Source: Rhodospirillales bacterium
Lineage (GTDB): Bacteria > Pseudomonadota > Alphaproteobacteria > Rhodospirillales > Magnetospirillaceae
Assembly (NCBI GenBank): GCA_014379805.1
Contig: JACMLB010000366.1
Span: 1 to 38,691 of the forward strand
DNA length: 38,691 nucleotides
Direction of reading: 5' to 3'
Shown here: one piece after another, positions 1-38,691 of the stretch
Numbering within the stretch: the first letter of the stretch is position 1
Layout of the letters: every line of letters begins with the position of its first letter
Translations under genes and position numbers: made by a program
The notes under the pieces: generated by a model
Databases searched by the model: none
What the model was told of the DNA's origin: nothing
What the model saw: only the letters and a program-made list of their open reading frames with translations

Positions 1-1
1 A

Positions 2-481
2 GGAATCAATAAGTTGGAGAGGGCGGTCCAAGATAGCCTGCACACCATTGTTGGCGACCGGGTCGTCAAAGAGGAAAGCGGCTTTGCCGTCATCTCGGAG
101 GCCGTCGGCGATTTGACGGACAATTTGCAGCACTTGATCATTCACCAACGAGATACCCTGACCAAGGTTCAGCAGGACAACGAGAGGATGGCGGCGCCGA
201 TTATGCAAATGATCGGCTCGATTCAGTTCCAGGATGTTGTCAAGCGCCGGTTGCAAGGCTTGGTCCAAGCTTTCGACCACATGGCCAATTCCATCGAGGA
301 GGTCGTGGGGCAGGTCTCCCAGCGCCCCGACATTTCGCTGGAAGAGATGAATGCCATTATCCGGGGCAACCTGGATCGCATGGTTAATGTCGGCATCGAG
401 GACCTGAAGGCCGGGCGATTCGCCGATGTTGGCCAAAAAGACGGTTCGCCGCCGCAGGGCGCGGCCATTGAATTGTTCTGA
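2..481 (+). CDS. Methyl-accepting chemotaxis-like protein, C-terminal part (5' end outside the window)
   Basis: Frame is open to the window edge (GINKLERAVQDSL...). Contains 'MIGSIQFQDVVKRRLQ', typical of MCP-like/chemotaxis signalling proteins. Confidence 0.5.
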   Translation, partial: GINKLERAVQDSLHTIVGDRVVKEESGFAVISEAVGDLTDNLQHLIIHQRDTLTKVQQDNERMAAPIMQMIGSIQFQDVVKRRLQGLVQAFDHMANSIEEVVGQVSQRPDISLEEMNAIIRGNLDRMVNVGIEDLKAGRFADVGQKDGSPPQGAAIELF

Positions 482-536
482 TGACGCCCGCAAGGATTTC
501 CTTTGGAGGGCGTAACGAAGACCAGGAGCGACCGCT

Positions 537-965
537 ATGGATGACGGGATAACGAATGCCGATACACCAGAGCGGTGGATGAACTCCCGCGAAATAGACA
601 GGCAACATCATCAAATCATGGATGCACTGAAGCGCCTTATGCAGGAAGCGTTAGGGAATTCGGCTGAAGGCATGGCAGGGCAATTTTTTAAAATTTGCGA
701 CCTGCTTTCTGATCATTTTCGAGACGAGGAGGCGTTCCTTACAGCAAGTGGATCTATTTTGCTGTCGACGCAGCAAATGGAGCACGGACTTCTCTCCCGC
801 ATGCTGTCGAACATGCGCGGGTTAATGGAGTCATCAGAACAGCTACAGTGGCGTGCGACTGTCATCGACGAGGCTATCGATGCGTTGGCGATCCACTTTG
901 CCAAAGAGGAGGGGATCTTTGACCCACTGATTGGCCGTCAGAGAGTAAAGAATTGTGCAACCTGA
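537..965 (+). CDS. Hemerythrin-domain protein (bacteriohemerythrin-like)
   Basis: Ordered His/carboxylate motifs: DRQHHQI, DHFRDEE, EHGLL, IHFAKEEGIFD. Confidence 0.75.
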   Translation: MDDGITNADTPERWMNSREIDRQHHQIMDALKRLMQEALGNSAEGMAGQFFKICDLLSDHFRDEEAFLTASGSILLSTQQMEHGLLSRMLSNMRGLMESSEQLQWRATVIDEAIDALAIHFAKEEGIFDPLIGRQRVKNCAT

Positions 966-1084
966 CTTGGTGCTACCACCCACCAAAACCATCACCGTCG
1001 GGCTGGACGGGCAATTTGCGGATAGCAGCCAAGTCTTGTGAGGCCATTGGACTTGTCGTCGACGGCCAAGGGTAGGTTTTAAGC

Positions 1085-1345
1085 CAGATCGTGTCCTATT
1101 AATTGGTGTAATAGCGAGGTCGCCGTTTGATCTCCGACAGGCTTAGCCGGGATAGTCAAGCTGCCGCGACGAGCGGCGGGCTGGTCAGGGATCATCGCTC
1201 AAGGGGGCCACGGATTCCAGGGTCATTTAGCGGGATCGCGGGACTGCCCATTCGTCGTTCTGCTCCAGCAAGATGGCGCATCAGGCGGGTGATGGAGGCC
1301 TCGTTGAGGAAGATGCCGACCACTTGGAAATCGGTGTGCAATTCT
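1085..1345 (-). pseudogene. IS256 (mutator)-family transposase 3' remnant plus terminal sequence
   Basis: Minus strand reads '...GIFLNEASITRL' then, after a frameshift, 'ILLEQNDEWAVPRSR*MTLESVAPLSDDP', the C-terminal signature of IS256-family transposases with an in-frame TAA. Further on, 'ttacaccaattaataggacacgatc' (minus strand, about 1087-1111) resembles an IS end. Confidence 0.7.
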
Positions 1346-1392
1346 GACACCCTATCCGGGGCGATCGGCGTCGAATTTTACCCCCCTCCCGC
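1330..1392 (-). repeat. Two imperfect ~22-bp direct repeats resembling IS21-family subterminal repeats
   Basis: Minus strand: GGGGGTAAAATTCGACGCCGAT and GGGTGTCAGAATTGCACACCGAT in tandem between the IS3 and IS256 debris. Confidence 0.4.
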
Positions 1393-1480
1393 TGAAGCAG
1401 CACATGGATGCGCCGGTAGCCGTAGCGCACCCGTACTGCACGATATCCTTGATCCGCTGGCGCCACGGCGCCCGCTGACG
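1388..1480 (-). pseudogene. IS3-family OrfB transposase fragment
   Basis: Minus strand reads 'WRQRIKDIVQ' then, after an apparent 1-nt deletion, 'VRVRYGYRRIHVLLQREG', a conserved IS3 OrfB stretch; homology stops abruptly after REG. Confidence 0.75.
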
Positions 1481-1748
1481 CGGCCGCATATGGCCCGCCG
1501 GCCTTCGCCCGGCGCGGTTTTCATCATTTTTTCCCGGCGGCGCGGGATGGGCGGCGCTCCCTTTTAGGCCCGCCGCGGCCGGGCGCAACCCCGTGCTGTG
1601 CCCGGGGTCCTCCGCTGCGCTGCGGCCTTGCGGGTGCCCCCGTCCTCCGAAGGCGGGCCTTTGCGGTCGCCTTTCGCCGCCCACCCCGCTTGGCCGGGAA
1701 AACGTGCGGCGGGAAGCAAGCAAGAGGAGCCGCCATGGCGGCGAGGCA

Positions 1749-2903
1749 TCACGCCCAAGCGCAACCTGACGGCGAGTTGTCGGACTGACCATAAGGCCGG
1801 GCGTCAGCCCGGTGCATAATGGCGGCTAGGTCGACGGTTAGGCGGTCGAGTTGGTCGGCCCGTACCAAGCATTCCATATAGCTGTGCGAATGAAAGCCGT
1901 GCGTGCCAGTTGGGAGCTTGAATAGGCTGGGACCCGCAGCCAAGCGCTTGTTGCAGTAAATGCGGGCGCCCCGCTTCGCAGCGTCTAAGTTGCCGTATTT
2001 GGCATCGGGCCGCGCCGGGTCGGGCTCGCGTGCACGGAATTTGACTACGTAATCGAAATTGATCGCTTCACCGCCATCGACGTCAATTTGAACACTTGCG
2101 TATCCATCGGCGCCGCGATGTTCTGGATAAAAATATTCGTAATATACCTGTGGTTCTTCGCACGGGTCTCCGTTTACGATGACCTCGAAATCAGCGGGAT
2201 CGATCCCGAAAAAACTCTCAGAAATAATGGAGCGGACCGTATCTACGCTGTACTTAACAGCATCGCATTTCAGTCGGCTCAGAACGACGCTAGTTCCCAT
2301 CTCTTCGGAAGGTTGTCCTTCTTCGTAGGAAGCGGGAATTAGCACCGCAGCTAAATTTTGGGCGTTCTTGAGGTCGTTGTAATCCAATTTGAACACAGTC
2401 GCGAACGTTTCGCCTGCGCGCTTGGTGCGAATGGTAACCAATTCAGCCGCACCGAACCCGGCCAGTTTGCCAAGGCCCTTGCGGCCCATTACGTAGCGCC
2501 GGCCTGATTCGCTTTTCATATTGGTTTCGCTGCCGGTGTTGTCCGCTCGCCGCTTCCTGTTGATTGGCAAGAACCGGTCTTCCACCTCCCTCGGAGTCAT
2601 TCCGTGACCATCGTCGGTTATCACGATCTGGAAATCGTCTGGTAGTGGTTCCAGCAGGACACGAAAAGGGGCCTTCTCGCCATCAGCAACAGCTTTTTTT
2701 GCAGCCTCGCGCATTGCAGCGCGGGCAGAGGCGATGCCTTCTGGGATTGATATGCCGACCGTCCTGGCATCCGAATCGTAGGCATTCGCGACAAACTCCA
2801 CCAAGCATTTGCCGATGGAGGTGTACATGTTGATGCCGAGGGCCTCGAGCATGCCGCCCTGAATTGCCATCGGAAAGTTGTCTGGTCTGTAATCGGTCGA
2901 CAT
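1749..2903 (-). CDS. GHKL (Hsp90-like) ATPase domain protein, apparently truncated at the C-terminus
   Basis: N-box 'LVEFVANAYDSDA', G1 'ITDDGHGM', G2 'GRKGLGKLAGFGA'. Start chosen at ATG 2903 (MSTDYRPDNF). The last ~24 aa (AAIMHRADARPYGQSDNSPSGCAWA) run into unrelated GC-rich sequence. Confidence 0.7.
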   Translation of the reverse strand: MSTDYRPDNFPMAIQGGMLEALGINMYTSIGKCLVEFVANAYDSDARTVGISIPEGIASARAAMREAAKKAVADGEKAPFRVLLEPLPDDFQIVITDDGHGMTPREVEDRFLPINRKRRADNTGSETNMKSESGRRYVMGRKGLGKLAGFGAAELVTIRTKRAGETFATVFKLDYNDLKNAQNLAAVLIPASYEEGQPSEEMGTSVVLSRLKCDAVKYSVDTVRSIISESFFGIDPADFEVIVNGDPCEEPQVYYEYFYPEHRGADGYASVQIDVDGGEAINFDYVVKFRAREPDPARPDAKYGNLDAAKRGARIYCNKRLAAGPSLFKLPTGTHGFHSHSYMECLVRADQLDRLTVDLAAIMHRADARPYGQSDNSPSGCAWA

Positions 2904-2999
2904 AATGGCGCCACTTTCCTTTTGGGAGTGCTCGCAACCATACTTCCGATCTGGCGTGGTGTGCAACCGAGGGGATTGCCCGCACCGGCGCGAGGGCCT

Positions 3000-3255
3000 G
3001 TTTGGGAAGTTTTCCCCCAACGAATGTTTATGGAAACTAACTGCGGGCTCTACCCCTTCAAATCCACCAGGTTAACTGGTGGTGGCAGAGGTAATCTCCC
3101 GACCGTAAGAGGCTCCATTCCCGGCCAACTAGAGCGATGAATTTACCGGGCTTGTCCACGTGGTGCGGTAAGAGTTGGCCGCATATGCAGGTGCAAAGCT
3201 TCTTAGACACACCTATCGCGGCCAACTACCTTGGAAACCGACACCCTTGTCGGGT
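3000..3255. other. Structured, ORF-poor intergenic region (candidate ncRNA or element remnant)
   Basis: Hairpins CCACCAG-gttaa-CTGGTGG (3064-3082), GTTGGCCGC...GCGGCCAAC (3174-3226, inner AGGTG/CACCT, outer GGTA/TACC) and CCGACA-ccct-TGTCGG (3238-3253). Confidence 0.45.
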
Positions 3256-3290
3256 AGTAACAATCTTCGCTCGGCTCATAGGCCATTCCT

Positions 3291-5177
3291 TTAGGACATG
3301 GCTATGCGGTCGCGGATCAGGCGTTCAAGCAGCATGATGTCCTGTTCCACCTTTTCCGGCGACCCGTTGCGGAAGTCTTCCTCCGGTTGATGCTCGGTCA
3401 GTTCCACCGTCCGGGGCGTGCCGTCGCCCCAGACGGCCAGGATGGCCGGCAGATGCTCGTGACGGAATTGCATGTGGGCGTGCATGGCGAAATGCGCCCG
3501 TTGTTCCTTTGTGGTCTCAGGCCTTGGGGTCTCGCTTGTGCCCATGCTTGCCGCGTGGCGGCGCATGATGTTGCGGCTGTATATGGCGGCTTTCAAAAAG
3601 GCCCCCGTGCCGGGGTCGAGCCGCTCGCCCAATGTGCCGATCTGGCAGCGTTGCATTTGGGCCTGGACGCCTTCCCCGGCGTGTTCCGCCCCGAGTGAGA
3701 AGAAAGGAGTGGCGTCGAGGCCCGCATAACAGGTGATGATGTCGATCCCGCCAGGATGCCGGTCCAAATACGGGTTGAGGTCGTAGACCCGGCCATGGAT
3801 GACATGCAGGGGCCGGTCGGACAGGCTGCTTGCGGCCACCTCCAGTTCGGTGAAGGCGGGCATGTCCTCGGGCTCTTCCGGCAGGGGGCGTGTTTCCGTC
3901 ACCGGGGGCGTCAGTCTTAGGTCATGGCGTTCCTGGCGTGCGGCATTCAGACGGGTGGCAACCTGGACCCAGGTGTGTTCATGGGTGAAACGTTCGTCGC
4001 CGCTGGTGGATTGATTGCGGCCGACCATGGTGGCCACCGCCAAGTAATTGAGGACCTTGGAAACGTGCCGGCCAAAATACCCGCTTTCGCCCGCATAGGC
4101 TTCCACCAGGGCGTCGAATGCGCGAACCGTGTTGTCGAAGCCGGGCATATGGCGCCGTTCGCTGAGCCAGGAGCGGAAGTTCAGCGCTCCGACCGTGCGG
4201 TTGAATTCCAGCAGATGGGGCGGCAGCAGCCCTGGTCCGTGCTCCTTGAGATATTTGCCGTAATAGGAGTGATAACTGGTGCGTCCCAGCAACTCGTCCA
4301 GGGTCAGGAAGACCGGAACGAAGGACCCGCTGGTGCCGCCCTGCCGCCAGGGATGCGGGAAGACCGCCAGGATGGCGACGGTCTTGGCCCATAACAAAGG
4401 ATCGCACCAGGTCGCGCTGCCCACGCGCGGGTTGATCTTGCGGAAGGTGGCGGTGCATTTCGTCACGACGTCCGTGATGGCGCCCAGGATTTCGGCTATG
4501 GGCTGCGGCTGCGGGTCCGGCGCAGTCATGAGTTCCTCCAGGCGGCACACCGCCTCGATCAGCGGCGCGCAATGGGCCATCATTTCCACGAAGGCCATGT
4601 AAAACACCCGTTCCGCTGAATTGCCGAAGGTGGGCACAAGCGGGGCCAGGGTTTCAATGGTCAATGCCGATATGGGGTAAGTCGCCGGATGCGGCCCGCC
4701 CTGAAGCTGGAAATTGTTCAGGAACAGGTCATAGCCGCTTTGATACGGCTCATGGCCGCGGCCCAGCCGCTGTGTCACTTGTTGCCACGGAATGCGGATG
4801 GCGTCAGGCAGTTCCGGGTCGATGGAGCACATGCGCAGGGCGAAGAACCGTTCGGGCTCGCCGCGCCACCAGCTCAAGGCGAACTGGCTGAGGATGGTGG
4901 CGGCGCGCGCCAGACAGTCATCCGGCAGCGCCGCCGGATCCGAGGCGTCGAGCAGCGGCAAGGTGGCCAGTGCCGTGCGTGCAGCTGCGGCGGAATTCAG
5001 CGCTGGTAACCGTGCCGCCAGAGCATCCCAAGGCCGGAACGGGCCGGGAAGGGTTTGCTTCGGCAGTGTTCTTGGGAGGAAACCGTAATCCAGCGACAAC
5101 GCGCCATCGAGAATCGCCGAATTGTTCTGCACGTCGAGAACAAATTGCCGCAAGTGCCCGATTCGCGATGTCATCAT
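3291..5177 (-). CDS. IDO/PrnB-superfamily heme dioxygenase-like protein fused to a cytochrome b5 domain
   Basis: IDO-like 'GGTSGSFVPVFLTLDELLGR', 'LLPPHLLEFNRTVG', 'GRHVSKVLNYL', 'GRNQSTSGD'; cyt b5 'LHVIHGRVYDLNPYLDRHPGGIDIITCYAGLDATPFFSLGAEHAGEG...CQIGTL'. Confidence 0.75.
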   Translation of the reverse strand: MMTSRIGHLRQFVLDVQNNSAILDGALSLDYGFLPRTLPKQTLPGPFRPWDALAARLPALNSAAAARTALATLPLLDASDPAALPDDCLARAATILSQFALSWWRGEPERFFALRMCSIDPELPDAIRIPWQQVTQRLGRGHEPYQSGYDLFLNNFQLQGGPHPATYPISALTIETLAPLVPTFGNSAERVFYMAFVEMMAHCAPLIEAVCRLEELMTAPDPQPQPIAEILGAITDVVTKCTATFRKINPRVGSATWCDPLLWAKTVAILAVFPHPWRQGGTSGSFVPVFLTLDELLGRTSYHSYYGKYLKEHGPGLLPPHLLEFNRTVGALNFRSWLSERRHMPGFDNTVRAFDALVEAYAGESGYFGRHVSKVLNYLAVATMVGRNQSTSGDERFTHEHTWVQVATRLNAARQERHDLRLTPPVTETRPLPEEPEDMPAFTELEVAASSLSDRPLHVIHGRVYDLNPYLDRHPGGIDIITCYAGLDATPFFSLGAEHAGEGVQAQMQRCQIGTLGERLDPGTGAFLKAAIYSRNIMRRHAASMGTSETPRPETTKEQRAHFAMHAHMQFRHEHLPAILAVWGDGTPRTVELTEHQPEEDFRNGSPEKVEQDIMLLERLIRDRIAMS

Positions 5178-5203
5178 CCCTCCAGAAAGATATGTAATGG
5201 CAT

Positions 5204-5231
5204 GGTTAAATCATTGTTAGATGATTTAACC
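5204..5231. promoter_or_regulatory. 28-bp perfect inverted repeat (candidate operator)
   Basis: GGTTAAATCAT-tgttag-ATGATTTAACC, 26 bp upstream of the start of the IDO-cyt b5 gene. Confidence 0.6.
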
Positions 5232-5289
5232 GCTGCGGCAACCATTACGACCGACTGGAATTCGAATGATGCGGTAAGAGGGGCCTTGG

Positions 5290-6356
<1,067 letters not shown>

Positions 6357-6360
<4 letters not shown>

Positions 6361-6767
6361 TTCTTGTACAGCTCCTCGGGGCTGACGCGCACTTTTTCCA
6401 CCTCGACCAGACCCTCGGGGCGGGCGGCGGTGTAGAAGCAGGTGCGGCGGCCCGTGTGGCAGGCAACGCCGTCCTGATCCACCTTCAGCAGGATGGTGTC
6501 GCCGTCGCAATCGATCAGCAACTCCTTCAGCCGTTGCTGCTGGCCCGAAGTCTCACCCTTGCGCCACAAACCCTGGCGCGAGCGCGACCAATAGCAGACC
6601 CGGCCCGTCGCCAGGGTCTCGGCCACGGACTCGCGGTTCATCCAGGCCATCATCAGCACCTCGCCGGTGTCGAATTGCTGGGCGATGGCGGGAACCAGGC
6701 CGTCCTCGTTGAATTTCAGGGCGGCGAGGGCGGCGATGGGATCGGACATAATTTGCTCCAGCGTCAA
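6357..6767 (-). CDS. hisI: Phosphoribosyl-AMP cyclohydrolase
   Basis: '[27 protein letters not shown]' with the three conserved Cys. 4-bp overlap with the COG0523 gene. Start may be 6749. Confidence 0.9.
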
Positions 6768-6786
6768 AATGCACGCCCGGTATAAA

Positions 6787-7716
6787 TTATTTCGCTGCCA
6801 GACACGATGCCAACCCGTCGGCCAGTCGGGTCATCAGGGTGAAATATTGCTCGGGGCCGGGCGGGATGTCGGCACCTTGGGGGTCCAGCACGCCCACGCG
6901 GGCACCGGCGGATTCGGCCAGGGTTTGCACCACCGGGGCGGGGAATTGCGGTTCGCGGAAGACGCAAGCAGCGCCCGATGCTTTCAAACGGTCGCGCAAG
7001 GCGGCAAGGCGCTTGGCCGAGGGCGGACGGTCGGGGTCGACGGTGATGGAACCGGCGCTGGTCAGGCCGTAGCGCTTTTCCACATATTGATAGGCGTCGT
7101 GGAACACCACGAAGGGCTTGCCCGCCACCGGGGCCAGCTTGGCTTTCATCTGGCCGTCCAGCGCTTCCAGCCGGGCCACCGTGGCGGTGGCGTTGGCGTG
7201 GTAGGTGTCGGCATTCGCGGGGTCGAGTTCAGCCAGACGATCGGCGACTGCGGTTACCAGCAGGCGGGCATTGGCCGGGTCCAGCCACAGATGGCCGTCC
7301 GCAGCAGCGTGGTTGTGCCCGTGGTTGTGGCCCTGTTCGCCATGTTCCGGCTCCCACACGCCGCCCTTGCGGGGCAGTAGGGTGGCGGCGCCGGGCAGAT
7401 CGGCCAGGGCGATGATCTCAGCCTTGGTTCCCTTCAGGGGTTTCGCCAGGAAGGTCTCATAGGCTTCGTCAACCAGCACCACCATGCGGGCGGCTTGCAG
7501 GGCGCGGGCGTCCGACGGCTTTAGCGCATAGGTATGTTCCGACTGGGCGCCGCTCACCATAAGGCCGGGCTCGCCCACGCCCTTCATGACGGATGCGACA
7601 AGGGAATGCAGCGGCTGGATGGATGCCATCACCTTGGGCACCTCGGCCTGGGCCGGTGCCGCAAGGATGGTCAGGGCCAGCGCCCAACTCTTCCACATGA
7701 AATGGCTCCGTGTCAT
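6787..7716 (-). CDS. znuA: Zinc ABC transporter substrate-binding protein
   Basis: Signal peptide, '[14 protein letters not shown]', His-rich loop '[13 protein letters not shown]', '[11 protein letters not shown]', '[14 protein letters not shown]'. Confidence 0.92.
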
Positions 7717-7732
7717 GATGCGCTGATAGTTG

Positions 7733-7753
7733 GAATGTTATAATATAACGAAC
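7733..7753. promoter_or_regulatory. Zur box between divergent znuA and zur
   Basis: Palindrome core GTTATAATATAAC (7737-7749) in the intergenic region of the divergent zinc-uptake genes. Confidence 0.75.
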
Positions 7754-7765
7754 AGGCCGCTGCCA

Positions 7766-8248
7766 ATGAGTTTTCCCGTCCCCGATCACGATCACGGCAC
7801 TTGTGTGGCCCACGCGCTGGAAGCCGCCGAGGCCGAGTGCAAGCGCCGTGGCGCAAGGCTGACCGACGTGCGCCGCCGGGTGCTGGAACTGGTGTGGCAA
7901 AGCCATGCCCCGGTGGGCGCCTATGCCCTGCTGGAAGCCTTGGGTCGCGAGGGCTTTTGCGCAGCACCGCCTACGGTTTACCGGGCGCTGGACTTCCTGT
8001 TGGCCCACGGGCTGATCCACCGCATTGAGCGCCTGAACGCCTTCATGGGTTGCTCGCGCCCCGGAATCCCTCATGCGGGGCAATTCCTGTTGTGCACCGG
8101 CTGCGGCACCGCCGCCGAGTTGAACGATTCCGCCATCGATTCCGCCATGACCGCCGCTGCGTCGCGTCTGGGCTTCGCCCTGACCGGCCAGACGGTCGAG
8201 GCCGACGGCCTGTGCTCTGCCTGCCGAGCGAAGGAACCCGTGTCGTGA
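7766..8248 (+). CDS. zur: Fur-family zinc uptake regulator
   Basis: 'LTDVRRRVLELVWQSHAPVGAYALLEAL', 'PPTVYRALDFLLAHGLIHRIE', 'CTGCGTA...CSACR' metal-site cysteines. Start at ATG 7766. Confidence 0.9.
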   Translation: MSFPVPDHDHGTCVAHALEAAEAECKRRGARLTDVRRRVLELVWQSHAPVGAYALLEALGREGFCAAPPTVYRALDFLLAHGLIHRIERLNAFMGCSRPGIPHAGQFLLCTGCGTAAELNDSAIDSAMTAAASRLGFALTGQTVEADGLCSACRAKEPVS

Positions 8249-9018
8249 GTACATTGCTGGCGGTTGACCGCGTGTCCCTGACTTTGTCGGGCCACCCGGT
8301 GCTGAGCGACGTCTCGCTGGCGGTGGAGACGGGCCGCATCGTCACCATCGTCGGCCCCAACGGCGCGGGCAAATCCACCTTGGTCAAGGTGGCCCTTGGC
8401 CTGATGTCCCCCGATGCCGGTACCGTGCGCCGCACCGCCGGCTTGCGGGTGGGCTATGTGCCGCAACGCCTGACGGTGGAACCGGCCCTGCCGCTGTCCG
8501 TGCGTCGCTTCCTTGCCATGGCGGCGCCCAAAGCCGATCCGGCGGATATGAATAATGCTTTGGTGCGGGTGGGCGCGGGGCATGTCCTGGCCCAGCAGGT
8601 GCCCGAACTGTCGGGGGGCGAGCTGCAACGGGTCATGCTGGCGCGGGCCTTGTTGCGCAAGCCCCATCTGCTGGTGCTGGACGAACCGGTGGGCGGCGTG
8701 GACATGGCCGGGCAGGCGGAAATTTATGATCTGATCGCTGCCCTGGCTCATGCCGATGGCAGTGGCGTGTTGATGGTCAGCCACGATCTGCACGTGGTCA
8801 TGGCCGCCACCGACGAAGTGGTGTGCCTCAACCGCCATGTCTGCTGCGCCGGTCACCCCGAGGCGGTCAGCCGCCACCCGGAATATCTGGCCCTGTTCGG
8901 CCCCAAAGTGGCAGCCAGCCTAGCGGTCTACACCCATGTGCACGACCACGCCCATCTGCCCGATGGCGGCACGGTGGAACTTCCTCATACGCATGGACCG
9001 AACTGCCGCCATGGATGA
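8245..9018 (+). CDS. znuC: Zinc ABC transporter ATP-binding protein
   Basis: Walker A 'GPNGAGKST', 'LSGGELQRVMLARALL', 'LLVLDEP', His-rich C-terminus. GTG start overlaps the zur stop. Confidence 0.92.
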   Translation: MSTLLAVDRVSLTLSGHPVLSDVSLAVETGRIVTIVGPNGAGKSTLVKVALGLMSPDAGTVRRTAGLRVGYVPQRLTVEPALPLSVRRFLAMAAPKADPADMNNALVRVGAGHVLAQQVPELSGGELQRVMLARALLRKPHLLVLDEPVGGVDMAGQAEIYDLIAALAHADGSGVLMVSHDLHVVMAATDEVVCLNRHVCCAGHPEAVSRHPEYLALFGPKVAASLAVYTHVHDHAHLPDGGTVELPHTHGPNCRHG

Positions 9019-9787
9019 ATTTCTCGCCCGCGCTTTAGCCGGCGGCTTAGGCCTTGCCTTAGTGGCTGGTCCGTTCGGCTGCTTCGTGGTGTGGCGCCGC
9101 ATGGCTTATTTCGGCGACACCTTGGCCCATGCCGCGCTGCTGGGCGTGGTGCTGGGTGTGGCGCTGGATATGGACTTCACCATCGGCATCGCCTTGCTGT
9201 CCTTGGCGGTGGCGCTGTTGCTGGGGCTAATGCAGCGCCAGCGGCAATTGGCCTCGGACACCATGTTGGGCATCATCTCCCACGGCGCGTTGGCGACCGG
9301 ATTGGTGGCGCTGGCGCTGATGCAGGATGCGCGGGTCAACCTTATGGGCTGGCTGCTGGGCGACATTCTTGCCATCGGGTGGACCGACGTGGCGGTGCTG
9401 TGGGGCGGCGGTGTCGTGCTGCTGGCGGCGCTGGCTGTTGTCTGGCCGACCTTGGTCGCCATGATCGTGGATGAGGATCTGGCGGCGGTAGAGGGCCACG
9501 CCGTCGCCCGCGCCCGCATGGTGCTGATGGTGCTGGTGGCCCTGGTGGTCGCCGCCGCCATGAAGGTGGTCGGCATCCTGCTGGTGACCGCCCTGCTGGT
9601 CATCCCCGCCGCCACCGCCCGCAAATTCTCCCGCACGCCCGAGCACATGGCGGTGCTTGCCAGTGTGATCGGCGCGCTGGCTGTGGCTTTGGGCTTGGCC
9701 GGGTCGTGGCGCTTCGATACCCCGTCCGGCCCGTCCGTGGTGGTGGCGGCGGTGGCGCTGTTCGTGTTGTCGCAGGCGAGGCGCTAG
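9011..9787 (+). CDS. znuB: Zinc ABC transporter permease
   Basis: ABC-3 family membrane protein: 'RRMAYFGDTLAHAALLGVVLG', multiple TM segments. Start at 9011 overlaps znuC. Confidence 0.92.
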   Translation: MDEFLARALAGGLGLALVAGPFGCFVVWRRMAYFGDTLAHAALLGVVLGVALDMDFTIGIALLSLAVALLLGLMQRQRQLASDTMLGIISHGALATGLVALALMQDARVNLMGWLLGDILAIGWTDVAVLWGGGVVLLAALAVVWPTLVAMIVDEDLAAVEGHAVARARMVLMVLVALVVAAAMKVVGILLVTALLVIPAATARKFSRTPEHMAVLASVIGALAVALGLAGSWRFDTPSGPSVVVAAVALFVLSQARR

Positions 9788-9790
9788 ACC

Positions 9791-11275
9791 ATGTGGACTG
9801 ACGGCGTTGCCGCAATCGACTACACCCACGCCTTCTATCCCGAGATGGCGCCTGCGCATCTGGCCTTTGTGCTGTTACTCAAGGGCATCGCGCCGCCGCC
9901 GTTGCAGGGCTTTCGTTACGCCGAATTAGGCTGCGGCCAGGGACTGACCACCAATCTGCTGGCCTGCCTGCACTCTGACGCCCGGTTCGAGGCGGTGGAC
10001 GTGCTGCCGTCCCACATCGCGGGTGCGCGCGCCTTGGCGGAAGAGTCCGGCCACGACAACGTCCAGTTCTTCGAGGAAACTTTCGCCGCCTTCGCCGGGC
10101 GCGGCGGGCAGGATTTGGACATCATCGCCCTGCACGGCGTGTGGTCGTGGGTCAGCGACGAAAACCGCCGCATCCTGCTGGACATCATCGGTCGTCGGTT
10201 GAAGCCGGGCGGGGCGGTGTTCCTTAGCTATAATTGCCTGCCGGGCTGGGCCGCCGACATGCCGGTGCGCCATCTGCTGCTGGAGCGGGTGGCGGCAGAG
10301 CACGGGCCATTGCCGCAACGCATCGACCGGGCGCTGGACTTTATGAGGCGTCTGTCGCAGCAAGGCGGCTATTTCGACCACGCTCCCAGCGCGGCGGCTT
10401 TGCTGGAAAGCTTGCGCGGCAAGACCGACAATTACATCGCCCATGAATACCTGAACCGCGACTGGTCGCCGTTCTACCACGCCGACATTGCGGCCCAGAT
10501 GGCGGGCTTGGACTTCGCCGCTTCAGCCACCGTGTTGGACCATCTGGACGGCTGGCGCCTAAGCTCCGAAGCGGCGGCCCTGGTGGCCGAAGCCGAGGGG
10601 GCCGCGCGCGAGACCCTGCGCGACACTCTGACCTATACCCGCTTCCGCCGTGATATCTTCGTCCGCGAGCCCCGCCATTTGTCCAAGGCTGAACGTCGTG
10701 AACATTTAGGCGCCCTACGCTTCGGCCTGATCGTGCCACGGAACGATGTGCCCGAAAGCGCCACCTCCTCGACCGGCGACCAAGTGCTCCCCGCCGCCCT
10801 GTATATCCCCCTGGTCGACGCCTTGGTGGAGCCCAAATCCCTGGACCAACTCGCGGCTCAACTTCCCCACCCCTTTGACGCCATCGTCGAGGCGCTGATG
10901 GTGCTGGTAAGCCTGGGCGCCGCAGCACCGTCCCTGGGCGAAGGCGATGCGGAACGTTGCCGCCGTTTCAACGGCGCCGTGCTGGCTCGCAACCGTCACT
11001 CTCCCGACATCCGCCAACTGGCGGTGACAATCTGGGGCACTGGGCTGGTAGTGGATGTGTTGGACCGCCTGTTCCTGTTGGCCGAACGCGAAGGCGCCGA
11101 CCCTACGGCGTTCGCTTGGATGGTACTGACCGAACGCGGCAAGCGCCTGCGCCGGGATGGTCGATGGCTGGAGACAGCGGAGGATAATTTGGCGGAGCTA
11201 AAGCGCCTGCACGGCGATTTCGTGCGGTTGCGGCGGGGCAGATTGGCGGCGTTGGGGATTAATCCCGCCCGATGA
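9791..11275 (+). CDS. Class I SAM-dependent methyltransferase with methyltransferase regulatory domain
   Basis: 'YAELGCGQGLTTNLLA' SAM motif, 'LHGVWSWVSDENRRILLDIIGRRLKPGG'; C-terminal half resembles the MethyTransf_Reg family. Confidence 0.8.
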   Translation: MWTDGVAAIDYTHAFYPEMAPAHLAFVLLLKGIAPPPLQGFRYAELGCGQGLTTNLLACLHSDARFEAVDVLPSHIAGARALAEESGHDNVQFFEETFAAFAGRGGQDLDIIALHGVWSWVSDENRRILLDIIGRRLKPGGAVFLSYNCLPGWAADMPVRHLLLERVAAEHGPLPQRIDRALDFMRRLSQQGGYFDHAPSAAALLESLRGKTDNYIAHEYLNRDWSPFYHADIAAQMAGLDFAASATVLDHLDGWRLSSEAAALVAEAEGAARETLRDTLTYTRFRRDIFVREPRHLSKAERREHLGALRFGLIVPRNDVPESATSSTGDQVLPAALYIPLVDALVEPKSLDQLAAQLPHPFDAIVEALMVLVSLGAAAPSLGEGDAERCRRFNGAVLARNRHSPDIRQLAVTIWGTGLVVDVLDRLFLLAEREGADPTAFAWMVLTERGKRLRRDGRWLETAEDNLAELKRLHGDFVRLRRGRLAALGINPAR

Positions 11276-11927
11276 CCGCATCCGCAATGGTCCGGAAATC
11301 ATCCACCACCAAATCCGCCCCCAACTCATGCACCGACCCCCGTGCATAGCCGAAGCTGACCGCGATGCAGGTGACGCCGGCGCCCTTGGCGGCCAGCACG
11401 TCGTTGATGGAATCGCCCACCATGACCGCTTCGTCGTGGCCCACACCCAGGCGGTCCAGCACGGTGTGCAGATGGGCGGGGTTGGGCTTCAGTGCGGGGG
11501 TGTCGTCGCCACCGATCACCACGGGGAAATAGGCGCCCAGTTCTAGAGCGGCCAGAATTTGGTGAGTGGCGGCGGTGGGTTTGTTGGTGCACACCGCCAG
11601 CAAGATGCCCTTGGCCCTCAGCCGCGCCAGGGTCTCGGCCACATGGGGGTAGGGGCGGGTCAGCACCGTGGCGTTGGGCTCGTAATGGCCCAGGAAGCGT
11701 TCCAGGAACGGTGCCACCTCGGGGCCGGGCAGGCCGCCGCGCGCGGCGAAGGCGCGTTCCACCAAGGTGTGGGCGCCGTCACCGACCATGGGGCCTAAAT
11801 CGGCTTCGGTCAGCGGGGTGCGTCCGTGCTCGGCCAAGGTCATGTTTATGGCGGCGGTCAGGTCGGGAAGCGAATGGATAAGCGTTCCGTCCAGGTCGAA
11901 AATCACAGCTCTTTTGGAACGCCCCAT
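11259..11927 (-). CDS. gph: Phosphoglycolate phosphatase (HAD superfamily)
   Basis: 'VIFDLDGTLIHSLPD', 'VCTNKP', 'GGDDTPALKPNP', 'MVGDSINDVLAAKGAG'. Start at 11927. Confidence 0.88.
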   Translation of the reverse strand: MGRSKRAVIFDLDGTLIHSLPDLTAAINMTLAEHGRTPLTEADLGPMVGDGAHTLVERAFAARGGLPGPEVAPFLERFLGHYEPNATVLTRPYPHVAETLARLRAKGILLAVCTNKPTAATHQILAALELGAYFPVVIGGDDTPALKPNPAHLHTVLDRLGVGHDEAVMVGDSINDVLAAKGAGVTCIAVSFGYARGSVHELGADLVVDDFRTIADAVIGRD

Positions 11928-12020
11928 TGAAACCTTCCGACACAAAGATTGACTAGCCCCCAAGCGCCCTTTGTGGCACCTTCCCGCCGCAATCGCAACA
12001 GCTTGGGTCTAATGGTCGGC

Positions 12021-13367
12021 ATGGCAAACTCGCAGCTCGCCGTCATCGTGCTTGCCGCCGGCATGGGCACAAGGATGAAATCCGGCCTCCCCAAGGTCAT
12101 GCATCCGCTCGCCGGTCGCCCCATGGTCAGCCATTTGATGGACACCATTTCCGGGCTTAACCCGGACAAGGTGGTCGTGGTGGTCGGCCCCGGCATGGAT
12201 CAGGTCGCCGCCGCCGTCGCTCCCGCCGAAACGGTGGTGCAGCATGAGCGCCTGGGCACCGGCCATGCGGTCATGCAGGCCCGGCCCGTGCTTGAAGACT
12301 TCACCGGCGACGTGCTGGTGCTGTACGGCGACACCCCGCTGATCACCCGCGTCACGCTAGACAAAATGCTGGAGGAACGCCGGAGCGCCAAGGACCCGGC
12401 AGTGGTGGTGCTGGGCTTCAAGCCCGAGGACCCCGGCCATTATGGTCGTCTGGTGGTGGGCGCCGAGGGCTTCAAGGCCATCGTCGAGTGGAAAGACGCC
12501 ACCGACGACCAGCGCGAAATCCCCCTGTGCAATTCAGGCGTTCTGGCCATCGACGGCGCCCGCCTGTGGGGCTTGGCCGAACGCATCACCAACACCAACG
12601 CCAAGGGCGAATACTATCTGACCGATCTGGTGGCCCTGGCCCGTAACGACGGCGCCGCGTGCTCGTTCGTTTTGGGCGAGGCGGAAGAACTGCTGGGCAT
12701 CAATTCCCGCGTCGAGCTGGCCACTGCCGAAGCCATCGTTCAGCGCCGCCTGCGCATAGGGGCCATGGAAGGCGGCGCCACCCTGATCGACCCCGCTTCC
12801 GTGTGGTTCGCCTGGGATACCAAGATTGGCCGCGACGTGGTGGTGTGGCCCCATGTGGTGTTCGGCCCCGGCGTAACCGTGGGCGACGGCGTGCAGATCA
12901 AGGGCTTCTGCCATTTCGAGCTGTGCCGCATCGACAACGACGCCGACGTGGGCCCCTATGCCCGCCTGCGTCCCGGCGCCGAAATCGGCCCCAAGGCCCA
13001 TATCGGCAATTTCGTCGAGATCAAGAAGTCCAAGATCGAGGAAGGCGCCAAGGTCAATCACCTGACCTATATCGGCGACGCCCGTATCGGTGCGGGGGCC
13101 AATGTGGGCGCCGGCACCATCACCTGCAATTACGACGGCTACACCAAATCCTTCACGGATATCGGCCAGAATGCCTTCATCGGCTCCAACACCTCGCTGG
13201 TGGCGCCGGTGAAGATCGGCGACGGCGCCGTCATCGGTGCCGGCTCGGTCATCACCAAAGAGGTGGGCGCCGGGGCTCTAGCAGTGGGACGTGCCTCGCA
13301 GATGGAATTGTCCGGCTGGGCCGACAGGTTCCGCGACCGCAAGCGCGCCGAGAAGGCGAAGAAATAA
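12021..13367 (+). CDS. glmU: Bifunctional UDP-N-acetylglucosamine pyrophosphorylase/glucosamine-1-phosphate N-acetyltransferase
   Basis: 'VIVLAAGMGTRMKSGLPKVMHPLAGRPM'; C-terminal left-handed beta-helix 'NFVEIKKSKIEEGAKVNHLTYIGDARIG', 'TITCNYDG'. Confidence 0.96.
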   Translation: MANSQLAVIVLAAGMGTRMKSGLPKVMHPLAGRPMVSHLMDTISGLNPDKVVVVVGPGMDQVAAAVAPAETVVQHERLGTGHAVMQARPVLEDFTGDVLVLYGDTPLITRVTLDKMLEERRSAKDPAVVVLGFKPEDPGHYGRLVVGAEGFKAIVEWKDATDDQREIPLCNSGVLAIDGARLWGLAERITNTNAKGEYYLTDLVALARNDGAACSFVLGEAEELLGINSRVELATAEAIVQRRLRIGAMEGGATLIDPASVWFAWDTKIGRDVVVWPHVVFGPGVTVGDGVQIKGFCHFELCRIDNDADVGPYARLRPGAEIGPKAHIGNFVEIKKSKIEEGAKVNHLTYIGDARIGAGANVGAGTITCNYDGYTKSFTDIGQNAFIGSNTSLVAPVKIGDGAVIGAGSVITKEVGAGALAVGRASQMELSGWADRFRDRKRAEKAKK

Positions 13368-13397
13368 ACTCCTCCACGGTTTTCTAGGAGCTCTCAC

Positions 13398-15221
13398 ATG
13401 TGCGGCATCGTCGGCATCATCGGTAAGGGCGACGTTGCGCCCTCGCTGGTCGAGGGATTGAAGCGGCTGGAATATCGCGGCTATGACTCCGCCGGCATCG
13501 CCACCCTGGTGGATGGCCGCGTCGAACGCCGCCGCGCCGAGGGCAAGCTGGCCAATCTGGAAACCCTGCTGCGCGATAACGGCTTGGCCGGGCGCATCGG
13601 CATCGGCCACACCCGCTGGGCCACCCATGGCGTGCCGACCGAGCGTAATGCCCATCCCCACGCCACCGCCCGCGTGGCCGTGGTCCATAACGGCATCATC
13701 GAGAATTACACCGAACTGAAGGCCGAGCTGACCGCCGCCGGCCAAAGCTTCGAAAGCGACACCGATACCGAGGTGGTCGCCCAGCTGATCGACTATCACC
13801 TGCAGCAGGGCCATACGCCGGAAGCCGCCACCGCCTTGGCGCTGAAGCGCCTGCACGGCGCCTTTGCCCTGGGCATCATCTTCACCGGCCATGAAGATCT
13901 GATGATCGCGGCGCGCGAAGGCAGCCCGCTGGCCATCGGCTATGGCGATGGCGAGATGTTCCTGGGTTCCGACGCCCTGGCCTTGGCGCCGCTGACCCAG
14001 AAGATCAGCTATCTGGCCGATGGCGATTGGGCGGTGCTCAGCCCAACCGGCGTCACCATCCGCGACCGCGAGGACCGGTTGGTCAACCGCGAAGTCCGTC
14101 TGACCCAATTGTCCGGCGCGCTGATCGGCAAGGGCCAGCACCGGCACTTCATGGTCAAGGAGATCTTCGAGCAGCCACAGGTGCTGGGCGATACGCTCAA
14201 CACCATGCTGAACCCCGCCGACCGCACCATTACCCTGCCCGAACTGCCCTTCGATCTGGGCGGTATCGAGAAGGTGACCATCGTCGCATGCGGAACGTCC
14301 TATTACGCCGGCATGGTCGCCCGCTATTGGATCGAGAAGCTGGCGCGGGTGGCGGTCGAGGTGGAGATCGCCTCGGAATTCCGCTACCGCGAGCCGGTGA
14401 TGACCCCGGGCGGTCTGGCCGTCTTCATCTCGCAATCGGGCGAGACCGCCGACACCCTGGCGGCCCTGCGCTATTGCCGCACCCACGGCCAGCACACCCT
14501 GTCGCTGGTCAACGTGGCCGAAAGTACCATCGCCCGCGAATCCGAAATGGCCCTGCTGAGCCAAGCCGGCCCTGAAATCGGCGTCGCCTCCACCAAGGCC
14601 TTCACCACTCAGTTGGTGGTCATGGCCTGCCTCGCCATCAGCCTGGCCCGCGCCAAGGGCCGCATGAACCATGAGGAAGAGGCTCGCCTGTCCCAGGCCC
14701 TGGCCGAACTGCCGGCACTGGTGTCGGAAGTGCTGCGCGGCGAGCATCAGCTGCGCGAAATTGCCGAAACCATCGCCCAGGCCCGCGACGTGCTGTATCT
14801 GGGCCGTGGCACCGGCTATCCCATCGCCCTGGAAGGCGCCTTGAAGCTGAAAGAAGTCAGCTACATCCATGCCGAGGGTTATGCCTCGGGCGAGCTGAAG
14901 CACGGCCCCATTGCCCTGATCGACGACAGCGTCCCCGTCATCGTCGTCTGCCCCACGGACGAGCTGTACGACAAGACTGCGTCCAACGTTCAGGAAGTGG
15001 TGGCGCGCGGCGGCCGGGTGGTGTTTCTGTCCGACCGCAAGGGCATCGACCGGCTGGCGACCAAGGCGCTGGCCACGTTCGAAATGCCCGAAGTGGACAC
15101 CTTCGTCGCCCCCATTCTGTACGCCATCCCGGTGCAATTGCTGGCCTACCACGTGGCCGTCGCCAAGGGCACCGACGTGGACCAGCCGCGCAATTTGGCG
15201 AAAAGCGTGACGGTGGAGTAG
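13398..15221 (+). CDS. glmS: Glutamine-fructose-6-phosphate aminotransferase (isomerizing)
   Basis: 'MCGIVGIIG', 'GHTRWATHG', 'CGTSYYAGMVARYWIE', 'SQSGETADTLAALR', C-terminal 'LAKSVTVE'. Confidence 0.97.
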   Translation: MCGIVGIIGKGDVAPSLVEGLKRLEYRGYDSAGIATLVDGRVERRRAEGKLANLETLLRDNGLAGRIGIGHTRWATHGVPTERNAHPHATARVAVVHNGIIENYTELKAELTAAGQSFESDTDTEVVAQLIDYHLQQGHTPEAATALALKRLHGAFALGIIFTGHEDLMIAAREGSPLAIGYGDGEMFLGSDALALAPLTQKISYLADGDWAVLSPTGVTIRDREDRLVNREVRLTQLSGALIGKGQHRHFMVKEIFEQPQVLGDTLNTMLNPADRTITLPELPFDLGGIEKVTIVACGTSYYAGMVARYWIEKLARVAVEVEIASEFRYREPVMTPGGLAVFISQSGETADTLAALRYCRTHGQHTLSLVNVAESTIARESEMALLSQAGPEIGVASTKAFTTQLVVMACLAISLARAKGRMNHEEEARLSQALAELPALVSEVLRGEHQLREIAETIAQARDVLYLGRGTGYPIALEGALKLKEVSYIHAEGYASGELKHGPIALIDDSVPVIVVCPTDELYDKTASNVQEVVARGGRVVFLSDRKGIDRLATKALATFEMPEVDTFVAPILYAIPVQLLAYHVAVAKGTDVDQPRNLAKSVTVE

Positions 15222-15229
15222 GAGGAAGC

Positions 15230-15811
15230 ATGTCGGAGTCCCCCATGCGTGCCGCCCCCGTCTGGCTGAAGCCCGGTGTCGATTTCGGCCCGCTGGCCGT
15301 GTTCCTGCTGGCCTATGTGAGCAAGGGTCTGGTGGTCGCCACCGGTGCCTTGATGGCGTCCACGCTGGTGGCCTTGGCGCTGTCTTATGCCTACACCCGC
15401 AAAGTGGCGCTGATGCCGCTGGTCACCGCCATCATCGTCGGCGTGTTCGGCGGCCTGACCCTGTGGCTGCAGGACGACACCTATATCAAGATGAAGCCAA
15501 CCATCATCTACGGCCTGTTCGCGGCTTTCGTGGGCGGTGGTCTGGTGTTGGGCAAGCCGGTGCTGAAGGCGGTTTTGGGCGAGGCCTTCGCGTTGGACGC
15601 CACCGGCTGGCGGCGCCTGTCCTTGCGCTTTACGCTGTTCTTCATCGCCATGGCCTTGGGCAACGAGGTGGTGCGCCGGGTTGCCTCGGTGGACATCTGG
15701 GTGCTGTGGAAGGTGCCGGGCAGCATCGTGCTGACCATGGCCTTCATGCTGGCCCAGATGCCGCTGATCAACCGGCACCGTCTGCCCGAGACCAATGTCC
15801 CCGAGGCGTAA
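15230..15811 (+). CDS. yciB: Inner-membrane septation protein YciB family
   Basis: 'DFGPLAVFLLAYV', 'IKMKPTIIYGLFA', 'RFTLFFIAMALGNEVV' typical of YciB/IspZ. Confidence 0.85.
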   Translation: MSESPMRAAPVWLKPGVDFGPLAVFLLAYVSKGLVVATGALMASTLVALALSYAYTRKVALMPLVTAIIVGVFGGLTLWLQDDTYIKMKPTIIYGLFAAFVGGGLVLGKPVLKAVLGEAFALDATGWRRLSLRFTLFFIAMALGNEVVRRVASVDIWVLWKVPGSIVLTMAFMLAQMPLINRHRLPETNVPEA

Positions 15812-15888
15812 GCTCGCCCAGATCGGCGCGCTTTTCTCCGCCTTCGCCCTGTGCCACCATTAGGCGCACACGCTGTCCGGGGTCTTCC

Positions 15889-16512
15889 ATGCGCCGTCTT
15901 GCCGCTTTGCTGTTTCTGCTGCTGTCCGTTCCGGCTTTGGCCCAGGAACCGTTCGACTACTACGTCCTCAGCCTGTCATGGTCGCCCACTTGGTGCGGCA
16001 CCAAGGCGGGGCGCGGGGATGCCGAGCAATGTGGGGGAACCCGCAACTACGGCTTCGTGGTGCATGGTCTGTGGCCGCAATACGCCAAGGGCGGCTATCC
16101 GTCGGCCTGCGCGGCAAACCCCGAGCCGATGCCGGGCAAGCTGGTGGACTCCATGCTGCCCATCATGCCCAGCCGGAAACTGATCCAGCACGAGTGGAAG
16201 ACCCACGGCACCTGCGACGGCACTGCTGCGGCGGAGTATTTTGGCAAGACCAGCGCCGCCTTCGATCGGCTGCGTATCCCCAAGCTGTTCCAGAATCCGG
16301 TCCAGCCGCAGACCTTGGCGGTGGAGCAGGTGGAAAAGCTGTTCCAGGCCGCCAATCCCGGCCTGGAGCCTAACGCCATTTCCGTGGTCTGCCGTGGACA
16401 CCACGCCGCCGAGGTGCGGGTGTGCCTGGACAAGCAGCTGAACTATCGCCCTTGCGCCCGCGACGTGCGCGACCGCTGCAAGGGCGAAGCGCTGTTTCCC
16501 GCCACCCGCTAA
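15889..16512 (+). CDS. Secreted ribonuclease T2 family protein
   Basis: Signal peptide; CAS motifs 'VVHGLWPQY' and 'HEWKTHGTC' intact. Start at 15889. Confidence 0.88.
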   Translation: MRRLAALLFLLLSVPALAQEPFDYYVLSLSWSPTWCGTKAGRGDAEQCGGTRNYGFVVHGLWPQYAKGGYPSACAANPEPMPGKLVDSMLPIMPSRKLIQHEWKTHGTCDGTAAAEYFGKTSAAFDRLRIPKLFQNPVQPQTLAVEQVEKLFQAANPGLEPNAISVVCRGHHAAEVRVCLDKQLNYRPCARDVRDRCKGEALFPATR

Positions 16513-16672
16513 ACGTCAACAACTAAGGCGGGTGATAGTAACATTGCGGTAAAATTCATGCATGTGGGGCGGAATGGTCCGTCCCGCGTGAATTCACACG
16601 GTTTTCCCTTGCCTTCTGCGCTATACCCATACAACGATTGTGCAGTTGCGAAATGGGTAAGGGTTTTTCCGC

Positions 16673-18322
16673 ATGCATTTGCATGGTGTCGCGCAGGCGC
16701 TACTGGTTCTTTCGGCGGTTGCCGCGTTGGGTCTGACCTTGGGTCAGATCAAAATTGCCGGGGTTCGGCTTGGTGTGGGTGGCGCGCTGTTCGCCGGTCT
16801 GGCCTTTGGCCATTTCGGCATCGGCATGGACGCCACCATGCTGAGCTTCGCCCGTGAATTCGGCTTGGTGCTGTTTGTCTACGCCATCGGCGTGTCGGTG
16901 GGGCCGGGCTTTTTCCAGGCGTTCAAGAAGGACGGTCTGGCGCTTAATCTGATGGCGGTCGCCATCGTGCTGTTGGGCACGCTGACCGCGGTGCTGGTGC
17001 ATTTGCTGGGCGGCATCGAGCTGCCGGCGGCCCTGGGCATCCTGTCGGGTGCGGTGACCAACACGCCGTCACTTGCTGCCGGTCAGCAGGTCCTAGCCAC
17101 CTTGGGCGTTTCCAATGGCGGCACCGTGCTGGGTCAAGCCTATGCGGTGGCCTATCCGTTCGGTATCGTCGGCATCCTGCTCAGCATGTTGTTCCTGCGC
17201 ATGGTCTTCGGCTTGAACACCAAGATGGCGGCCAAGGAGTTCGAGGACGCCCGCATCGCCAAATACACCGCCGTCGAGACGGTGAATGTGGAGGTGCGCA
17301 ATCCGGCGGTGATCGGTTGCCAACTGCGCGAGTTGGAAGAGCTCAAGGAAATGGGCGTGGTGCTGTCGCGTGTGCTGCATGACGGCAGTCAGCACGTGGT
17401 CAGCGCCGAAGATGTGCTGGCCGAGGGCGACGTGGTGCTGGCCGTTGGGCCGCGCAACAAGCTGGAGCAGTTGAAGCGGCTGATCGGCCCCATCGCCCGT
17501 GTGGACCTTAAGGCCATGCAGTCTACGGACGTCACCTGGGAACGCATGGTGGTCACCCATTCCGGTGTGCTGGGCAAGTCCTTGGGCGAGCTGAACCTGC
17601 GTGCCCGCCACAACGTGGTCATCAGCCGGGTCAATCGCGGCGATCATGCATTGGTGCCCGATGCCCATCTGAAGCTTCAGTTCGGCGATATGCTGACTGT
17701 GGTGGGTGATACTGCCAGCTTCCCCGAAGTGGCCACCTTGGTGGGTAACCGCTCGAAGGCGCTGCAGGAAACCCAGATGGTGCCCATCTTCATCGGCATC
17801 GCCTTGGGCATGCTGCTGGGCTCGCTGCCCATCGCCATTCCCGGCCTGCCGGCCCCGGTGCAGCTGGGACTGGCCGGCGGTCCGCTGATCGTCGCCATCC
17901 TGCTGTCGCGTCTGGGCCATGTGGGTCCGCTGGTGTGGTTCATGCCGCCCCCCGTCAACCATATGATGCGTGATCTCGGCATCGCCTTGTTCCTGGCCGC
18001 CGTGGGTGTCAAATCGGGTCAAGGCTTCGTCGATACCCTGGTGCATGGCGAGGGCCTGAAATGGGTCGCGTTCGGCGCCGTGGTCACCCTGGTGCCGTTG
18101 ATGATCGTCTCGGTGGTGGGCTATTGGGTGACGCGGACCAATTACCTCAGCCTGTGCGGCGTGCTGGCCGGTTCCATGACCGATCCGCCGGCCTTGGCCT
18201 TTGCCCAGGGTATGTCCCCGTCCGAGGCGCCCATTCTGGCCTATGCCACCGTCTATCCGCTGGTGATGGTGCTGAGAGTCATTGCGCCACAGGTTGTTGC
18301 CTTGTTGCTATGGGCGGCCTGA
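16673..18322 (+). CDS. AspT/YidE-type putative transporter with central RCK_C (TrkA-C) domains
   Basis: Duplicated hydrophobic halves with 'GxxxGALTNTPSLA'-type repeats (SGAVTNTPSLAAG; AGSMTDPPALAFA) flanking two soluble RCK_C-like domains. Confidence 0.85.
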   Translation: MHLHGVAQALLVLSAVAALGLTLGQIKIAGVRLGVGGALFAGLAFGHFGIGMDATMLSFAREFGLVLFVYAIGVSVGPGFFQAFKKDGLALNLMAVAIVLLGTLTAVLVHLLGGIELPAALGILSGAVTNTPSLAAGQQVLATLGVSNGGTVLGQAYAVAYPFGIVGILLSMLFLRMVFGLNTKMAAKEFEDARIAKYTAVETVNVEVRNPAVIGCQLRELEELKEMGVVLSRVLHDGSQHVVSAEDVLAEGDVVLAVGPRNKLEQLKRLIGPIARVDLKAMQSTDVTWERMVVTHSGVLGKSLGELNLRARHNVVISRVNRGDHALVPDAHLKLQFGDMLTVVGDTASFPEVATLVGNRSKALQETQMVPIFIGIALGMLLGSLPIAIPGLPAPVQLGLAGGPLIVAILLSRLGHVGPLVWFMPPPVNHMMRDLGIALFLAAVGVKSGQGFVDTLVHGEGLKWVAFGAVVTLVPLMIVSVVGYWVTRTNYLSLCGVLAGSMTDPPALAFAQGMSPSEAPILAYATVYPLVMVLRVIAPQVVALLLWAA

Positions 18323-18335
18323 TCTGAAAAGAACG

Positions 18336-18363
18336 CCGCGCGGTCCTCACAAGGGCCGCGCGG
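18336..18363 (+). terminator. Strong hairpin downstream of the transporter gene
   Basis: CCGCGCGGTCCT-caca-AGGGCCGCGCGG, 12-bp stem (one G.U pair). Confidence 0.7.
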
Positions 18364-18406
18364 TGTCGTTATCAACTGTTGCATCATCCATTCATCCCGC
18401 TATCTT

Positions 18407-20167
18407 GTGGTTGTTTTATGGGTTGCGGAGGATGGGGTAGTGCAGGGGGGCAACGGGTCCGGGCGAAGCCTGGGCGAGCTGGAGCGTGAAAACGCCGAGC
18501 TGCGCCTGTTCCGCACCGTGTTCAACATGGCCTCCGAAGGGATGATGGTCACTGACGAGGCCAACCGCATTTTGGCCGTCAATCCCGCCTTCACCAAAAT
18601 CACTGGGTTTGAAGCCGCTGACGTGGTGGGCAGCACGCCCGGCTGCCTGCGCTCGGGCCAGCACGACGCCGCGTTCTTCGAGACCTTCTGGGGCGAACTG
18701 CGCAGCAAGGGCCGCTGGGAAGGCGAGCTGTGGAACCGGCGCAAGAGTGGCGAGGTCTATCGCACCTGGCTGTCCATCGCCACCCAGCTTGACCATAGGG
18801 GCGCCATCCACCGCCATATGGGCATCTTCCGTGACGTCTCGGAAGCCCGCGACACTGCCGACAAGCTGTGGGAGAAAACCAATTTCGACCCGCTGACCAA
18901 GTTGCCCAACCGCTCGCTATTTCTGGACCGGCTGTTGCAGGCGCTGGTGCTGGCCGGGCGCAGCAACAAGCGCGCGGCGCTGGTTTTCGTCGGATTGGAC
19001 GGCTTCAAGAACATCAATGACACCCTGGGCCACACCATCGGCGACAAGGTGCTGGAAGAGGCCGCGCGGCGGTTCCACAGCGCGGTGCGCGAGGGCGATA
19101 CTCTGGCTCGCTTCGGCGGCGATGAATTCACCGCCGTGCTGACCGACATCGCCACGGTGGAAGAGGTCGAGCAAGTGGTGCGCGCCCTGCTGGAATGTCT
19201 GGCCGAACCTTTCCTGATCGAGAACCACCAGATCCTGATTTCGTGCTCCATCGGCATCAGCCTGTGGCCCGGCGATGGCAGCGACGTGGAAGCGGTCATG
19301 CGCAACTCCACCAGCGCCATGCGCAAGGCCAAGGAAGCGGGCCGCAACACTTTTCAGTTCTTCACGCCCAGCATGGACGCCCGCGCTCAGGCCCGGTCGC
19401 GTCTTGCCAGCGAATTGTCGGACGCGCTGGAACACGATGAATTCACCTTGGTCTACCAGCCGATCATCCACGTGCCCACGGGCCGGGTTGCCGGAGCGGA
19501 AGCGCTGTTGCGTTGGCATAACCGTTTCATCGGTGCCGTCTCGCCCGACCAATTCGTGCCCCTGGCCGAGGAAATGGGCCTGATCCTGCCCATCGGCGAT
19601 TGGCTGCTGACCGCCGCCTGCCGCGAGGCCGCCACGTGGCATAACCTGACCAAGACGCCCTTGCGCGTCGCCATCAATGTGTCGCCCCGTCAGGTTCAGC
19701 AAGGCGATATCGCCAGCGCCCTGGAACGTGCGCTAGAGGTCACCGGCCTGTCGCCCGACGTGGTCACGGTGGAAATCACCGAGGGTCTGCTGCTGGCCTC
19801 GGGCGGTGAGGTGCTGAAAAAGATCCATCGCATCCGCGATGTGGGCGCCAAGATCGCGGTCGATGATTTCGGTACCGGCTATGCGTCGCTCAGCTATCTG
19901 AAGACGTTCCCGGTGGACATTCTGAAGATCGACCGCTCTTTCGTGTCCAAGGTCATGGACAACGCCGAAGACGCGCGCCTGATAGAGGCCATCATCGCGC
20001 TGGGCCATTCCCTGGGCATGCAGATCGTGGGCGAGGGCGTCGAGACCGCCGAACAATTGGCATTCCTGACCGATCGCGGCTGCGACCTGATCCAAGGCTA
20101 TCGCTACAGCCCGCCTCTTGCCGCCGAACGCTTCAAGGAATATGTGGCGGCGAACGAGCGCGCCTAG
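18407..20167 (+). CDS. PAS-GGDEF-EAL cyclic-di-GMP signalling protein
   Basis: PAS '[24 protein letters not shown]', 'RFGGDEF', 'AEALLRW', '[14 protein letters not shown]'. Exact start uncertain. Confidence 0.92.
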
Positions 20168-20216
20168 GGTCTTTACCCGATTTGACACAATTGCCGTTCG
20201 CCTGCGACAAAGGGCG

Positions 20217-22916
20217 ATGGTCTTATTGTGCACACGCTTGGCATTAATACTAACGATGGTCTTTGCGCTGGCCGGGCCGTGCGCGGCTCAAGGGGCGCCG
20301 CGGGCCAGCCAGGGTGTGCTTGATCTCGGCGCCTGGGACTTCGCCGCCCAAGGCAATGTGGAGCTTGCCGGGGAATGGGCGTTCGAGGGCGATTTCCTGG
20401 TCCAGCCCGGTCCGTGGAACAAGCAGGTTCCCGCCCTGGGCCGCCATACCCTGTCGCTGACCCTGCTATTGCCGGCGGGAGCGCCGTCCCTGGCGCTGGC
20501 CTTGCCCGACGTGCACAGCGCCTTCCGTGTGCTGATGAATGGGGAATTGGTGCGTAGCGTCGGCCAATTGGCCGACCGCCAAGCCGATGAAATTCCGGTG
20601 ATGGAAACAGTGATCGTGCCGCTGCCTCCGGGGCAGATTCGGGTCGAATTGGTGGTGGAGGTTTCCAACTTCCACCATTTCGAGGGCGGCATCATCCGCG
20701 CCGCCCGCATCGGCCTGTCGCCCACTTTGTACGCCGAGGTCCTGCGCGCCAAGGCGGTCCCCCTGGTGGCGTTCGGTGCGCTTGCCATGGTGGTGCTGCT
20801 GTTGCCCGCCTTCTGGCTGGGCGGCAAGCGCGAGCCGGTGTTCCTGGTCTTCGCCGCGTTCTCGACGCTGATTGCGTGGCGCACCTTTGCCGCCGGTCAG
20901 CTTTACACCGTGCTGGGCCACGATTTGCGGGCCGATGTGTGGTACTTGCCGGCGGCCTACGTCACCCTTTACGTCTTCCCCGGCATTTATCTGGGCTTCC
21001 TGCGCGCGCTGTTCCCGGCAGAGGTGCCGCGCGTGCTGGCGTGGCCGGCCTATGGGGTATCGGCGGCCATGATTTCCATGGTGCTGGCGACCGGGCCGGA
21101 TTTCTACACCCGCTTCCGTGACCCCTTCCAGGCATTCATCCTGTTGACGCCTGTGCTGGGCGCCGTCTTGCTGATCCGCGCGGTCATGCGCCGACGGCCC
21201 GGTGCGCCGTGGGTGCTGGGCGGTAGTGTGGTGTTCACCGCCACGGTGGTGAATGACTCGTTGCATTACATGCGCGTGATCCATAGCACCGATCTGGTGC
21301 CGCTGGGCTTTGCCTGTTTCGGCGTGTCGTATTGCGCCGCCCTGGCGTTGCGCCTGTTCCAGTCCGAGCGTACGGCGTCCGAGCGCTTGGCGGCGTTGAA
21401 CCGCGCCTTGGAGGACAAGGTGGCCGAGCGCACCGCGTCCCTGGAAGAGGCCAAGGCGGCGGCGGAGCGGGCATCCACCGCCAAATCCGAATTCCTGGCG
21501 GTCATGAGCCACGAAATCCGTACGCCGCTGCACGGCTGGGCCGGTCTGACCCAATTGCTGGAAAGCACCAATCTGGACCCCAACCAACGCCATTACGTCG
21601 ACCTGCTGCGCCACACTGCCGAGCATCTGACCCAGCTGATCGGCGATATCCTGGATATGTCGCGCATCGAGGCCGGGCGGATAGAACTGAGCGCCGAGCC
21701 GTTCCGTCTTGCTGATCTGGTGGACGAACTTGCAGCGTTGGGCCGCGCCCAGGCCTCGGCCAAGGGGTTGGCCTTCCATGTGGACGCGCCCGAGCTGCCG
21801 CCTGCGCTGTTGGGCGATAGCGGCGCCATCCGTCAGATCGTGCTGAATTTCCTGGGCAATGCGGTCAAGTTCACCCGCGAGGGCGAAATCCGGCTGTCGG
21901 TCACTCAGGCGGAACGCGGTCTGCGTTTCAGCGTGCACGATACCGGCTGCGGTATCGCCGTGGAACATCAGGACCATATCTTCGACACCTTCTCGCAGGT
22001 GGACGGCTCGACTCGGCGCCAATATGGCGGCTCGGGGCTGGGGCTGGCCATCTGCCGGCGGCTGGCCGAGATGATGGGCGGCCAAGTGGGGGTAAGCTCG
22101 GTGCCCGGCACCGGCACCACCATCTGGTGCGAGTTGCCGCTGCCCGCCTCTGTTGAACCCGCCGCCGCAGCACCGCTTTCCGCACGGGCCTTGCCGCCCA
22201 ATCTGCGCGTGCTGTTCGCTGACGATGTGGAACTCAATCGGCTGGTGCTGCGCGAATTCCTGACCGGCACCGGCGCCATCCTGGACGAGGCTGCCGATGG
22301 CGCCGAGGCGCTGACGAAGATCGAGGCCGCTTCGTACGATCTGGTGGTGCTGGATTTACGTATGCCCGGCATGGACGGGTTCGAAGCCGCCCGCGCCATC
22401 CGCGAGCGTGAGGGCCGATTGGGCCTGGCACCGCTGCCCCTGGCCGCGCTGACCGCAGGCGCTGCCCCCGAGGATCGCCAATTGGCGGCTGAGGCCGGCT
22501 TCACCATCTTCCTGCCCAAGCCCATCGACCGCACGGCGCTGATCGCCGCCTTGGCCGACTTGGTTTCGCCATCAGTGTCATCGGCATCAGTGTCATCGCC
22601 AGCGGGGGCGCCCGTCATTCCCGCCGGGCTGGAGCACATGCTGCCCCTGTTCATCGCCGAGATGGAGAAGGACGCCGTCATTCTGGACACCCTGGCCGAC
22701 GCGCCCTTGAGCGATTTGGGCGAGCACGCCCACGCCATGCGCGGCAAATGCGCCATGTTCGGCGAGGACATTCTGTACGGCCTGCTGACCACCCTGGAGG
22801 AAAACTGTCAGGCCAGACTCCATAACGGTAATTCTGAACTCATGGCGGCAATCGTTGAACGTGCGCGCCACCTTAGGGTATATGACCAAAATCCCGTTTT
22901 GGTCGCAGACGAATGA
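20217..22916 (+). CDS. 7TMR-DISM-type hybrid sensor histidine kinase with receiver and Hpt domains
   Basis: Signal peptide, extracellular domain, ~7 TM segments, '[14 protein letters not shown]', HATPase '[10 protein letters not shown]', REC '[18 protein letters not shown]', Hpt-like '[16 protein letters not shown]'. Confidence 0.9.
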
Positions 22917-23302
22917 AGATTACCCAATTCACCGATTACTCCTTGCGCCTGATGATGTATCTCGCCTCGCGGCGCGACCGGGTGGTCACCGTTCGCGAAG
23001 CCGCGGAGTTCTACGGCATCTCCGCCGAGCATCTGAAGAAGATCGTGCGGCGCTTGTCCGAGCTGGGATATGTGGCGACGGTGCGCGGCAAGAATGGCGG
23101 GCTGCGTCTGGGCGTCGAGCCCGACACCATCAATTTAGGTCGCCTCATGCGCGAGGAAGAGAATTTGTCGTTGCTGCCGTGCAGCGATGCCGGCGAAAGC
23201 TGCTGCCCGCTGACAGGGTGCAAATTAGCCAATGTGGTGGACGAGGCCCTGGCCGCGTTCCTGGGCGTGCTTGACGGCAAGACCTTGGCGGATCTGATTT
23301 AA
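22913..23302 (+). CDS. nsrR: Rrf2-family transcriptional regulator, NsrR-like
   Basis: '[18 protein letters not shown]' and cysteine cluster '[15 protein letters not shown]' typical of NsrR. ATGA overlap with the upstream kinase. Confidence 0.85.
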
Positions 23303-23386
23303 CAATTGGCGTATCTCGGTTGGGCAGTAGGGTAATGCCAAAGCCCATGCCACATTGCGGTTACGCGGGATTGCGGGTCCACCACA

Positions 23387-25192
23387 ATGGCATTACGGAC
23401 GCAATCGGTCGCAGCTGAGCTTATCCGCCTGCTTTACCGGCAGGTGCCAGCCGTGCTGGCGGCAAATTTGATCAATAGCAACTTGGTCGTGGCGGCGCTG
23501 TGGCAAAGTCACGATCAGCGGGTTTTGGTAGCTTGGGCCTCGGCGGTGCTGGCGCTGACGCTGATGCGTGTCGGTCTGTGGACCCAGTATCGCTTCCGAC
23601 CCGCCACGGATGACGCCGACCCTGCCAGGACCGCGCGCTGGGGCCGCTATTACACCATCGGCTCGACGCTTTCCGGGCTGATGTGGGGAGCGTCCGCCGT
23701 TTTATTCGTGCAGGCGGGCGATCCCATATCGCTGCTGCTGATCTCGTTCGTGCTGGGCGGCATGGGGGCGGGGGCGGTAACCGCTTTGTCCAATAATCTA
23801 CCGGCCTTCTATTTGTACTTGCTGACCAGCCTGTTGCCGCTGGAAGGGCATTTGCTGGTCATGGGCGACCGTGTCCATTTGGCCATCGCCGGCATGGCGG
23901 CAGTGTACGTGGTCGGCCTTGTGGTCATTGGCCGCAACTTCAACGCCACCCTTATCCGCGCCCTGACGCTGAACGAGGAAAACACCCAACTGCTGACGAA
24001 TATGGAGCAGCAGGTGCGGGTGCGCACCAGCGACCTTCAGGCGTCCAATGCCCTGCTGACGGATGCCCGTGCCGAGGCCGAGCAGGCCAACCAAGCCAAG
24101 TCGCGCTTTCTTGCCGCAGCCAGCCATGATTTGCGCCAGCCCTTGCAGTCCATGTTCCTGTTCGCCAGCGCCTTGCACAGCCATGTGTCCAGCAAGACCG
24201 GCATTGACGCTTTGGTGCGCATCGAACGGGGTTTGGATGTGCTCAAGGGCATGCTGGACAGCTTGCTGGATGTCTCGCGGTTGGACGTGAACGTGATCCA
24301 GACTGAACTGACGGTGTTTTCCCTTGGGTCCATGCTCGACGATGTCAGCGTCTCGTACCGACGCATCGCCGCCAGCAAGGGCATCGAGCTTCGCTGCGGC
24401 CCGCTGAGCAACGCGCTGGTCTGTAGCGATCAGGGGCTGCTGGGGCGAATGGTGCGTAATCTGGTAGAGAACGCGATCCGCTACACGGAAAAAGGGCGGA
24501 TCACCCTGTCCACCCGGCTGTCGGGCGGCTGTGTTCATGTGGAGGTCAAAGACACCGGCATCGGCATCGCCCCTGATCAGCTGGGGCGCATTTTCGAGGA
24601 GTTCCATCAAGTCGGTAACCCCGAGCGCGACAAGGCGCGTGGGCTGGGACTTGGGTTGGCGATTGTTCAGCGGCTGTCTTCCATCCTAGGCCATCGGGTG
24701 GATGTGCAATCCACGCTGGGTGAAGGATCCATATTTTCCATCCAGGTGCCCATGGTGGAAGGGGCGACCACCGAATCCCCTCCCCCTGCTGCCGCTGCGG
24801 CCCCCGTGGATACGGGCCGATTGGTGTTGGTGATCGATGACGACCCCATGGTCTTGCTTGCCCTGGGCGCGGTGTTCGAGGGTTGGGGCTATCAGGTATC
24901 CATGGCCAATTCCGAGGATGAGGCACTGGTGCGGGTTCGCTCGTCAAAGGTGCCGAACCTTATGGTCGCCGATTACCGTTTACGTGAGGGCAAGGTGGGC
25001 AGCGATGCCATTAAGGGCGTCCGCGCAGCCTGTGGGGTGAGCATTCCAAGCATCATACTGACCGGCGAAACCGGCCATGAATGCGAGGTGTATGCAGAGG
25101 AGTTGGGGGCCATGGTGTTGCACAAGCCGGTAACCCCAAATCAATTGAGCTATGCCTTGGAGCGTCTGCTCGGCAAAGAGGGGGCGTGTTGA
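23387..25192 (+). CDS. Hybrid sensor histidine kinase with N-terminal membrane domain and C-terminal receiver
   Basis: 'LAAASHDLRQPLQSM' H-box, 'LVENAIRYT', 'DTGIGIA', REC 'VLVIDDDPMVL...VADYRLREG...LTGET...HKPV'. Confidence 0.9.
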   Translation: MALRTQSVAAELIRLLYRQVPAVLAANLINSNLVVAALWQSHDQRVLVAWASAVLALTLMRVGLWTQYRFRPATDDADPARTARWGRYYTIGSTLSGLMWGASAVLFVQAGDPISLLLISFVLGGMGAGAVTALSNNLPAFYLYLLTSLLPLEGHLLVMGDRVHLAIAGMAAVYVVGLVVIGRNFNATLIRALTLNEENTQLLTNMEQQVRVRTSDLQASNALLTDARAEAEQANQAKSRFLAAASHDLRQPLQSMFLFASALHSHVSSKTGIDALVRIERGLDVLKGMLDSLLDVSRLDVNVIQTELTVFSLGSMLDDVSVSYRRIAASKGIELRCGPLSNALVCSDQGLLGRMVRNLVENAIRYTEKGRITLSTRLSGGCVHVEVKDTGIGIAPDQLGRIFEEFHQVGNPERDKARGLGLGLAIVQRLSSILGHRVDVQSTLGEGSIFSIQVPMVEGATTESPPPAAAAAPVDTGRLVLVIDDDPMVLLALGAVFEGWGYQVSMANSEDEALVRVRSSKVPNLMVADYRLREGKVGSDAIKGVRAACGVSIPSIILTGETGHECEVYAEELGAMVLHKPVTPNQLSYALERLLGKEGAC

Positions 25193-25271
25193 GGTCTTTC
25201 GTGGGCGGTGCTTGAACGGCGGAGCGTGCGGGCGCATCTGCGCGCTGGCACAACACTGTCGGGTCATAACC

Positions 25272-26540
25272 ATGGGTGGCATCCGATGCCGCGCACTCAT
25301 CGTGTTTCTTATGGCGGCGGGAGAGGTTCATGCCTCGGGCTTCCAATTGCGCGAGGAAAGCGCTGAGGGGCTGGGTAACGCCAATGCGGGCTCGACCGCC
25401 AAGGCCTATGATGTCAGCACCTTGTTCCACAACCCTGCCGGTATGACGCGACTGGAGGGCAACCAGTCCGGGGCGAGCGCGTCATGGATTGCGCCGGTTG
25501 CCAAGTTCAACGGTGGTGCCACGGTGGGAGGCGCGGCCATTGCCGGAACCACTGGTGACAACGCCCTCAAAGCCCTGGCGGTAGGTTCGGCCTATGCCAT
25601 GTGGGACGCCGCGCCCGACGTGAAATTCGGCCTCGCTTTGACGGCGCCGTTCGGTTTGCGCTCGGAATACAAGGAAGATTGGGTCGGCCGCTATATCGCC
25701 TTGGCCTCGGATCTGGCTGTCATAAATCTCAGTCCGTCGGTGGCGTATAGGCTCGATAGATCCTGGTCGGTGGCTGGTGGGCTGCAAATTGACTGGGCCA
25801 AGACGTTGTTGACCAACGCCATTAATTTCAATGCACTGGTGCCGGGCTCGGGCGACGGTCAGGCCCGGTTGAGCGGCGAGGATATTGGCGTGGGCTGGAC
25901 CGCCAGCGTCCTCTATGAGATGGACGAAGCGACGCGGTTCGGCCTGTCTTACCGTTCATCTGTCCGTCATGCCTTTCGCGGCAATGCCGAGTTTCAAGGC
26001 GTTCCGGGTGCGTTGGCCGGCAATGTGAATTTTGCCGATAGCGCCATGGATACCACCATTACTCTGCCCGACACGGTGGCATTTGGATTTTACCATTACA
26101 TTTCGCCACGCTGGGCGGTGATGTCCGATGTGATGCGGACGCGTTGGTCGGCGCAGCGCACGTTGCGGGTGGGGTTTGATAGCGGCCGCCCCGACGTGGT
26201 GAGCCAACTCAATTGGAAGGACACATGGTTTGTGTCCCTGGGCGCCACTTATCAGGCAACCGAGCGGCTGAAGCTGCACATGGGCACTGCTCATGACACG
26301 TCGCTGGTCAGCGACCAATATCGCACCGCGCGCATTCCCGATTCAGATCGTGTCTGGCTGAGTGGCGGGCTCAGCTACGCCGTCGCGCCGGGCTGTCAGG
26401 TCAGCTTGTCCTACGCCCATGTATTCGGCGGTTCGGTGCCCATCAATGAAACCGATCCGTCCGGCATCGGCGGAAGGGTGACCGGCACTTACGACAATCA
26501 CGTGGATATCGTCAGCGCGGGCGTGTCCTTTAGGTTTTAG
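25272..26540 (+). CDS. FadL-family outer membrane transport protein
   Basis: 'SGFQLREESAEGLGNANAGSTAKAYDVSTLFHNPAGMTRL', beta-barrel pattern ending in '...VSAGVSFRF'. Start at 25272. Confidence 0.9.
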   Translation: MGGIRCRALIVFLMAAGEVHASGFQLREESAEGLGNANAGSTAKAYDVSTLFHNPAGMTRLEGNQSGASASWIAPVAKFNGGATVGGAAIAGTTGDNALKALAVGSAYAMWDAAPDVKFGLALTAPFGLRSEYKEDWVGRYIALASDLAVINLSPSVAYRLDRSWSVAGGLQIDWAKTLLTNAINFNALVPGSGDGQARLSGEDIGVGWTASVLYEMDEATRFGLSYRSSVRHAFRGNAEFQGVPGALAGNVNFADSAMDTTITLPDTVAFGFYHYISPRWAVMSDVMRTRWSAQRTLRVGFDSGRPDVVSQLNWKDTWFVSLGATYQATERLKLHMGTAHDTSLVSDQYRTARIPDSDRVWLSGGLSYAVAPGCQVSLSYAHVFGGSVPINETDPSGIGGRVTGTYDNHVDIVSAGVSFRF

Positions 26541-27697
26541 ATACGTTGCGGTCCCAGCCGTTCCGGTGGGAACAAGGCCGTCAATTTGCTGCCGTGGCCG
26601 GGGGTGCTTTCCAGCTTCAGCACGCCGCCATGCAGTTCGACGAAGCGGCGGCATAAGGGCAGCCCCAGGCCGGTGCTTTCGGCGGAATGCTGGCGCGCCA
26701 GTTCCGAATCCACTTGGCCGAACGGTTCCAGCACCAAATCGAAATCCTTGGACGCGATGCCGATGCCGGTATCGGCCACGGACAGGGCCAGCCAGCCCTC
26801 GGGCGTCAGCGCAGCCGAAGTGGTTATGTTGCCGCCATCCGGGGTGAATTTGATGGCGTTGAACAGCAGATTCAGCAGGATTTGGCGCAGCACGCGGGCG
26901 TCGGCGCGCAAGGGGGCCAAGTCTTCGTCCATGTGCAAATCCAGCACCAGATTGGTGCGGGCGGCGCGCTCGCCCACCAGGGTCAGGCATTGGCGGGCCA
27001 CTTCGGGCAGGACAACCAGTTCGTCATGTAGTTCGAAGCGCCCGGCCTCGACCTTGGACAGGTCCAGCACCTCATTGATCAGCGATAGCAGGTGTTTTCC
27101 TGCGGCATGGATGTCGCCAGCATAGCCCTTGTAATGCTCGTCGCCCAGCGGTCCCCAGAACTCCATCATCAGCATTTCCGAGAAGCCGATGACGGCATTC
27201 AGCGGAGTGCGCAATTCATGGGACAGGTTGGCGAGGAATTCCGACTTGGTCCGGCTGGCGGCAAAGGCTTGGCGTTCGGCCAGTTTCTGGGCGGTGATGT
27301 CCAGATGCATGATCGCCGCGCCGATGATGGCGCGATTGTCATCCGCCAGGGGTGATACCAAACAACGGAACCAGCGCTCACAATCGTCGCCGTCGCAGGG
27401 ATACTCGCGATCGAATGAGCTGATTTCGCCGCGTAAGACAGCGCGCAAACCGGCTGAGATCGCGAGGGCGTCCAGATCGTCGGAATTTTCGCTGATGGCT
27501 AGGTAATTAAGGCCCAGCCAATTGTCGCCGGGACCGCAATTCGCGGCCGCGAAGCGGCGCCACGCCGCATTGACGGCGACGATGTCGGCCTTGACATCCA
27601 GGATTGCCGCCGAGGCCGGCACCGCATCCAGGAAACCCACCAGCATGGTCCGAGGCAACCCCGCCGGGGTGCCCATATGGGACAGATCGTCCTCCAT
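26537..27697 (-). CDS. PAS-domain sensor histidine kinase
   Basis: PAS-like N-terminus, 'FLANLSHELRTPLNAVIGFSEMLMME', 'NLLFNAIKFTPDGG', 'DTGIGIA', 'GLGLPLCRRFVELHGG'. Confidence 0.92.
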   Translation of the reverse strand: MEDDLSHMGTPAGLPRTMLVGFLDAVPASAAILDVKADIVAVNAAWRRFAAANCGPGDNWLGLNYLAISENSDDLDALAISAGLRAVLRGEISSFDREYPCDGDDCERWFRCLVSPLADDNRAIIGAAIMHLDITAQKLAERQAFAASRTKSEFLANLSHELRTPLNAVIGFSEMLMMEFWGPLGDEHYKGYAGDIHAAGKHLLSLINEVLDLSKVEAGRFELHDELVVLPEVARQCLTLVGERAARTNLVLDLHMDEDLAPLRADARVLRQILLNLLFNAIKFTPDGGNITTSAALTPEGWLALSVADTGIGIASKDFDLVLEPFGQVDSELARQHSAESTGLGLPLCRRFVELHGGVLKLESTPGHGSKLTALFPPERLGPQRI

Positions 27698-27778
27698 GCA
27701 GTTTCCCCCCCCTGCTTATTTAGGACCGGGAAACTATACCATTGGAGTATACGAACGTATAGAAGTAAGGCGTACGGT

Positions 27779-28825
27779 TTATGCAACTGGCGCCCATAAA
27801 ATCTCGTCCAGGGTTTCGGCGCCGGTCACCAGCATGATCAGGCGGTCCAGGCCCAGGGCGATGCCGGCGGAATCTGGCATGCCGGCCTCCAAAGCGGCCA
27901 AGAAATCTTCGTCGATGGGATAGCGCTCGCCGTAGATGGCCTGCTTGAGGTCCATGTCTGCTTCGAAGCGGCGTCGTTGCTCGGCGGCATCGGTCAATTC
28001 ACCGAAGGCGTTGCACAGTTCCACGCCGCAGCCATAGGCCTCGAACCGTTCGGCCACGCGGGGGTCGGCGGGAGAGGGGCGGGCCAGCGCGGCCATGGAG
28101 ACTGGATAGGAATGCAGGATGGTGGGTACGCCGAAGCCCAGATGGGGTTCGATGCGGTCCAGCATGATCTTGAAGAAGACGTCGTCCCAGCGGTCCGAGG
28201 CCGAGATCGAAATGCCCAATCGCTTGGCTTCACGGGTGATCAAGGCAAGGTCAGGGTTCCACGGGTCGGGTGCGGTGGCCAGCACGTCCATGTCGCAGTA
28301 ATCGAAGAACGCGTCCGCCACGGACAGGCGCCGCCAGTTCAGGAACGGGTCGGCGATGCGGCCGCCATGGCTCAGATGGGTGGCCCCGGCGGCTGTGGTT
28401 GCGGCGCGCACCAAGGCTTCGGTGTCGTCCATTAATTGGGTGATGGTGCCGCCGGCGCGATACCATTCCACCATGGTGAATTCAGGATGATGGGTGTCCG
28501 AGCGCTCTCCGTTGCGAAACACGCGGGCGATCTGGTACAGCCGCTCCACGCCCGCCACCAGTAGCTTCTTCATGGTGAATTCGGGGCTGGTGTGCAGGTA
28601 GAACTGCGCCGATGGATTGCCCCACGGGTCTTCCAATTGTGTGGCGAAGGCCTTCAGATAGGGCTCCAGGCCGGGGCTGATCTGCAGGCACGGCGTCTCC
28701 ACCTCGGCGAAGTCGGCTTGGGCGAAGAAGGCGCGTGTCGCCGCCATGATTTTCTGGCGCTTGACCAGATTGTCCCGGCGGCTTGCGAACTGTTCGGGAC
28801 GCCACCACTCTTTGCCTGCCGTCAT
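27779..28825 (-). CDS. epmA: EF-P lysine aminoacylase (truncated class-II LysRS-like)
   Basis: 'FAEVETPCLQISPGLEPYLKAFAT', 'YLHTSPEFTMKKLLVAGVERLYQIARVFRNGERSDTHHPEFTMVEWYRA'; no anticodon-binding domain. Start at 28825. Confidence 0.92.
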   Translation of the reverse strand: MTAGKEWWRPEQFASRRDNLVKRQKIMAATRAFFAQADFAEVETPCLQISPGLEPYLKAFATQLEDPWGNPSAQFYLHTSPEFTMKKLLVAGVERLYQIARVFRNGERSDTHHPEFTMVEWYRAGGTITQLMDDTEALVRAATTAAGATHLSHGGRIADPFLNWRRLSVADAFFDYCDMDVLATAPDPWNPDLALITREAKRLGISISASDRWDDVFFKIMLDRIEPHLGFGVPTILHSYPVSMAALARPSPADPRVAERFEAYGCGVELCNAFGELTDAAEQRRRFEADMDLKQAIYGERYPIDEDFLAALEAGMPDSAGIALGLDRLIMLVTGAETLDEILWAPVA

Positions 28826-28839
28826 AAATCCTCTATCCA

Positions 28840-29898
28840 ATGCTGATGTCTTCCGAACCGAACCTGACCCGACGCCGTTCCTTGCGCAATACCGCTGACC
28901 TGATCGAGGCCGGCCTAGTGGCGCCCGAAGGCCGCATTGCCCTGGACCAAGTGGCCGCGCGCACCGCCATCGCGCTGACGCCCGCCATCGTCGATCTGAT
29001 CCAGTCGGGCGACGACCCCATCGCCCGCCAATTCGTTCCATCGGCAGCGGAATTGCACACCGCGCCCGAGGAGCGGACCGACCCCATTGGCGACGAAGCC
29101 TACAGCCCAGTGAAGGGCATCGTCCATCGCTACCCTGACCGGGTGCTGCTGAAACCCATCATGGTCTGCCCGGTTTATTGCCGCTTCTGCTTCCGGCGCG
29201 AGGCGGTGGGCGATGCCGACGGCACCCTGACCGCCGCCGAGATGGACGCGGCCCTGGCCTATGTGGCGGGCCGACCCGAACTGCGCGAGATCATCGTCAC
29301 CGGCGGCGACCCGTTCATGCTGCCGCCCGCTCGGCTGGCGGCGCTGGTGGCCCGCGTCGCCAACATTCCCCATGTGGAGGTGCTGCGCTTCCACACCCGT
29401 ATCCCCGTGGCCGACCCCGAGCGGGTGACCGACGCCCTGGCCGACGCCTTGAAGACAGAGTCCGAACTGGCCGTGTGGGTATCGGTGCACGCCAACCATG
29501 CTCGCGAATTGTCGCCCGCCGCCCGCTTGGCCTTGCGCCGCCTTGCCGATGCCGGACTGCCGCTGGTGTCGCAGACCGTGCTGCTGCGCGGCGTCAACGA
29601 CAGCGCCGATGCGTTGGAGGACCTGTTCCGCGCTTTGGTGAGAAACCGGGTGCGGCCCTATTACCTGCACCATCCCGACCTTGCCCGCGGCACCGCCCAT
29701 TTCCGTCTGTCCATTGCCGAGGGCCAGGCCATCATGCGCGCCCTGCGCGGCCGCCTGACCGGCATCGCCCAACCCACCTACGTGCTCGACATCCCCGGCG
29801 GTGCCGGCAAGGTGCCGTTGATGCCCGCATGGTGGGACCAGGAACGGGGCGAGGTGGAGGACTGGCAGGGCGGGAAGCACAGATATCCGCCGGGCTAA
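28840..29898 (+). CDS. epmB: EF-P beta-lysylation protein, lysine 2,3-aminomutase-like radical SAM enzyme
   Basis: 'CPVYCRFCFRRE' radical-SAM CxxxCxxC, 'ITGGDP', 'LRFHTRIPV', 'QTVLLRGVND', 'YVLDIPGGAGKVPLMP'. Confidence 0.92.
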   Translation: MLMSSEPNLTRRRSLRNTADLIEAGLVAPEGRIALDQVAARTAIALTPAIVDLIQSGDDPIARQFVPSAAELHTAPEERTDPIGDEAYSPVKGIVHRYPDRVLLKPIMVCPVYCRFCFRREAVGDADGTLTAAEMDAALAYVAGRPELREIIVTGGDPFMLPPARLAALVARVANIPHVEVLRFHTRIPVADPERVTDALADALKTESELAVWVSVHANHARELSPAARLALRRLADAGLPLVSQTVLLRGVNDSADALEDLFRALVRNRVRPYYLHHPDLARGTAHFRLSIAEGQAIMRALRGRLTGIAQPTYVLDIPGGAGKVPLMPAWWDQERGEVEDWQGGKHRYPPG

Positions 29899-29973
29899 GC
29901 GGGCTTCGGTTGCCATCCTCGGCCCAACCTGCTAGCTTCCGCGCCAATTTCCCGTCAGACCTTTGGATATCCC

Positions 29974-30537
29974 ATGAAGATCAACGCCAACCTGATTCGC
30001 CCCGGCAACATTATCGAGCATAACGGCAAGCAGTGGGGCGTGCTGAAGATCCAGATCGTGCAGCCTGGCAAGGGTGGCGCCTTCATTACCGTGGAAATGC
30101 GCGACATCCGCACCGGCACCAAGACTAACGAGCGCTGGCGCACCGCCGATACCGTTGAGAAGTGCAATGTGGAAGAAAAGGATTGCACCTTCCTGTTCGC
30201 CGACGGTGGCGATCTGACCTTCATGGACCAGGAAAACTTCGAGCAGTTCAACCTGTCCAAGGAAGTTGTGGGCGAGCCCGCCGCCTTCCTGCAGGACGGC
30301 ATGGTCGTGGCCGTGGACTTCATCGAAGGCGTGCCGGTCTCCGTGGCGCTGCCGGAAAAGGTCATCATGACCGTGGTCGAGGCCGATCCGGTGGTCAAGG
30401 GCCAGACCGCGTCGTCGTCCTACAAGCCGGCCAAGCTGGAAAACGGCTTGAAGATTCTGGTGCCGCCGTTCATCGCCGAAGGCGAAAAGATCGTGGTGAA
30501 CACCACCGACGTGAGCTACGTCGAGCGCGCCAAGTAA
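29974..30537 (+). CDS. efp: Translation elongation factor P
   Basis: 'VQPGKGGAFITVEMRDIRTG' with modifiable Lys33, 'LPEKVIMTVVEADPVVKGQTASSSYKPAKLENGLKILVPPFI'. Confidence 0.97.
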   Translation: MKINANLIRPGNIIEHNGKQWGVLKIQIVQPGKGGAFITVEMRDIRTGTKTNERWRTADTVEKCNVEEKDCTFLFADGGDLTFMDQENFEQFNLSKEVVGEPAAFLQDGMVVAVDFIEGVPVSVALPEKVIMTVVEADPVVKGQTASSSYKPAKLENGLKILVPPFIAEGEKIVVNTTDVSYVERAK

Positions 30538-30555
30538 TCCTGTTTGTGATCGAAT

Positions 30556-30600
30556 GGCCGCTCCCTGGGCTTCGTGCCGGGGGAGCGGCCTCGTTGTTTT
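30556..30600 (+). terminator. Intrinsic terminator downstream of efp
   Basis: GGCCGCTCCC ... GGGAGCGGCC stem followed by tcgttgtttt. Confidence 0.75.
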
Positions 30601-30618
30601 GAAGAGGGAGTTTCCGCC

Positions 30619-31416
30619 ATGATGGTCCGTTCCGCCAATCTCAATGTGATGATGGGCGCCGCCCGCAAGGCCGGCCGGGGCATGGTGCGCGACTTCGGTG
30701 AGGTCGAGAAGCTGCAGGTGTCCCTGAAGGGCACGTCCGACTTCGTCACCTCGGCCGACATTAAGGCGGAGAAGGTTCTGCGTCAGGAACTGTCCAAGGC
30801 CCGCCCGGGCTTCGGCTTCCTGCTGGAAGAAGGCGGCGAGGTCGCCGGGGAAGACAAAAGCCATCGTTGGATCGTCGATCCCATCGACGGCACCACCAAT
30901 TTCATCCATGGCATTCCCCATTTCGCCGTGTCCATCGGCCTGGAGCGGGACGGCGAGATGATCGCCGGCGTGGTCTACGAGCCGCTGACCGATTCCATGT
31001 TCCATGGCGAGAAGGGCCAGGGCGCCTTCCTCAACGACTGGCGCCTGCGCGTGTCGGCCCGGCGCAAGCTGGACGAGGCGGTGCTGACCACCGGCATTCC
31101 CCATCGTGGCCGCCCCGGCCATGCCGAATTCATCAAGGAATTAGTGGCGGTCATGGAAAACACCGCAGGCGTGCGCCGCTTCGGCTCGGCCTCGCTGGAT
31201 CTGGCCTATGTGGCCGCTGGCCGCTGTGACGGCTATTGGGAACGCGCCATCAAGCCGTGGGACATGGCGGCGGGCATCGTGCTGGTGCGCGAAGCCGGTG
31301 GCTATGTCACCGATTTCGATGGCAAGGCCGACATGCTGGGCAATGGTGACGTGGTGGCCGGCAACGACCACCTGCATTCCAAGCTGCTGACGCTGCTGAA
31401 GAAGGCCCGCGCTTGA
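30619..31416 (+). CDS. suhB: Inositol monophosphatase family protein
   Basis: 'WIVDPIDGTTNFIHGIPHFAVSIGL', 'WDMAAGIVLVREAGG'. Confidence 0.85.
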   Translation: MMVRSANLNVMMGAARKAGRGMVRDFGEVEKLQVSLKGTSDFVTSADIKAEKVLRQELSKARPGFGFLLEEGGEVAGEDKSHRWIVDPIDGTTNFIHGIPHFAVSIGLERDGEMIAGVVYEPLTDSMFHGEKGQGAFLNDWRLRVSARRKLDEAVLTTGIPHRGRPGHAEFIKELVAVMENTAGVRRFGSASLDLAYVAAGRCDGYWERAIKPWDMAAGIVLVREAGGYVTDFDGKADMLGNGDVVAGNDHLHSKLLTLLKKARA

Positions 31417-31422
31417 ATGACA

Positions 31423-31450
31423 CGGGTGGGAGGCTAAGTACTCCCACCCG
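31423..31450 (+). terminator. Perfect 10-bp hairpin after the IMPase gene
   Basis: CGGGTGGGAG-gctaagta-CTCCCACCCG. Confidence 0.6.
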
Positions 31451-31602
31451 GTAGTTTCATTCGAGCGCACTTTTGTCATTTCAATCAGTCAATTTGTGAC
31501 ATCCGCGCCACGGCTGTGTCGTTTTTGGTAACGCGTTGTTGTAGCGTGAGTCGGCATCGGTTAGTCTTCCCGCCAAGTGTAAATTGGCAGGGAAGCGATC
31601 CC

Positions 31603-32655
31603 ATGGTACGGGCGACTTGGCGAGTTCTTGCGTTTGGCGCCCTCATGGCAGCCGTTGCGCTTCCGGCCTCGGCCCAAGTGGTGATCGGCGGCTCCGGTTC
31701 GCCCAATGTGGAAGTCAATTGGGCGGTGCTCGAAAGCCTTGGCCGTCAGCCCACCTTGGCCGACATGCTGAAAGGCGAGGCGCCGACGTCCCAGGCCCGC
31801 GCCGCCCTGAACCAGCCAGCCCCGAAGGCCGTGCAGTTCCGCCCTTATAAGGCTGGCGCCGACACGGTCAGGCCGGTTAAGAAGACCGCCGCCGCCAAGC
31901 CCAAGCCGCCAGCGGTGACCCCCGTTTCCGCCAAGTCCGAAGTCCCCGTGGCATCGCCCGTCGTGGCCCAGCTGGTCCAGGCCGCGCAGAAGCCCGCACC
32001 GGTGGCCGAGCTGCCGAAGGTCGCCCAGCCGGCGCTGCCGCCCAAGCCTGTGATTGCCCCGGTGCCGGAGCCGGTCAAAGCCGCCGCTCCCGTGGGTCCG
32101 CAAATTTCCCTGCCGGAAGTGCCCAAGCCGGTCCCTGCCGCGCCGGTGCAAATCGCCAAGGTCGAGCCGCCCGCCGCGCCGGTTGTCAACAAGCCCGAGC
32201 CGGTGGCTGTGGCCCAACCCATGGCTTTGACGCCGCCTGCGCCGCCTGTGCCTGTGGTCAAGGCCGAGCCGGCGCCCGTGCCGCAACAAATCGCCTCGCT
32301 GCCGCCTGCGGCTCCCGCCGCTCCGGTTTCCAGCAAAGGCGGCGACAGCCTGACCGTGGCCTTCGCTGCCGACAGCGCCCGTTTGCCCGAGACAGTCCAT
32401 GCCGAATTGGACAGGCTGGTCAAGCGCCTGCAAAAGGATGACGGCTTGGGCCTGCAACTGCTGGCCTATGCGGAAGGCGACGACGCCAGCGCGTCCAAGG
32501 CTCGCCGCATGTCGTTGTCGCGCGCCCTGGAAGTGCGCAAGTACCTGATGGAACAGGGCGTGCGCTCGACCCGCATCGAGGTTCGCGCTTTGGGCAACAA
32601 GCTGGAAGGCGCCGGACCCGCCGACCGCGTGGATGCCCTGGTGGTGAACCGGTAA
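31603..32655 (+). CDS. Exported OmpA-C-like protein with long Pro/Ala/Lys-rich linker
   Basis: Signal peptide 'MVRATWRVLAFGALMAAVALPASA'; TonB-like PKP/EPV-rich linker; C-terminal 'SLTVAFAADSARL...RRMSLSRALEVRKYLMEQGV' OmpA-like. Confidence 0.75.
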   Translation: MVRATWRVLAFGALMAAVALPASAQVVIGGSGSPNVEVNWAVLESLGRQPTLADMLKGEAPTSQARAALNQPAPKAVQFRPYKAGADTVRPVKKTAAAKPKPPAVTPVSAKSEVPVASPVVAQLVQAAQKPAPVAELPKVAQPALPPKPVIAPVPEPVKAAAPVGPQISLPEVPKPVPAAPVQIAKVEPPAAPVVNKPEPVAVAQPMALTPPAPPVPVVKAEPAPVPQQIASLPPAAPAAPVSSKGGDSLTVAFAADSARLPETVHAELDRLVKRLQKDDGLGLQLLAYAEGDDASASKARRMSLSRALEVRKYLMEQGVRSTRIEVRALGNKLEGAGPADRVDALVVNR

Positions 32656-32677
32656 GCCACAAACGCCAATGCTGTAA

Positions 32678-32706
32678 AGCCCCGCCCCCACTGGCGGGGC
32701 TTTTTC
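32678..32706 (+). terminator. Intrinsic terminator
   Basis: AGCCCCGCC-cccact-GGCGGGGCT followed by TTTT. Confidence 0.85.
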
Positions 32707-32804
32707 GTTCAATCCTCCTAGTCGTTGGTATGGGTGCCCTTTGCGCCCTGGAATGGACACATTCGCTGCCAACAATGGAGGGTCGTTTCCAGGAGAGCTC
32801 GTCC

Positions 32805-33938
32805 ATGACCCGTCCCAACCGTTACCTGCTGCGCATGGTTGCTTTCCTGGCGGTAGTCGCCGTGATCGGCGCCATTTTGGCGCCGGGGCTGATCCAGGCG
32901 TTTCTCGCCAATCCCGGCCTGAACGGGCTGATCGTCGGCGTCTTCCTTGCCGGCATCGTCATGAACTTCCGCCAGGTGCTCATGCTCAAGCCCGAGGTGG
33001 AATGGCTGGAAAGCTGGCGGCGCGGCCAACCGTCGCTGTCGGGCGGCAAGCTGCGCCTGCTGGCGCCCATGTCCAGCATGCTGGGCGAACGCCAGGGCCG
33101 CATGAGCCTGTCGGCCATGGCATTGCGCTCGTTGCTGGATTCCATCGCAGCACGCTTGGACGAGGGCCGCGATCTGGCCCGCTATTTCGTCGGCCTGCTG
33201 ATCTTTCTGGGCCTGCTTGGCACCTTTTGGGGCCTGTCGCGCACCATCGGTTCAGTGGGCGAGGTCATCGGTTCGCTGTCGGTGACCGGCTCTGACGTTA
33301 CCGCCGCGTTCGAACGCTTGAAGACCGGGCTGGAGGCGCCGCTGGGCGGCATGGGCACGGCGTTCTCCACCTCGCTGTTCGGCTTGGCCGGGTCGCTGGT
33401 GGTGGGCTTCCTCGATCTGCAAGCAGGCCAAGCGCAAAACGCCTTTTACAACGAGTTGGAAGAATGGCTGGCCGGCCAGACCCGCTTGGGCGGCAGCCCG
33501 CTGACCGGCGAGGGCGACCAGCCGGTTCCGGCCTATATCCAGGCACTGCTGGAACAGACCGCCGACAGCTTGGACGAATTGCAGCGGATCATGGCGCGCG
33601 GCGAGGAAAGCCGCATTTCCACCAACGCCAACATCCGCTCGCTGACCGACAAGCTGTCCACCCTGACCGACCACATGCGGGCCGAGCAGGCGCTGATGAT
33701 CAAGCTGGGCGAGGCGCAGATGGAGGTTCGTCCGCTGCTGGCCCGTCTGGCCGATAACAGCCAAGGCGGCGGCATGGACGAGACAACCCGCGCCCATATC
33801 CGCAACATGGATATGTCCCTGGGGCGTCTGGTCCAGGACAGCAGCCAAGGCCATGACGAGCTGATCGCCGAATTGCGCAGCGAATTCAAGCTGCTGGCGC
33901 GCACCATCGCCGCCGTGGCCGAGGAAGCGGAGGGCTAA
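32805..33938 (+). CDS. MotA/TolQ/ExbB-type proton-channel protein with C-terminal helical tail
   Basis: TM segments 'YFVGLLIFLGLLGTFWGLSRTIGSVGEVIGSL', 'EAPLGGMGTAFSTSLFGLAGSLVVGFLDL'; long helical C-terminus. Start at 32805. Confidence 0.8.
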   Translation: MTRPNRYLLRMVAFLAVVAVIGAILAPGLIQAFLANPGLNGLIVGVFLAGIVMNFRQVLMLKPEVEWLESWRRGQPSLSGGKLRLLAPMSSMLGERQGRMSLSAMALRSLLDSIAARLDEGRDLARYFVGLLIFLGLLGTFWGLSRTIGSVGEVIGSLSVTGSDVTAAFERLKTGLEAPLGGMGTAFSTSLFGLAGSLVVGFLDLQAGQAQNAFYNELEEWLAGQTRLGGSPLTGEGDQPVPAYIQALLEQTADSLDELQRIMARGEESRISTNANIRSLTDKLSTLTDHMRAEQALMIKLGEAQMEVRPLLARLADNSQGGGMDETTRAHIRNMDMSLGRLVQDSSQGHDELIAELRSEFKLLARTIAAVAEEAEG

Positions 33939-33942
33939 GGTC

Positions 33943-34962
33943 ATGCTGGGACGCCGCGCGCGCCGCACCATCGACATCTGGCCGGGCTTCGTCGATGCCC
34001 TGGCCGGGTTGTTGATGGTTATCATCTTCGTGCTGCTGGTCTTCGTGCTGGCGCAATTCTTCCTGGGCAGCGCCCTGTCGGGGCGCGAACAGGCGCTTAC
34101 CCAATTGGGCCGCGAGATGGCGTCCCTGGTGGAACAATTGTCGCTGGAGAAGAAGGCCAACGAATCCCTGCGCGGCGATCTGTCCAAGCTGTCCGGGCAA
34201 TTGACTGCCTCGGAATCGGAGCGCGAGCGCGTCAGTCACGATGTGGCGGCGCTGCAGGCGCTGAAGGCCGAACTGGAAGCCCGAATTGCCCAGTTGGACA
34301 CCCAGGTGGGGGACGAAAAGAACGTCAGCGCCCAGGCTCGCGCCGAGACCGCGCTGATGAACCAGCAACTGGCGGCGTTGCGCGACGAATTGGCCCGCGT
34401 TGCCGCCGCCCTGGACGTGTCGGAAAAGCAAGCCGTCGAGCAAAAGGCGGTGATTGCCGATCTGGGCAAGCGCTTGAACGTCGCCCTGGCCGGCAAAGTT
34501 GAGGAATTGCAGCGTTACCGCTCGGAATTCTTCGGCAAACTGCGCCAAGTGCTGGGCAACCGCCCCGGCATCCGCATCGACGGCGACCGCTTTGTGTTCC
34601 AGTCGGAGGTGCTGTTCGACACGGCTTCGGCGGAAATGGGCATGGAGGGCATCGAACAGGTGCGCCAGCTGGCCAAGACCCTGAATGATCTTTCCCGCCA
34701 AATCCCCAAAGAGGTCAATTGGGTGCTGCGGGTGGACGGCCACACCGACCGCCGCCCCATTGCCTCGGGCCGCTATCCGTCCAATTGGGAGCTATCCACG
34801 GCGCGAGCCATCACGGTGGTGCGGACATTGGCGGCGAATGGCGTGCCGCCGGAACGGCTGGCAGCAGCGGGATTTGGCGAATTTCAGCCGCTGGAGAAGG
34901 GCGAGGGGGACGAGGCGTTCGCCAAGAACCGGCGGATCGAGATCAGGTTGGATGCGCGGTAG
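33943..34962 (+). CDS. MotB/OmpA-like peptidoglycan-binding protein with coiled coil
   Basis: N-terminal 'DIWPGFVDALAGLLMVIIFVLLVFVL' TM with Asp, coiled-coil stretch, C-terminal OmpA 'GHTDRRPIA...STARAITVVRTLAANGVPPERLAAAGFGE...NRRIEIRL'. Confidence 0.85.
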   Translation: MLGRRARRTIDIWPGFVDALAGLLMVIIFVLLVFVLAQFFLGSALSGREQALTQLGREMASLVEQLSLEKKANESLRGDLSKLSGQLTASESERERVSHDVAALQALKAELEARIAQLDTQVGDEKNVSAQARAETALMNQQLAALRDELARVAAALDVSEKQAVEQKAVIADLGKRLNVALAGKVEELQRYRSEFFGKLRQVLGNRPGIRIDGDRFVFQSEVLFDTASAEMGMEGIEQVRQLAKTLNDLSRQIPKEVNWVLRVDGHTDRRPIASGRYPSNWELSTARAITVVRTLAANGVPPERLAAAGFGEFQPLEKGEGDEAFAKNRRIEIRLDAR

Positions 34963-34970
34963 GGCAGAGA

Positions 34971-35003
34971 GTCTCCCTCTCCCATGGAATGGGAGAGGGA
35001 GAC
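34971..35003. repeat. 15-bp perfect inverted repeat, REP-like
   Basis: GTCTCCCTCTCCCAT-gga-ATGGGAGAGGGAGAC, followed by 'tgagcgcagcgaaggcgggtgaggga'. Confidence 0.65.
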
Positions 35004-35046
35004 TGAGCGCAGCGAAGGCGGGTGAGGGAGTTACGGACTCCATGCC

Positions 35047-35271
35047 TTACCCCGTCAACACCATCCCACCCTGCACCGCGCCGTTCTCGTCCGCGTCGTA
35101 ATCGTGCACCAGCGAACTGGAATAGATGGGGTCGAACTTCTAGCCCACCAGCAAGGCGACGACTTTGCCGTGCTCGAACTGGGCCACCGCATGGGCGTCG
35201 ATCATCACATGGGGATGGGCCTGGGCGGCGACGGGCGCCAACAGTGCCGCCGCCAATACCAGCCTTCGCAC
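35047..35271 (-). pseudogene. DUF1007-family exported protein, nonsense-mutated and 3'-truncated
   Basis: Minus strand 'VRRLVLAAALLAPVAAQAHPHVMIDAHAVAQFEHGKVVALLVG*KFDPIYSSSLVHDYDADENGAVQGGMVLTG*'; family-like sequence continues in frame past a TAG. Confidence 0.65.
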
Positions 35272-36449
35272 TATTGCGACGCCTTCAGGCGGCCAAAACC
35301 GTGCTGCAGATCGGCCATCAGATCGTCGGCATCTTCCAACCCGGCATGGAACCGCAAGGACGGTCCAGGCGCCGCCCATTTCGTCGCGGTGCGGGTGATG
35401 GCATGGCCGGTGGTGGGGATCACCAGGCTTTCGAAGCCACCCCACGAATAGCCCAGATTGAAGTGGGTATAGCCGTCCAGCATGGCATCTACCGCCGGCT
35501 TGGGCGCCGGATGCAGGATCACGCCGAACAGACCGCAAGCGCCGGTGAAATCGCGTGTCCACAGGGCATGGCCGGGATCGGAGGGCAACGGCGGATACAG
35601 CACCTGCGCCACTTCCGGACGGCTTTCCAGCCATGTGGTCAGCTTCAGCGCGGTTTCTGCGTGGCGCTTCAGGCGGACGCTCAGGGTGCGCAGGCCGCGC
35701 AGGCCCAGGAACAATTCGTCGGCGCCGGGGGAATGGCCGAACGCCGCCACCGAGCTTTTGATGCGCAGCCACAGCGCGTCGTCGGCCACGGTGATGGAGC
35801 CCAGCATGGCGTCGGCATGACCCACGATGTACTTGGTGCAGGCCTGCACGGACACGTCCACGCCATGGGCGAAGGGCTGGAAGGTCAGCACGCCCCAGGT
35901 GTTGTCCATGGCCACCAGGGCGCCGCCCGCATGGGCGATCTCGGCGATGGCGGGGATGTCCTGGACCTCGAAGGTCAGCGAGCCCGGCGATTCGGTGAAG
36001 ACCAGCTTGGTGTTGGGCTTCATCAGCGCCTTGATGTCGGCGCCCACCAGCGGGTCGTAATAGGTGGTCTCGATGCCTAAGCCCGCCAGCACATTGTCGC
36101 AGAAGCCGCGCGTGGGGGCGTAGGTGGTGTCCACCATCAACAAATGGTCGCCGGCCTTCAGCAGCGCCAGCAATGTGCCGGTGATGGCGGCCAGACCGGA
36201 CGAGGTGGCGATGGCTTTGTGCCCGCCCTCGACCGCAGCCACGGCTTCCTCGAAAGCGAAGGTGGTGGGGGTGCCGAAGCGGCCATAGCGCACGCCTTCG
36301 AACGGGGTTTTGCCGCCCGCCTCCATGGCTGCCACCGAGGGGTGCAGGATGGTGGAGGCGTGGTAGACCGGCGGGTTGACGGCGCCGTGATGGCGCTCGG
36401 GGTGCCGTCCGGCGTGGACGAGGAGGCTGTCTTTTTTCATGATTTCCAT
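35271..36449 (-). CDS. metC: Cystathionine beta-lyase
   Basis: PLP-dependent Cys/Met metabolism enzyme: 'VNPPVYHASTILHPS', 'RYGRFGTPT', 'VQACTKYIVGHADAMLGSI', 'LGYSWGGFESL'. Confidence 0.9.
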   Translation of the reverse strand: MEIMKKDSLLVHAGRHPERHHGAVNPPVYHASTILHPSVAAMEAGGKTPFEGVRYGRFGTPTTFAFEEAVAAVEGGHKAIATSSGLAAITGTLLALLKAGDHLLMVDTTYAPTRGFCDNVLAGLGIETTYYDPLVGADIKALMKPNTKLVFTESPGSLTFEVQDIPAIAEIAHAGGALVAMDNTWGVLTFQPFAHGVDVSVQACTKYIVGHADAMLGSITVADDALWLRIKSSVAAFGHSPGADELFLGLRGLRTLSVRLKRHAETALKLTTWLESRPEVAQVLYPPLPSDPGHALWTRDFTGACGLFGVILHPAPKPAVDAMLDGYTHFNLGYSWGGFESLVIPTTGHAITRTATKWAAPGPSLRFHAGLEDADDLMADLQHGFGRLKASQ

Positions 36450-36506
36450 GGCATCGGGCGGAGGACGGGCGATGGTCGCACCGGCCTCCGCCTGATGCCA
36501 AGGGTT

Positions 36507-36758
36507 TTAATACCGTCCGGCCTGATAATCGGAATCGCGTTGCTGCTGGGTGCGGCTTTGCGGCTTGTCGGTCAGCTGGTCCTGGGTAGATTCCGACGAG
36601 CGGTCGATGCCCTGACCGGCGGCGGACAGGTCCTCGCCCATGCCGGAAACGGTATTGCATCCCGAAACGGCTAAAACCGAGATCAGCATCAGAGCGGCCA
36701 GCAGCAAAAGGCTCGATCCGCGCTGGCGGGCGGTGATGGTCGTGGACGTTTGTCGCAT
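36507..36758 (-). CDS. Small entericidin-like lipoprotein
   Basis: Hydrophobic signal plus lipobox '...LAVSGCNTVSGMGEDLSAAGQGIDRSSE'. Confidence 0.6.
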   Translation of the reverse strand: MRQTSTTITARQRGSSLLLLAALMLISVLAVSGCNTVSGMGEDLSAAGQGIDRSSESTQDQLTDKPQSRTQQQRDSDYQAGRY

Positions 36759-36847
36759 ATCCCACCTCCTCGTGTTCGGGCTTGCCTCGAACTCAATTGG
36801 GACGAGGTGGGGTGCGCATCAACCGGGAGCAAAGGGGGGCGGAAGGG

Positions 36848-37702
36848 TTAGACCTCGGCCACGGCGTCGTCATGGTTGCCCCATTCGGCCCAAGACCCGT
36901 CATAAACGGCGACGTCCTTGTGGCCCAACAGATACAGCCCCAGCGCTACGGTGCAGGCGGTGACGCCCGAGCCGCAGCTGGCGATGACCGGCTTGGTCAT
37001 GTCCACACCGGCAGCCTCGAAGCGGGCCTTCAACTCGCTGGCCGGCTTCATGGTGCGGGTGGTTTCGTCGATCAAATCCAGGAAGGGCACGTTGCGGGCG
37101 CCGGGCATGTGGCCCACATGCTTGACCGGCCACGGCTCAGGCGCGGTGCCATTGAAGCGGCCGGCGGAGCGGGCGTCGACGATCTGCTCGCGCCCAGTGG
37201 CAAGGTTGGCTTTTACCTGATCGAAGCTGCGCACCAAGGTGGCGTTCACATGGGGCAGGAAGTGGCGGTCGCGCGGCATGGGCGGAAGGTCTTCCACCGG
37301 GCGCTGTTCACTGCGCCACTTGGGCAGGCCGCCATCCAGCACGGCCACGTCACGGTGGCCGAACACGCGGAACATCCACCACACCCGGGCGGCTGCCATG
37401 GTGAAACCGGTGCTGTCGTAAATCACCACTTTGTGGCCGTTGCCCAGGCCTAGCTTGCGCACCCGGCTGGCGAACTTTTCCGGCGCCGGCAGCATGTGCG
37501 GCAACGGGTTGGCGGTGTCGCAGATTTCGTCCACGTCGAAGAACACGGCGCCAGGGATGTGGACGGCGTCGTATTCCTCGCGCGGGTTACGATTGGCGGA
37601 AGGCATGAACCAACTGGCATCCACAACGCGCACATCGGGTGCCTGCAGATGCGCCGCCAGCCATTCGGTGCTGACGAGAGCCTCAGAATTGGCGTAGGTC
37701 AT
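36848..37702 (-). CDS. sseA: 3-mercaptopyruvate sulfurtransferase (tandem rhodanese)
   Basis: 'VRVVDASWFMPSANRNPREEYDAVHIPGAVFFDVDEI', 'ASCGSGVTACTVALGL' catalytic Cys loop. Start at 37702. Confidence 0.92.
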   Translation of the reverse strand: MTYANSEALVSTEWLAAHLQAPDVRVVDASWFMPSANRNPREEYDAVHIPGAVFFDVDEICDTANPLPHMLPAPEKFASRVRKLGLGNGHKVVIYDSTGFTMAAARVWWMFRVFGHRDVAVLDGGLPKWRSEQRPVEDLPPMPRDRHFLPHVNATLVRSFDQVKANLATGREQIVDARSAGRFNGTAPEPWPVKHVGHMPGARNVPFLDLIDETTRTMKPASELKARFEAAGVDMTKPVIASCGSGVTACTVALGLYLLGHKDVAVYDGSWAEWGNHDDAVAEV

Positions 37703-37719
37703 GCTTCCCCTCGTTTTCG

Positions 37720-38691
37720 TTACTCCAGCCAATGGGGAACTGGAAGGTTCCGCTCCCGCAGGAAGGCCGGGTTGAATAATTTGCTTTGATAGCGCGTACC
37801 ATAATCGCACAACACTGTCACGACCGTATGGCCCGGCCCCATCTTCCGCGCGACCTTCATGGCCGCAAGGATATTGATGCCCGACGAACCGCCCAGGACC
37901 AACCCCTCCTTTTTGACCAGATCGAAGATCAGCGGCAGGGCTTCCTCGTCGGTGACCTGAACCTGATCGTCGATGGGGGCGCCCACCAGATTTTTGGTGA
38001 TGCGGCCCTGGCCGATGCCTTCCGTGATGGAGGTGCCCTCGGCCTTCAACTCGCCATGGGCGTAGTAATTGTACAGCGCCGATCCCATGGGGTCGGCCAG
38101 CACGATCTGGACTTTCTGGTTATGCTCTTTCAGCGCCAAGCCCACGCCGGCCAGGGTGCCGCCGGTGCCCACGGCGCAGGTGAAGGCATCCACCTTGCCG
38201 CCGGTCTGGCGCCAGATTTCCTGGCCGGTGGTGCGGTAATGGCCCAGGCGGTTGGCCACGTTGTCGAACTGGTTGGCCCACAACACGCCGTTGGGCTCGG
38301 TCAGGGTCAGTTCGCCGGCCAGGGTCTCGGAATAGCGCACGTAATTGCCGGGGTCGGAATAGGGCACCGCCGGGACCAGACGCAGATCGGCGCCGATCAG
38401 CCGCAGCATGTCCTTCTTTTCCTGGCTCTGGGTCTCGGGCATGACGATGACGCTGCGATAGCCCAGCGCGTTGCCCACCAGGGTCAGGCCGATGCCCGTA
38501 TTGCCCGCCGTGCCCTCGACGATGACGCCGCCCGGATTCAGCAGGCCCTTTTCCTCGGCATCCTGAATGATGGCCAGAGCCTCACGGTCCTTGACCGACC
38601 CGCCTGGGTTCAGGAATTCCGCCTTACCCAGAATGGTGCACCCCGTCGCCTCGGACGGGCCTTGCAGCTTGATCAGCGGGGTGTTGCCGAT
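37720..38691 (-). CDS. cysK: Cysteine synthase (O-acetylserine sulfhydrylase), 5' end outside the window
   Basis: Frame stays open to the window edge: 'IGNTPLIKL...NPGGSVKDREAL...TAGNTGIGL...GTGGTLAGVG...GGSSGIN'. Confidence 0.92.
   Translation of the reverse strand: MGNTPLIKLQGPSEATGCTILGKAEFLNPGGSVKDREALAIIQDAEEKGLLNPGGVIVEGTAGNTGIGLTLVGNALGYRSVIVMPETQSQEKKDMLRLIGADLRLVPAVPYSDPGNYVRYSETLAGELTLTEPNGVLWANQFDNVANRLGHYRTTGQEIWRQTGGKVDAFTCAVGTGGTLAGVGLALKEHNQKVQIVLADPMGSALYNYYAHGELKAEGTSITEGIGQGRITKNLVGAPIDDQVQVTDEEALPLIFDLVKKEGLVLGGSSGINILAAMKVARKMGPGHTVVTVLCDYGTRYQSKLFNPAFLRERNLPVPHWLE

Follow-up and report, generated by a model that had tools for sequence, protein, structure and literature searches.

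The analysed window is a 38,691-nt stretch of a Rhodospirillales contig, and its minus strand carries, at 3291–5177, a single unbroken open reading frame for a 628-aa protein made of an IDO-like heme domain, a cytochrome b5 domain and a C-terminal domain. Stop codons are present on the plus strand opposite. The sequence GGAGGG (5183–5178) immediately abuts the first ATG, and the second ATG (5174) may therefore be the true start. The IDO-like domain occupies residues ~27–415 (3933–5099, minus strand; PF01231 spans 28–253, 4419–5096), the cytochrome b5 domain residues ~442–516 (3630–3854, minus strand), and the last ~110 aa (3294–3620, minus strand) form a domain with the motif HAHMQFRHEHLPAI, which is also kept as HAHWQFLHEHLPAI in a decayed copy from the same genus. 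A Pfam search up to E=10 returned IDO and Cyt-b5 only, no NCBIfam model matched the protein, and its C-terminal ~110 aa had no match in Pfam or PDB. The GC3 of the gene (0.77) was similar to that of neighbouring genes. An artefactual fusion of two genes was ruled out, since the frame is continuous and the combination of IDO-like and b5 domains is seen again in independent genomes. We thus confirmed the original prediction of an IDO-type heme domain joined to cytochrome b5 in one 628-aa chain, PF01231 and PF00173 both scoring above their cut-offs.

Between the start codon and the adjacent cobW lies a perfect 11-bp inverted repeat, GGTTAAATCAT-N6-ATGATTTAACC (6-bp spacer; 5204–5231), a candidate operator or 5′-UTR hairpin. 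Its half-site had no other occurrence in the window genome; the window contains six perfect repeats of the same size (four overlapping), compared with 0–2 in simulated sequence. In the nearest sibling, whose cobW is 94% identical, homology ends just past the cobW stop codon and before the inverted repeat, which indicates that the fusion gene is absent from that site. The genes at 5290–9787 look like a zinc-starvation block, in which cobW (COG0523), hisI and znuA stand divergently to a Fur/Zur-like gene, znuC and znuB. As the fusion gene follows cobW-hisI-znuA, Zur control was considered, and no evidence for it was found. On the other side, at 1749–3020 of the minus strand, there is an ORF of lower GC (0.56) for a 423-aa GHKL-type ATPase. 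It resembles the N-terminal portions of PADLOC REase_II models as well as phrog_6203 and is probably a mobile or defence gene that has been truncated. The window neighbourhood gives no substrate clue.

The assignment to the IDO family was evaluated separately for the two halves of the heme domain. PF01231 matched residues 28–253 with 62.4 bits (E 4.5e-17; cut-off 26 bits), the best stretch covering only positions 8–215 of the 412 in the profile. Alignment with canonical IDOs using hhalign gave a probability of 97.5% and E 7.5e-12 for the N-terminal half, the HMM score of which was 41 bits against 6 for the best shuffle; its global alignment to IDO gave z=11.6. By these comparisons the N-terminal half is clearly IDO. 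For the C-terminal half, the local HMM score was not significant, being equalled by 119 of 1454 shuffles, whereas the global end-to-end alignment gave z=4.0 with none of 200 shuffles scoring as well, supporting a half that is diverged yet IDO-related. In addition, phmmer against PDB aligned IDO2 over residues 27–383 (E 0.002; 0.001 using residues 1–430 alone), and the protein was 34% identical over residues 16–395 (E 4.1e-47) to a relative from genome G1376. Its identity to canonical bacterial IDOs was 20–26%. The heme domain thus stands as proposed, but its extent of about 27–415 replaces the earlier length of ~470 aa. The landmarks GGTSGS, LDELLG, PPHLLEF, GRHVSKVLNYL and NQSTSGD are all present as first read; they lie, like the predicted heme ligand, in the C-terminal half, which local profiles do not match, and are backed by the global alignment, the phmmer alignment to IDO2 and the G1376 relative. 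AlphaFold2 models were of low confidence for both the whole protein alone (pLDDT 36.9) and residues 1–430 together with three IDOs from viral contigs (pLDDT 39.4). Foldseek ranked IDO2/IDO1 first for the low-confidence model of residues 1–430 (E 0.03, prob 0.91–0.95), which counts as weak evidence because the alignment behind the model contained IDOs.

The cytochrome b5 domain was identified by PF00173 at residues 445–516 (52.6 bits, E 4.6e-14; cut-off 23.7), and phmmer against PDB also returned cytochrome b5 (E 8e-10). The HPGG motif and a second axial-histidine candidate, both pointed out in the original prediction, were located: His474 of HPGG (residues 474–477; 3756–3758, minus strand) is the first predicted heme ligand, and His499 (3681–3683, minus strand), 25 residues further on, the second. 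The His–His spacing in cytochrome b5 is 24. This domain was the sole cytochrome b5 found in the 79%-complete genome. The chain has an electron carrier and lacks an NAD(P)H reductase.

His371 (4065–4067, minus strand) is the predicted proximal heme ligand, equivalent to His346 of human IDO1. It falls on an invariant His column in an alignment of 14 proteins (the window protein, two fusion relatives and 11 canonical IDOs), and also on the proximal-His column of the phmmer alignment to IDO2. The segment W263-AKTV-A268 (4374–4391, minus strand) places, on what we take to be the numbering of human IDO1, W263 at the position of F226, where an aromatic residue is kept, and A268 at that of Arg231, which is lost. 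In the 14-protein alignment, the Arg231 column reads Ala268, Ala and Tyr in the three fusion proteins, and a short way ahead of this column an aromatic residue is retained as Trp263, Trp and Phe. A segment of ~26 residues with NPxxxxGxxYEG, present in canonical IDOs, is deleted in all three, and the GTGGT (JK) loop is likewise gone; NQSTSGD resembles GTGGT vaguely, and among the 11 canonical IDOs one (G1095) was noted as reading GTAGT. Arg231 of IDO holds the Trp carboxylate (PMC12921851). Since this residue and both segments are lost in all three fusion proteins, dioxygenation of free L-Trp by the window protein is unlikely. On Trp chemistry, the earlier interpretation has therefore to be revised. 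Neither TDO (PF03301) nor kynureninase was found in the window genome, absences that weigh little because the genome is only 79% complete.

The fusion is rare. When 297 genomes from the order and 399 from the phylum were scanned, an intact gene was found in the window genome only, and no IDO–cytochrome b5 fusion was found in the openly accessible full-text literature. Two intact relatives turned up when 369 genomes from a different class of the phylum were scanned. The larger, from the small and AT-rich genome G1376 (1165 aa; L060:3639–7133, minus strand), consists of an IDO-like domain (PF01231, E 2.2e-31), an FAD-NADPH reductase, a cytochrome b5 domain with HPGG (E 4.1e-19) and a tail without family match. 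Its reductase module, assigned to NAD_binding_1/FAD_binding_1 in Pfam, is nearest CysJ (NCBIfam E 2.2e-34; PDB 1ddg E 1.9e-23), and a flavodoxin domain was not found in it. Convergent with this gene and ~70 bp apart lies an NRPS of C-A-T-C-A-T-reductase order (L060:3–3569, plus strand); the two form a candidate biosynthetic cluster. The other relative, from G1093 (662 aa; L062:1137–3122, plus strand; also L067), has the same domain order as the window protein and a degenerate b5 with HAQSYRG in place of HPGG, so that b5 heme is not required in every member. Some kilobases downstream of it are a DUF692-type gene pair, MNIO-like by eye, and a trp biosynthesis operon. In the tree, the three fusion proteins grouped together, separate from the 11 canonical IDOs, with an ultrafast bootstrap of 100 and an SH-aLRT of 99. 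This clade was recovered in all bootstrap trees, and its branches are long.

A decayed copy occurs in a genome of the same genus (G294), and the same remnant in a Magnetospirillum MAG (L021:7822–8198). It has suffered internal deletions and changes frame: residues 6–30 and 75–111 are in one frame and 540–599 in another, and a stretch of the b5 start (455–472) is doubtfully present. The C-terminal motif HAHWQFLHEHLPAI is best preserved. This remnant follows folD, i.e. it lies at a different site from the window gene. Search patterns were widened by artificial alignments with chosen columns varied (A2–A4), used as search probes only; one scan of genome contigs with set A4 returned the decayed Magnetospirillum copy only, which is no proof of rarity because its two patterns are narrow. 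The window protein had no match on plasmids, where the best matches of the 1165-aa relative were CysJ-type reductases; the single-protein scan of viral contigs used exact 8-mers.

Other IDO-family matches came from open frames no longer than 444 codons, which could not accommodate a b5 fusion of this kind. Three IMG/VR contigs classed as viral (L023, L024 and L025) carry canonical IDO genes, which form a well-supported clade of their own and are neighboured by FAD-dependent oxidoreductase-like and saccharopine-dehydrogenase-like ORFs (by eye). A very divergent 392-aa IDO-like ORF of G534 (L019:1360–2538, minus strand; PF01231 E 8e-5) is abutted by a PLP enzyme (251–1360, minus strand) with weak kynureninase/SufS similarity. 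Two sets of candidates were rejected as relatives: L003–L007 and L008, from alphaproteobacteria, are flavin monooxygenases that end in a cytochrome b5 domain, another kind of oxygenase–b5 fusion, and the 820-aa frame of L055 is an unrelated protein.

Several functions could be considered for this protein. An ordinary tryptophan-dioxygenase IDO, carrying its own b5 reductant and feeding the kynurenine pathway, would account for the family match, the proximal His and the aromatic W263 at the F226 position. We regard it as very unlikely, given the replacement of Arg231 by Ala268, the deletion of NPxxxxGxxYEG and the loss of GTGGT throughout the fusion proteins, together with the low identity to canonical bacterial IDOs and the kynureninase not found in the genome. 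The PrnB-type enzyme that the original prediction held out as an alternative is scarcely credible. PrnB does share fold and superfamily with IDO and also rearranges a Trp derivative (PMC11791213), but Pfam up to E=10 gave no PF08933 match to the window protein, and PrnB was inactive with pre-reduced cytochrome b5 (PMC11791213).

The main rival is an O2/NO-binding carrier or sensor derived from IDO, with b5 as the reductase of its met form, comparable to the IDO-like myoglobins of abalone, which no longer act on Trp and are reversible binders of O2 (PMC4191572). The missing substrate-anchoring residues and the suitability of b5 for met-reduction agree with it. Magnetotactic bacteria also inhabit low-O2 environments. 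We nevertheless consider such a protein unlikely, because the homologue containing a reductase adjoins an NRPS, suggesting biosynthesis, and no sensor output domain is present. Somewhat harder to sustain is a rapidly decaying, non-catalytic protein encoded by a mobile gene heading for loss. The scraps and frame change in the same-genus genome, the degenerate b5 of G1093 and the closest sibling without the gene at the window site are in its favour, and a loss of function would likewise be compatible with the extreme divergence (branch length 3.1) and the decayed relative. The window copy, however, retains the full 628-aa frame, both b5 histidines, the proximal His and a GC3 like that of its neighbours, and its C-terminal motif is conserved with the remnant. 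Decay thus appears quite unlikely for this copy.

In our preferred reading, the gene probably encodes an IDO-superfamily heme oxygenase with a built-in electron donor. IDO-type enzymes require ferrous heme. Cytochrome b5 has been reported as a reductant of IDO and proposed as a physiological one (PMC4191572). The IDO-like domain would bind heme b through His371, with O2 on the distal side, and the bis-His b5, fed by an NAD(P)H reductase of the cell or, in G1376, by the reductase of the same chain, would pass electrons to the IDO-like heme, keeping or making it ferrous. It might also supply the second electron for a monooxygenation. With b5 in the same chain and an NADPH-FAD module in one relative, electron delivery to the IDO-like heme is the simplest explanation. 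The loss of the carboxylate-holding Arg and of two active-site loops makes it probable that the substrate is an aromatic compound, an indole or another one, and not free L-Trp. A carboxylate-free substrate such as an NRPS-derived product would fit the G1376 neighbourhood, where the adjacent NRPS suggests, without proof, a carboxylate-free aromatic product. The sequences show the architecture, the homology, the aligned His ligands, the lost IDO hallmarks and a homologue with a reductase, and from these we infer heme loading, electron flow, oxygenase activity and the substrate class. The self-sufficiency envisaged at the outset holds only by half for the window protein, which has the carrier and no reductase; the G1376 relative has both. 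A broader proposal, put forward tentatively, is a clade of His-ligated heme oxygenases built on the IDO fold and driven by NAD(P)H, in which electrons would run from NADPH via FAD and cytochrome b5 to the IDO heme. The system would be complete in G1376 and split in the window species, and may act, perhaps by monooxygenation, on carboxylate-free aromatics derived from peptides or NRPSs. Against the preferred reading speak the poor structure models, the diverged C-terminal half, the HPGG lost in G1093, the extreme divergence and the window protein's lack of a reductase and of biosynthetic neighbours.

Compared with known systems, the protein shares with the IDO family (PF01231; human IDO1/IDO2 and bacterial IDOs) a homologous domain with the proximal-His column, the N-terminal half and the GGxxGS and PPxH landmarks, and differs in its low identity, its lost Arg231, YEG and GTGGT elements and its fusion to b5. 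PrnB, TDO, MarE, SfmD and TyrH exemplify the same superfamily theme, a His-ligated heme oxygenase put to use in natural-product chemistry (PMC11791213), but the window protein matches neither PF08933 nor PF03301, and no fused b5 or reductase was described for them in the literature searched. Gastropod IDO-like myoglobins are related to IDO too and no longer act as Trp dioxygenases (PMC4191572), whereas the window protein is bacterial and fused to b5. An oxygenase or oxidoreductase is combined with its redox partners in one chain in self-sufficient P450s (P450 BM3 and CYP116B) and in cytochrome b5 fusions (flavocytochrome b2 and sulfite oxidase), and the G1376 protein resembles them in its CysJ/CPR-type reductase. 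Here, in contrast to the P450s, the heme is of the His-ligated IDO type and not Cys-ligated, and b5 takes the place of the FMN or Fe-S carrier.

Whether IDO is reduced by superoxide or by cytochrome b5 has been debated for decades. The natural fusions of an IDO fold with cytochrome b5, one of them with an NADPH reductase, can be taken as an evolutionary vote for b5 as the reductant. Our comparisons support the view that the fusion gives the IDO-like heme its own b5 electron carrier, a logic strengthened by the homologue that contains a reductase. The transfer of electrons to this heme could be followed within one polypeptide, with no need for ascorbate and methylene blue. Should they prove to act on new substrates, these proteins would represent a self-powered branch within the small superfamily of His-ligated heme oxygenases, a counterpart of P450 BM3 among the P450s.
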